Origin: Pseudoalteromonas sp.
GTDB taxonomy: Bacteria > Pseudomonadota > Gammaproteobacteria > Enterobacterales > Alteromonadaceae
Reading direction: 5' to 3'
DNA: 64,000 bases
Assembly: GCF_018402495.1 (NCBI RefSeq)
Contig: NZ_JAGYIU010000004.1
Coordinates: 186,001-250,000 of the forward strand
In this document: in pieces, positions 1 through 64,000 of the stretch
Position numbering within the stretch: the stretch's first letter is position 1
How the letters are laid out: each line of letters starts with the position of its first letter
Made by a program: the position numbers and the translations under genes
Notes under the pieces: generated by a model
Told to the model about the DNA's origin: nothing
The model's input: the letters and a program-made list of their open reading frames with translations, nothing else
Databases searched by the model: none

Positions 1-894
1 CAAGACGTTGCAACGCTTACAGCTGAGCGAAAAAATCAACGTTACTTACCTGATGTTCCTTTTCCTGACACCCTAACACTTGAAGCTAATTTACAGCGAG
101 CAACGCAAAGTAGCGATATAGTGTTGGTAGTTGTGCCAAGCCACGCTTTTGCTGATACGTTAAAGCAAATTAAACCTGCTTTACGACAAAATGCAAAAAT
201 AGCATGGGCCACCAAAGGACTTGAGCCAAATACAGGGCGTTTACTGCAAGAAGTTGCAGTGCAAGAGTTAGGTGAAGATGTGCCATTAGCGGTACTTTCA
301 GGTCCCACCTTTGCCAAAGAAATGGCGATGGGCTCACCGACCGCCATTTCGGTATCATCAACCTCCTCAGCATTTGCCAAACAAATAGCCGATTTACTGC
401 ATTGTGGGCGCTCGTTTAGGGTGTATAACAATGATGACTTTATTGGTATTCAACTTGGCGGTGCGGTTAAAAATGTCATTGCCATTGGCGCAGGGATTTC
501 TGATGGTGTAGGTTTTGGTGCCAATGCACGTACAGCACTAATTACACGTGGTTTGGCCGAGTTATCCCGTTTAGGATGTGCACTGGGTGCAAAGCCTGAA
601 ACCTTTATGGGCATGGCTGGTTTAGGCGATTTAATTTTAACCTGTACCGATAATCAATCGCGCAACCGTCGTTTTGGTTTGGCCTTAGGTAAAGGCGAAA
701 GTGTTGATGACGCCATTGCATCAATTGGCCAAGTGGTTGAAGGTTTTAGAAATACCAAAGAAGTGTATTTACTAGCACAACGCGCGGGTGTAGAAATGCC
801 TATCACTGAGCAAATATACAAAGTACTTTACGAAAATAAAGATATGAAAGCAGCGGCTATGGCGTTACTCGGCAGAGAGCAAAAATCTGAGTAA
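1..894 (+). CDS. gpsA: Glycerol-3-phosphate dehydrogenase [NAD(P)+], 5' truncated by window edge
   Basis: Frame open from base 1 ([19 protein letters not shown]...); contains [40 protein letters not shown] motifs typical of GpsA. Confidence 0.95.
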
Positions 895-911
895 TACTCG
901 AATTATAAAAC

Positions 912-953
912 AACCTTAAGATCAAAACGAAGCTTCTTATCTTAAGGTTATTT
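912..953 (+). terminator. Rho-independent-like terminator after gpsA
   Basis: aaccttaagat ... atcttaaggtt perfect 11-bp stem just after the gpsA stop, weak T-tract. Confidence 0.6.
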
Positions 954-1276
954 CAATAGCAATTGCATTAAACGAGTGATTAATTATAACAATATGAGTG
1001 AGTTAACGCAGCATCAATGCCAAACAGGCGCTGTCCTTCGGGTTCTGCCTAGGAGCGATTTACTCTTTGTTGCCTACATAGATGGTGGTAGGGGGCGTGA
1101 GCAGGACGCACACGCTTTGCTCGGTTTTTTACCTATTCTTACATGGATGTAAGCCAGTAGAATAACGCAGGAGCAGTTATCGAGCCCACTCGATTACAAA
1201 CCTCTTGGGGCGATTAAACCGCCCCTGGTTTGAACGAATTTTAATCCGCAAAGGTCAACAGGCTCTAGTTTTTGGG

Positions 1277-2764
1277 TTAGGTTTTAAAAACACTGGCAGA
1301 GTTTTTTAATTGTGCAGCTAGTTCTTTCATATCCCGAGAGTAAGTTTGAACCTGTTCAATTTTAGCCATACTATTTTGTCCGGCCGATACCACTTCATTA
1401 ATATTTTTGCTTAAATCTTCTGCAACAGTACTTTGCTCTGTAACTGCGCTCGATATATGGCTCGACATTTGGGTAATAGATCCAATAGCGTCAGAAATAT
1501 TTGCAATAAGCTCGCTCGCTGCACTTGCTGCATTCATACTGTCTTGACTCATATTTTTGCTAAGCTGCATTACATTCACTGCAGACTGAGAGCCTTCTTG
1601 TAGCTTTTCAATAGTGGCATGAATTTCAGCGGTGCTTTTTTGCGTTCGGCTTGCTAAAGAACGAACTTCATCAGCAACTACGGCAAATCCTCGGCCTTGC
1701 TCACCCGCACGAGCGGCTTCAATAGCGGCGTTTAATGCCAGCAAATTTGTTTGCTCTGCAATAGCTTGAATAACGTCAAGTACCGACACAATTCCCTGAA
1801 CTGACTCTTCAAGTTTACTAATAACTCTGGATGATTCATCAAGTTGACCGACTAAACTTTCAATGGAGTTGATAGAGCTTAAAAACGCCTCATGTACTTT
1901 TTGTGCATCTATATTAGCGGTTTCTGCAGAGCTTAAGGTGTGCTTGGCGTTGTTTTTTATTTCGGTTGCTGAGGATGCCATTTGCGTTATAGCTGTGGCT
2001 ATTTGATCTGTTTCTGCTTGTTGAGAGGTTAAATAGTGCACCCCTTCTGCACTTAAAGTTGAAATGTTGCCAGCAACACTCAGTGAATCATCTACCGATA
2101 ATTTAAAACCGTTTATTAGCGCTGCTATTTTATGCTCAAACTTATTAAACGAGGCGGCAAGTTGACCTATTTCGTCATCGCGTCTGACTATAATTTCTTG
2201 TGTTAAATCGCCATCACCACTGGCTATTGTTGCCATTTTCTCTGCTACTTCAGATAGCGGCTGTGCAACCAGTTTTTTAAAAATATAAACTAAAACAGCC
2301 CCTAAAATACTGGCAAGTAATACAACCTCAATAGCTGAAAATATTGCCAATTCGCTGAGTACTTTATCAATATGGCTATATTCAACGTAAAGACTAACAG
2401 AGCCTACTTTATTGGGCGTACCTGAATCATCAAAAATAAGCTCACTTTTTATAACAGACGGCGTTTTTGCACCGTCTGTTTCTGCAAAAACTTGTTCATT
2501 TGTATCATAGATTGTTATTTTTGAAATGTTTTCAGAAGCTACCTCAGCATTTATTAGCTTATTAGCGAGCTCTTCTTGAAAATTCCACATGGCATTGGGT
2601 AACGATAAACCAATACGTTCCTTAGCTAAGCTAATTTCAGTATCAAGTTTTTGCTTCAGTTGTGTGCTTTGGGTGGTGTAATCGTAAACTCCAAAGCATA
2701 ACAGCACCAGTACCATAGCACTCAACGTGGTAACAACAAGCCTGAATAAAATTGAACGAGTCAA
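1277..2764 (-). CDS. Methyl-accepting chemotaxis protein with HAMP domain
   Basis: [37 protein letters not shown] signalling hairpin; two TM segments; periplasmic sensor region. Confidence 0.93.
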
Positions 2765-2773
2765 AGGATACCC

Positions 2774-3499
2774 TTACTTTAAATAGTTAGACATAATTGC
2801 ATCAACATCTATTTTCTTTAATCCTTTATTGTAAATTTGTTGCCATTTTTGTCCTTCGGCATCATTTCTAAATGCAATATGTAAAGTTTTGGTTTCTAGC
2901 AAATTTGCATTCATCGCAATTTTGTCTTTTACGCCAGCCAACGAACTATCGGTATTAAGTAAATAATTTAATACGTTAGCATCAATAACGGCTGCATCTA
3001 TTCTGCCAGCGGCCACTTTTTTAATATTTAGCACATCTGAAGGCACAGCATCACCTTTAATAGCGCCAGAGGCAATCATATCGTCAAGCTCTTTGGTGTT
3101 TACATAATCTTGTACTACACCAATGCGTTTACCTGCTAAATCGCTCACAGCTGAAAAGCTAACAGGTTTTGAATTATTTTGTACTAATCCGAGAGGGCCT
3201 GTTCCGGTTGGATCTGAAAACACAAAGTCAGATGTGTCGTGCATGTATTCAGGAAAGTAACCTACGTATTTAGAACCCGCTTGTGAGGCTGAGTTAACCG
3301 CTCGCGACCAAGGGAAAAAATCAACAACCAGTTCATGGCCTTCAGCTTTAAAGGCGGCTTTTGCGACCGCAACCGATGCGCCTTGCTGATCCAATGATTT
3401 AGCAGAGTAAGGTGGCCAATCTAGCGACGTTAGGTAAACCGTGTCGGCGGTGACTAGGTTCGAAAAACTAAGCAGTATAAATAAAAGTAATGTTTTCAT
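2774..3499 (-). CDS. Periplasmic solute-binding protein (SBP_bac_3-like), transporter substrate-binding domain
   Basis: Signal peptide; YLTSLDWPPYSAKSLDQQGASVAVAKAAF and AGKRIGVVQDYVNT motifs. Confidence 0.82.
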   Translation of the reverse strand: MKTLLLFILLSFSNLVTADTVYLTSLDWPPYSAKSLDQQGASVAVAKAAFKAEGHELVVDFFPWSRAVNSASQAGSKYVGYFPEYMHDTSDFVFSDPTGTGPLGLVQNNSKPVSFSAVSDLAGKRIGVVQDYVNTKELDDMIASGAIKGDAVPSDVLNIKKVAAGRIDAAVIDANVLNYLLNTDSSLAGVKDKIAMNANLLETKTLHIAFRNDAEGQKWQQIYNKGLKKIDVDAIMSNYLK

Positions 3500-3548
3500 A
3501 TTTCGCCTTTAAAAGTTGAATGTTCCAAAGTGATTTCATGCATGCTAG

Positions 3549-3916
3549 ACGTTTAAGTTGGTATTGCCATAATTAAATTTAGCGTAAGCTTCAGTTTAGT
3601 TATAGCCTGAGCTAACATCTTCGCCATGGAAGGTAAAGTGAGCTACACCTAGATTTATAGAATCGGTTTGATTAGTGAAATAACCTACATAACCCTCTGC
3701 TGTTATATTTTTACCTTCGCTAAAATCGATATTAGCCTCCCAAACAACAGCATTAAAACCTGTACTGTCAGTCCAATCAAAACTTGCGTGTAGTGTAGGG
3801 GCCGTTTGTGTTTGGTTAACGCTGTTAAATAGGTGAGCAGGTAAGAGAGTTGCCGTTGCTGAGGCAAATGTTGAGATAGAACATAGTAATAGAAAGCTAG
3901 GTATAAATTTCGTCAT
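3549..3916 (-). pseudogene. Truncated TorF-family putative porin-like gene (first ORF 3596..3916; frame continues past TAA)
   Basis: Signal peptide then ASFDWTDSTGFNAVVWEANIDF...AEGYVGYF; after the stop at 3596-3598 the same frame reads TEAYAKFNYGNTNLNV before a second stop. Confidence 0.5.
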
Positions 3917-4026
3917 AACGTTTCAATACCGTTATTGTAATTAAACTTAGCTTAGTACAATATTTTTACTTTTGAAAAGTTGTTAGATGTTTTTATTTAT
4001 AAAGGGTTAAGTGTTAGCGGTTGATC

Positions 4027-4187
4027 GTAGGCGCGAGGGGAGAGGCGCGAGGTGCGAGGCGCGAGGTGCGGGGTGCGAGGCGCGAGGCGCGAGGCGCGAG
4101 GCGCGAGGTCTAGGCCCGAAGCCCGACGCTCGTAACCCGCAACCCGAAGCCCGTAACATAAAGTGCGCGGCATAAAGCCCCGCCTAC
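4027..4187. repeat. Heptamer array (GCGAGGC)n and degenerate CCCGNAN heptamers, bounded by inverted GTAGGC...GCCTAC ends
   Basis: gcgaggcgcgaggcgcgagg run (7-bp period) then cccgaagcccgacgctcgtaacccgcaacccgaagcccgtaa; right end gcgcggcataaagccccgcctac. Confidence 0.85.
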
Positions 4188-4221
4188 GCTTAACCCAAAC
4201 ACCGTGCTTGGCTTAATCCCT

Positions 4222-4269
4222 GCCTAGAACCTAGAACCTAGAACCTAGAACCTAGAACCTAGAACCTCG
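4222..4269. repeat. Tandem heptamer array (CTAGAAC)n
   Basis: cctagaacctagaacctagaacctagaacctagaacctagaacct, 7-bp period. Confidence 0.95.
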
Positions 4270-4287
4270 ATGCCCGCCGCCCGAACT

Positions 4288-4752
4288 CTATTGCGCGTTT
4301 GGAAAACCAAGTTGACGCCAAGACTCATACACAAACACGGCAACAGCGTTAGATAAATTCATACTGCGGCTGTCGGCTTGCATAGGAATGCGTACGCGTT
4401 GTTCGTTAGGTAATGCTTGAATCATGTCATCTGGTAGGCCGCGTGTTTCAGGGCCAAACACTAAGCAGTCACCGGCTTGATACTGTGCTTGATGATGAAA
4501 TTGGCTGCCTTTAGTCGTACATGCATACACTTTTTTAGGCTGGCATTTTTCCAGGTAAGCTTCAAATGAGGCATGGCGTTGAACATGGCTAAATTCATGG
4601 TAATCAAGGCCGGCACGTTTTACACGTTTATCATCCCATTCAAATCCTAGCGGTTCAATTAAGTGCAGTGCATAGCCTGTATTAGCACATAAACGAATGA
4701 TATTTCCGGTGTTAGGTGGAATTTCAGGTTGGTATAAAACAATATCCAGCAC
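4288..4752 (-). CDS. trmL: tRNA (cytidine(34)-2'-O)-methyltransferase
   Basis: [27 protein letters not shown]..., [12 protein letters not shown]...[15 protein letters not shown] motifs. Confidence 0.95.
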
Positions 4753-4857
4753 AATAAGCCCTATAAAATCTTTAATTTAACAAGCGCAGTATACACGAAC
4801 AATAAATAAAAACTGATATACTAAAAATATTAAATACACCATACAGCGAACAAAAAC

Positions 4858-5739
4858 GTGCACAATCGCAGTTATGAATTTTGGGTTAAAGCCTCTAGCA
4901 TAGTCACCATGCTCATGGTGAGTTTAATGATAGCGACCAAAGCATGGGCATGGCTTGCGTCGGGATCGGCCTCAATGCTCGGCTCACTGACTGATTCATT
5001 AATGGATATTACTGCAACGCTTATGAGTTTTTTAGTTTTATCGTATGCACTGCGCCCCGCAGATGACGACCACCGATTTGGTCACGGTAAAGCAGAGGCA
5101 CTTGCAGGGCTTGCTCAAGCGGCGTTTATTGCAGGTTCGGGGTGTTTATTGGCATTTCATGGCATTGAGCGATTAATTAATCCAGTAGCGCTTAGCCACT
5201 CACTATTAGGCGTGTGGGTAAGTATTTTTGCCATAGCTTGTACATTAGTTGTTGTATTTTTTCAAAATAAAGTTATTAAACACACAGAATCAATTGCCAT
5301 AAAAGCCGACTCAGTACACTACAAGGGCGATTTAATTTTAAACGCAGCGGTACTGCTTGCTATTTTACTGGCCTATTATGGTGTGCTATATGCCGATCCA
5401 TTATTTGCCATTGGGGTCGCGGGTTATTTATTGTATAACAGCTGGGATATTGCCACCGAGAGTGCTTCGCATTTAATGGATAAAGAGCTGCCAGATGAAG
5501 AAAAACAAAGCATTTTTAAAATAGCTCAAGCACACGAAGATGTCCATGGCGTGCATGGTGTACGTACTCGACAGGGTGGTAAAGTTAAGTTTATTCAACT
5601 GCATTTAGAGCTTGATGACAACTTACCACTGATTCGCGCCCACAAAGTAGCAGACGAAGTAGAGTTGATGATTACTCAGCAATTTGAATCACAAGTTGAT
5701 ATTTTGATTCACCTCGATCCACTATCGGCTGGTCGTTAG
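4858..5739 (+). CDS. fieF: Cation diffusion facilitator, FieF-like (GTG start)
   Basis: CDF family: GSLTDSLMD, HRFGHGKAEALAGL, AIKADSVHYKGDL. Confidence 0.9.
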   Translation: MHNRSYEFWVKASSIVTMLMVSLMIATKAWAWLASGSASMLGSLTDSLMDITATLMSFLVLSYALRPADDDHRFGHGKAEALAGLAQAAFIAGSGCLLAFHGIERLINPVALSHSLLGVWVSIFAIACTLVVVFFQNKVIKHTESIAIKADSVHYKGDLILNAAVLLAILLAYYGVLYADPLFAIGVAGYLLYNSWDIATESASHLMDKELPDEEKQSIFKIAQAHEDVHGVHGVRTRQGGKVKFIQLHLELDDNLPLIRAHKVADEVELMITQQFESQVDILIHLDPLSAGR

Positions 5740-6675
5740 CGACTCGCAAAATTTATACAGGCTAGTTAGCACGGGTTGGCGAATAGCATCGCGCTCAAAA
5801 AACAGCTCGTGTTTAGCTCCTTTAAACTCTTTTATTAGTGTATTTTTATGTCGGCTTGCTAGCTTATGCTGGGCTTGGTTATCGACCACCTGATCGTTTT
5901 CTGCACTGGCTATAAATAATGGGGTGGTGACAGAGAGTGTATCGAGTGCTTTAATAAATTGAAAGCTTGCATGTAACCAACCATAAGTTACACCACCTAA
6001 TTGCAACAGTGGGGTGTGCTGATAAGTTGACCTAAACTGCTCATAGCGTATTTGGCTACCTGTTAAGGTATTTAGGGCAAACTCCTCAGGTAAGTAATCG
6101 CTTTGTCCTAGCGCATAACACCCAGAGAACCCCAGTAATGAAGCACCTGCCGCAATAAAGCGTGCCACAGGTTTAGGTATTCCATTTGTGTAAATATCAA
6201 ACATAGGGGCTGATAAAAACGCACCACTAAAACTATGTTCATAACGGGCTAGGTAATCAACGGCAATCGCGCCGCCCATTGAGTGGCTAAGTAGCACTTT
6301 TTTACCCTGCCAGTGCTTATTAACCACCTCACTATTAAATTGATTAAGATCGCAGCTATAATCTTCAAACTGTTTTACATAGCCTTTGTGTGGGTTTTTT
6401 AATAATCGGTAAGAGCGCCCTTGCCCTTGGTGATCAACAATAAAAACTGCAAAATTATTACAGTAAAGCTCCCAAAGCAGCTCTTTGTATTTGTCGAGCC
6501 CTTCAATGCGTCCAGAGCTAATAACAATAGCGGTGTGGGCTTGTTGAGGTTTTGCATAAGCATAAAATAATTTACCGGCAGCCGTGTTTAAGTAAGCTTT
6601 TTTTAGCGTATTAATATAAAAATCGTTAATGGCTGATAAATTATTTTCAAGCTCGCTTTCTGTACTATAAAACAT
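5722..6675 (-). CDS. Alpha/beta hydrolase, lysophospholipase-like
   Basis: VDHQGQGRS, VLLSHSMGGAIA nucleophile elbow; start MFYSTESELENN preferred over the longer ORF (6708). Confidence 0.85.
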   Translation of the reverse strand: MFYSTESELENNLSAINDFYINTLKKAYLNTAAGKLFYAYAKPQQAHTAIVISSGRIEGLDKYKELLWELYCNNFAVFIVDHQGQGRSYRLLKNPHKGYVKQFEDYSCDLNQFNSEVVNKHWQGKKVLLSHSMGGAIAVDYLARYEHSFSGAFLSAPMFDIYTNGIPKPVARFIAAGASLLGFSGCYALGQSDYLPEEFALNTLTGSQIRYEQFRSTYQHTPLLQLGGVTYGWLHASFQFIKALDTLSVTTPLFIASAENDQVVDNQAQHKLASRHKNTLIKEFKGAKHELFFERDAIRQPVLTSLYKFCESLTTSR

Positions 6676-8101
6676 GGTTTCTCTTTTGTATTGGCAAGCT
6701 GACCTCAACGCATAGTCCGCCCAAGTCTTTATTTGATAAAGCTAAATCTCCGCCATGGGCAATCACCGCATTTTTTGCAATGGCTAATCCCAATCCTGTG
6801 CCGCCACTAACACGATCGCGAGCATCTGATTGCCTAAAAAATGGCTCACACAGTTTATCTAGTTGCGCTGCGGGAACGCCAGGGCCGTCATCACAAATTT
6901 GTATAGTGATAGTATCACTGTGTTTTAGGGTGATACTAATAGTATGTTGTGCATATTTAATTGCATTACGTAAAATATTTTCAAGTGCGCTGGCAATCAA
7001 CATCTCGTCGCACTCTATATTTACCTGTGCATCACCTTGTATAAGTAACATTTTATTATGTTGTTTTGCTTCAAACTGAGCATCATTAATCACATGGTCA
7101 ACAATTACTTGTAGCGACTGTGTTTGCAGCGATAAAGGCTGACTGTTAGCCTCTAAACGCGATACCTGCAACACATCTGCTATCATTTTATCTAGCTGAT
7201 TGGCTTCTTTTTCAATGCGCAGTAAATAAGATTGACTGGCCTCACTCGCTTGCATTTGCGCCAGCCCTGTCGCCATTTTTAAACGTGTTAAAGGCGAGCG
7301 TAACTCATGAGATATATCGGCCAATAAACGTTTTTGAGCGCTTAGTAATTGCTCTAATTGGTCAGCCATACGATTAAAGTCGCGCCCTAAAATACCTAGT
7401 TCATCTTTGCGCTGACTGCTTATTGCTGCTCGCGCACTTAAGTCGCCACTAGAGAGCCTAATAGCCGCTTGTTTTAGGCTATTAATAGGAGCAATCAGAT
7501 TACGACTAAATAAAAAACTCAAAGCAAGCGAAGCGATAACCGCGATAGAAATTTTTAGCCATGCAGGCAGTAATTTTAAGCGAATAAAAAGTGGACGCTT
7601 ATGATTTATATCGATTTCATATAACTCAAACTCCCCTTGGGGCACACTAACGCGTACGGGGCCAAAAGCTTGATAGTATTCAGTAAAAATAACTTGTGGT
7701 GGCATGCCTTTAGTAAAGTTAAGTAAGCTTAAATCAATTGTATTGTCGATAGATTTACTTATAAACGTCGTATCCGAATTTTGCGAATTTAGATAAAGCA
7801 TCTTACGCTTAGATAAGCGCGGGTGAGTAATAATATCGTTAATAGAGAGAGCGTGTTTATGTGCGCTACGCTCGATAACGCGCGAAAGGTATTCTAGGTT
7901 TTTAGCCATAGGCCCTTGCAATGGCTCATGACTAATAGCATTGATAAGCGAAATATTACTTAAAAAAAACAGCGCCGTGAAAGTACCAATAATAGTTAAC
8001 CAAAACCAAGCAAATACTTTAAAAAACAAATAATGCTTTGGGTGCCTTAGCCAGCTAAAACGAGGTAATTTACTCTCCTTGGATAAAGACATACCCTGCA
8101 C
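6665..8101 (-). CDS. Sensor histidine kinase, CpxA-like
   Basis: HAMP; DISHELRSPLTRLKMA H-box; GDGPG/GTGLGLAIAKN ATPase motifs; adjacent CpxR-like regulator. Confidence 0.9.
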   Translation of the reverse strand: MQGMSLSKESKLPRFSWLRHPKHYLFFKVFAWFWLTIIGTFTALFFLSNISLINAISHEPLQGPMAKNLEYLSRVIERSAHKHALSINDIITHPRLSKRKMLYLNSQNSDTTFISKSIDNTIDLSLLNFTKGMPPQVIFTEYYQAFGPVRVSVPQGEFELYEIDINHKRPLFIRLKLLPAWLKISIAVIASLALSFLFSRNLIAPINSLKQAAIRLSSGDLSARAAISSQRKDELGILGRDFNRMADQLEQLLSAQKRLLADISHELRSPLTRLKMATGLAQMQASEASQSYLLRIEKEANQLDKMIADVLQVSRLEANSQPLSLQTQSLQVIVDHVINDAQFEAKQHNKMLLIQGDAQVNIECDEMLIASALENILRNAIKYAQHTISITLKHSDTITIQICDDGPGVPAAQLDKLCEPFFRQSDARDRVSGGTGLGLAIAKNAVIAHGGDLALSNKDLGGLCVEVSLPIQKRNHVL

Positions 8102-8756
8102 CTCGAATCGTTTTAATTTTTTCTCCTGCGCTGTGCTCAGCTATTTTTTTACGGATATTGCTTACATGCATATCAATAGAGCGGTCAAAAGACGCTAAAC
8201 GTCTGCCTAGTACGTCTTCGCTTATTTGTTCTTTGCTTATAACATCAGGGGCATGTTTTACCAATAAAGCCAATATTTCGTATTCTGTGCCGGTTAATGT
8301 CAACGTGGTGTCATTGACACTCGCTTCACGCGCCGAAAAGTTAATGGTAATACCATTTAAACAGCGCTTTTTATTGCTATTGCTTACACTGTTAATATGT
8401 TCAATGCGGCGGGTAATAGCCTTAACGCGGGCAAGAAGTTCACGGTGGTTAAACGGTTTTGCAATATAATCATCAGCGCCAAGCTCTAAACCAAAAATAC
8501 GATCAAAGTCTTCGCCTTTAGCGGTAAGCATAATCACCGGCGTTAATTTACTTTGCCTAAGCTGTTTGAGTACCTCAAAACCGTCTATAGAGGGCAGCAT
8601 AACGTCTAGCAGTATAAGCGCATAATCGTTTTGTAAGGCAAGCTCTAAACCTTGTTGGCCATCATGTGCGGTTTGTATACTAAAGCCTTGTGCGCTTAGG
8701 TACTCGCTTAATAACTCACATAAACCAGTGTCATCATCAATCATTAATAATTTCAT
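8070..8756 (-). CDS. Response regulator, OmpR/CpxR-like
   Basis: MIDDDTGLCELLSEYL, LLDVMLPSIDGFEVL, PVIMLTAKGEDFDRIFGLELGADDYIAKPF and a winged-helix C-terminus. Confidence 0.92.
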   Translation of the reverse strand: MKLLMIDDDTGLCELLSEYLSAQGFSIQTAHDGQQGLELALQNDYALILLDVMLPSIDGFEVLKQLRQSKLTPVIMLTAKGEDFDRIFGLELGADDYIAKPFNHRELLARVKAITRRIEHINSVSNSNKKRCLNGITINFSAREASVNDTTLTLTGTEYEILALLVKHAPDVISKEQISEDVLGRRLASFDRSIDMHVSNIRKKIAEHSAGEKIKTIRGAGYVFIQGE

Positions 8757-8820
8757 ACATAAAGCCTTACCCGCTGTTTTATAGCTTTATTTTACGCGTT
8801 AAATGCATCAAAAGTGAATC

Positions 8821-8836
8821 TTTACATAACCTTTAC
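8821..8836. promoter_or_regulatory. Putative CpxR-type box between the cpxR-like and cpxP-like genes
   Basis: tttacataacctttac = GTAAA-N6-GTAAA on the minus strand, 11-bp repeat spacing, in the divergent intergenic region. Confidence 0.5.
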
Positions 8837-8923
8837 ACTGCTTTGCGTTACTTTGCATTGAGCCAGTTATAGTGAACTTACTGGCTTAACAGCCACAACC
8901 AACCCAAAATTAAGGTAATCATT

Positions 8924-9388
8924 ATGACTAAAATAAACACGCTATCAAAATTAGTACTTATTTGTGGCTTAACAGTAGCAACGCTCAGTGCGGGCAGCGC
9001 ACTTGCAAAAGGTGATGGCCATAAACAAGGCTACTCTCAAGCACGCTTTTTACTCTCTGAGCGAGCTGCAGATAAACTGGCGCTTACGCAAGATCAACAA
9101 ACACAATTAAAAGCGATTTTTACAGCGCAAAAAATGCAAGTTAAAGCGCTAAGAAGCCAAGACAAAGACGCGCGTAAGGCACAGCGCCAAGCTTATAAAG
9201 CGCAGATGGATACGTTATTGTCAGCGCCAAACTTTGACGAAAATGCAGCAAAAGAGTTATTAACCGCGCGCCAAGATAAGAAGCAGCAATTGGGGTTAAT
9301 TAAATTGAAAACCCAGCATCAAGTAATGCAACTGCTTAACGCTGAGCAAAAAGAAAAGTTAGCTAAAATACAGCATCGCCGCAGGTAG
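8924..9388 (+). CDS. Spy/CpxP-family periplasmic protein
   Basis: Signal peptide; LALTQDQQTQLKAIFTAQ and LNAEQKEKLAKIQ LTxxQ-like repeats; divergent from the Cpx-like TCS. Confidence 0.82.
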   Translation: MTKINTLSKLVLICGLTVATLSAGSALAKGDGHKQGYSQARFLLSERAADKLALTQDQQTQLKAIFTAQKMQVKALRSQDKDARKAQRQAYKAQMDTLLSAPNFDENAAKELLTARQDKKQQLGLIKLKTQHQVMQLLNAEQKEKLAKIQHRRR

Positions 9389-9475
9389 AGGTTCGAGGTT
9401 CTAGGTTCGAGGTGCTAGGCTCGAGGTGCGAGGTCCGCAACCCGAAGCCCGCTGATCGAAGCTAGTCGCCCGAAG
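9388..9475. repeat. Degenerate heptamer-type array
   Basis: aggttcgaggttctaggttcgaggtgctaggctcgaggtgcgaggtccgcaacccgaagccc, 7-bp register. Confidence 0.75.
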
Positions 9476-9504
9476 CCCCGCCTTGTATCTACAGAATATT
9501 TTGA

Positions 9505-9600
9505 ACCACAGAGGGAGCAGAGGCGCTTTGCGCTCCACAGAGAGAAGAGCATTTATTGTCACTTTCTCTGTGTGCTCTGCGCCTCTGTGGTAGATAAATT
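9505..9600. repeat. CACAGAG-type imperfect palindrome
   Basis: accacagagggagcagaggcgctttgcgctccacagagagaag ... tctctgtgtgctctgcgcctctgtggta. Confidence 0.8.
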
Positions 9601-9650
9601 ACCTAAAACCTAATACTGACGCGGGGTAAACCCGCTGCTACAGGTATAAA

Positions 9651-9682
9651 AAACCTTGCTATGTTAACTGCAAGGTTTTTAA
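9651..9682. terminator. Hairpin terminator-like
   Basis: aaccttgctatgttaactgcaaggttttt stem with T-tract. Confidence 0.55.
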
Positions 9683-9686
9683 ATTT

Positions 9687-9743
9687 CTCGAACCTCGAAC
9701 CTCGAACCTCGAACCTCGAACCTCGAACCTCGAACCTCGAACC
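9687..9743. repeat. Tandem heptamer array (CTCGAAC)n ending 8 bp from the yacG stop
   Basis: ctcgaacctcgaacctcgaac..., 7-bp period, about 8 copies. Confidence 0.95.
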
Positions 9744-9751
9744 CTTAAAAA

Positions 9752-9988
9752 TCACTTAAAAAAGTCATCTTCATTTTTTGCCAGCATGGCTTCAATGTCT
9801 TCAATCATATCTTGATTGAACTCATCGGCCGAGGTGAGTGGTGCTGAAATTTTATTATTTTCAAACGACCATTCACCTAAATCAATAAGTTGGCAACGCT
9901 TTGAACAAAAAGGGCGGTGCGGGCTTTGTGCTGACCATTCTACTTTTGCTTTGCAGGTTGGACAGTTTACAATTGTTGGCATATGCAT
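9752..9988 (-). CDS. yacG: DNA gyrase inhibitor YacG (zinc-binding)
   Basis: [12 protein letters not shown]...[16 protein letters not shown]. Confidence 0.93.
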
Positions 9989-10017
9989 CTCTTAAAAAAT
10001 GGGGTAAATTAGATTAA

Positions 10018-11694
10018 CTAAAAACTAGTAACACGATTAATTTCAGCAAGCGAGGTCACACCTTCTGCGGCTTTACGAATACCCGATAAGCGTAAATTGT
10101 TATACCCAGCTTTAAGTGCCACATCAGCAATTTCTAATGAGTTACCACCGCGCATTATAATTTGCGCAATGTCAGGCGTAATTTTCATTACTTCGTAAAT
10201 ACCAACCCGACCTTTGTAGCCATCGGTACAGTTTTCACAGCCTTTAGGTGCGTATAAAACCATGTCTTGAATTTGTTGTTCGTTAAAGCCTTGGCGTATC
10301 AGCTCTTCGCGAGGTAACTGCTCTGGCGTTTTGCATTTAGAGCATAATCTTCGGGCTAAACGCTGAGCTATAATTAAACTAATAGAACTGGCAACATTGT
10401 ATGCGGGCACACCCATATTTAACAAACGGGTAATGGTTTCAGGGGCGGAGTTAGTATGCAGTGTCGATAACACCAAGTGACCCGTTTGCGCCGCTTTAAT
10501 TGATATTTCTGCGGTTTCTAAATCACGTATTTCACCTACCATCACCACATCGGGGTCTTGACGTAAAAACGCCCGAAGTGCATTGGCAAAGGTCATGTCG
10601 GCTTTAGTATTTATTTGTACTTGGTTAATCCCTTCAAGGTTAATTTCTACCGGATCTTCAGCGGTACTAATATTACGCTCGGGCTGATTAAGTATATTTA
10701 AACCGGTATACAAAGAGACCGTTTTACCCGAGCCAGTTGGGCCGGTAACGAGTATCATGCCTTGAGGTTGCTCTAGCGCATCAAGGTAGAGTTTTTTCTG
10801 TTCGGGTTCATAACCTAAAACATCAATGCCCAACATCGCACTGGATGAATCCAGAATACGCATTACAATTTTTTCGCCCCACAGAGTCGGCATAGTACTT
10901 ACACGAAAATCAATACTTTTACGCTCAGTCACCTTAAGCTTTATCCGGCCATCTTGTGGTTTACGTTTTTCTGCAATATCAAGGCGCGACATAACTTTTA
11001 TTCGCGCCGATAGCTTAGTGGCCAATGTATTGGGTGGGCTAGCAACTTCGTGCAAAATACCGTCTATTCGAAACCGAATACGGTATTTGTGTTCATAGGG
11101 CTCAAAGTGCAAATCTGAAGCGCCTTTTTTTATTGCATCCATTAAAATTTTATTAATGTAGACAATAATAGGAGCGTCGTCTTTATCGTCGTCTTTGGGA
11201 GTGTGCTCTTTGTGTTGTTCAGAATCAAGCTCAGCAAATTCTTTAAATTCATCGTCGCTTAAATTTAAACTGCCTGCGGCATCAAGTAACTGCTCAATTT
11301 TATGGTCAAGCTGTAGGTAGTCAACCACCACCACTTCGCATGATAAACCGGTGCTAAATTCAAAGTTCTCAAAAGCACCAAAATCGGTAGGATCTGAGGC
11401 CGCAATATACACTTTTCTGCCTTTTTGTACTAATGGCAAAATATGGTGTTTGCGGATCAGTTTTTCTTTAACCAGCTCAGCGGGTATTTGTGCAACATTA
11501 AAATCTTTTAAATCAAAAAAAGGCACTCTAAACAGGTCAATACATTGCTGTGCTAAGTCTTTACTGTCTATTTTACCGCATTTAGCAATGAGCTCAGCGG
11601 TTGAGCTAAACTCTTGTTGCCTCGTTTTTATGGTGTCGGTATCAAGCCGGCCGAGGGTAATAAATTTTCTTAATAACGGTGAGTTAATATTCAT
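10018..11694 (-). CDS. pilB: Type IV-A pilus assembly ATPase PilB
   Basis: GSP II E-type ATPase: [15 protein letters not shown] Walker [21 protein letters not shown], CxxC zinc motifs. Confidence 0.95.
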
Positions 11695-11761
11695 TGCGCA
11701 CCTGGTTCAGTCCTTTATTAGTCAGTAATTTATCAGAAAAAAGAAAGGAATACATTAATAG

Positions 11762-12391
11762 TCATAGTGAAGACTTTGCTAGCTGCAAATAATACTGGTG
11801 TAGCTTTAATAAGTCTTGCTTTACATCATTTAACTGGCGATTATTATTTAAAATATCATCCGCTTTTTGTTGCTTATTCTCACGCGCCATTTGTGCGCTA
11901 ATAATCTGTTTTGCTTGTTCAATGCTAATATTGTCGCGCTTTATTGTTCGTGCTATTTGCACTTCTTTAGGAACGTCTATTAATAAAGTACGATGGCAAT
12001 AGCCATCAAGCCCATTTTCAAATAATAAGGGCGCCACTAATACCACATAGTCGCTTTGCGCACGTTTTAAATCGTCAATAAGTTGTGTGCGTATTAAAGG
12101 GTGCAGCAGGGCATTAAGCCATGATTTTTGCTCAGTGTTACTAAAAATGCGTGCTCGCAACTCGCTGCGGTTTAAAGCGCCATGTTGATCGAGTATTTCA
12201 CTGCCAAAATGCGCAATAATCGCCTTTAGGCCAACAGTGCCGGGCTCAACCACCTGGCGAGCAACAATGTCAGCGTCTACAATTGTAATACCCAGCTCAG
12301 CGAGCATATCACTTACTGCGGTTTTACCACAGCCAATGCCCCCTGTGAGCCCCAGTACCCAATTAGTTTTAGGGTGTTGTGTATTACTCAT
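11762..12391 (-). CDS. coaE: Dephospho-CoA kinase
   Basis: WVLGLTGGIGCGKTAVSD P-loop, DADIVARQVVEPG. Confidence 0.95.
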   Translation of the reverse strand: MSNTQHPKTNWVLGLTGGIGCGKTAVSDMLAELGITIVDADIVARQVVEPGTVGLKAIIAHFGSEILDQHGALNRSELRARIFSNTEQKSWLNALLHPLIRTQLIDDLKRAQSDYVVLVAPLLFENGLDGYCHRTLLIDVPKEVQIARTIKRDNISIEQAKQIISAQMARENKQQKADDILNNNRQLNDVKQDLLKLHQYYLQLAKSSL

Positions 12392-12393
12392 AA

Positions 12394-13293
12394 TTAATAG
12401 CCAATAAAGTTAAAATAGCTGTTTTGCAACTGAGTGCCCCACAGCATAGTGATCCAACCGGCTATTGCTAAATAAGGGCCAAACGGAATCGGGGTGGCTT
12501 TATCTTTACCTTGAATGCTCAGCAGAGTAATGCCAATTACAGCGCCCACTACGCTTGAGAGTAAAATAATAGTTAATAGCGACTGCCAACCCAGCAAAGC
12601 ACCAAATACGGCAAGTAATTTAAAGTCGCCATAACCCATGCCTTCTTTACCAGTGAGTAATTTAAACAGCCAATACACACTCCATAAGCTTAAATAACCA
12701 CACGCCGCGCCAACAATGGCATCGCTAGGGGCAATAGTGTAACCCATTACCGAGGCAATAAGCGCTAACCACACAAGCGGTAAAGTGAGCTGATCGGGCA
12801 GTAGCATATGGTCAATATCAATAAAAGTGAGCGCCACTAATACCCAAGTAATAGCAACATATAATAAAGCCTGCTCTGTTGCGCCAAAGGTATAAGCAAC
12901 CACTAAACTTAAAATAGCGGTAATGGCCTCAACAAGGGGGTAGCGCACTGATATTGGGTTATCGCAGGTTGCGCATTTACCTTTTAAAAACAGCCAACTA
13001 ATAATAGGGATGTTTTGCCATGGTTTAATTGCCGCTTTGCACTTAGGGCAGCATGAGTTGGGTTTAACTAAGTTAAACGTATCTGTAGTGTGTGCCGGTG
13101 CGTGTTTGTTTTTTTCGCTGTTTAGTTCATCGGCTAATAATAAGCGGCATTCAGTTTGCCATTGTTGTTGCATCATCAGCGGCAAGCGGTATATCACTAC
13201 ATTTAAAAAACTTCCCACACAGAGGCTGACCAGCCCTATAGTTAATAAATAAAACCACGACTGGCTTTGCATTACATCTATTACAGTTTGCAT
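12394..13293 (-). CDS. pilD: Prepilin leader peptidase/N-methyltransferase
   Basis: GSFLNVVIYRLP, CCPKC...CATC zinc motif, GMGYGDFKLLA aspartyl motif. Confidence 0.95.
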   Translation of the reverse strand: MQTVIDVMQSQSWFYLLTIGLVSLCVGSFLNVVIYRLPLMMQQQWQTECRLLLADELNSEKNKHAPAHTTDTFNLVKPNSCCPKCKAAIKPWQNIPIISWLFLKGKCATCDNPISVRYPLVEAITAILSLVVAYTFGATEQALLYVAITWVLVALTFIDIDHMLLPDQLTLPLVWLALIASVMGYTIAPSDAIVGAACGYLSLWSVYWLFKLLTGKEGMGYGDFKLLAVFGALLGWQSLLTIILLSSVVGAVIGITLLSIQGKDKATPIPFGPYLAIAGWITMLWGTQLQNSYFNFIGY

Positions 13294-13389
13294 TAAATGA
13301 CCTAAAAATAATTATTCCACCTTGATAATACAGTGGTTTTAGACAAGAACCAAAAAATGAGCTGATAAATAGAGTAATGTTAAGTTGAT

Positions 13390-13530
13390 TGATCGGTATA
13401 GGAAAAACCATTTTGCATAAAGAGAAGCGAATGAGAAGTAAATGAGCAGGCATTAAATAACATAATATTTTAGTAATTAAATATTACTCCTCTAAAGCGC
13501 AGCGTACTCTTAACCTCTTTGTGAATAACT
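13390..13530 (-). repeat. Diverged reverse copy of the CTTCTCATTTACT/CACAGAG-associated repeat
   Basis: ataaagagaagcgaatgagaagtaaatgag and ctctaaagcgcagcgtactcttaacctctttgtgaataa are reverse complements of motifs at about 18.9-19.0 kb. Confidence 0.65.
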
Positions 13531-13569
13531 TACTAGGTATTGTATTGACTAGTGTTTAATACTATTTTG

Positions 13570-13626
13570 CCGAAGCCCGAAGCCCGAAGCCCGAAGCCCG
13601 AAGCCCGAAGCCCGAAGCCCGAAGCT
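13570..13626. repeat. Tandem heptamer array (CGAAGCC)n abutting the pilC stop codon
   Basis: cgaagcccgaagcccgaagcc..., about 8 copies, 7-bp period. Confidence 0.95.
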
Positions 13627-14866
13627 AAATAACCGAACCTAGTTGGAATATAGGTAAGTACATGGCTACAATTAATCCACCCACTAATACACCGAGTACC
13701 GCCATTATTAACGGCTCTAATAGGCTTGATAAGCCATCTACGGCGTCATCCACCTCTTGCTCGTAAATGGTGGCAACTTTTGCCAGCATGCCATCAAGGG
13801 ATCCTGACTCTTCACCAATGGCAACCATTTGTATTACCATATCGGGGAATATTTTAGAGTTGCGCATTGCCCAGTTCATTTGGTTACCTGAACTTACCTC
13901 GGCTTTTATTTCTAAAATAGCGTAACGGTAAACCGCGTTACCAGAGGCACCGGCAGCAGAGTCTAGCGCATCCACCAATGGTACACCCGCAGCAAAAGTG
14001 GTGGATAAAGTACGGGCATAACGTGCCACCGCTGCTTTATTGAGTATCATGCCAATAACTGGGAGCTTGAGTATAGCGCGGTCAGTGGCATCACGAAGTT
14101 TTAAGCTTCTTAAATGGGCTTCTTTAAATAAATAACCAAACGCAACAATACCAATAAGTGCTATCCACCAGTTTGCTTGCATAAACTCAGAAATAGCAAT
14201 AACAAACAAAGTAAAAGCAGGGAGCTCGGCGCCAAAGCCGGCAAAAATATCCTGAAATTGCGGAACTACAAAAATAAGTAAAATAGAGGTTACAATCAGC
14301 GCGACTACCAATACCGCAATCGGGTAAAACATGGCTTTTTTAATTTTAGACTTTAACGCTTCTGACTTTTCTTTATAAAGGGCTACGCGGTCAAATATTT
14401 TATCTAAAGCGCCTGATTGCTCGCCCGAGGCGACTAAGTCGCAATATAAATCATCAAAATAGCGGGGGTATTTTCTAAGAGCGGTTGATAGCGGCTGCCC
14501 GGCTTTTACTTCATCACCAATAGCGCCCATTAACTTACTCACGCTTTTATTGGTAGAGCCTGAACCTATCATCTCAATTGATTGAATTAGCGGCACACCC
14601 GCCATCAGCATAGTCGCAATTTGCCGAGTAACTAACGCAATATCTTTTGGGGTGATTTTTTGTGTACTTTGTATGCCAAACAAAGGCTTAGCTTTACGCT
14701 TTACTTTAGAGGGAGTAATACCTTGTTTACGTAATTGCGCTTTAACCAGCGAAATACTTGAGCCCGATAATTCGCCTTCAAGCTTTTTGCCGCGGGCACT
14801 CACACCAACCCATTGAAAGGTATCTAAGCTTTTATCTTGTTGTTTTTTAGCCATAGGTGCTCTCAA
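13625..14866 (-). CDS. pilC: Type II secretion/type IV pilus inner-membrane protein PilC
   Basis: T2SF fold: LVTRQIATMLMAGVPLIQSIEMI, GEESGSLDGMLAKVA, C-terminal VGGLIVAMYLPIFQLG. Confidence 0.95.
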   Translation of the reverse strand: MRAPMAKKQQDKSLDTFQWVGVSARGKKLEGELSGSSISLVKAQLRKQGITPSKVKRKAKPLFGIQSTQKITPKDIALVTRQIATMLMAGVPLIQSIEMIGSGSTNKSVSKLMGAIGDEVKAGQPLSTALRKYPRYFDDLYCDLVASGEQSGALDKIFDRVALYKEKSEALKSKIKKAMFYPIAVLVVALIVTSILLIFVVPQFQDIFAGFGAELPAFTLFVIAISEFMQANWWIALIGIVAFGYLFKEAHLRSLKLRDATDRAILKLPVIGMILNKAAVARYARTLSTTFAAGVPLVDALDSAAGASGNAVYRYAILEIKAEVSSGNQMNWAMRNSKIFPDMVIQMVAIGEESGSLDGMLAKVATIYEQEVDDAVDGLSSLLEPLIMAVLGVLVGGLIVAMYLPIFQLGSVI

Positions 14867-14872
14867 GCCAAT

Positions 14873-14906
14873 TAAAAAGGTAGCAAAAAAGCTACCTTTT
14901 TTATTA
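14873..14906 (-). terminator. Terminator between pilA and pilC
   Basis: aaaaggtagcaaaaaagctaccttttttatt strong stem. Confidence 0.8.
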
Positions 14907-14919
14907 CGTGATATTAAAC

Positions 14920-15378
14920 TTAACTGCCAGTTTCATTGTGACAAGAGCTAGGTACGTACTTATTTTTTGTCGCAGCATCAATAGAACATGTCCAATTGAT
15001 TTCACCTGCAGGAATAGTTCCGCTTTCAAGTGCTGTAGTGCCTGTTTTAGGTGTCATTGTTAATGCTACTGAACCTGCTTTTGCAGTTGATGTCACTGTT
15101 ATGACACCTGTATCACTAGCAACTTCAACGATACCACAGTTGTCTGTAGCTGCGTTTGCGTTAAAGCCAGAATTAAATGCAGCACCTTCAGAAGCATTCA
15201 TTGCTACTGTAGTTTTAGCGGCACTTGCGAGATTCACACATTCTGATACTCGAGCTTTAACGGTATAATCCTGATAAGCAGGTAGTGCTACTGCTGCTAA
15301 AATACCGATGATTGCTACTACAATCATTAATTCGATTAGGGTAAAACCCTTTTGACTTTGTTGTGTCATTTTTTCCAT
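14920..15378 (-). CDS. pilA: Type IV major pilin-like prepilin
   Basis: [39 protein letters not shown] class III prepilin signature; C-terminal Cys pair. Confidence 0.92.
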
Positions 15379-15911
15379 GTTCCTCTCCTAAAGGATAATG
15401 TTGTGGTAAGCCAAACGGGTATAAGTTTTTAAATTATAACTTATGTGTTCACTTAACCGGTTACTACAAAAAATTATGTTGCCACAATGTGCGTTAACAC
15501 TATGGGTAGCCGTTACTTTAAAACTTTAAAGCTATGACCCAAAAAAAGTTATGACCCAAAAATAACGCACTGCATGGCGGTTATTCGTTAATTTATCACT
15601 TAATAAGTATAAACCTAACTATTACACATTAGTTATAACTCATGTAAGTGACAAACTGATTATAAAAATAAACTTAATTGCTTATTTAAATTCTGTATTA
15701 TTTTAAGCAAACTGGTTATATCTCGCTATCTGAAATTAGTCTGCTTAAATAAGTTTACCACCGTTTATAGCACTTTTGTATGTTAAAACCAGATAAACTT
15801 TGGATTAATTTAATAATTTGTTGCAAATACTTACACTGAATTATTTAATGCTGTTTTTTAAAGTCTGTCAACTAATTAGCGCAAAGAATAGCTAAAGAAT
15901 ACATATGTTAT

Positions 15912-16766
<855 letters not shown>

Positions 16767-16854
16767 TCATTATAATTAGGAAATTGCACAAATTTTACAT
16801 GGTTTGAAAGTGAAAGAGAAGGCTGAAGCTATAAGTTTGATTAGGTTCTAGAGC

Positions 16855-16945
16855 GTGAGGTTCGGGCGACGGGCTTCGGGGGCGGGTTACGAGCTGCGGG
16901 CTTCGAGCAACGGGCTTCGAGCTACGAGCGAGCGACGGGCCTAGA
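16855..16945. repeat. Degenerate heptamer-type GC-rich array
   Basis: gcgtgaggttcgggcgacgggcttcgggggcgggttacgagctgcgggcttcgagcaacgggcttcgagctacgag. Confidence 0.65.
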
Positions 16946-16964
16946 GACTCGAATTAATCACTCG

Positions 16965-17150
16965 GGCTCATGGTTATTGTTTTCTCATTTACTCCTCATT
17001 CACTTCTCTTTGTGCGAAAAGATCTTGAAGAGATTTTATTTACCACAGAGGGGGCAGAGCACACAGAGAAAATGATTAAAGACATGTTTTATTTGCTTTG
17101 TCTTCTCTGTGTAGCGCGAAGCGCCTCGGTGTACTCTGTGGTTCAAAATT
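16965..17150 (+). repeat. CTTCTCATTTACT + CACAGAG composite palindromic repeat
   Basis: ttttctcatttactcctcatt...tctctttgtgcgaaaagatctt...taccacagagggggcagagcacacagag...tctgtgtagcgcgaagcgcctcggtgtactctgtggttcaaaa. Confidence 0.75.
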
Positions 17151-17156
17151 ATTTTG

Positions 17157-17275
17157 TAGGCGGGGCTTTATGCCGCGTTTTTTTAAAGGTGCGAGGTTTT
17201 AGGTGCGAGGCAGAGATTAAGCCAAGCGCGGTGTTTGGGTTAAGTCAATTCTGCGCGAGGTAAACTCCCGCCTAC
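17157..17275. repeat. GTAGGCGGG...CCCGCCTAC-bounded element
   Basis: gtaggcggggctttatgccgcg ... gattaagccaagcgcggtgtttgggttaa ... gcgcgaggtaaactcccgcctac. Confidence 0.75.
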
Positions 17276-17440
17276 GGTTAACCACGGTGTTTAATTATTT
17301 TGTAGGCGGGGCTTTATGCCGCGCACTTTTGTTTTGGGTTACGGGCGACGAACCCCGAACCTAAAGCCTAGAACCTCGCCCCTACCATTTTACACAAAGA
17401 TCAATTAGCATCGGGTTATGTGACTTTTAAATGATACAGT

Positions 17441-17995
17441 ATGAACATAGATTCTTCTGGGGTTATAAGTACTATGGTGCAGCGCGCATGTAACCATTTT
17501 GACGAGCGACCCGCTCACAGTGATATTTCGCTGTTGGTTATTCATAATATTTCGTTACCGGCAGGGCAGTTTAATACCCCGTATGTTGATGATTTATTTA
17601 TGGGAAATATTGATTGTAATGCGCACCCTAGCTTTACTGATTTAGCGGGGCTTAGGGTGTCGGCGCATTGCTTTATTAAACGCTGCGGTGAGATTATTCA
17701 ATATGTGCCTTTTGAAAAACGCGCATGGCATGCGGGGCGTTCTAGCTTTGCTGGGCAACAAAATTGTAATGATTTTAGTATAGGTATAGAGCTTGAGGGT
17801 ACAGATACAACCCATTACACCGATGCGCAATATCAAAGTTTGGCGACACTGGCGCATGCTATTATGCAGCGCTATCCAAAAATAACAGCCAGTAATATAG
17901 TCGGGCATTGCGATATAGCCCCTGGGCGAAAAACCGACCCTGGCGCAAGTTTTAACTGGCAAGCGTTTTTTAAATTCATTGAGCAACTAAGTTAA
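17441..17995 (+). CDS. ampD: 1,6-anhydro-N-acetylmuramyl-L-alanine amidase AmpD
   Basis: LLVIHNISLPAGQF, VSAHCFIKRCGEIIQYVPFEKRAWHAG, GHCDIAPGRKTDPGASFNW. Confidence 0.95.
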   Translation: MNIDSSGVISTMVQRACNHFDERPAHSDISLLVIHNISLPAGQFNTPYVDDLFMGNIDCNAHPSFTDLAGLRVSAHCFIKRCGEIIQYVPFEKRAWHAGRSSFAGQQNCNDFSIGIELEGTDTTHYTDAQYQSLATLAHAIMQRYPKITASNIVGHCDIAPGRKTDPGASFNWQAFFKFIEQLS

Positions 17996-18007
17996 GCGAG
18001 TAACAAC

Positions 18008-18859
18008 ATGATTTTGGTTTCAATAATAATTGCATTAATACTTGAGCGTTTAGGTGCTCGCTCTGCCCATTGGCAAATTAGCTATTACGCGAACGGCTAT
18101 TTAACGCGCTCTGTTAATTTATTAACTAATAAAGGTTTATTTGGCACCGCAACAGGGTTTTTAATTTGGTTATTACTACCGGTTGTTGCTGTTGGGGGGA
18201 TATATTTTTTATCTGACTTTGCACTGTGGCAGCTTATTTTTAATGTGGCGGTGTTACTGGCCTGTTTTGGGTGTGCTAAACAACGTGCTTTGTATAAGTC
18301 GTACTTAAACGCTGTAACCCGAGGGGATCAAACCGCGGCCTCTTTATATGCGCTGCAATTAGGGCAAAAACGCACCGAGGAACAACAAGGCGGCGAAACC
18401 TTTGGACAAACGTTGGCTTGGGTTAACTTTAGATTTTATTGTGCGGTTATATTTTGGTTTGTGGTAATGGGCGTTGCTGGAGCTGTTTTTTATGCATTGG
18501 TGCGCACTTTTGCTGACTTAGTAAGTGATAATCGTGACGAAGTAATAGCCAAACACTTTAAGCTTATTCACCGTTTATTGTTTTGGCTTGATTGGCTCCC
18601 AGCGCGTATAACCAGCTTTGGCTATTTAGTTATTGGTAACTTTAATAAAGGTACGAGTTGTTGGCTGCAATATGTATTTGATTTTAAAAGTCCTAATCGA
18701 AAGGTGGTTACTTACACAGCTCTAGCCGCTGAACAAGTTGAAGAGCGCTACTATGGTTGCACCTTTGAAGCCACCTGTATGATAAAACTGGTTAAGCGAA
18801 ATGTACTTTTTTACTTAGTATTAATTGCCTTGATGACTTTATTTGGTGGATTAAGTTAA
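18008..18859 (+). CDS. ampE: Beta-lactamase regulator AmpE-like membrane protein
   Basis: Directly downstream of ampD; multi-TM; LHRLLFWLDWLPARITSFGYLVIGNF-type AmpE/CobD motif. Confidence 0.85.
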   Translation: MILVSIIIALILERLGARSAHWQISYYANGYLTRSVNLLTNKGLFGTATGFLIWLLLPVVAVGGIYFLSDFALWQLIFNVAVLLACFGCAKQRALYKSYLNAVTRGDQTAASLYALQLGQKRTEEQQGGETFGQTLAWVNFRFYCAVIFWFVVMGVAGAVFYALVRTFADLVSDNRDEVIAKHFKLIHRLLFWLDWLPARITSFGYLVIGNFNKGTSCWLQYVFDFKSPNRKVVTYTALAAEQVEERYYGCTFEATCMIKLVKRNVLFYLVLIALMTLFGGLS

Positions 18860-19039
18860 AGGGCTGGGGTTAGGTTTTAGGTTCTAGGCACTAGGGTTTA
18901 CTTTTGCTTCTCATTTACTCTCATTGTCTCCTCTTTGTGTAAAAAGATCTAAGTGATTTATTCACAAAGAGGTTAAGAGGCGCTCCGCTTTAGAGGTAAA
19001 GACAGGTATTAGGAAATAAAGATTCTAGAATTAGGGCTT

Positions 19040-19163
19040 ACTTCATTTTGGCTTCTCATTTACCCTCATTATTTTCTCTTTGTGTAATAGTTTTTAAGTA
19101 ATTTATTTACCACAGAGAATGCAGAGCACACAGAGTAAGTGACAATCAATGGTTGTTCCCTCT
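19040..19163 (+). repeat. Direct repeat copy 1 of a ~124 bp intergenic repeat
   Basis: acttcattttggcttctcatttaccctcattattttctctttgtgtaatagtttttaagtaatttatttaccacagagaatgcagag...ggttgttccctct. Confidence 0.9.
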
Positions 19164-19247
19164 GTGTAGCGCGAAGCGCCTCTGTGCCCTCTGTGGTTCA
19201 AAAAATAAATATTAGATCTCTGGCTTTAGGTTCTAGGTTCAGGGATC

Positions 19248-19371
19248 ACTTCATTTTGGCTTCTCATTTACCCCCATTATTTTCTCTTTGTGTAATAGTT
19301 TTTAAGTAATTTATTTACCACAGAGAATGCTGAGTACACAGAGGAAGTGACAATCAATGGTTGTTCCCTCT
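19248..19371 (+). repeat. Direct repeat copy 2 of the ~124 bp repeat (offset 208 bp, a few substitutions)
   Basis: Near-identical to 19040-19163. Confidence 0.9.
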
Positions 19372-19452
19372 TTGGTTCAGAAATAAATATATTTGGTGTT
19401 TGGTTTTAGGTTCTAGGCAAAGATTAAACTAAGCATAGTGTTGGGTTAATCG

Positions 19453-19568
19453 TAGGCGGGCTTTATGCCGCGCACTTTACGCTTTTTGTGACGGGCTAAG
19501 AGCTGCGGGCTTAAAACCTTTAACCTTTAACCTTTAACCTAAACATGCGCGAGGTAAACTCCCGCCTA
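19453..19568. repeat. GTAGGCGGG...CCCGCCTAC-bounded element containing an (AACCTTT)n heptamer run
   Basis: gtaggcgggctttatgccgcgcacttta ... aacctttaacctttaacctttaacc ... gcgcgaggtaaactcccgcctac. Confidence 0.75.
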
Positions 19569-19614
19569 CAATGTAAAAACATGTTTGCAAAAGGCACTAC
19601 GTTTTATCCTATTG

Positions 19615-19683
19615 CCGAACCCCGAACCCCGAACCCCGAACCCCGAACCCCGAACCCCGAACCCCGAACCCCGAACCCCGAAC
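19615..19683. repeat. Tandem heptamer array (GAACCCC)n
   Basis: gaaccccgaaccccgaacccc..., about 10 copies, 7-bp period. Confidence 0.97.
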
Positions 19684-19688
19684 ATGAC

Positions 19689-19699
19689 TGGTCTGACCA
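19689..19699. promoter_or_regulatory. Putative PdhR operator 1
   Basis: TGGTCTGACCA palindrome upstream of pdhR. Confidence 0.6.
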
Positions 19700-19845
19700 T
19701 TTATTTTTAATATTATTCTCCTTTCATTCTTTGTCACTATCTGTGTATTATTTGAACTTTGTTTAAATTACGTTACGCTGGCTTTAGGGCTTTAAAACTG
19801 CTGTAAATTGACAGCAATTACGGTTTTTGATAACGTATGGCAAAA

Positions 19846-19861
19846 TTTGGTATGACCAATT
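19846..19861. promoter_or_regulatory. Putative PdhR operator 2
   Basis: tttGGTATGACCaatt, fits the GGT-N(4-5)-ACC PdhR core. Confidence 0.65.
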
Positions 19862-19935
19862 TACCTTTTGGTCAGGTCATTCAGTTAAAAGCCTTATTTA
19901 ATGGGCTGCTAGCACTTATACAACGCGGACGTTGA

Positions 19936-20688
19936 TTGATGTCTTTAAAAATTAAAGCGGCAAAATTATCTGATGTTATTTTACAACAACTTGAGAACAT
20001 GATTCTTGAGGGGTCGTTAGCACCAGGAGAAAAGTTACCACCGGAGCGTGAACTCGCTAAGCAATTTGAAGTGTCGCGTCCGTCGTTGCGTGAAGCCATT
20101 CAAAAGCTAGAGGCAAAAGGGCTCGTAACCCGTCGTCAAGGTGGTGGAACGTATGTAAAAAATCAACTCGAAGAAGGGCTCACTGATCCGTTGTTTGATT
20201 TGATCAGTAAACACCCCGAATCGCAATTTGATTTATTAGAATTTCGTCATGCGCTAGAGGGAATTGCGGCTTATTACGCAGCACTTCGCGGAACAAGCAA
20301 TGATTTTGCAAAAGTAAAACAAAGCTTTGATCAGATTGCATTAGCTAAAGATGAATTAAAGCAAAAAGCCAAAGCGATTAATGACTTTCACTTTTGCATC
20401 GCTGAGGCGTCTCACAACGTAGTGTTACTGCATTTAGTAAGAGGGATGCAAAGCTTACTTGAGCAGAATGTTTTACAAAATTTAACGGTGTTACTTAAAA
20501 AGTCAGATATAAGCAGCCAATTAGCCGAGCACAGGCGTTTATTAATGGATGCGGTTATTGACGGTAATCCTGAACAAGCTCGCTTAGCGAGTAATGCGCA
20601 TTTAGCCTATATTGAAGAAGCATTGCTTGAAGCGGGTAAAGAGCATTCGCGAATTGAACGTAGTTTAAGGCGCACCAAACAAAATTAA
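19936..20688 (+). CDS. pdhR: GntR-family pyruvate dehydrogenase complex repressor PdhR
   Basis: LEGSLAPGEKLPPERELAKQFEVSRPSLREAIQKLEAKGLVTRRQGGGTYV; upstream of aceEF. Confidence 0.94.
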   Translation: MMSLKIKAAKLSDVILQQLENMILEGSLAPGEKLPPERELAKQFEVSRPSLREAIQKLEAKGLVTRRQGGGTYVKNQLEEGLTDPLFDLISKHPESQFDLLEFRHALEGIAAYYAALRGTSNDFAKVKQSFDQIALAKDELKQKAKAINDFHFCIAEASHNVVLLHLVRGMQSLLEQNVLQNLTVLLKKSDISSQLAEHRRLLMDAVIDGNPEQARLASNAHLAYIEEALLEAGKEHSRIERSLRRTKQN

Positions 20689-20697
20689 GCAAGTACA

Positions 20698-20725
20698 TTC
20701 ACTGTTAACTTTATTTAACAGTGAA
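20698..20725. promoter_or_regulatory. Perfect 11-bp stem hairpin between pdhR and aceE
   Basis: ttcactgttaa ctttat ttaacagtgaa, no T-tract. Confidence 0.55.
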
Positions 20726-20772
20726 GTATTCAATACATAAAATTAGTATTTTAAACATAAGGAAACCTCCAT

Positions 20773-23439
20773 ATGTCTGAAGTCAATAAAATTGACGTAG
20801 ACGCGCTAGAAACACAAGAGTGGTTACAAGCTCTTGAATCGGTTGTGCGCGAAGAAGGTGTTGAACGAGCTCAGTTTTTACTTGAGCAAGTGTTAGAGCA
20901 AGCCCGCTTAGACGGTGTTGATATGCCAACAGGCATTAACACAAACTACGTTAATACGATCCCGGTTGATCAAGAGCCTGCTTACCCAGGTGATGTAAAT
21001 CTTGAGCGCCGTATTCGTTCAATTATTCGTTGGAACGCGATTATGATTGTATTGCGTGCATCGAAAAAAGATCTCGACTTAGGCGGCCATATGGCGTCTT
21101 ACCAATCGTCTGCTGCATTTTATGAAGTGTGTTTTAACCATTTCTTTAAAGCGCCAAATGACGTTGATGGTGGCGATTTAGTTTATTACCAAGGTCATAT
21201 TTCTCCGGGGATTTATGCCCGCGCATTTGTTGAGGGGCGTTTAAGCGCTGAGCAACTTGATAATTTCCGTCAGGAAGTAGATGGTAAAGGCTTACCTTCT
21301 TACCCTCACCCTAAATTAATGCCTGAGTTTTGGCAGTTCCCAACGGTATCTATGGGCTTAGGTCCAATTTCTTCAATTTACCAAGCACGATTCTTAAAAT
21401 ACTTAGATGGCCGTGGCTTAAAAGACACTAAAAACCAACGTGTATACGCGTTTTTAGGTGACGGTGAAATGGATGAGCCAGAATCACGTGGTGCTATCTC
21501 TTTCGCTGCCCGTGAAAAGCTAGACAACCTATGCTACCTAATTAACTGTAACTTACAGCGCCTAGACGGCCCAGTAATGGGTAACGGTAAAATCATTCAA
21601 GAGCTAGAGGGCTTATTTAAAGGTGCTGGCTGGAATGTTATTAAACTTGTTTGGGGTAGCGGTTGGGATATTCTGCTTGCTAAAGACACCACAGGTAAAT
21701 TACTACAGTTAATGAACGAAACTGTTGATGGCGATTACCAAACATATAAAGCGAAAGATGGCGCGTACGTACGTGAGCATTTCTTTGGTCGTTACCCAGA
21801 AACAGCGGCACTTGTTGCTGATATGACCGATGAAGAAATTTTTGCGCTCAAACGCGGCGGTCATGAGCCTTCAAAACTGTTTGCTGCATTTAAAAAGGCA
21901 GAAGAGACGAAAGGTCGTCCAACGGTGATCTTAGCTAAAACAGTAAAAGGTTACGGCATGGGTGAAGCGGCTGAAGGTAAAAACATTGCGCACCAAGTTA
22001 AGAAAATGGATATGTCGCATGTGGCTCACTTACGCTCACGCTTGGGCTTAGATGATTTAGTATCAGAAGAGCAATTAAAAGAGCTACCTTACTTAGAGCT
22101 TGAAAAAGACTCACCTGAGTACAAGTACCTGCATGCTCGTCGTGAGGCGCTACAAGGTTACACGCCAACACGTATTGCTAAGTTCTCTGAAAAATTACAG
22201 TTACCAGAAGTCGATGCATTTAAGCCATTACTTGAAGAGCAAAAGCGTGATATTTCTACCACTATGGGCTTTGTACGTGCGCTTAATATCTTATTAAAAG
22301 ATAAAGGCATTGGTAAAAACATTGTGCCAATTATTGCCGATGAAGCACGTACCTTTGGTATGGAAGGTTTATTCCGTCAAATCGGTATTTACAACCCACA
22401 TGGCCAAAACTACACCCCTCAAGACCGTGATATTGTTTCTTACTACAAAGAAGCAACCTCAGGACAAGTACTACAAGAAGGGATTAACGAGCTAGGTGCA
22501 ATGTCGTCATGGGTTGCTGCTGCAACATCTTACAGCACCAACGACTTACCGATGATCCCATTCTACATTTACTACTCTATGTTTGGTTTCCAACGTGTTG
22601 GTGACATGGCGTGGATGGCAGGGGATCAACAAGCACGTGGCTTCTTATTAGGTGCTACGGCGGGTCGTACAACGCTAAATGGCGAAGGCTTACAGCACGA
22701 AGATGGCCATAGCCACATTCTTGCAAACACGGTACCTAACTGTATTTCTTACGATCCTACTTATGCATTTGAAGTAGCGGTTATTGTGCAAGACGGTATT
22801 CGTCGTATGTACGGTGAAGATCAAGAAAACATTTACTACTACCTAACGTTAATGAACGAAAACTACCATCAGCCAGCAATGCCTGAAGGTGCTGAAGAAG
22901 GTATTCGTAAAGGTATCTATAAGCTAGAAAGCTACGAAGGTAAAAAAGCCAACGTACAGCTATTAAGCTCAGGTACTATCATGACTGAAGTGCGTAAAGC
23001 GGCGACAATTTTAAGTGAAGAGTTTGGTATTGCGTCTGATGTTTACTCAGTAACATCATTCAATGAACTTACCCGTGATGGACAAGATGTTGAACGTTTC
23101 AACATGCTTAATCCACAAAGCGAGCAAAAAACGCCGTACATTACTAGCGTATTAAACGACTCAGTAACCGTTGCTGCAACGGATTACATGAAAAACTACG
23201 CAGAACAAGCGCGTTCATTTATCCCAAGCAGTAACTACAAAGTATTGGGTACAGATGGTTACGGTCGTTCTGACAGCCGTGAAAACCTTCGTCGTCACTT
23301 TGAAGTTAACGCAAGTTACGTGGTAGTTGCGACATTATCTGAACTTGCTAAACGTGGTGAAGTTGAAAAGTCAGTGGTTGTTGAAGCAATTAAAAAGTTC
23401 AACATCGACACAAACAAACTAAATCCACTGTACGCATAA
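20773..23439 (+). CDS. aceE: Pyruvate dehydrogenase E1 component (homodimeric)
   Basis: [54 protein letters not shown]; full-length AceE. Confidence 0.98.
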
Positions 23440-23449
23440 GAGGTTTGCA

Positions 23450-25387
23450 ATGAGTATTGAAATTAAAGTCCCCGATATTGGCGGTGATGACGTTGAAGTA
23501 ACCGAAATTTTAGTAAGTGTTGGCGACAAAGTTGAAGTTGATCAATCATTACTAACGGTCGAAGGCGATAAAGCATCAATGGAAGTACCTGCTGAGCAAG
23601 CGGGTACGGTAAAAGAAATTAAAGTAAATGTGGGTGATACAGTGACCACAGGTACTTTAGTATTCCTATTTGAAGGTGAAGCACAAGACGCGGGCGCTGA
23701 TTCTAAAAAAGCGCAAAAAACCGAAGAAGCAGCACCTGCTGCATCATCGGGCTCGTCAACGAAAGAAGTGACTGTGCCAGATATTGGCGATGACGAAGTT
23801 GAAGTGACTGAAGTGATGGTTGCGGTTGGCGATAGCGTAGAAGAAGAGCAATCTATCTTAAACGTTGAAGGCGATAAAGCCGCCATGGAAGTACCAGCAC
23901 CCTTTGCTGGCACCGTAAAAGAAATTAAAGTAAATACTGGTGACAAAGTGAAAACGGGCTCATTAGTGTTTGTTTTTGAAGTCGCTGGTGGTGATACAGC
24001 CAGTGCACCTGCAAGTGATTCAAAAACGCAAGAAAAGCCTGCTGAAAAAGCTGCTTCATCTAAAGCGTCAGAATCAAGCACAAAAGAAGTTAGCGTACCG
24101 GATATTGGTGATGACGAAGTTGAAGTAACCGAAGTCATGGTTGCGGTTGGCGATAGCGTAGAAGAAGAGCAATCTATCTTAAACGTTGAAGGCGATAAAG
24201 CTGCTATGGAAGTACCAGCACCGTTTGCAGGTACTGTAAAAGAAATTAAAGTGGCAACAGGCGATAAAGTTAAAACGGGTTCCCTGATTTTTGTATTTGA
24301 AGTGGCGGGTAGCACGCCAAGTGACGCGCCTGCAAAACAAGACGAGTCAAAAGCTGAGTCTAAAGCAGAATCTAAGCCAGCAGCTCAAGCAGAGTCAAAA
24401 CCAACTGCTGCGCCTGAAAAAGCAAGTGCTGAGAGCTTTGAAAACAATAGCGCTTATGCGCATGCATCGCCAGTTGTTCGTCGTTTAGCACGTGAGTTTG
24501 GTATTAATCTTGCGAACGTAAAAGGCACGGGCCGTAAAAACCGTGTTGTTAAAGAAGACGTGCAAAACTATGTTAAGCAACTGGTTAAGCAAGTTGAGTC
24601 TGGTCAAGTACCAGCAGCTAAAGGCAATGCGGGTGGCGGTGAGCTTGGTTTAATTCCATGGCCAAAAGTTGATTTTGCTAAGTTTGGTGAAATAGAAGAG
24701 AAAAAACTCTCTCGTATTCAAAAGCTATCAGGTAAAAACTTACACCGTAACTGGGTACAAATCCCACATGTTACGCAGTTTGATGAAGCGGATATCACGA
24801 GCCTTGAGCAGTTCCGTAAAGAGCAAAACGCGCTTAACGAGAAGAAAAAGCTCGGTGTTAAAATTACGCCATTGGTGTTTGTAATGAAAGCAGCAGCTAA
24901 AGCGCTTGCTGAGTTTCCTACATTTAACTCGTCGCTTTCTGAGGATGGCGAAAGCTTAATTCTTAAAAAGTACATCAACATTGGTGTAGCGGTTGATACC
25001 CCGAATGGTTTAGTTGTGCCAGTGTTCAAAGATGTTGATAAAAAAGGCATTATTGAACTCTCTCGTGAACTAATGGAAGTATCTGTTAAAGCGCGTGATG
25101 GCAAGTTAAGTTCATCAGATATGCAAGGTGGTTGTTTTACTATTTCAAGCCTAGGTGGTATTGGCGGTACGGCATTTACGCCGATTGTTAATGCGCCTGA
25201 GGTGGCTATTTTAGGTGTGTCTAAATCTGAAATGAAGCCTAAGTGGAATGGTAAAGAGTTTGAGCCTAAGCTAATGGTTCCACTTTCAATGTCTTACGAC
25301 CATAGAGTGATTGACGGTGCACTTGCTGCACGCTTTACTGTTACTCTTGCAAGTTACATGAGTGATATACGTCAGTTAGTGATGTGA
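23450..25387 (+). CDS. aceF: Dihydrolipoyllysine-residue acetyltransferase, three lipoyl domains
   Basis: Three EGDKA(S/A)MEVPA lipoyl motifs, E3-binding domain, [10 protein letters not shown] catalytic motif. Confidence 0.98.
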
Positions 25388-25410
25388 TCACTTCAGAGTG
25401 AATAAAATCA

Positions 25411-25443
25411 AATCCCAGCCAGTTGTTTTTTGCTGGGATTTTT
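25411..25443 (+). terminator. Terminator after aceF
   Basis: aatcccagccagttgttttttgctgggattttta. Confidence 0.85.
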
Positions 25444-25520
25444 ATCATTTGCAATGATACACTATTTGCACAAATGCCCTTTTCTGCCTTGCAGAAACAT
25501 GGCAGTAATATTTTGGGGCT

Positions 25521-26978
25521 GTGTCCCGTTCAAACAATAAAGGTATTAGCATGAGCAACGAATTAAAAACTCAAGTTGTTGTACTAGGCGGTGGTCCTGG
25601 TGGTTACTCTGCGGCTTTTCGCGCTGCTGACTTGGGCTTAGAAGTTACATTAGTAGAATCTCGCGAGACATTAGGCGGTGTATGTCTTAATGTTGGTTGT
25701 ATTCCTTCTAAAGCACTTTTACACGTAGCTAAAGTAATTGATGATGCTGCAGAAATGTCATCTCACGGTGTTACTTTTGGTGCCCCAAAAATCGACTTAG
25801 ATGAAGTTCGCTCTTGGAAAGAGTCTGTTGTTGGCCAACTTACGAGTGGCTTAGACGGCATGGCTAAAATGCGTAAAGTAAAAGTTGTATCTGGTTACGG
25901 TAAATTTACTGGTAGCAACACCTTAGACGTTGAAGGTGCTGATGGCAAAACAACCATTACCTTTGATAACGCAATTATTGCTGCAGGTTCTAAGCCTGTA
26001 AACTTACCTTTCATCCCAGAAGATGACCGCGTAATTGATTCAACCGGTGCGCTAGAGCTTAAAGATGTGCCTGAAAAACTACTTGTTTTAGGTGGTGGTA
26101 TCATCGGTTTAGAAATGGGTACAGTTTACCGCGCACTAGGTTCTGCAATTGACGTTGTAGAATTTGCTGACCAGTTAGTACCTGCTGCTGATAAAGACAT
26201 CATGAAAGTTTACCAAAAGCATGTTAAAGACAAATTTAACGTGATGCTTTCAACTAAAGTAACAGGCGTTGAAGCAAAAGACGACGGTTTATACGTGACG
26301 TTTGAAGGCAAAAATGCGCCAGCAGAGCCAGTACGTTACGACAAAGTACTTGTTGCAGTAGGTCGTACGCCTAACGGTAACTTGTTAGACGCTGACAAAG
26401 CCGGTGTTAATGTTGATGAGCGTGGCTTTATTAACGTTGATAAGCAACTTAAAACAAACGTAGATCACATTTATGCAATTGGTGATTTAATTGGCCAGCC
26501 TATGCTTGCGCATAAAGCGGTTCATGAAGGCCATGTTGCTGCTGAAGTTATTTCTGGTAAAAAGCATTACTTTGATCCTAAGTGTATTCCTTCGGTCGCT
26601 TACACTGACCCAGAAATTGCTTGGGCAGGTGTAACTGAGAAAGAAGCCAAAGAGCAAGGTTTAAGCATTGAGACAGCGGTATTCCCTTGGGCTGCGTCTG
26701 GTCGTGCAATTGCCTCTTCACGTACTGAAGGTTCTACTAAGCTTATTTTTGATAAAGAAAGCGGCCGTATCATCGGTGGCGCTATGATTGGTATTAACGC
26801 CGGTGAAATGCTGGGCGAAATTGGTTTAGGTATTGAAATGGGTGCAGATGGTGAAGACCTAGCATTAACTATTCATGCTCACCCAACACTGAACGAATCA
26901 ATCGGCCTTGCAGCTGAAATTTTTGAAGGTTCAATCACTGATTTACCAAACAAAAAAGCAGTTAAAAAGAAGAAGTAA
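25521..26978 (+). CDS. lpdA: Dihydrolipoyl dehydrogenase (likely start at the ATG at 25551)
   Basis: GGGPGGYSAAFRAADLG, GGVCLNVGCIPSKALLH, HAHPTLNES. Confidence 0.98.
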   Translation: MSRSNNKGISMSNELKTQVVVLGGGPGGYSAAFRAADLGLEVTLVESRETLGGVCLNVGCIPSKALLHVAKVIDDAAEMSSHGVTFGAPKIDLDEVRSWKESVVGQLTSGLDGMAKMRKVKVVSGYGKFTGSNTLDVEGADGKTTITFDNAIIAAGSKPVNLPFIPEDDRVIDSTGALELKDVPEKLLVLGGGIIGLEMGTVYRALGSAIDVVEFADQLVPAADKDIMKVYQKHVKDKFNVMLSTKVTGVEAKDDGLYVTFEGKNAPAEPVRYDKVLVAVGRTPNGNLLDADKAGVNVDERGFINVDKQLKTNVDHIYAIGDLIGQPMLAHKAVHEGHVAAEVISGKKHYFDPKCIPSVAYTDPEIAWAGVTEKEAKEQGLSIETAVFPWAASGRAIASSRTEGSTKLIFDKESGRIIGGAMIGINAGEMLGEIGLGIEMGADGEDLALTIHAHPTLNESIGLAAEIFEGSITDLPNKKAVKKKK

Positions 26979-26998
26979 TCGCTTTTAATTAACCGCAA

Positions 26999-27033
26999 TA
27001 AAAAACCCAAGTCTCGGCTTGGGTTTTTTGTTT
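26999..27033 (+). terminator. Terminator after lpdA
   Basis: aaaaaacccaagtctcggcttgggttttttg. Confidence 0.9.
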
Positions 27034-27048
27034 TTATAGCTATCAGGT

Positions 27049-27340
27049 TTTAGATGTTAGATATCAGAAATCAGATATTAGAAATTAGATATTAGATATT
27101 AGATATTAGAAATTAGAAATTAGATATTAGAAATCAGATATTAGATATTAGAAATCAGAAATTAGAAATCAGATATTAGAAATCAGATATTAGAAATCAG
27201 ATATTAGAAATCAGATATTAGAAATCAGATATTAGAAATTAGATATTAGATATTAGATATTAGAAATCAGATATTAGGAATTAGATATTAGATATTAGAA
27301 ATTAGGTATTAGAAATTAGGTATTAGAAATTAGAAATCAG
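27049..27340. repeat. Long (~290 bp) A+T-rich heptamer array of mixed words GRWATYA (GATATTA, GAAATCA, GAAATTA, GGTATTA...)
   Basis: agatattagaaatcagatattagaaatcag..., strict 7-bp register with interspersed variants. Confidence 0.95.
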
Positions 27341-27447
27341 CGCGCAGCGCCTCGGTGTTCTGTGTGGGTTAAAATACTTGTAGACGAAGAGCTTGCTCAC
27401 GTTAGCCGCGCAGCGGCTCATGGTTTTGTGGCTCAAGGCCAAACCTG

Positions 27448-27473
27448 CGCGAGGTAAACTCCCGCCTACAAAT
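27448..27473. repeat. GCGCGAGGTAAACTCCCGCCTAC module
   Basis: Same 23-bp word as at about 17.25 and 19.55 kb. Confidence 0.85.
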
Positions 27474-27502
27474 ATAAAAAACATCTAACGTCTGTTGTCT
27501 GA

Positions 27503-27546
27503 TATCTAACACTCAACCCTTAACCCTTAACTCTTAACTCTTAACC
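27503..27546. repeat. Short heptamer array (AACCCTT/AACTCTT)n
   Basis: aacccttaacccttaactcttaactcttaacc. Confidence 0.85.
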
Positions 27547-27627
27547 ATCCATACCTGGGCGCTGATATCTATTCCTTTTGATTTTAGCTACAATATGCGC
27601 AGTTCAGTTTATAGGTAATAACTCATA

Positions 27628-28314
27628 GTGACTCAAGGTTTCAAAAATTCAGTTTTAGCATTACGTGCCCAGCAAATAAGTGAGTCTCGACGAGAGTTTA
27701 ATGCTCGGGGCGGCAAAATGAACCGCTGTGAGCAATGCTTAATAGCCAAGCATTACTGTATTTGTGAAGGCGCTCAGTACGCAAGCTGTGACGCTGCGGT
27801 TTGTTTACTAATGTATCATAATGAAAGTTTTAAACCGTCTAATACAGGGCGTTTAATTGCACAAATAGTCCCTGACAATTATGCGTTTCGCTGGGATAGA
27901 ACCTCCCCAGATCCTGCTTTATTAGCACTGTTGAGTAATGAAGAGTATCAACCTTTTGTGATTTTTCCTGCAGAAGATGTTGAAACAGATAGAGTAGTAA
28001 CGCAAGTGGAGCCTGTTGCAGGTAAAACGCCTTTATTTATATTTTTAGATGGTACATGGCGTGAAGCTAAAAAAATGATCCGTAAGAGTCCATATTTAGA
28101 CAACTTGCCCGTGCTTTCTATTAGTGCACAAAAGCTCTCAGATTACCGATTACGTGTAGCACCCCATGCTCACCAGTTAGGTACGGCAGAAGTGGCTATT
28201 ATGGTATTGGCATTAGCGAATGAGGTTGATGCAAGCACTAAATTAGAACAGCATTTTATTAAGTTTCGCGACGCCTATTTACTCGGTAAGCGTAACAAAG
28301 GCAGACCCGAATAA
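27628..28314 (+). CDS. DTW-domain protein, probable tRNA-uridine aminocarboxypropyltransferase (TapT/YfiP-like; GTG start)
   Basis: CEQCLIAKHYCICEG Cys motif and FLDGTWREAKKM DTW motif. Confidence 0.85.
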   Translation: MTQGFKNSVLALRAQQISESRREFNARGGKMNRCEQCLIAKHYCICEGAQYASCDAAVCLLMYHNESFKPSNTGRLIAQIVPDNYAFRWDRTSPDPALLALLSNEEYQPFVIFPAEDVETDRVVTQVEPVAGKTPLFIFLDGTWREAKKMIRKSPYLDNLPVLSISAQKLSDYRLRVAPHAHQLGTAEVAIMVLALANEVDASTKLEQHFIKFRDAYLLGKRNKGRPE

Positions 28315-28382
28315 AAAGCAGGGCACGAACATTCAAAAAACTGAGTTTAATGCTTGTTCATAGTTTGAATGTATATAATCTT

Positions 28383-28451
<69 letters not shown>

Positions 28452-28459
28452 TTTTCAGG

Positions 28460-28927
28460 CAAAAGAAAAGCGCGAACCATCTCTAGTCGCGCTTGCGGAA
28501 TCTTCTAACTTTGCTGCATCCTGCAATTGAACCTAATCAACTCCAATTTTTACGTTCCGTGTTATTACAATATTACTTTCTAGTTCTATGTAATATAGGC
28601 TATCCGGGCCTGTCTCCCTAAATCCTTGAAACATCCTGTACGGTAAAATCTATTACCTATCCTTATTGCACATCCGAGTACATTCCGTTTTTACAATTCC
28701 GTTGTGCTGCCTTAAAGGCCTGTCCGTTTTATTCCCTACCCTTTAGCAACAACTTTTCCGTGTTGTTATCCATTACGCATCATCCTGATGCTATCCTTTG
28801 TGCAACAATCCATTGCGATACTCATCCTGAGTCTGTCCTTAAATCCTTGTTATCCTAAAAACCAAACCTTGGTACTAGAGTAGTTAATCCGTTTCCATTT
28901 ACTCGGTAAGCGTCGTTGCTTATTTAT
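28460..28927 (-). ncRNA. csrB: CsrB-family regulatory sRNA (CsrA-sequestering)
   Basis: Minus strand carries about 24 GGA motifs in ~410 nt, many as AGGAT/AGGAC/CGGA in hairpin loops (e.g. ACTCAGGATGAGT, GCATCAGGATGATGC); no conserved ORF; terminator AAGCGCGA-CTAGAGATGGT-TCGCGCTTTTCTTTT; upstream TATAAT at 28934-28939. Confidence 0.88.
28461..28494 (-). terminator. Rho-independent terminator of the CsrB-like RNA
   Basis: aaaagaaaagcgcga...tcgcgctt on plus = GC stem plus TTTTCTTTT on minus. Confidence 0.85.
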
Positions 28928-28933
28928 AGGCTA

Positions 28934-28962
28934 ATTATAGAGAGTGATTTGCAGTAAATGTA
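28934..28962 (-). promoter_or_regulatory. Putative sigma70 promoter of csrB
   Basis: Minus strand TACATT-N17-TATAAT. Confidence 0.5.
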
Positions 28963-29179
28963 GGATAAAACCGTTTATGGTTTATATTCTTACAAATGAA
29001 ATATTTTAAAATTCCATAAAATACAAAAGCTTATTGTGTTTTTGGGGTGTTGTGCAGGGTGTTTTTACTCATTAGCTGTCATAAGCGTAAGAGATATCTT
29101 ACAAGGGTTTTCTTTTTTGGGCGTATTTATCACGAAGTTATTATATAAAGTGTGCACTTTTTGGTTCATCACGGTAAAA

Positions 29180-29199
29180 TTAATGATAATAATTATTAA
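29180..29199. promoter_or_regulatory. Putative Fur box upstream of the iron ABC operon
   Basis: ttaatgataataattattaa resembles GATAATGATAATCATTATC; ~15 bp before the start codon. Confidence 0.7.
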
Positions 29200-29213
29200 T
29201 CAGGTAAGAAAAT

Positions 29214-30218
29214 ATGAAAAAAACGCTCGCGCTAGTTGTTGGGTTAATTGCTTCAGCACCGGCTGTTGCAACAGATGTTGTGAATATTTACTCATTTAGA
29301 CAACCTTTTTTAATTAAACCTATTTTAGATGATTTTACACAGCAAACAGGCATCAAAACTAACGTGGTGTTTGCTAAGAACGGTTTAATAGAGCGTGTTA
29401 AGCGTGAAGGCAAACACAGCAGAGCTGATTTAGTGCTGACTTCTAATTTTAGCGCGTTAATTGAGTTAGAAGAACTAAACCTTACGCAAACCATAAAAAG
29501 TGAACAAGTTAATAATAATGTACCGGCTGCATTTCGTGATGGCGATGGTCAGTGGGTGGCGCTTACTAAGCGCGTACGTAATGTTTACTCTTCAAAAGAG
29601 CGTTTAGGCGCATTGCCTAATTTAACCTACGAAGATTTAGCAAAGCCGCAATACAAAGGGCAAATTTGTACCCGCTCTGGTAAACATCCTTATAACCTGG
29701 GGCTTGTCGCTTCTATGATTGCTCATCATGGCGAAGCACAGACAAAAACATGGCTTGAGGGCGTTAAAGCAAATTTAGCGCGTAAACCGCAAGGCAACGA
29801 CCGCGCACAAGTTAAAGCTGTTAAAGAAGGTTTATGTAATTTGGCCTTAGGTAACAGTTATTACTTGGGCAAAATGCTGCAAGATGAAGCACAAAAGGCA
29901 TGGGCTGAAGCCGTACATATTAATTTTCCAAATCAAACTGATCGTGGTTCACACATAAACGTATCGGGTGCGATTATTACAAAGTATGCTAAAAATCCCG
30001 AAAATGCCTTGAAACTTATAGAGTATATGACAGACAATAAGGCGCAAAATATGTATGCCTCGCTCAATATGGAGTATCCGGTTAAGCCAGGTGTGAAACT
30101 TTCTAGTTTGGTTTCATCGTGGGGGAGCTTTAAGGAAGACAGCTTACCGCTTGATGAAATTAGCAAATATCGTCCGTTAGCACTTAAGCTAATTGATGAG
30201 GTGAAGTTCGATCTTTAA
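29214..30218 (+). CDS. Fe(3+) ABC transporter substrate-binding protein (FbpA/FutA-like)
   Basis: Signal peptide; DVVNIYSFRQPFLIKPILDDFTQQTGIKTNVVFAK; RVRNVYSSK, SGKHPYNLGLVASMIAHHGE, NVSGAIITKYAKNPENALKLIEYM. Confidence 0.92.
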   Translation: MKKTLALVVGLIASAPAVATDVVNIYSFRQPFLIKPILDDFTQQTGIKTNVVFAKNGLIERVKREGKHSRADLVLTSNFSALIELEELNLTQTIKSEQVNNNVPAAFRDGDGQWVALTKRVRNVYSSKERLGALPNLTYEDLAKPQYKGQICTRSGKHPYNLGLVASMIAHHGEAQTKTWLEGVKANLARKPQGNDRAQVKAVKEGLCNLALGNSYYLGKMLQDEAQKAWAEAVHINFPNQTDRGSHINVSGAIITKYAKNPENALKLIEYMTDNKAQNMYASLNMEYPVKPGVKLSSLVSSWGSFKEDSLPLDEISKYRPLALKLIDEVKFDL

Positions 30219-31849
30219 TGACTTATAAATTTCAGTTGTCTAAATGGCAGCTAATTGCATGGTCGACAGGGTTATTACTGTCGACCCCGTTGTTTTTCCT
30301 ACTATTAGAATCTTTACAAGGCGACTCAGAGGTATTTACCCACCTGTGGAATACTGTATTGTGGGATTATATAAGTAATACCGTATTGCTTATTTTAGGT
30401 GTGGGATTACTTAGTTGTGCCATTGCACTGCCGCTTGGTTGGTTAACCGCTTATTGTCGCTTTCCAGGTAAAAAACAATTTGAATGGGCACTGATGTTGC
30501 CCCTTGCCATGCCAACCTACATTATTGCCTATGTTTACACTGACTTACTTGACTACGCAGGGCCGGTGCAAATAACCCTAAGAGAGTGGTTTGGTTGGCA
30601 ATCCCCAAGTGATTATTGGTTTTTTGATATACGTACTTTGCCAGGAGCTATTGTTATGATTGCGCTGGTACTTTACCCCTATTTATATTTAATTTTTAAA
30701 ACCGCTCTGCGTGAACAATCATTTAAATTAGTTCAAGCTAGCCAATTAATGGGATTAAATGCGTGGCAAAGCTTTTTTAAAGTTAGCCTTGTGTTATCGC
30801 GTGGCGCCATTGTTGCGGCACTTGCGTTAATAAGTATGGAAACCATGGCTGATTTTGCTACCGTCAGCTATTTTGCTGTGAGTACTTTAACCACCGCCGT
30901 ATACGATACTTGGTTTGGCTATTATTCATTAACTGCGGCGGCAAAAATCTCTGGAGTCATGTTATTACTGTTATTTTTAGCCTTGATCACTGAGCGTTTT
31001 AGTCGTCGAAACCAAGCGGTGTTTGAGCGTCAATCGAGTGTTAATAGTGAGGCGCTCTATATTCTCAAAGGCAAATCAGCGTGGTTAGCAACGGGGTTTT
31101 GCAGTTTTATTTTAATTATTTCATTTATTATTCCCATGGTTGTATTGCTCAACTATGCGGTTATGTACTTTGATCAGGCGTGGAATAGTGAATTCTTTAG
31201 CTATGCGTGGCAAAGTTTAAAAGTGGCGGCTGTAGTGAGTGTGGTTACTATTATACTGAGTGTTTTAGTGGTGTTTTATCAGCGCATTGCTAAACAAGCT
31301 AATCCACTCATACCTGGGCGTTTGGCCAGTACAGGCTATGCGTTACCGGGCACAGTATTAGCGATTGCGGTATTGTTGCCGCTAACCTTATTAGAAAATA
31401 CCATTAACCGTATTTTGACGCCTTATGACTTAGATATTGGTTTATTACTGACCGGCAGCCTACTCACTATTATTTTTGCTTATATAGTGCGGTTTTACGC
31501 TGTTGCACACGGCGCTATAGAATCGAGTTTCTCACGTATTAGCCCCTCGCTCGATATGGCAAGTCAATCGATGGGAAAAAGCCCAGGTAACACGCTTAGG
31601 TTAGTGCATTTGCCTTTACTACGCCGTGGCTTGTTAACTGCTGGTTTATTGGTTTTTATTGAGTGTATGAAAGAGCTCCCCGCCGCTTTACTGTTAAGGC
31701 CTTTTAACTTTGAAAGCTTAGCAACTCATGTGTTTCAATATGTAAGCGATGAACAATTAGAGCTGGCTTCTATATCGGCTTTGTTTATTGTGGTGGTTGG
31801 ATTTATTCCGTTATATTTTATTAATCGTTCTATGGAGCAACGTAGTTAA
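30218..31849 (+). CDS. Iron ABC transporter permease (FbpB-like)
   Basis: Two permease modules with EAA-like loops; overlaps fbpA-like stop. Confidence 0.9.
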   Translation: MTYKFQLSKWQLIAWSTGLLLSTPLFFLLLESLQGDSEVFTHLWNTVLWDYISNTVLLILGVGLLSCAIALPLGWLTAYCRFPGKKQFEWALMLPLAMPTYIIAYVYTDLLDYAGPVQITLREWFGWQSPSDYWFFDIRTLPGAIVMIALVLYPYLYLIFKTALREQSFKLVQASQLMGLNAWQSFFKVSLVLSRGAIVAALALISMETMADFATVSYFAVSTLTTAVYDTWFGYYSLTAAAKISGVMLLLLFLALITERFSRRNQAVFERQSSVNSEALYILKGKSAWLATGFCSFILIISFIIPMVVLLNYAVMYFDQAWNSEFFSYAWQSLKVAAVVSVVTIILSVLVVFYQRIAKQANPLIPGRLASTGYALPGTVLAIAVLLPLTLLENTINRILTPYDLDIGLLLTGSLLTIIFAYIVRFYAVAHGAIESSFSRISPSLDMASQSMGKSPGNTLRLVHLPLLRRGLLTAGLLVFIECMKELPAALLLRPFNFESLATHVFQYVSDEQLELASISALFIVVVGFIPLYFINRSMEQRS

Positions 31850-32902
31850 ATGAGTAGTTTGATTTTACAAGGCGTGAGCTATGCATATAACGGGACTAAG
31901 GTGATAGACGGTTTAGATTTAACCTTAGGTAAAGACGAAATAGTGTGTTTACTCGGTGCCAGTGGTTGCGGTAAAACGACCACACTAAAAGCGATTGCAG
32001 GTTTAATTGAAGCTAAACAAGGGCAGGTATTTATTGATGGTAAGCTCGTCAGTGATACGCATACTTTTGTTGCGCCAGAGCATCGTAATATTGGCATGAT
32101 GTTTCAAGATTATGCGTTATTTCCACACTTAACGGTGGCTAATAATATTGCGTTTGGCTTAAGCAATATGAGTAAAGCAGACAAACAATCACGTGTAGAT
32201 GAAATGCTAAAGTTGGTACATTTAGTTGGTTGTGCCAATAGGTACCCCCATCAGCTCTCTGGTGGGCAACAGCAACGAGTGGCTATTGCACGCGCATTAG
32301 CATATAAACCAAGCTTACTGTTACTCGACGAGCCTTTTTCTAATATTGATACTCAAGTCCGATTTGAGTTAATTGCCGATATAAGGCGTATTATTAAAGC
32401 CCAGCAAGTATCTGCTGTGTTTGTTACTCACTCAAAAGAAGAGGCGTTTGCATTTTCAGATACGCTTGCGGTTATGCATCAAGGTAAAATTGCGCAGCAA
32501 GGGACACCAGAGCAGCTTTTTGCACAGCCAAGCTCAAAGGAGGTTGCAGAATTTCTGGGTCAGGGCATATACTTAGGCGCAACGGTATTAACCGACACTG
32601 AATATCAAACGCAGTTTGGGGTGGTTGAATCAATACTGCCACAACAACACGCGGTGGCTGAAAAGGGTGTTATTTATGTGCGTCCACATCAGCTTGAGCT
32701 TGTTAGTAATAACGATGCTCAGCAGCAATGTGAGCCGGTTAGTATACTAAGTAGCCGTTTTATTGGTTCGGCTTACGTATACACTGTGGTTATTGCTGAT
32801 CAAGAAATAGAAGTTGCAGCTCAGTATGGCCAGTCATTTAAAATTAATGAACCGGTTATAATAAAAATAAAACCGCACACGGTGAATTTTTTCAAGCAAT
32901 AG
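31850..32902 (+). CDS. Iron ABC transporter ATP-binding protein (FbpC-like)
   Basis: LLGASGCGKTTTLKAIAGL, LSGGQQQRVAIARALAYKPSLLLLDEPFSNID. Confidence 0.94.
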   Translation: MSSLILQGVSYAYNGTKVIDGLDLTLGKDEIVCLLGASGCGKTTTLKAIAGLIEAKQGQVFIDGKLVSDTHTFVAPEHRNIGMMFQDYALFPHLTVANNIAFGLSNMSKADKQSRVDEMLKLVHLVGCANRYPHQLSGGQQQRVAIARALAYKPSLLLLDEPFSNIDTQVRFELIADIRRIIKAQQVSAVFVTHSKEEAFAFSDTLAVMHQGKIAQQGTPEQLFAQPSSKEVAEFLGQGIYLGATVLTDTEYQTQFGVVESILPQQHAVAEKGVIYVRPHQLELVSNNDAQQQCEPVSILSSRFIGSAYVYTVVIADQEIEVAAQYGQSFKINEPVIIKIKPHTVNFFKQ

Positions 32903-32947
32903 CTAATTGTTCTTCGCTGTGTTTTGCTCTAAAAGTAAGGAATAACA

Positions 32948-33847
32948 ATGGCGCAAGCGCAATCAGGGATTTGTGCTGAAGCAAACTTACACGGTTTGCA
33001 CTTATTTTTTAATGTACTTGATGGCCACGACGAGTCACTTCGCGCTAAGCTTAAAAAAGTGAGCGATATTGAAGATGAGTTTAGTGATCAGTTCTCTGAA
33101 TCTATGCTTTCTTGCATGGTGGCTATTGGCGCGCAATACTGGCCGCATATTTTACCTGACTTTATACCCAGCGAACTACAGAGCTTTCCTAATATTACCC
33201 ATAGTGATTTTGTTATGAGTGCGAGGCCATGTGATTTGTTTGTACAAGTTCGTTCCGATAGAGAAGATGTGAACCACTTATTTGCATTGCAAATATTAAA
33301 ACTTTTTACTCCTGATGTTGAGCTAGTGGAGCAAATTCGTAATTTTCGCTTTTTAGATGGTCGTGATTTTAATGGCTTTATTTATGCCGGAGATACTCCG
33401 CATGGTCGTCAAAAGCGGGTAACGGCACTTGTTAATAAACCTGAGAGTTTTGAAGATCAAGGCAGCTATATTCATGTACAGCGTTATAAGCATGACTTAA
33501 CGTTATGGCAGCACTTGTCGTTACAAGAACAAGAGCAAATAATGGGGCGCACCCGTCTCGACAATATCCTGATCAGCCCGCCACTTGAAAACAGCCATGC
33601 AACCCGAAGTGAATTAAAAGATGAGCAGGGGCAAGCATTGTTACTAAATCAAAGTATGCCGTATGGCGACGTTTATGAGCAGGGAATGTTAATGATTACG
33701 TGTTCGGCTAAAGGGGATGCATTCGAGAAAGTGCTTAACAGCCGTTTAGGGCAGGGAGAGATTTACGACCATTGGCTTGATTTTACTCAAGCAGATATGG
33801 GCTCTGCGTTTTTTGCACCCTCAGTGCGATTTTTAAAGCAGTTATAA
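32948..33847 (+). CDS. DyP-type peroxidase family protein (YfeX-like) with atypical distal site
   Basis: FRFLDGRDFNGF, SYIHVQRYKHDLTLWQHLSLQEQEQIMGR, ENSHATR, QSMPYG, LDFTQADMGSAFFAPSVRFL align to the YfeX-type DyP layout. Confidence 0.85.
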   Translation: MAQAQSGICAEANLHGLHLFFNVLDGHDESLRAKLKKVSDIEDEFSDQFSESMLSCMVAIGAQYWPHILPDFIPSELQSFPNITHSDFVMSARPCDLFVQVRSDREDVNHLFALQILKLFTPDVELVEQIRNFRFLDGRDFNGFIYAGDTPHGRQKRVTALVNKPESFEDQGSYIHVQRYKHDLTLWQHLSLQEQEQIMGRTRLDNILISPPLENSHATRSELKDEQGQALLLNQSMPYGDVYEQGMLMITCSAKGDAFEKVLNSRLGQGEIYDHWLDFTQADMGSAFFAPSVRFLKQL

Positions 33848-33904
33848 AACAAACCAGTAACGGCTACGTATTAGTATAGCCGTAACAATGATAGCCAAAC
33901 GTGT

Positions 33905-34372
33905 TTAAACCGTATCAAATAAAATACGCACACGCTCTAATGTTAAGTCTATTTCTGATACTTTTGCTGGCGCGATAAAAATAGTGTCATCACCGGCAAT
34001 GGTTCCTAGTACGCCATCCGCCTTGCCTAATGAGTCGAGCAAGCGGGCTATTAACTGCGCAGCGCCTGGGCTGGTGCGAATAATGATCATCATTTCGTTA
34101 TGCATAATATCAATAACCAGCTGGCGTAACGGGCTTTTAGCTGTAGGTACACCCATTTCAGCGGGTAAACAGTACACCATTTCTTGTTTTGCATTACGAG
34201 TACGCACTGCGCCAAATTTACTTAACATTCGCGACACTTTACTCTGGCTAATATTATCAAAGCCTTGCTCTTTTAGTGCATCAACTATTTCGCCTTGTGA
34301 ACCAAAATTTTCTTCTTTTAAAAGTGCTTTAAAGGCTTTTACCAATGCTTCTTGTTTGTCTTGTGGTTGCAT
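33905..34372 (-). CDS. argR: Arginine repressor
   Basis: [62 protein letters not shown]. Confidence 0.97.
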
Positions 34373-34419
34373 AGTGTCTAATTAGTTATGTAATCAATAC
34401 TGCAAATTCTACACAAAAA

Positions 34420-34433
34420 TGCATAATTATGCA
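34420..34433. promoter_or_regulatory. Putative ARG box upstream of argR
   Basis: TGCATAATTATGCA palindrome, resembles TGAATAATTATTCA. Confidence 0.55.
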
Positions 34434-34597
34434 GCAGTTGTTTAGCTAAGTTGCCATTTTGCTGCGTTTAAACAACAAAGTTTACAACTATGGTCGAAAA
34501 TATAGCTAAAATAGGCAGGATAAATTTGTTTTTAGCCGTTAATTTCTTTATCTTATAAACCACAAATATTTCCTTCCTCAAATTACGGAGAATTCCA

Positions 34598-35530
34598 ATG
34601 AAAGTTGCTGTATTAGGTGCTGCAGGCGGTATCGGTCAAGCGTTGTCTTTATTATTAAAAACAGGCTTACCAGCTGGTTCTGAATTATCACTATATGATG
34701 TTGCGCCAGTAGTTCCTGGTGTTGCTGTTGACCTTTCTCATATCCCAACAGATGTAAAAGTTGAAGGTTTTGGTGCTGATGCACTAGATAAAGCATTAAC
34801 AGGTTGTGATATCGTTTTAATCCCTGCAGGTATGCCACGTAAGCCGGGTATGGATCGTGCTGATTTATTTAATGTTAACGCTGGTATTATCAAAACATTA
34901 GCAGAAGGCATTGTTGCTAACTGTCCAAAAGCACTGGTAGGTATTATCACTAACCCAGTAAACGGCACTGTACCTATTGTTGCTGAAGTATTTAAAAAAG
35001 CGGGTACATATGACGCTAAGCGTGTATTTGGTATTACAACGTTAGATGTGATCCGTTCTGAAGCGTTTATTGCTGAACTTAAAGGTGTTGATGTAGCAAG
35101 CGTTAAAGTACCAGTCATTGGTGGTCACTCAGGTACAACCATTTTACCGTTACTTTCTCAAGTTGAAGGCGTTACTTTCACTGATGAAGAAGTGGCTACA
35201 CTGACTCCACGTATTCAAAACGCAGGGACTGAAGTAGTTAATGCTAAAGCAGGCGGTGGTTCTGCAACATTATCTATGGGTGCTGCTGCGGCACGTTTTT
35301 GTATGTCTTTAGTTAAAGGTCTACAAGGTGAAGAGGTTGTAGACTACGCATACGTTGCTGTTGAAAATGGCGATGCAGAGTACTTTGCACACCCAGTACG
35401 TTTAGGTAAAAATGGTGTGGAAGAAATTCTTTCTTACGGCACCCTAAGCGCATTTGAAGAGCAAGCTAAAAATGACATGCTTGAAACGCTAAGAAAAGAT
35501 ATTAAAGAAGGTGTTGATTTTATGGCGTAA
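34598..35530 (+). CDS. mdh: Malate dehydrogenase
   Basis: [44 protein letters not shown]. Confidence 0.98.
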
Positions 35531-35548
35531 TAGCCAAAATTAACTAAT

Positions 35549-35580
35549 AAAAAAGCCTGCATTTGCAGGCTTTTTTATTG
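35549..35580 (+). terminator. Terminator after mdh
   Basis: aaaaaagcctgcatttgcaggcttttttatt. Confidence 0.9.
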
Positions 35581-35616
35581 CTCGAAATTTTACGTTCACT
35601 AATAGGCTCACTAATA

Positions 35617-36603
35617 TTAATGGTCGCGGTCAACCGCTATGCGGGCTAAGCTGATTAATGCCTGCTTGTAACTCGACTCAGCTAAGCATTCTAAACAAGC
35701 GATTGCTTTTTCTGCCTCTTGCTCGGCTTTTTGCATAGTGAACTCAAGAGCATTGGTATATTTGAGTGCAGCAAGGATCTCATCAAGGTGTTCCATGCCA
35801 TTACAGTGCTCGATAGCGTCTCTTATTAACTGTGTTTGCTGCTCATTGCCGTGTTGCATGGCATAAATTAACGGCAGTGTTGGTTTACCTTCCGCTAAGT
35901 CGTCGCCAATATTTTTACCTAGTTGGTCGGCATCAGCGTTGTAATCTAAAACATCATCCACTAACTGAAAAGCGGTGCCTAAATGCATACCATACAAATT
36001 AAGTGCTTCTAATACATTATCATTTTGTTCAGTAATAATAGCTGCCAGTCCGGTTGCCGCTTCAAATAACTTAGCGGTTTTAGAATAAATAACCTGCATA
36101 TAACTGGCTTCAGTGGTATCGGGGTCATTGCAGTTCATTAATTGCAGTACTTCACCTTCAGCAATAATGTTAGTTGCATCAGCCAGTATTTGCATTATTT
36201 GCATTTTGCCAAGACCCACCATTAACTGAAACGAGCGGGTGTAAATAAAATCACCCACCAGTACGCTAGCAGCATTACCAAACTCGGCATTTGCTGTCGG
36301 TGTGCCACGGCGCAAGTTAGATTCATCGACCACATCATCATGTAAAAGCGTTGCGGTGTGGATAAATTCAATGATAGTTGCTAGCGTAATGTGATCTTTG
36401 CCTTGGTAACCTAGCGCTTTTGCCGCCAAAATAGCCAACATAGGGCGAACACGTTTGCCACCGCTGTTAACTATGTACAAACCAAGTTGATTAACTAACG
36501 CCACATCTGAGCGCATTTGCGCATGTATTAGTTGATTGACGTCATTCATATCGCTTTCGATTAACGCCTGGATAGATTTTATATCCATTGATCTCCGAGC
36601 CAA
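35617..36603 (-). CDS. ispB: Octaprenyl diphosphate synthase
   Basis: LLHDDVVDESNLRRGTPTAN and DDVLDYNAD aspartate-rich motifs. Confidence 0.95.
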   Translation of the reverse strand: MARRSMDIKSIQALIESDMNDVNQLIHAQMRSDVALVNQLGLYIVNSGGKRVRPMLAILAAKALGYQGKDHITLATIIEFIHTATLLHDDVVDESNLRRGTPTANAEFGNAASVLVGDFIYTRSFQLMVGLGKMQIMQILADATNIIAEGEVLQLMNCNDPDTTEASYMQVIYSKTAKLFEAATGLAAIITEQNDNVLEALNLYGMHLGTAFQLVDDVLDYNADADQLGKNIGDDLAEGKPTLPLIYAMQHGNEQQTQLIRDAIEHCNGMEHLDEILAALKYTNALEFTMQKAEQEAEKAIACLECLAESSYKQALISLARIAVDRDH

Positions 36604-37011
36604 TTTAAATATGTGAACGGCGCAGATTGTACAACAAAAAATGCCTTAGCTCGATATTTTGTGACGATTCCTTAAAAAAACACCCTTAAGTAGGTTAAAT
36701 GAACGCTTAACTTTGTGAATGATAGCTTAACCCGCGTGGTTTAATTTTAAGTAATACTTGATGGTTAATTGAACTGTATAGGCTGGCTTTGTTATTGCTA
36801 ATTTATTTTCTGTATCCGTTAAAAAGCGCTTGGCAAAGGGGGATTTTAATATAAAATAGGGGAAATATTGAATTGCTCTCAATGCAGCTACTTTTTATTC
36901 ATTTAATTACAAAAAGAGGCTTGCTAGTTTTTGCGCATTAGCGTAAACTTCGCGCCCTATTGAAGAATATTTTAGTTGCGTCGATTTGAGGGCGCACAGA
37001 CGGAGTTAATT

Positions 37012-37323
37012 ATGTACGCGGTTTTCCAAAGTGGTGGTAAACAGCACCGTGTGACTGAAGGTCAAACAATTCGTCTTGAGAAATTAGACGTTGAAACTGG
37101 TGCAGCAGTTGAATTTGATTCAGTACTTTTAGTTGCTGATGGTGAGAAGATCGAGATTGGTGTACCGTTCGTAAACGGTGGTAAAGTAACAGCTGAGGTT
37201 GTTTCACACGGTCGCGGTGAGAAGATTAAGGTTGTTAAATTTAGACGCCGTAAGCATTCTCGTAAGCAAATGGGCCATCGTCAATGGTTCACAGAAGTTA
37301 AAATCACTGGCATTAGCGCTTAA
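37012..37323 (+). CDS. rplU: 50S ribosomal protein L21
   Basis: [26 protein letters not shown]; start corrected from the longer ORF. Confidence 0.98.
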
Positions 37324-37339
37324 TTAGAGGTACTTAGAA

Positions 37340-37597
37340 ATGGCACATAAAAAAGCAGCTGGTAGTACTCGTAACGGACGCGATTCAGAAAGCAAACGCC
37401 TAGGTGTTAAGCGTTTTGGTGGCGAATCAGTTCTAGCGGGTAGCATCATTGTTCGTCAGCGTGGAACTCGTTTTCACCCAGGCGCAAACGTAGGTATCGG
37501 TAAAGACCACACTATCTTCGCAAAAGCAGATGGTAAAGTTCAGTTTGAACAAAAAGGTCCTTTAAACCGTAAATACGTAACTATCGTAGCTGAGTAA
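37340..37597 (+). CDS. rpmA: 50S ribosomal protein L27
   Basis: [28 protein letters not shown]. Confidence 0.98.
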
Positions 37598-37608
37598 TCA
37601 GTAAGGTA

Positions 37609-37642
37609 GTTAAAAAACCCCGCCTTTGCGGGGTTTTTTGTT
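37609..37642 (+). terminator. Terminator after rpmA
   Basis: aaaaaaccccgcctttgcggggttttttgtttt. Confidence 0.92.
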
Positions 37643-37745
37643 TTAAGCATGTTTAAATATATACCCAAGTGTTTTTATGCTCAGTGTGCTCTATGGGCCA
37701 CTTAGGTATATAATAGAGTTATTAACAAGCCAATCCCTAAAGTGA

Positions 37746-38903
<1,158 letters not shown>

Positions 38904-38920
38904 TGATCATTATGTGTATT

Positions 38921-38950
38921 TAAAAGGAGCTAATGCTCCTTTTTATTTGA
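38921..38950 (+). terminator. Terminator after obgE
   Basis: aaaaggagctaatgctcctttttattt. Confidence 0.8.
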
Positions 38951-38968
38951 TTAATAATAAAGTTTTGG

Positions 38969-39469
38969 GTGTTTAGTGTGATAATTTCAATGATTGCAGC
39001 AATGGCAAATAACCGTGTCATTGGCCTAGATAATAAAATGCCATGGCATTTGCCTGGTGATCTTCAGCACTTTAAAAAAGTAACCTCTGGTAAGCCTGTT
39101 ATCATGGGACGCAAAACATTTGAATCGATAGGGCGGCCTTTACCTGGGCGTCGTAATATTATTATTACTCGCAATACTGAATATCAAGCACCTGGAATTG
39201 AAACTGTGGCAACACCAGCAGCGGCACTTGAGCTTGTTAATGATGTTGCAGAGGTGATGATTATTGGTGGCGGAAACATCTATCAGCAGTTTTTAGCGCA
39301 GGCACAGCGCCTGTATTTAACCTTTATTGACCTAGATGTTGAGGGGGATACACAATTTCCTGATTACCTAAGTGTCGCAAATTGGCAAGTTGACAATGAA
39401 ATGTTGATGATGCCTGATGAAAAAAATAAATATAGTTATAAATTCGTAACTTTGAATAAAGTTTATTAA
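38969..39469 (+). CDS. folA: Dihydrofolate reductase (start uncertain: GTG 38969 or 38978)
   Basis: ISMIAAMANNRVIGLDNKMPWHLPGDLQHFKKVTSGKPVIMGRKTFESIG. Confidence 0.96.
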   Translation: MFSVIISMIAAMANNRVIGLDNKMPWHLPGDLQHFKKVTSGKPVIMGRKTFESIGRPLPGRRNIIITRNTEYQAPGIETVATPAAALELVNDVAEVMIIGGGNIYQQFLAQAQRLYLTFIDLDVEGDTQFPDYLSVANWQVDNEMLMMPDEKNKYSYKFVTLNKVY

Positions 39470-39551
39470 CATTATTGCGAAAATCTGAGCATGTTGGTAG
39501 AATATTAAACATTGAATTACGAAAAAAGTACCAATACAGGGTGTCCAATCA

Positions 39552-39926
39552 ATGATTAAATTACCGAAGCTAGTTGTAATTGCTGCTATTGCAGCGGGTT
39601 CGTTTGCTTATACTGCGCCTGCAAACGCTAATGAGCAGTTAGCTATTTCTATCTGTGAATATACTGCTGCAGACGATAAAAGTCGTTTACGAAATACCTT
39701 AAAAAGTTCACGTGTGAAATTACGTAATATTTACGATGCAATTCTTTGTAATGGTAACAACTTATTACGTCATGCTGTTGCAAGTAATGCGGTTGATACT
39801 GGTGAGTTCATTGTTAAAAACTTATCAAAAAGCTCACTTGAAGATGGCGCAGATATCGCATGGGCTGAGGCAAATCATGCCGGTTCTGCTTTAATCCCTA
39901 TTATTAAAGATCGCGCAGGCCTGTAA
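39552..39926 (+). CDS. DUF3718-like small exported protein
   Basis: Signal peptide; ISICEYTAADDKSRLRNTLKSSRVKLRNIYDAILCNGNNLLRHA. Confidence 0.75.
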   Translation: MIKLPKLVVIAAIAAGSFAYTAPANANEQLAISICEYTAADDKSRLRNTLKSSRVKLRNIYDAILCNGNNLLRHAVASNAVDTGEFIVKNLSKSSLEDGADIAWAEANHAGSALIPIIKDRAGL

Positions 39927-39940
39927 ATAAAAGCCTAATT

Positions 39941-39970
39941 AAAAAACCGCGTTTAAACGCGGTTTTTTGC
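39941..39970 (+). terminator. Terminator
   Basis: aaaaaaccgcgtttaaacgcggttttttgc. Confidence 0.9.
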
Positions 39971-40100
39971 TATATAAAACGGCCTTTTATCTGGCTCTTA
40001 ACCACTTCTAAATACACCTGAGTATTTCCTCTAATTAAATCTTTCACATAAAAATGTCATAAAAATTCAATATTATATAAGCAATGTTATTTTTTGAGAT

Positions 40101-42047
40101 ATGTTTATGCGTGTATCATTCTTTACCCGTCTTTTAGCAATTTTATTAACCTTAGCCAGTGTGCTGTTAGCCGCTACTTTATTATGGGCAAGCCATACAT
40201 TGCTAAAAATTCAACAACAAGACATTGCTTATAGCCAATTAAAAAATACTATCATGGTTGATCTTGCAGGGCTATTAGAGGACTATTTAGCGCAGGGCGA
40301 TAGCCAATACTTAACACAATCGTCAACCTTGATTGAGAAACTTAAAACGCAACAGTTAAATGTGCTTCCTTCTGAATTAGAAACTCAACTTTCAACACAG
40401 TTACTTTTATTAAATAAAGACATCAACGGTAAATACCGAGCACTAGGCAAACTCGCAGGTAACGAAACTGCGCTATTAGATAATGCGCTTAGGCAAATGG
40501 CGGGCTCAGCGTCATCGCTTATCAATTATGTACAAAAAGCATCAACTCAAGGTAGCCATGCTCTAAGCTACAACAAGTTGGCGAGTGACTATTACAGTGA
40601 AGTGGTTAATTTATCTTTATCGACCTATCAACTGCTAAATGATTACCAGCCTGAAGTTGAAAAAAATTTACAACAAAGCGTAAAAAATCTTAATTTACTT
40701 GCAACAAAAATTGAACAGCTGCCTAATTTAGGAGTTATGACAGAAGTTGATGAATTTGCGTTATTTGCAGATGAGGAGCCAGAAGATCTTGCAACTGATA
40801 TAAAGGCGGAGTTAATTAGTTGGCCTAACCGTTATTTACGTGATTTAAGCAGTACGTTATCGCAAGCTAAGCAGCGTCGCTCAGGAACGAATGATTTACG
40901 TGAACAAATTAGTCTTTTATCTAAAACAGTGATTAAGGCGGAGCAAACATTAAAAGCGCAACAAGATACGGTAAAGCAACAAGTATTTTGGTTATTTGGA
41001 ATTGCAATAGGTGGTTTAGTAATATTAGCTTTTGGTGTTTATTGGGCTCAACGTAAACAGGTTTTACAGCCTTTACGGGGTCTGCGAGACGGGTTTGCAT
41101 TTTTAATCGAAAGTAATGAGTTAAAAAATATTACAGTAAACAACCCTAAAACAGAGGTTGGTGAAATAGCGCAGTATTTTAACCAGTTAATTGAGCGTCA
41201 ACGTTTAGAGGCGCAAGAAAGAGCAAATATGCTTAGTGTTGTTAGTGATTTTATGCAGCAAATGAGTGGGCACTTAGAAGAAATAGGTGCAAAGAGCACA
41301 ACTAGCTACGAGCAAGTTGTTAAAAACGAAAGCTTACTAGTAAACATTCAACAAATAGGTGAGCAAGTTAATCATGTTAACTCTCAAGCTGCTAATAATG
41401 CTCAAAATACCTATGAAGCAATGCAGCAAAGTGTGGGTTTTGCTAAAAGTATGCTTAATGCGAGTTCTGATACGCAACAACGTATTGAACAAGGGATGCA
41501 CAGTGTTCAAGAATTGCTCAGCGGCGTACAAGGGGTGAGCAATATAATAACGGTTATTCGCACTATTGCCGAGCAAACTAATTTATTAGCACTCAATGCC
41601 GCAATTGAATCTGCAAGAGCTGGTGAGCAAGGACGAGGTTTTGCTGTGGTTGCGGATGAAGTACGACAATTAGCTATGCAAACTCAAGGGTCATTAAAAG
41701 AGATAAACGAACAGTTGGCTCTATTAAGTGAAAATTCTCAAGTTGTGTACTCACAAATTAACGCGCTGACTGAAGACGCTCAGTTACAAACCGACAATGC
41801 TCAAGAACTTCAAGCAAACTCTGAAGGGGTGGCTAGTAATGCTCAGCAGGCAAATAAAGTGGCTGTTGAAGCGATGGAGCTTGCAAAGCAGCAAAGCGAC
41901 TTACTGAATAACTTTACTCAATCAATGCATAATATGAAAAACCAAGTAAATGAATCGAGCGAGCTGGTTTCAGATATACGTTCGCAATTAGCACTGCAGA
42001 TGATATCAATTAAAGAAGGTTTAGGTTTAAATAACAATAATGATTAA
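40101..42047 (+). CDS. Methyl-accepting chemotaxis protein
   Basis: HAMP region; [39 protein letters not shown]. Confidence 0.94.
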
Positions 42048-42105
42048 GACGAATGAAATATTTATCTGTATGCTAAAAGGCAACCTAATTACCTAAGGAA
42101 TTAAT

Positions 42106-42579
42106 ATGATAGAACAAGGTCATACATTACCCGCTATTAGTTTGACTCAGCTGACTGATGACGGCATGAAAACACTAAAAAATGATGTGCTATTTGCGAA
42201 TAAAAAAATTGTTTTATTTGCAGTCCCAGGGGCATTTACACCCACGTGCTCTAACGCTCATTTACCTGGGTATATTAGCTTGGCTGATAAAATTAAAGCC
42301 AAGGGGGTTGACGCTATTTACTGTGTTTCGGTCAATGATGCATTTGTTATGAAAGCATGGGGTGAGTCACAAAATGCAGAGCATATAGACATGCTTGCAG
42401 ATGGCGATGCTAGTTTTACCTGTGCTTTAGGGCTTGAAAAAGATACTGCAGGCTTTGGGGGAGTACGCTCGAAACGTTACGCTATGGTTGTTGATAATGG
42501 TGTTGTTACAGATCTGTTTATAGAACAAGATAAAGAATTTGTTATAAGTAGTGCTGAGGCTGTATTAGCAAAGCTTTAA
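42106..42579 (+). CDS. Peroxiredoxin (Prx5/AhpE-like redoxin)
   Basis: FAVPGAFTPTCSNAHLPGYISLADKIKAKGVDAIYCVSVNDAFVMKAWG. Confidence 0.94.
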   Translation: MIEQGHTLPAISLTQLTDDGMKTLKNDVLFANKKIVLFAVPGAFTPTCSNAHLPGYISLADKIKAKGVDAIYCVSVNDAFVMKAWGESQNAEHIDMLADGDASFTCALGLEKDTAGFGGVRSKRYAMVVDNGVVTDLFIEQDKEFVISSAEAVLAKL

Positions 42580-42606
42580 CAGTATGCTTTTTAATTAAGA
42601 AGAATA

Positions 42607-42640
42607 AAAAAGCCGATACAAATGTATCGGCTTTATATAA
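42607..42640. terminator. Bidirectional terminator-like hairpin
   Basis: aaaaagccgatacaaatgtatcggctttata. Confidence 0.8.
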
Positions 42641-42652
42641 AGAGAGATCGTA

Positions 42653-44776
42653 TTATGGCTGGTATTGAGCGCTTAGAGTTAAACCAGAAAAGGTCTGATA
42701 CGCATTAACACTTAAGTGCCATATTCCTGCTTGAGGATTGCTAAACGTACAGGTTTCGGCATTACCATTTTTGTATGGACGGCAGTCATAGCTTGAGCTT
42801 GTTGGCTGACTACCAAATTTCACAAATAAGTCTGCATCCCCAGAACCACCTGAAGTCGTTACAGTAAAGCTTGCCATACCTGCAGGTACATCTAATGTGA
42901 AATGTTTCCACTGGCCAGCACTTGCTGAAATATCAGACACAGTACCACCACCTGCTTGCGGTGTGCCATCACCTGCTCCACCTCCTGTGATGTTACCGAC
43001 TAAACTAACCCCACTATAGGCTGAATAACCGCGTAGCATGACATGATAAGTACCTGCCGCTGGGTTATCGATAGAACACTCTTCACTGTTACCGCCTTTA
43101 TATGGACGACAATCATATGTGTTTGTGGTTGGTTTACTGCCTGCACGTACATACAAGTCAGCATCACCTGTGCCCCCACTCATTGTGAAAGTAACATTTG
43201 TTGCACCACTGGGTACTGTCATAGTGTAAAAATCTTGTGCACTTGCCGCACCGCTTAATCCTGTTTTAGCTTGTCCATCAACAAGCTCATTATCACCGGT
43301 TGTGGGTGGTGTACCACCAGATGCTGCAGCAACAGCAGCTGCGGCATCAACAATGCCTGTTCCACAATTATTACACGTTGCTGGAAATGAGCGAGTGGTT
43401 GTTTTTAAAATACTTTCTATTTCATCAGGGGTTGCATTTGGTTTTGCTTGCTTGATCAGTGCTGCTACACCTGCAACGTGAGGAGCCGCCATTGAAGTGC
43501 CTTGTGAAAAGCCATAGCTATCACTTGATGGCGTTGTTGAACCTGCATTATAAGTTGATAAAACACCCTCAGAATCATTGGCAAAACTTTGTGCACCCCC
43601 GGGTGCAGCTACATCAATATTATTACCATAGTTTGAGTAATAAGCACGGCCACCGTCACGGCCTACGGAGGCAACATTTATCACGCCATTACAATTACCA
43701 GGGTTATAATTTGCAGAGTTATCATTACTATTGCCTGCTGCAATCACAATAGCAGCCCCATTATTACGTGCTTGATTTATAGCGTTTTGTGTCGTTGAGC
43801 TGCATGATCCGCTCCCCCCTAAACTCATATTAATCACATCAGCAGGATTTGGGTTGCTCGGTACACCTGATACATTACCACCTGCAGCCCAAATAATACC
43901 GTCAGCAATATCTGAGGTTAAACCGCCACATTTACCCAATACACGTACAGGTACTACTTTGGCGTCATAAGCAACACCAGCAACGCCTTCGCCATTGTTT
44001 GTTACGGCAGCGATAGTGCCCGCAACGTGAGTGCCATGCCAACTAGAGCCTTGTGCAGGGTTATTACCACATTCACCGGCTGCAACCGCATCGCCAGGAT
44101 CGCGAGCATCGCTGTCGCGTCCATCGCCGTCATTAGCAACGGATAGATTAGAGATCATATCGTAGCCTGGTAAAATATTAGCATTTAAATCAACGTGCGG
44201 GCGGTAGCCTGTATCAAGCACCGCAACAACGACACCGTTGCCTGTTGCCGTATCCCACGCAGTGGGTAAATTAAGTCCACCCGCTTGCTCATAGTAATGC
44301 CACTGGTCGCCATAACGCGGATCATTTGGTGTGGCAAATGGCTTTAACATTTGATCGACTTCAATATATTCAACATTGCCTGAATTAACTATATCTTGCA
44401 TAAACTGTTGAGCTTCTTCAGCGCTAAGTTTTTTGTCGGCACGCATTACGTGGTGATTATTTAATGCCATAGCACGCACATATTTTGCTTTCACTTTTCC
44501 TTTTTTTGAGGTGAAGTTTTTTACGAAGTTTTGTGCTTTTTTATTCATCACTGCCGGTGACACATCAGCAGTAGAAGTGCTCATGGTCGCGTTATTATTT
44601 TTATATTTGATAATAAATTGAGTTTCAAAGCCACCTTGATTTTGTAACTTAGCTGAGGTTTCTGCCATTGAAGGAGCAATTGCTTGCACTGGGTTTGCCA
44701 TGCTTGAGCTGGCAGCAAATAGTGTACTTATTGTTAGCGCAACAGCGCCTTTTTTAAATAAATTATTAGAAGTCAT
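42653..44776 (-). CDS. Secreted S8 (subtilisin-like) serine peptidase with two C-terminal PPC domains
   Basis: VAVLDTGYRPH, SSWHGTHVAGTIA, SQGTSMAAPHVAGVAALI; two YDCRPYK(G/N)GN...C PPC repeats; start reset to MTSNNLFKKG signal peptide. Confidence 0.94.
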   Translation of the reverse strand: MTSNNLFKKGAVALTISTLFAASSSMANPVQAIAPSMAETSAKLQNQGGFETQFIIKYKNNNATMSTSTADVSPAVMNKKAQNFVKNFTSKKGKVKAKYVRAMALNNHHVMRADKKLSAEEAQQFMQDIVNSGNVEYIEVDQMLKPFATPNDPRYGDQWHYYEQAGGLNLPTAWDTATGNGVVVAVLDTGYRPHVDLNANILPGYDMISNLSVANDGDGRDSDARDPGDAVAAGECGNNPAQGSSWHGTHVAGTIAAVTNNGEGVAGVAYDAKVVPVRVLGKCGGLTSDIADGIIWAAGGNVSGVPSNPNPADVINMSLGGSGSCSSTTQNAINQARNNGAAIVIAAGNSNDNSANYNPGNCNGVINVASVGRDGGRAYYSNYGNNIDVAAPGGAQSFANDSEGVLSTYNAGSTTPSSDSYGFSQGTSMAAPHVAGVAALIKQAKPNATPDEIESILKTTTRSFPATCNNCGTGIVDAAAAVAAASGGTPPTTGDNELVDGQAKTGLSGAASAQDFYTMTVPSGATNVTFTMSGGTGDADLYVRAGSKPTTNTYDCRPYKGGNSEECSIDNPAAGTYHVMLRGYSAYSGVSLVGNITGGGAGDGTPQAGGGTVSDISASAGQWKHFTLDVPAGMASFTVTTSGGSGDADLFVKFGSQPTSSSYDCRPYKNGNAETCTFSNPQAGIWHLSVNAYQTFSGLTLSAQYQP

Positions 44777-45096
44777 AATTACCCTTAGTTTTATTATTAT
44801 TTGTGAAAACTCACAAAGCGGGTACAAAGGTAAATGATCTGTTAACTATTTTGAAATATTAAATATATATGTACCTCTTTCATTTAGTTATAACCGCGTA
44901 TTTAGTGTGTTTACAGTGATATTTTAATTGTTTTGTATTTACTTTTTTGTTTTTAACCACCTTAATGGGTTGTTTTTTTTGGGTTGTTGTTTTTCTATTA
45001 TTTAATCTTTATTGAAAAATTAAAAACAATTAAGTAGCTATCTTGTTGTTATTGAAACTTTGTTATAATTGGCAAAAGTTTTAAAGAGATAACTAA

Positions 45097-46281
45097 ATGA
45101 CTCACGTTGATGTGATAGTGATCGGTGCCGGGGCGGCTGGTTTAATGTGTGCAGCGCAAGCAGGGTATCGTGGCCGAAGCGTAACAGTTCTTGATATGGG
45201 GAAAAAACCAGGGCGCAAGATTTTAATTAGTGGTGGCGGACGTTGTAATTTTACCAACGAAAACGCAAGCCCTAGTAATTATTTATGTTCGAACCCTCAT
45301 TTTGTAAAATCGTGCTTAAGTCGTTATACGCAGCATGACTTTGTAGAGCTTGTAGAACGACATGGTTTGGCGTATCACCATAAAACATTGGGGCAATTAT
45401 TTTGTGATAATAGCGCACAAGACATTGTAGATATTTTACTAACTGAGTGTGAGTGGGCAGGCGTTACTATTAAACTGCGCAATGAAGTGTTAAATGTCGC
45501 TAAAACAGCCACCGGCTATAGTGTCACAACAGAACAAGAAACATTTACTTGTGAGTCGCTTGTGGTTGCATCGGGTGGGTTAACCATGCCTAAACTTGGC
45601 GCTACGCCAATAGGTTATAAAATTGCAGAGCAATTTGGTTTAAAAGTATTGCCGACGATGGCTGCTTTGGTTCCCTTTACCTTACATCAGCACGATAAAG
45701 ACCGTTTTGAAGGGCTTTCGGGTATTAGTATTCCTTGTGAAGTGACCAGCGAAGATGGCACTGTATTTAAAGAAAATATTTTATTTACCCATCGAGGGCT
45801 ATCTGGGCCTGCTATATTGCAAATAAGCTCATTTTGGCGAGCAGGTCAGGTAGTCACAATCAATTTATTGCCTGAACTAGATTTAAAGCAACAGCTGGCT
45901 GATTGGCGAGAAACGCAAGCGCAAAAATCGTTGAAAAATAGCCTCGCGACTATTCTTCCTAAGCGCTTTGTAGAAATACTTCACGCCAGTAACGCCATTC
46001 CCGATTGTAATATTAATCAACTTACGCATGGTCAAATAGATGCACTGGCTGATTATATTCATGCGTGGCAAATTAAACCCAATGGTACTGAAGGTTATAG
46101 AACCGCAGAGGTTACTCTAGGCGGAGTCGATACCGACGAGTTAAGCTCAAAAACATTTGAGGCTAAAAAAGCCAAAGGCCTCTATTTTATTGGCGAAGTA
46201 ACCGATGTAACAGGTTGGTTAGGAGGCTATAATTTTCAATACGCGTGGAGCTGTGGATTTGCCGCAGGGCAGTATGTTTAA
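45097..46281 (+). CDS. NAD(P)/FAD-dependent oxidoreductase, HI0933/YhiN family
   Basis: VIVIGAGAAGLMCAAQAGYRGRSVTVLDMGKKPGRKILISGGGRCNFTN; GGVDTDELSSKTFEAKKAKGLYFIGEVTDVTGWLGGYNFQYAWSCGFAAG. Confidence 0.94.
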   Translation: MTHVDVIVIGAGAAGLMCAAQAGYRGRSVTVLDMGKKPGRKILISGGGRCNFTNENASPSNYLCSNPHFVKSCLSRYTQHDFVELVERHGLAYHHKTLGQLFCDNSAQDIVDILLTECEWAGVTIKLRNEVLNVAKTATGYSVTTEQETFTCESLVVASGGLTMPKLGATPIGYKIAEQFGLKVLPTMAALVPFTLHQHDKDRFEGLSGISIPCEVTSEDGTVFKENILFTHRGLSGPAILQISSFWRAGQVVTINLLPELDLKQQLADWRETQAQKSLKNSLATILPKRFVEILHASNAIPDCNINQLTHGQIDALADYIHAWQIKPNGTEGYRTAEVTLGGVDTDELSSKTFEAKKAKGLYFIGEVTDVTGWLGGYNFQYAWSCGFAAGQYV

Positions 46282-46293
46282 TGTTGTGTATTA

Positions 46294-46455
46294 ACACCAA
46301 TTCGCAGTGATACTTAATCATTTTAAGGGGATAAATCAGCCGCTGGCTGCGTTAAAAATTGCTCATTTAGAACAACTAAATAACGACATTTTTACTTTGC
46401 TATTGGCACAATTTTCCTTCCTTAAAATAGCTCACTTAATTGAGCGAATTGCTAT
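46294..46455. repeat. 162-bp MITE-like repeat copy 1
   Basis: Inverted ends ACCAATTCGC...GCGAATTGCTAT; core ctgcgttaaaaattgctcatttagaacaactaaat. Confidence 0.75.
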
Positions 46456-46507
46456 AAATAAAAATTATTGAGCTATTTATCCACAATGAAAAATGATCAC
46501 TCCTTAG

Positions 46508-47596
46508 CTATATAGAAGCTAGGGAGGTATTACTAATGCAATTATTATCATTAACAAAAACGGCATTTCGACCGCTATTTTTAGCTCTGTATAGCGCCTG
46601 ATCGACTCTCTCTAAGTTGTTTGTAACTGAGTCGCTTGGGTTGATAACTGTTACCCCTATACTTATGCTTAATTTAATATTTGTGACAGGGTGGGTAAAA
46701 ATATACTCTCTTAATTTATTTGCTTGCGTTATTGCCTCCGTTAACGAGGTATTTGGTAAAATAACCGTAAACTCTTCTCCCCCCCAACGTGCAATTAATG
46801 AGTGGTTGGGCATGCTACTTTTAATCAGTTTAGCAAACTCAGCTAACACTTTATCACCGACTAAATGACCATAGGCGTCGTTTATTTTCTTAAAGTGATC
46901 AATATCACAAATAAATAAGCAGTTTGTGGTTTTTGTTTCTTTGCTGCTGGTAATGACTTGCGACAATGCATAATCAAATTTTTGCCTATTATAAAGCCCT
47001 GTGAGTTTATCTGTTTCAGCGAGATGTTGAATCTCTATATTACGGGTTGTTAAATGCGCATATGCAGAAAAACGTGTTTTTTCATAAAATCTGAAAATTA
47101 AGATATGGGCAATGCTGACCTCAATGATGTTAAATAAAGAGCCCAGCCCTATAGTGACGGTTAGCTGTTGTTGCTTATAAGTTAGGTAAGCACAAATACA
47201 AAAAGCAATGGCGCTAAAAATGCTCCCCCAATTTCTACCCACTAAAAAAAACGCAAAAGGGGGAATAAGTGTTGCCCAAAATAAAGAGTGAGCAAGGCCA
47301 CCTACAGAGATAACAAATGTCATTATTAAACTAACGACCATAAATGTAACTGCCCATGCCGCAGCACTGACATTTGCAGTTTTACTAAACCAGCCATAAA
47401 TAGCTAATGATATAACTAAGCCTAATGCATCAATGGCGGCAATATCGTAACTGTGAAAGTAGAACAGGTTGAGCAGGGTTAAAACTAAAAAGTAGCAGGT
47501 TGCCGTTAATAATGAATGAGCAATTAAGCGTGTGCGCCAAAAGTCTTTATGATCTTTTGGATACTGTGGTAGTCCTTTGTACCAAAAATCTAGCAT
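46508..47596 (-). CDS. Membrane-bound GGDEF diguanylate cyclase
   Basis: N-terminal TM helices; TDKLTGLYNRQKF...RWGGEEFTVILP. Confidence 0.93.
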   Translation of the reverse strand: MLDFWYKGLPQYPKDHKDFWRTRLIAHSLLTATCYFLVLTLLNLFYFHSYDIAAIDALGLVISLAIYGWFSKTANVSAAAWAVTFMVVSLIMTFVISVGGLAHSLFWATLIPPFAFFLVGRNWGSIFSAIAFCICAYLTYKQQQLTVTIGLGSLFNIIEVSIAHILIFRFYEKTRFSAYAHLTTRNIEIQHLAETDKLTGLYNRQKFDYALSQVITSSKETKTTNCLFICDIDHFKKINDAYGHLVGDKVLAEFAKLIKSSMPNHSLIARWGGEEFTVILPNTSLTEAITQANKLREYIFTHPVTNIKLSISIGVTVINPSDSVTNNLERVDQALYRAKNSGRNAVFVNDNNCISNTSLASI

Positions 47597-47790
47597 GCTC
47601 TACTTCTCTTAGACTGTGTCTTTTTTATTGACTGATTATTACTCATAACCCGCTCATATAAAAGTACCGAGTAAATAACTACAAAAATAAAGGGTTATCT
47701 AGCTTGCGCTATTTTTGTGTTCAAACGGCAGCTCAATGTTTGCTATGAAGATTTTGGTTTAAGTTGTGGTTGGTAAATTATTTGATGTTA

Positions 47791-47833
47791 AAAGCTAAAA
47801 ACCCCATAGCCTATCAGTGTATAGGGTTTTTAG
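47791..47833 (-). terminator. Terminator of the S9 peptidase gene
   Basis: gctaaaaacccca...tatagggtttttagc. Confidence 0.7.
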
Positions 47834-47847
47834 CTTCAAGAGAGGAG

Positions 47848-50595
47848 TTATTCTTCTACAAACGCTTCGCCCTCAGTGATCCACTTAGCGGCCGGTTTGC
47901 CTTTTAGATGATGATCAAAGTACTGCATCATGCGCACGGAGAAGTCCACTTGATTTGGGAATTGCTTTAAGTGATGCGGTTCACCTTCATATTGTAAAAA
48001 GGTGGCATCTTTACCTGCACGGCGCAATGCTAAATAGTACTGAACGCCTTCGTGCCATGGCACCGCATCATCTTTGTCGCCAAACATAATTAAGATAGGC
48101 GTGTTTACTTTATCTGCAAAAAATACTGGCGAGTTTTCAATATACAGCTCAGGGGCTTCAAATAAATTTTTACCAATACGGCTTTGCCCTGTTTCATACT
48201 GAAATTGGCGTGCAAGCCCAGATTTTAAGCGAATGCCACTGTAAGCACTGGTCATGTTAGACACTGGCGCGCCCGATACCACTGCTTTAAACATATCAGT
48301 TTGGGTGATCATAAATGCACTTTGATAACCCGCCCAAGAGTGGCCTTGTAAGCCTATTTTATTAGCATCGGCAATGCCTAAATCAATTAGCTTTTGGGTG
48401 GCGTTGATCATGGTTTGAGTTGAAGACTTACCAGGGTGACCTATTTCAAAGCGAATGTCAGGTAAAAAAATGGCGTAGCCATTTGAGGTAAACATCGGGA
48501 AATTAGGGCGATGATTTAATTCCATTTTTGGAAAGTCATACATGCGCTGGCTCATGTAGCGGTAAAAGTACACTACAACAGGCACTTTATCGCCTTTTTT
48601 ATAACCGGCAGGCTTGATTAATACCCCTTGTAAATCTTCACCATCAAAGCCTTTATAGCTAATGAGTTCAGGTGCTTGTCCCCAAGCAAAGTTGCTTATC
48701 TGAGGGTTAAGGTTAGTTACGCGTTGTGGTTGTTTAAAGCTAAAGTCTGTTTGGTAAATATCTGGAAATTGCTGATAGGTTTGCTCAGTAAATAAGTATT
48801 TATCGGCATTTTTGGCCTTTTTAACTACATCAAAGCGCTTATTACCTGTAAGTAATTTAGTGACTTCAAGGGTTGCTAAATTAAGTTTAGCCACTTCACT
48901 TTGCTTGCTTTGTAAATTAATCGCAGAAAGCAGGAGCGTATCATTGTTGTTAAAGCCTACTTGGTTTTTATCAAGTTTGATCACCCTGTACTGCGTGTTA
49001 TTTTGCTTGCCATTCGTTAAACGCTTGGCTTGCTTGGTATTGACGTTAAATGACCAAATATCGTATTTGCTATAAACCAGTATTTCGCTGCTATCGCTTA
49101 GCCAGCCTGCAAAACCATAGCCAGGCTGCTTGGATGGATAGTCGTGTTTGTCATCGGCAAATGTGGCGTTAATCGCTTTGCTGAGTACGCTCACTTTGTT
49201 ATTACCTAAGTTTTTAAGCTGTACTTGGTTATTATCAAAGTAAGCAGCAAACTGCCCATTAGGCGCAAGGCTCGGCCTAAATGGATAGTCGTTAATAATA
49301 GGAGTTTGTTTACCCGTGTTTATATCAACAGCAAAGTAGTCAGCAAAAAAACCGCCATACATTACTTTTTCAAGATGCGCTAAATTTGAGTAGCCTAACA
49401 ATGAAGTGGCACGCTCAGTATTAAGCGACAGCTCAGGCATATTTGGCGTGCTTAACTGAACGACTTGCTGTGAGTTTACATGGTATACCGCAGTGTAATG
49501 ACGGTTTTTATTATTTTCATTCCATTGCTGCTCTTCGCGCGGTTTAATTTGCGCGTCATTGTTGTGCCATACATTTAACCCTTTATGGTCGCGAATTACT
49601 TCAAAGTCATACAGTGATGACTCATCTGTGTATTCTTTTTGTTTAATTTTTGCTGCGAGTTTTGGGCGGTTTTCAAAGTATAAACGTGTACCATCTTCGG
49701 CCCAAGTTAATGTCGCGGTTTTGCCCATTAACCATTCTGGGTTAGGTGATTGCAAAGTGGTTAGCGTGTCGTTTTGCCACAGCGTTAATTCGTACTGGCG
49801 ACGACGTTCATCTTGGTTTACATAGTTTCCTAAGGTAAACGCAACGGTTTTTTCGATTGGGTGCCATGCTATTTTGCTAGCAACCACACCAGGCTCATCA
49901 ATTAATACGGTGCTGGTAAAATTATCGAGTGAAAATAAGGTAATTTGATTATTGCCGCCATCAACATAGCTTTGACTCACCAATAGCTGATCGCTGGTGG
50001 CACTAATGCCATAGGTAAACACGTTTTTAAGAGTATGAGTGCGTTTGTCACTTAAGTTAACGATAACCAGCGGATAGCTTTTATCTTTTTTGTCGGCAGT
50101 GATAGCGCTATCGTTGTCGAGCTTTTTATCGTCTTCTTCAGCGTTTTCATTTTTGCGATAGGCCAGCCACTGGCCGTTATTAGCTAGCACGTAATCTTTT
50201 ACATCATTAAAGCTTTGCTGCTCACCGGTTTGGGTATTCACTAATACTAAGTTATTTTTTAAGTCGCTTTTTTTCTTCGTGGTTTCTTTTTCAAGCAGGG
50301 TAGGCACCTGCGTAAATGCGACCCAGTTTGCCATTTTATTGATGCTAGGGTGTGTACCACGCTCTACTTCTGCAATAAGTTTGTTGTTATTGAGTGAGTA
50401 GACTTGTCCAGTGGCATTACCACGATATGGCGTTGCACTAAACGATAAAACTTGGCCATCTTCCGAGAGCTGCATGCCTTTTACCGACTTAAAATCAAAT
50501 ACATCTTTAAATTCTAGAGGCTTATTAGCCAAAGCACTGGTACTTGCTAAGCTTGCGATAAGTGCAGAGCCTACAAGAGTGAGTTGTGTTTTCAT
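47848..50595 (-). CDS. S9-family prolyl oligopeptidase-like peptidase, secreted
   Basis: Signal peptide; GLQGHSWAGYQSAFMITQT nucleophile; MFGDKDDAVPWHEG; GEPHHLKQFPNQ catalytic His. Confidence 0.92.
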   Translation of the reverse strand: MKTQLTLVGSALIASLASTSALANKPLEFKDVFDFKSVKGMQLSEDGQVLSFSATPYRGNATGQVYSLNNNKLIAEVERGTHPSINKMANWVAFTQVPTLLEKETTKKKSDLKNNLVLVNTQTGEQQSFNDVKDYVLANNGQWLAYRKNENAEEDDKKLDNDSAITADKKDKSYPLVIVNLSDKRTHTLKNVFTYGISATSDQLLVSQSYVDGGNNQITLFSLDNFTSTVLIDEPGVVASKIAWHPIEKTVAFTLGNYVNQDERRRQYELTLWQNDTLTTLQSPNPEWLMGKTATLTWAEDGTRLYFENRPKLAAKIKQKEYTDESSLYDFEVIRDHKGLNVWHNNDAQIKPREEQQWNENNKNRHYTAVYHVNSQQVVQLSTPNMPELSLNTERATSLLGYSNLAHLEKVMYGGFFADYFAVDINTGKQTPIINDYPFRPSLAPNGQFAAYFDNNQVQLKNLGNNKVSVLSKAINATFADDKHDYPSKQPGYGFAGWLSDSSEILVYSKYDIWSFNVNTKQAKRLTNGKQNNTQYRVIKLDKNQVGFNNNDTLLLSAINLQSKQSEVAKLNLATLEVTKLLTGNKRFDVVKKAKNADKYLFTEQTYQQFPDIYQTDFSFKQPQRVTNLNPQISNFAWGQAPELISYKGFDGEDLQGVLIKPAGYKKGDKVPVVVYFYRYMSQRMYDFPKMELNHRPNFPMFTSNGYAIFLPDIRFEIGHPGKSSTQTMINATQKLIDLGIADANKIGLQGHSWAGYQSAFMITQTDMFKAVVSGAPVSNMTSAYSGIRLKSGLARQFQYETGQSRIGKNLFEAPELYIENSPVFFADKVNTPILIMFGDKDDAVPWHEGVQYYLALRRAGKDATFLQYEGEPHHLKQFPNQVDFSVRMMQYFDHHLKGKPAAKWITEGEAFVEE

Positions 50596-50694
50596 TGTTG
50601 ATTCTCGTTTTTTAATATTATTTTATTGTAACGAGTTTTAACAACAATTCGAGTAGATACGATAAGTGGTAGCAGGGCAGAGATGAGAGGTTAA

Positions 50695-50735
50695 AATTAA
50701 GGGTGAAAGGTGAAAGGTGAAAGGTGAAAGGTTAA
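50695..50735. repeat. Tandem heptamer array (GGTGAAA)n
   Basis: gggtgaaaggtgaaaggtgaaaggtgaaaggttaaa. Confidence 0.9.
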
Positions 50736-50918
50736 ATTTTCGAGCATCGGGCGATAGGAGGGAGGTGTTAGGGGGCGGTCTAAAAACACTGTAAACCCTG
50801 AACTTTAATTTTGTACTAAAGCGGCTAGGCGTTGGTAATCCGTCTTGAGTCGTTAGTTAGTCACCCTTGCTCGACTCTAATGCTAACGTTTGTACACACG
50901 CAAACTTAGGGGCTACTC

Positions 50919-51221
50919 ATGGACACTAGAATTCAATTTCGTGTTGATGACGAAATTAAACGTTTAGCCCAACAAATGGCTGAGAGCCAAGGTCGCACAC
51001 ACAGGGATGCTTGCCGTGAACTTACTGAACAAATGGCTGAGCAACAAAGAAAAACATTATCTCATGACACTTGGTTAACTGAACAAATAAACCTAGCATT
51101 TGAGAAGTTTGACTCAGGAAAATCTTCATTTTTTGAACATAATTCAGCTAAAGCACGAATGGCTGAACGAAAGGCTAAAATTCGTAATCGAGGCCAGCAA
51201 AGATTAAAGGGTTTAATTTAA
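50919..51221 (+). CDS. RelB/DinJ-family-like antitoxin, no adjacent toxin
   Basis: MDTRIQFRVDDEIKRLAQQMAESQGRTHRDACRELTEQMAEQQR; RHH N-terminus; no toxin ORF follows. Confidence 0.65.
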   Translation: MDTRIQFRVDDEIKRLAQQMAESQGRTHRDACRELTEQMAEQQRKTLSHDTWLTEQINLAFEKFDSGKSSFFEHNSAKARMAERKAKIRNRGQQRLKGLI

Positions 51222-51257
51222 TAATCTTGTTAACCTAACTAACAAAATTATTAAATT
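51215..51257. terminator. Large 18-bp-stem hairpin overlapping the antitoxin stop
   Basis: aatttaataatcttgtta acctaac taacaaaattattaaatt (17/18 paired). Confidence 0.6.
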
Positions 51258-51260
51258 ATC

Positions 51261-51290
51261 CAAAACCTAAAACCTAAAACCTAAAACCTT
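51261..51290. repeat. Tandem heptamer array (AAAACCT)n abutting the slmA stop
   Basis: caaaacctaaaacctaaaacctaaaacctt. Confidence 0.93.
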
Positions 51291-51882
51291 ATAGCCAAAT
51301 TTTTTGTAATTCTGGCCATTGTTTTTCAAATTGTTCACTTGGTCGTGCACTAAAATTACTGCGCACAAATTGGTTCATTTTACCCTCAACGTAGGCAAGT
51401 AAAAAGTTAGCGAGCGTAAGTTCATCGCTTTGAAAGTTTTTACCTTCACGCAATTTTCGCTCTCTTAGAATTTGTTTAAATTGGGTTTCTAGTTTTTCAA
51501 ATAAGCCTTGTACACGTTCTCGAAGTCGCTCTTGTTCACCCTGAAGGGCATCGCCTGTTAAAATGCGTGTAATGCCTGGGTTTTTTTCAGCAAATGTTAG
51601 TAGCAGTAATAGGGTGTTGTATACGCGTGCTTTACTTTCTTTCTCGTTATCTAAAATAAGATTAATACGTGATAGCAGCGTGTCTTCAATAAATTCAATT
51701 AACCCTTCAAACATCCGTGCTTTACTAGGAAAGTGGCGATAAAGAGCGGCTTCAGATACGCCAACTTCTGCGGCAAGTTTGGCTGTTGTAATGCGCTGGC
51801 CTGGGCTGGTTTCTAACATTTGTGCGAGTGCTTGCAGTATTTGCTCTTTGCGATTGCTTTTTTTTGTCGCAGGCATGAACAT
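51289..51882 (-). CDS. slmA: Nucleoid occlusion factor SlmA (TetR family)
   Basis: [59 protein letters not shown]. Confidence 0.95.
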
Positions 51883-52098
51883 TCCTTTTTAATAGTTATT
51901 TTTCTACATAAATGTGTGATAACACAGCTATTTGCCAAGTACTAAAGCGCGCAATATGCAGTGAAATAGTGTTTTCACATAATAAGGTAAAGTACCCGTA
52001 CTGCGCAGGTGTTAAAACAGTTTAGTGCAGCAAGGTTACACTAAAAGGTCACAAGGCATTATCATGTTAATGTTTTATTCAGTTTGTTTCCAGCCTTT

Positions 52099-53292
52099 TT
52101 ATAATCGCTTGGCAAGCTGTTCGATCACTTTAATCGCTATTTCTATTTTACTTGTTTCAGGTAAGTCGAGTTGTTCATTTTGCCAATAAAGGGTGAGTGC
52201 ATTGCGCTCTGAATTAAAGCCTACATTATTCTGCGACACATCATTGGCGCAAATCATATCGAGGTTTTTATTAGTTAGTTTACCTTTTGCGTAATTAGCA
52301 ACGTTCTGTGTTTCTGCGGCGAAGCCGACGGTGTAAGGGCGGTTTTGTGTGAGATTTGCGACCGCTGCTATCACATCTGGGTTTTTAACTAAGCTTAGGG
52401 TGAGTTCATCACCTTGTTTTTTCATTTTTTGCGTGGCGATATTTGCTGCGCGATAATCAGCTACCGCAGCACAGCCAATAAATGCATCACTTAAAGGGGC
52501 ACACTTTAGGGATTCATGGAGTAATTGTTCAGCACTTTCTATATTAATTAAATTAACGCCTTGCGGTGCTGCAATCGTTACAGGGCCTGAAATTAAGTTA
52601 ACGTGTGCGCCAAATGATAACGCAGCTTGCGCCAGTGCATAGCCCATTTTTCCTGAGCTGTGGTTTGATATAAAACGAACAGGATCGAGAGGTTCACGAG
52701 TTGGGCCAGCGGTAATGGTAATAGTTTTACCTGCCAATAGCTGCGGTTGAGTGGGTTCGGTGCATAAGCTTACTAATTCATGAGGTTCTAACATTCGCCC
52801 TGCACCTACATCACCACAGGCTTGCTCGCCTTTGCCTGGCCCCCACACAGCAATATTGCGTGCCTTTAAGGTCGCAATATTAGCTTGCGTTGCAGGATGA
52901 GCATACATTTGCTGATTCATCGCTGGGGCAATAGCTACTTTTGCGGGGGTTGCCAGTAATAATGTAGTGAGCAAGTCATCAGCAATTCCCGCGGCCATTT
53001 TAGCAATAATATTGCAAGTGGCAGGGGCAACTAAAATTAAATCAGCCCATTTTGCAAATTCTATGTGTCCCATGGCAGCTTCTGCTGAAGGGTCTAGCAA
53101 TGAGTCCGACACCATTTCTCCACTCACTGCTTGCATTGTTAGTGGGGTGATAAAATGTTTTGCCGACTCTGTCATTACTACTTTAACGTCACAACCATGC
53201 TCTTTTAAGCGTCTTACGAGTTCGGCACATTTATATGCTGCAATTCCACCGCTTATGCCTAACACTATTTTTTTATTGGTTAAATTAATCAT
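52099..53292 (-). CDS. coaBC: Phosphopantothenoylcysteine decarboxylase/phosphopantothenate-cysteine ligase
   Basis: [60 protein letters not shown]. Confidence 0.97.
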
Positions 53293-53433
53293 GGTTGTTC
53301 ATCAACTTTATAAAATATGGTGGCTAAAATAACAAATCTTGGCCGTCACAGCTAAGATAAAATGCGTTTTATCGCGCGAAATTTTAAATTTGCATTACAG
53401 TTAATAGTAGATTTAATTTATCAAGGATGAATC

Positions 53434-54108
53434 ATGCAATTAACATCACTTCCAACTTCTGTTCGGCCAAGAGAAAAACTGTTAGAAAAAGGTGCAAAGG
53501 CGCTGACTGATGCTGAGCTATTGGCTATTTTTTTACGTACGGGCTTACCCGGTATGAATGTGGTAGAGCTGGCACAACATTTAATAAACGAAAATAAAAC
53601 CCTGCATAATTTGTTTAATGCCAGTATGGATGAGTTTTGTGCGCAAAAAGGGTTGGGAATGGCTAAATATGTACAACTACAAGCGGTACTCGAGCTTAGT
53701 CAGCGTTATATGCAGGAAGGTTTTCAACGCAACGCCGTTTTTAACTCTCCTCAAGCTGTTTATGACTATTTAACACTGCAAATGCGAGGCTTACAGCAAG
53801 AAGTATTTATGGTGCTGTATCTTGATAGTCAAAATCGATTATTAAAAGATGAAATTTTATTTTACGGCACGATTAACGCGGCCAGTGTTTACCCGCGTGA
53901 AGTGGTAAAAGCAGCCTTGAAAAACAACGCAGCAGCGGTGATTTTTTCACATAATCACCCCAGTGGTATTGCAGAACCGAGTCAGGCAGATAAGTTAATT
54001 ACCAATAAATTATGCCAAGCACTACAACTGGTTGATATAAATGTGTTGGATCACATTATCATTGGTGGGGAAAAATGTGTTTCGTTTGCTGAACGAGGGC
54101 TTATTTGA
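53434..54108 (+). CDS. radC: RadC-family JAB1/MPN protein
   Basis: RPREKLLEKGAKALTDAELLAIFLRTG; VIFSHNHPSGIAEPSQAD. Confidence 0.95.
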   Translation: MQLTSLPTSVRPREKLLEKGAKALTDAELLAIFLRTGLPGMNVVELAQHLINENKTLHNLFNASMDEFCAQKGLGMAKYVQLQAVLELSQRYMQEGFQRNAVFNSPQAVYDYLTLQMRGLQQEVFMVLYLDSQNRLLKDEILFYGTINAASVYPREVVKAALKNNAAAVIFSHNHPSGIAEPSQADKLITNKLCQALQLVDINVLDHIIIGGEKCVSFAERGLI

Positions 54109-54382
54109 ATTTATTGTTCATAGATATGTGCTAAAAATGAGCGGTTTAGTGTGTTTTGGCAAATTAGTTTAATTTAAATGCAGTTTTTACTTTCCCTAAG
54201 GGCATTCGATCTTTATAATTAGCCGCTATCAAATTTACAAATGAGCTGGTTGGATAAGATCGGTATTTGATCTTTGCCTGTAAAAGCTGTATAAAGAGCG
54301 CCCTTTCGATTTATCTCTGGGGCACAAATACATGGCCTTAGGGGAAATTAAGCTCGAGCGAAGTTATTGGAGATATATAGAC

Positions 54383-54619
54383 ATGTCTAAAGTATGTCAA
54401 GTTACAGGTAAGCGTCCAGCGGTTGGTAACCACCGTTCACACGCGAGAAACGCGACTAAACGTCGTTTCCTACCTAACCTACAAACACACCGTTTTTGGG
54501 TTGAAAGTGAAAAACGTTTTGTAACATTACGCACTACTACTAAAGGTATGCGTATTATCGATAAAAAAGGCATTGACACGGTTCTTACAGAAATCCGTGC
54601 TCGTGGCGAAAAAGTTTAA
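54383..54619 (+). CDS. rpmB: 50S ribosomal protein L28
   Basis: [40 protein letters not shown]; start corrected from the longer ORF. Confidence 0.98.
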
Positions 54620-54630
54620 GGAACTGAATT

Positions 54631-54786
54631 ATGCGCGATAAGATCCGTTTAGTTTCAACTGCTGGTACTGGTTTTTTCTACACTACCGACAAGAACAAGC
54701 GTAACATGCCTGAAAAAATGGAAATCAAAAAATTCGATCCTAAGGCTCGTAAACACGTGATTTTCAAAGAAGCTAAAATCAAGTAA
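54631..54786 (+). CDS. rpmG: 50S ribosomal protein L33 (below ORF-track length cutoff)
   Basis: Manual translation [51 protein letters not shown]. Confidence 0.97.
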
Positions 54787-54807
54787 TTTAGCTTTCTTTC
54801 AGAAATG

Positions 54808-54840
54808 TAAAAACCCAGCTTTTGCTGGGTTTTTTGTTTT
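54808..54840 (+). terminator. Terminator after rpmG
   Basis: aaaaacccagcttttgctgggttttttgtttt. Confidence 0.92.
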
Positions 54841-55034
54841 TAAAATCTGAAATTATATCACTGTAATTATACCCATCGAATTAAACTGCAATTGACTTTG
54901 AATCGCTACGAGCTAAGCCGTTGGGTACTGTGTATTTAAGAGGTTATGCGCTGTTTAAGCGTGCCTGAGGCGTTTTATTGTAACTGTGCTAGGTAGAGCT
55001 GTAAGTAGCTCTAAGGCTACTTACAGCGCGATAT

Positions 55035-57062
55035 TTATACTTTAAAGTTCTCTACTGATATTCTTAGTTCTTCGGCTAATTTAGCCACTTCTGAACTTGA
55101 AATATTAGTTTGTACAGCCCCCTCAGCTGTTTGTTCGGCAATAGCAACAATAGACTCTAAGCGCTCACTGATTTCTTGTGAAACATGTTGTTGCTCTAGT
55201 GCTGCTGTTGATATTTCTTCACTCACATTATGCGCTTGTGATACCGCCAAGGTGATAGAGTCGAGCGCACTATTGGCTAAGTCGCTTTGCTCAACACAAG
55301 ATTCGGCGCGTTCTTTGCCTTTTTCCATGGCTTTAACCGCTTCTTCTGCACCAGACTGAAGGGATTCGATCATAGATTGAATTTCTTGGGTCGACTCTTG
55401 TGTTTTACTTGCAAGGGATCTTACTTCATCAGCAACAACAGCAAACCCTCGGCCTTGCTCGCCTGCACGAGCTGCTTCAATAGCTGCATTCAAGGCTAAT
55501 AAATTTGTTTGCTCTGCTATGCCGCGAATAACATCTAAAATACTGCCTATTGATGCACTGTCTTTGTGTAGCTTATTAATAACACTTGATGCTTCGTCTA
55601 CTTCGTGGGCTAGTTGCTCAATGGTTGCTTTATTTTGGTTAGAAATCCCTTTAACACGCTCTGCTTCTTTGTCGGCATTTTTAATTTCACTCAGTGCTTG
55701 TTGTGCACTATTACTTACTGTTTGCGACGTGCTGCTCATTTCAGTGGTAGCGGTTGCAGCTTGTTCTACTTGCGCTTGCTGGTTACTAATTGCTTTGCTT
55801 GACTCACCGGTAATTGTTGATGTTTGTTCTGAGGCTGCAGCAAGTTGCGTTGAACGTGAAATAATACCAGTAATTAAACTACGTAAGCTATCAATTAGGG
55901 TATTACAGCTTTTCGATAGCTCACCAAACTCATCTTTAGCGCTATCGTCTAAGCGTTGAGTCATATCGCCACTGGCTACAATATCTAAAATGCGGTTTAC
56001 TTCCGCTAATGGTTTAGTAATACGATTAACCGTAACAATAGCAACTAGCACAGCAATAATCGTGGCGATAATCATGCCTATCCAAGTCCATAAATTAGCT
56101 GAATTTACGTCACTACGTACGCCTTTTTGCAAGCTAAATGCAACGCCACTGGCTTGTGCCACTAATTCATCAATTTGACTAAGCGCTGTTTTTGTCGCTT
56201 TTTCAGACTCTTCTAATTCTCGCTCGGTTGTGCTGATGGCATCAATAAGGCGTTTTTTATTTGCTGAGAGGCTGTCGTTACCTAGAATATTACTTTCAAG
56301 CGTATCTACATAACTTTTTAAGTCGTTAAACAAGCCGCTGTGAGTTTGCTCTATTGCAGGTTGTATAAGTGCAACGGTACGAACAACTTCTTCAAAATAA
56401 TAGACTTGTTCATTTTTAATGATATCAAGGGTGTTAAGCGTTTTAACCGTTAGCATATCTGTGCTACTGGTAACGACAGACAAAAAGTTGTTTTCAAGGC
56501 TATTTGCAGCCTTATATGCGCGAGGATAGTTATCTTCTAAACCTTCAATGTCAATAATATCAAGTACGATAGAATTTGCATCTTCTGCTGCTAAATCTAC
56601 AGTTTCTAACTGAGCTTTAAGCTGTTTGTTAAGGACTAACTGTGTATTTTTATCTTTAAGTAGGCTCTCTACAATACTTAAAAAGTTTTGGTAGGTTTGT
56701 TCAACTGCAAGGCTGCTTTTATTTAATTGCGGATCATCTTTAACAACCTGTTGTAATTCACGGTGTAAGTTATCAAAAGACTGCTTTTGTTCTTCTATTT
56801 GTGCTTTTATTGGCGCAAGCTCTTGAGCTGATGAAGTATGAAAGCTCGCTTGAGCGCCCTTACTCATCAAAATAAATTCAGCTTGTAATTGGGCGCTCTT
56901 GTTAAGTGCAGGAAGCGATAGTTGATTAACTTTTTGAGTTGAACGGTCTATATTTGCTATTTTTATTAAAGAGTTACCGCCAATAATTAAAAGTAATAGA
57001 GTGATAAATATAAAACCACCCCAAATGCGTTGACTCACTGTTAAATTCATATGATTTTCCAT
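55035..57062 (-). CDS. Methyl-accepting chemotaxis protein with long periplasmic helical sensor
   Basis: [50 protein letters not shown]. Confidence 0.94.
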
Positions 57063-57250
57063 TCAAAAAATACGTCTATTAAAACTTATCGGCGTTTTCA
57101 ATAATAAGTTAAGTAAATAAAAATAATTAATTTTTACTGTTAATAGTTAGTTATGCTAAAGCGCAATAATGCTTAATTACAAACCAAGCGAACTTAATAT
57201 CACCTTCCAATTATGGGTTAAAATCATGGAAGTTGCCATTAGGTGTATAT

Positions 57251-57412
57251 TATACCAATGCACAAAAACACTTAATCATCTTGAGAGGGCAAATTAGGCG
57301 CGAACTGCGTTAAAAATTTATCATTTAGAATAACTAAATGGTAAATTTTTGCCTTGCTATCGACACGATTTTTCTCTCTCAAAATAGCTAACTTAATTAA
57401 GCGAATTGGTAT
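57251..57412. repeat. 162-bp MITE-like repeat copy 2
   Basis: ATACCAATGC...GCGAATTGGTAT ends; core ctgcgttaaaaatttatcatttagaataactaaat shared with 46294-46455. Confidence 0.78.
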
Positions 57413-57520
57413 CATTCGATTATTAGAGTATTGCTTTTTTATATACAGCTGTGGCTTATTTGTAACCACTTGGTTTGGTGTACACTCTTAAACTTAACAG
57501 ATGTATTAACTTTTTTCAGT

Positions 57521-58339
57521 TTATTTAGACAAAAGTTGTGATTTTTCTGAAAATGCTTGTTTAGTTTGTAGTTCTACTAAGGTCATCGAGCCACCCCATA
57601 CGCACCCAGTGTCTAGTGCATATAGATGTTTATAGGGGGTTTTTCCTTTAAGTGCTGCCCAGTGGCCAAAAATTAGGTCGTGTTGAGCGTTAATAATTTT
57701 AGGATGAGCAAACCAAGGAATTAATGCTTGGCTATTTATTGTTGCTTCTTTTGCATTAAAGTCGAGCAGGTTGTCAGGGGTAATGAAGCGCATACGGGTG
57801 AAGTAATTAACGATGTAGCGAAATTTAGCCGCGTCATCAAGTTGCTCACTCCATTTTAACGGATGAGGTTGGTACATATTTTTAAAATAGAACCGGGCAT
57901 TACTTTGGCTATAACAATGTTGCGCAAATTGTGCTTGTTGAATGGCGTGTGCGCACGACCAATCAGGGTTAAGCCCTGCGTGAGAAATAAAACAGCTATA
58001 TTGATCCAAATAAAGAGCTAAAGGCTGAGTTCGTAAAAATGCGATGTAGCGGGAGAGTTTGCTGCTATTAAATAGCTCAGTGAGCTTATCTTTGGGGTTA
58101 GGTGCAACGTTATTTAAATAACAGGCAATCAGGTGTAAGTCATGATTGCCTAATGTGACACTTACACTGTCTTGATATTGATAAATATAATCAAGGCACG
58201 CCTTAGAGTCTGGGCCGCGAGCGACAATATCGCCCACTAAATATAAGTGATCTTTGCTAGGGTTAAAGTTGACTTGCTTTAACAATAAGCTAAATTCGTT
58301 AAAGCAGCCTTGTAAATCACCTATTGCGTAGTCGGCCAT
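57521..58339 (-). CDS. apaH: Symmetrical bis(5'-nucleosyl)-tetraphosphatase
   Basis: MADYAIGDLQGCFNEFSLLL; LVGDIVARGPDS; TLGNHDLHLIA. Confidence 0.96.
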   Translation of the reverse strand: MADYAIGDLQGCFNEFSLLLKQVNFNPSKDHLYLVGDIVARGPDSKACLDYIYQYQDSVSVTLGNHDLHLIACYLNNVAPNPKDKLTELFNSSKLSRYIAFLRTQPLALYLDQYSCFISHAGLNPDWSCAHAIQQAQFAQHCYSQSNARFYFKNMYQPHPLKWSEQLDDAAKFRYIVNYFTRMRFITPDNLLDFNAKEATINSQALIPWFAHPKIINAQHDLIFGHWAALKGKTPYKHLYALDTGCVWGGSMTLVELQTKQAFSEKSQLLSK

Positions 58340-58353
58340 TGTTAGCTAGTTTA

Positions 58354-58743
58354 TCAGTGTAAAATATTAGGGCAGGCTAAGCGAAATACGTTTATAGGCG
58401 CTTCAAATTCAGCACCAAACTCGTTACGTAACCTGTAATGTCCTTGCATGGTACCTACTGGAGTATCTATTATTGCTCCACTGGTATATTTGTAGCTTTC
58501 ACCTGGTGCTATGTCAGGGGTTTCACCCACCACACCTTCGCCTTGCACTTCTATTTCTTTGCCGTTGGCATCAGTAATTAGCCAATAACGGCTTAGTAAC
58601 TTTGCACTGCATAAGCTGTGGTTTTTAATAGTAACGGAATAAGCAAACACAAATTTATCGAGTTCAGGTTGTGATTGCTCTTCTACATAAAATGTTTCTA
58701 CAGATACCTTTACAGGTGATCCAATATTACTGCTTGTTGTCAT
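58354..58743 (-). CDS. apaG: Co2+/Mg2+ efflux protein ApaG
   Basis: [59 protein letters not shown]. Confidence 0.97.
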
Positions 58744-59533
58744 AAATCCAGTTAGCTATATCAATAAATTGTTGTAACGAAAGGCTCTCGGCACGCAAGG
58801 TAATGTCAATGCCTATGCTGGTTAATTCGTCAGCGGTTAGAAGGTTACCAAGGCTGTTACGCAAGGTCTTACGACGTTGATTAAACGCTTCTAAACACAC
58901 TGTGTTTAATATTTTAACGCTTTTAGCTGTGCGCTGCTGTGCCTTTTTAGGAATTAAGCGAATAACCGCAGAATCGACTTTAGGCGCTGGTTTAAAGCAT
59001 TCTGGCGGTACTTCTACCACCGGCATAGCATGGCAATAGTATTGAGTCATTACACTTAAGCGACCAAAGGTTTTACTACCTGGGCCTGCTACCATGCGCT
59101 TTACCACTTCTTTTTGCAGCATAAAGTGCATGTGCTCAATATGATCGGCAAATTCAAAAAGATGAAACAATAAAGGCGTTGAAATGTTGTACGGTAGGTT
59201 GCCGAATACTTTTAGTTTTTTGTCATCTTTAACTAGGCTTGCAAAATCAAATTTCATTGCATCGCCTTGATTTACGGTTAATTTTGGCCCTAAAAATGGG
59301 TGTTCAATTAAACGCTGGGCTAAATCTTTATCTAGCTCAACGACCGTTAAATGGCCACTTAAATCGGCAACAGGCTCGGTAATAGCGCCAAGGCCAGGGC
59401 CAATCTCTACTAAATTATCTTGCGGCTGGGGATCGATAGCGGTGACGATTTTGTCGATGATTGACTCATCGAATAAAAAGTTTTGGCCAAAACGTTTACG
59501 GGCGCGGTGTCCTAAGTGTACTTTATCGGTCAT
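58727..59533 (-). CDS. rsmA: 16S rRNA (adenine(1518)-N(6)/adenine(1519)-N(6))-dimethyltransferase
   Basis: [50 protein letters not shown]. Confidence 0.98.
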
Positions 59534-60522
59534 TGATTTTGTGCTTTTTCATGGGCGAGCTTAATTGCTTCGCGGATCGCTAATTCAAAACTGCCAACAT
59601 CAGCATCGCCTGTACCTGCTAAATCAAGCGCAGTACCGTGATCGACTGAAGTGCGAATAAATGGAAGGCCGAGAGTTATATTCACTGACTTACCAAATCC
59701 TTTGTATTTTAGCACAGGTAATCCCTGATCGTGATACATAGCCAGCACTGCATCGGCTTCATTTAGGTATTTATCTTGAAATAGGGTATCGGCTGGTAAA
59801 GGCCCGATTAAGTTCATCCCTTGGGCTCTTAGTAGGTCGAGCGTAGGCGTAATCGTGTCGATTTCTTCGCGGCCTAAATGGCCATCTTCACCGGCATGTG
59901 GGTTTAAGCCACAGACTAAAATACGCGGTTGCTCAATGCCAAATTTAGTTTTTAAGTCATGATTAAGAATATTAGCGACTTTAACCAGTCGCTCTTGCGT
60001 AATCGCACGAGATACATAAGCAAGCGGAATATGGGTTGTTACTAATGCAACACGTAACCCTTCGGTGGCTAATAACATAACCACATCGGCAGTACCTGAT
60101 TGCTGAGCAAAGTACTCAGTATGGCCACTAAAAGAAATGCCGGCTTGGTTAATAATACCCTTGTGAACAGGTCCCGTAACAACGGCATCAAATGTTCCAT
60201 CCATATTCTTTTCACTGGCAATACGTAATGTATCTAGCACGTATTGGCCATTGGCATCATTCAGCACGCCCAATTCAACTGGTTCGGCTAAATCAATTTG
60301 CTTAATGTATAAGCTACCTGCAGCAGTAGGCATTGCTTTGGCTTGTTCATTAAACTCAATTAATTGAATATTTAAACCTAAGTGCTTAGCACGTTGCTTT
60401 AATAGCGATGCGTCTGCAATCGCGACGAGTTGTGCATCCCAGCTGTGCTGTGCCAGTTTTAATAGTAAATCTGGGCCAATGCCTGCAGGCTCGCCGGGGG
60501 TTATTGCAATTCTTAAGGTCAT
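59530..60522 (-). CDS. pdxA: 4-hydroxythreonine-4-phosphate dehydrogenase
   Basis: [58 protein letters not shown]. Confidence 0.98.
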
Positions 60523-60524
60523 AA

Positions 60525-61820
60525 TTATTCGTCTATTGGGAAAATTTCAACATGGGCTTGTTCACGCATTTCTTGCTGCCAGTTAAAGCTTTCTTCTTTA
60601 AATTTACGATTAAACAACATGCCATGTGCACGATTGCGTTTTGCTTGCTCGGTTTTATCGGCAACGCGTGTATCTAATAATTGTACAATGTGCCAGCCAA
60701 ATTGTGTTCTAAATGGTTCGCTGATCTCGTTTTGATCAAGTGATAGTAACGTATCTCTAAACGCAGGCACATAGGTGGTTGGATCAGTCCAATCGTATTG
60801 TCCGCCTTTTAGTGCTGAGCCAGGATCTTGTGAGTGCTCTTTAGCAAGTTCCGCAAAGTCAGCATCGCCGGAGCGTAAATCTTTAACAAATCCTGCGAGC
60901 ATAGTGCGGGCTTTTTCTTCACTTAAAATGATTGAAGGCTTAATGAGGATATGACGTGATTTTACTTCCGTGGTTTCTACTACTTGGCGGCCACGTACAT
61001 CTTGCACTTTAATGATATGAAAGCCTGCACCAGAACGAAGTGGACCAATAATCGCATCTTTCTTTTTACCTTTTACAGCTTCTGCAAATAATGATGGCAT
61101 TTCGTTAATGCCCATCCAGCCTAATTGGCCGCCCTCAAGCGCTTTTGAGCCGCTTGATGATGAAATAGCAATGCGCTTAAATTCTTGACCGTCTTGTAGT
61201 AGTTCAATTACTTTGTCTGCGCGTGTTTTTGCTGAGCTTACATCTTCTGCTGAGGCGCCACTTGGAATATCGATAAGGATGTGGCCAATATCGTACTCTT
61301 CGGCATTTTGGCCTTGGCTATCCATAATTTTTAGTAAGTTATCAATTTCTTGGTCACTTACATATATACGACGATCTACGTTTGCACGCGTGACTTGTTG
61401 CGTGGTTATTTCTTTACGAATTTCTTCGCGGTAAGCTTGAAAACTTTCACCTGAGGCTTCAATGGTGCGGCGCAAATCAGCAATGGTACCGCCTTGCTCT
61501 TTAGCCATATTTGCAAGTGTTTGGTCAAGCTGGCTATCTGAAATTTCTAAACCCATGCGCTCAGCCATTTGTATCATCAAAGCTTGGTTAACTAAGCGCT
61601 CAATGGCTTGAACACGAAGAGTTTCGTCTTTTGGTAGCTGTTGATTTTGTTCTTCTGCTTGTTTTTTTACACGCTCAACAATGGTGTCTACTTCACTTTT
61701 TAAAATAACGCCCTGGTTGACAATACCAATCACTTTATCTATTTCGACAGGAGCGGCAAATGCATTTTGGCATAAGCTAAACGTTAAAACTGCTGATGTT
61801 AATAATTTTTTTAAATTCAT
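60525..61820 (-). CDS. surA: Periplasmic peptidyl-prolyl isomerase/chaperone SurA
   Basis: Signal peptide; [18 protein letters not shown]; two parvulin domains. Confidence 0.97.
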
Positions 61821-61910
61821 ATTCTTTTTACTACTCTTACTAATAGTACTGTTGTAATGCTAGATGCAGCTATATAGTTATTTGTAAACGTTTACTATAA
61901 ATAAAGCTAC

Positions 61911-64000
61911 TTAGTCATTAAGAAAATACGGCCTACGATAACCAAAAATACCTTGTTGTAATAACTTTTGAGCATCGTAACGGCTTTTACTACCAAGCCC
62001 TTTTAATACAAAATTCAAACGAATGCTCGAATCAAAAGTGGCTTGGGGTTGCCCGATTGACTGATTTAAATCAGTTTCAATTTGGCGATGGCCAGTAATT
62101 TGGAACGCCCAACAGCACGATTCGTACTGTAATCCACTAAATACTTCAATACTGCGGTTATTATCAAGATCGCGATGGTAACTTGCAATAAACTGCCATT
62201 CGTCACTGATAGGGATGCTTGTAAATAAGCCCGCTTGCTCGATTGTATTTCCTGAGACATCATTTGCATAGCGATGGTTCAATTGAACCAGCTGATTATC
62301 GTCACCTTTATAGTCTAAGGTTACATTTGACTGGATAACTTGCTTGCCATCCGTGTCGTACTGAATACCACCGGATAAATACCAGCGACGGTGCCAATGT
62401 AACATGGTTTGTGCCGCAAACAAGGCATTGTAGTTACTGTCGCTGTTAAGTCCTTGCTCTGTAGGCTTGGCTGAATCGCTTAAATAAAAAATTTGCCCTG
62501 CGCTGAAATTAAACACTTCTTCATTTTTATTATCAAATAAACGAGTGGTTGCCCCAAGTGTAAACTGATTCGCTGCAGCAATTCGGTCAACACCTGAAAA
62601 ACGTGCATCCCTAAATAGACCAAAAAAGTCATCTTGTAACTTAGTCGTATCGTATAAACCAATATCAGACTGGTCTTTATTAGGTGTATATAAATACTGA
62701 ATTTGTGGCTCTAGGGTTTGAATACCATCGTCAATAAAAATTGAAGTATCACGTTCAAAGTTAAGCTGAGAATATAAGCGCACTTTTGGCAATGTACGCG
62801 AAACACGATCGCTATACTGAGTGCCTTGTAAATTGCCATCTTGTTTATAGTTAGTTTGCAGTAAGCTGACTTCAGACAAAAACGACCATGCATACTCTTT
62901 GTAATCAAAGCGCGCTTTAGGCTCTATGTGTACACGCGTTGCTTGGTCAATAATCGCTGAGCTGTTAGTAAAGTGGCTTAGCTCACCTGAAACACTAAAA
63001 TTAAAATAATCAATTTCCCACGGTGTGGTTTGTGTAAAGCTAATTTGTGGTAACGCCGTATATGATTCTAAGTGGTCACCGAGTACTTCAAAGTTTTGTA
63101 TTTTAATGTCAGTACGCCACATTTCGCCCATATGGGTTAGCAAGCCAGTACGATAAAGTTGCGTATCGGTTTTGCTTGCATAGCTAGAGTTTAAATCGGT
63201 GAGGTAGTTGTCATCACTCACGTTAGTAATATCTAGACTGGCCCGCCAGTTTTGTCCTATATAACTTTTTTGTTGCCAATGAAACAAAAAGCGTTCGTCA
63301 AGCTCAGGCTCTGAGTCATCTTTATTTAAGTACTCTACAGCCACTAAGCCTTGATGCTCTGGGGTTAAATATCTAAATTCAGTTTGTAGCTGTAACCCTT
63401 TACGCGACATATAACGCGGAGTAATGGTGGCATCGTAATTAGGAGCAATATTCCAATAGTAAGGGGTAATCGTTTCTAATCCATAGCGATCTGAACTTGA
63501 AAAGCTAGGTGTTAATAAACCAGATTTGCGACGCTCATCAAGTGGAAACGTAAAATAAGGTAAATAGAGCACTGGCGTATCTAAAATACGCAGTACGGCA
63601 TTGTAGGTTTCACCCCAGCCCTCTTCACGAGATAGGTTTATTTCATCGGCTTCAATAGCCCACACTGGCGTATTGCCTGGACAGGCAGTAAAGCTTGCAT
63701 TCATCAGCACTAAGCCAGACTTATCGATGGTGAGCTTTTCTGCTCCGCCTTTGCCTTGTTGTTGTGTTAGGCTATATTGTGCGCCTAATAAGCTAAATGC
63801 TGAGTTATTTAAATCGGCATTTAAGCCTGTGCTTTGAACTTTGCTTACATAATCGCGATAGGTAATTGGGCCTGTGGCATTGAGTAAGCCACGCTGTTTA
63901 TCTATCAGTGCTGATTGTGCGGACAAACTCATGTTAACGGTGTTAATATCAACATTGCCAGTAAATTCTGCGCTTTGTGTGCCTAAAAGTTCAACATCAT
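61911..64000 (-). CDS. lptD: LPS-assembly protein LptD, N-terminus beyond the window
   Basis: YFTFPLDERRKSGLLTPSFSSSDRYGLETITPYYWNIAPNYDATITPRYMSRKGLQLQTEFRYL; frame open to the window end. Confidence 0.96.
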   Translation of the reverse strand, partial: DVELLGTQSAEFTGNVDINTVNMSLSAQSALIDKQRGLLNATGPITYRDYVSKVQSTGLNADLNNSAFSLLGAQYSLTQQQGKGGAEKLTIDKSGLVLMNASFTACPGNTPVWAIEADEINLSREEGWGETYNAVLRILDTPVLYLPYFTFPLDERRKSGLLTPSFSSSDRYGLETITPYYWNIAPNYDATITPRYMSRKGLQLQTEFRYLTPEHQGLVAVEYLNKDDSEPELDERFLFHWQQKSYIGQNWRASLDITNVSDDNYLTDLNSSYASKTDTQLYRTGLLTHMGEMWRTDIKIQNFEVLGDHLESYTALPQISFTQTTPWEIDYFNFSVSGELSHFTNSSAIIDQATRVHIEPKARFDYKEYAWSFLSEVSLLQTNYKQDGNLQGTQYSDRVSRTLPKVRLYSQLNFERDTSIFIDDGIQTLEPQIQYLYTPNKDQSDIGLYDTTKLQDDFFGLFRDARFSGVDRIAAANQFTLGATTRLFDNKNEEVFNFSAGQIFYLSDSAKPTEQGLNSDSNYNALFAAQTMLHWHRRWYLSGGIQYDTDGKQVIQSNVTLDYKGDDNQLVQLNHRYANDVSGNTIEQAGLFTSIPISDEWQFIASYHRDLDNNRSIEVFSGLQYESCCWAFQITGHRQIETDLNQSIGQPQATFDSSIRLNFVLKGLGSKSRYDAQKLLQQGIFGYRRPYFLND

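Follow-up and report, generated by a model that had tools for sequence, protein, structure and literature searches.

In Pseudomonas, RsmX, RsmY and RsmZ combine an upstream box of the TGTAAG-N6-CTTACA type with GGA hairpins. For Pseudoalteromonas fuliginea, three Csr sRNAs have been published, Pf1, Pf2 and Pf3 (PMC9927453, PMC11882849), and the authors screened the transcripts of this species for GGA-rich RNAs (PMC11882849). Pf2 of strain BSW20308, which has 21 GGA and the neighbours D172_RS02375 and D172_RS02370, was shown to bind CsrA by EMSA, to have promoter activity with GFP fusions and to antagonise CsrA in glycogen assays, and a BLAST survey placed Pf2 matches in 45% of genomes (PMC11882849). 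Pf1 was described by its authors as being without significant sequence identity to Escherichia coli CsrB (PMC9927453).

Here, we describe an intergenic gap in a 64-kb stretch of Pseudoalteromonas DNA (hereafter the window). In our assessment, with a probability of roughly 0.93, the gap encodes an untranslated minus-strand RNA of ~465 nt, a Pf2-type Csr sRNA of Pseudoalteromonas that would serve as a CsrA sponge under BarA/UvrY. The finding is essentially known, Pf2 having already been published for a sister species. The two RNAs have in common the genus, more than 20 GGA, their own promoter and terminator and a conserved upstream box; they differ in that the experiments were performed in P. 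fuliginea, whereas the window sRNA is known from its sequence and was identified by elimination. Pf1 belongs to the same class and has the same type of GacA box (PMC9927453), but it lies elsewhere in the genome, flanked by a GNAT-like gene and a gene for a small membrane protein, and a comparison of Pf1 with the window sRNA found no full-length sequence similarity. E. coli CsrB (RF00018) and CsrC (RF00084) are alike in having multiple GGA in loops and a UvrY-controlled, CsrA-titrating architecture, yet sequence homology of the window sRNA to CsrB cannot be demonstrated, the RF00018 match scoring 24.6 bits against a gathering score of 71. The upstream box type and the GGA hairpins also resemble those of Pseudomonas RsmX, RsmY and RsmZ, compared with which the window sRNA is much longer (~465 nt) and carries more GGA; the Rfam models of these three RNAs are not among the matches listed for it.

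A GGA-rich gap between two plus-strand genes

The sRNA lies on the strand opposite to both of its neighbours. The convergent neighbour encodes a DTW-domain protein (tapT-like; 27628–28314, plus strand; PF03942, E 1.6e-54), whose homologs place the window in Pseudoalteromonas and upstream of which lies a lipoamide dehydrogenase-like gene; the divergent neighbour encodes an ABC transporter solute-binding protein (29214–30218, plus strand; PF13343, E 2.7e-16). In the gap at 28315–29035, a search of both strands found no ORF of at least 60 aa, in agreement with the preliminary description, which had reported the gap as ORF-free.

Counting triplets on the minus strand of 28460–28927 gave exactly 24 GGA, matching the earlier estimate of about 24. 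Per 468 bp, the 64-kb window contains on average 1.9 (plus strand) and 2.2 (minus strand), with a peak of 7 outside the sRNA; the chance value of 6–7 given previously is therefore correct for a uniform base composition, but the real local background is lower. Shuffling the segment itself yielded 10.8 ± 2.7 GGA when mononucleotide composition was retained and 11.8 ± 2.4 when dinucleotide composition was retained, the highest count being 20 in 1000 shuffles. The RNA has many more GGA than chance would give, many of them in hairpin loops, as is typical of CsrB-type RNAs. Across the window as a whole, GGA is strikingly scarce (260 on the plus and 300 on the minus strand; base composition predicts ~780). 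Either a glycine codon bias or a selection against sites for CsrA or resembling Shine-Dalgarno sequences might account for this deficit.

Covarying hairpins present GGA in their loops

Eleven hairpins of the sRNA show covariation. Their 58 pairs are 98.1% paired across the alignment, compared with 30–42% when slid, and 15 of the 58 are changed on both sides, compared with 6.2 in shuffles, which ignore the relatedness among the sequences, and 1–5 in slid controls, which retain it. Helix 1 (GAGTA...TACTC; 28878–28904, minus strand, as for all hairpins here) holds two GGA in its loop and is 97% paired, with two pairs changed on both sides. Helix 2 (ACTC-AGGAT-GAGT; 28820–28832) is 100% paired and keeps its loop GGA in all aligned relatives. 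Helix 3 (GCATC-AGGAT-GATGC; 28778–28791) is likewise 100% paired, with three pairs changed on both sides, but the GGA in its loop is itself retained in only 65% of aligned relatives. Helix 4 (AACAAC...GTTGTT; 28748–28767; 99% paired) presents GGA in a loop of variable length, and helix 7 (AGGC-CCGGATA-GCCT; 28597–28611), with three pairs changed on both sides, has a loop GGA that is 100% conserved. The inverted repeats with GGA in the loop that had been quoted before were located at 28832–28820, 28790–28778 and 28703–28693. The single-sequence fold of the sRNA is modestly stable (z −1.9).

Helix 11 forms the stem of an intrinsic terminator (AAGCGCG..CGCGCTT followed by TTTTCTTTT; 28461–28494, minus strand), with the stem at 28494–28468 and the T-tract at 28469–28461, which bears out the GC-rich terminal stem noted earlier.

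Promoter and upstream box

A TATAAT −10 element is present at 28939–28934 on the minus strand, as described before, and is conserved as CTATAATTA / CTATACTTA, predicting a transcription start at ~28927 (minus strand). The plausible −35 that had been proposed did not hold up, as no sigma-70 consensus −35 was found upstream of this TATAAT. The locus thus has the features of a noncoding intergenic RNA with its own promoter and intrinsic terminator, the −35 being weak.

Further upstream, we predict from the sequence a GacA/UvrY-type box, TGTAAGATATCTCTTACG, a near palindrome at 29086–29103 on the minus strand. The distance from this box to the start of the −10 element is 162–163 nt in all aligned sequences in which both are identifiable, and the sequence between them has diverged among relatives although the spacing is constant. 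The TGTAAG half-site pointed out in the preliminary description does exist at 28994–28989, but it is confined to the closest relatives and was rejected as a regulatory site; the relevant box is the one at 29103–29086.

Csr machinery and class assignment

The genome to which the window belongs has one csrA gene, a uvrY gene that adjoins uvrC and whose product is 68% identical to E. coli UvrY, and a BarA-type sensor domain in a frame of 953 aa, so that both CsrA and a BarA/UvrY system accompany the sRNA. The Rfam scan suggested earlier returned RF00018 as the best match (24.6 bits, E 1.2e-4); this is below the gathering cut-off, at which the window contains no such match, and formal RF00018 membership does not apply. 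When the whole genome was searched with RF00018, the sRNA locus was the sole match and the Pf1 copy of the same genome was missed; Rfam is therefore too insensitive for counting copies. The original reading of the locus as a member of the CsrB/CsrC/RsmZ class is nevertheless supported by the GGA-loop hairpins and their covariation, GGA conservation, the terminator, the upstream box and a genome that encodes CsrA, UvrY and a BarA-type kinase. Raw sequence can thus reveal a GGA-rich Csr sRNA that Rfam misses.

In the mechanism that we propose, BarA would phosphorylate UvrY (GacA), which would bind the TGTAAG-N6-CTTACG box ~165 bp upstream and activate a promoter whose −10 is good but whose −35 is weak. 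The sRNA would then expose upwards of 20 GGA, many of them within the loops of hairpins, and bind several CsrA dimers, a capture that would release CsrA-repressed mRNAs. For the species of the window, we infer transcription, UvrY control and CsrA binding.

The sRNA and its 3′ domain across the genus

BLAST detected the sRNA in 33 of 61 Pseudoalteromonas genomes. In eight genomes where it was not seen beside the DTW gene, it lies elsewhere or past the flank covered; one of these was inspected, and there the solute-binding protein gene still adjoins the sRNA. Relatives are 71–95% identical, and all 24 aligned sequences keep 22–27 GGA, a count above that of dinucleotide shuffles in every relative. 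Within the variable part of the RNA, conservation is 0.79 for GGA triplets and 0.44 for other triplets (0 of 10,000 resamples as high), so the selective conservation of GGA among relatives that the preliminary description had named as a test is indeed observed. In the first alignment (A1) the row of L007 was misplaced; it was replaced in A2, and A1 was used solely for the upstream region.

The most strongly conserved part of the RNA is a 3′ domain at 28463–28550 (minus strand) with the terminator at its end, in which ~70 of 88 positions are invariant in the 24 sequences. When 39 diverged Pseudoalteromonas loci were searched with a covariance model built from this domain (R1), the sRNA was matched next to the DTW-domain gene in 35 of them at E < 0.01, and 31 of these matches have E ≤ 2.3e-5; species with the sRNA at the same position by this model include P. 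luteoviolacea, P. rubra and P. piscicida. The 3′ domain is therefore recognisable across most of the genus where the remaining RNA has diverged. The same model gave no match in six Paraglaciecola loci, nor in three Pseudoalteromonas loci (L065, L067 and L068) that have no clear GGA block beside the DTW gene, nor on the corresponding strand of a fourth (L097), despite 13 GGA and a clear upstream box there. Among 18 diverged loci that we scanned, most have a TGTGAGATATCTCTCAC-type box ~150–230 nt upstream of a GGA-rich block, with distances of up to 380 nt in two of them, and the block mostly contains 13–30 GGA per 400 nt.

Going by the 3′-domain model, the sRNA is more widespread than the reported 45%, a result that is new here, and the ancestor of most of Pseudoalteromonas probably already had it. 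Model R1 could seed a new Rfam family. As far as the alignment indicates, the ~90-nt 3′ domain is conserved far past the needs of GGA hairpins and a terminator. That it has a second function, for example as a base-pairing seed or as a binding site for another protein, appears rather doubtful to us; if true, this would make the RNA a dual-function Csr sRNA.

Probable identification of the locus as Pf2

In P. fuliginea KMM 216, the published GacA box of Pf1, CGTGAGACATCTCTTACA, is found at another locus (L117), whose 25 GGA equal the published number. A Pf3 candidate of the same species (L164), with AAT-rich repeats and 9 GGA, again the published number, is flanked on one side by a yihI-like gene and on the other by a cytochrome c gene (gene names assigned by eye). 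The KMM 216 copy of the window sRNA (L033/L120; ~80% identity) differs in locus from both. Since Pf1 and the Pf3 candidate are at other loci, the locus beside the DTW gene is, by elimination, Pf2, and the window sRNA is almost certainly its ortholog. The KMM 216 copy has 23 GGA compared with the 21 given for Pf2 of BSW20308; this slight discrepancy could stem from the strain or from where the boundaries are drawn. The earlier statement that the RNA is unannotated may hold for the window, but the published Pf2 (PMC11882849) is almost certainly its P. fuliginea ortholog and is hereby tied to a defined position adjoining the DTW-domain gene. The genome of the window carries at least three Csr sRNAs, namely Pf1 (L110, C1:296240, 19 GGA), Pf2 (the window sRNA) and Pf3. 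Its Pf3 ortholog (L165, C3:933002–933480) shares 86% identity with that of P. fuliginea and has AAT-rich spacers between the GGA. A whole-genome search by GGA-spacing pattern was too noisy for a census, yet revealed the Pf3 candidate.

The difference between 23 and 21 GGA is also what would favour a fourth Csr sRNA, distinct from Pf1, Pf2 and Pf3. We consider this improbable, as Pf1 and Pf3 are located elsewhere with exactly their published GGA numbers, a screen of P. fuliginea for GGA-rich transcripts would hardly have overlooked an RNA with 23 GGA, and the BLAST range of 33 in 61 genomes fits the 45% published for Pf2. Less probable still is that the GGA-rich sequence belongs to a long UTR or to an antisense transcript of a neighbouring gene, with no free sRNA. 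The neighbours do lie within 150–300 bp, and the 5′ end of the sRNA shares a 17-nt identity with the antisense of the DTW gene. However, an RNA that runs opposite to both neighbours, is equipped with a promoter, an upstream box and a terminator of its own, and occurs away from the DTW gene in several species fits poorly with such a transcript, and most relatives lack the 17-nt identity.

A purely compositional or repeat-driven origin of the GGA richness, with no CsrA function, would be suggested by the G/A-rich character of the segment and by the 7-bp tandem array directly past it. This we hold to be very nearly incompatible with the data: GGA counts beat dinucleotide shuffles in every relative, the triplets are selectively conserved, the hairpins covary, and the array is outside the RNA, with two of the three closest relatives having almost none of it. 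A Pf2-type Csr sRNA is thus our preferred reading of the locus.

Repeats in and around the locus

The 17-nt identity mentioned above is a perfect direct repeat, ACGCTTACCGAGTAAAT, at 28897–28913 in the 5′ end of the sRNA and at 28277–28293 in the antisense of the 3′ end of the DTW gene. Base pairing or duplication was considered as an explanation, but the repeat has been lost from L005 and is not preserved in 11 other species; we therefore regard it as a chance match between two stretches that are each conserved independently.

Immediately past the sRNA terminator, at 28384–28451, lies an array of 9.7 GCTGACC units, whose length varies among close relatives (one or two units only in L004 and L005); elsewhere in the genome, several more sites carry GCTGACC arrays. 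Among the perfect tandem arrays of period 4–15 in the window, 11 of 12 have period 7 and the remaining one period 14. They include arrays at 4075–4108, 4223–4267, 9687–9743, 13570–13625, 19515–19540, 19615–19683, 50702–50732 and 51262–51289, and their period-7 units differ (GCGAGGC, CCTAGAA, CTCGAAC, CCGAAGC, AACCTTT, CCGAACC, GCTGACC, GGTGAAA and AAAACCT). Period 7 is also that of 17 of the 18 arrays in 77 related loci, and heptamer arrays have been described in Beggiatoaceae and Cyanobacteria (PMC4679880). The intergenic region between lpd and the DTW gene (27059–27340) contains 20 copies of a 14-bp repeat, AGATATTAGAAATC, which in turn includes 7-bp sub-arrays (ATTAGAT).
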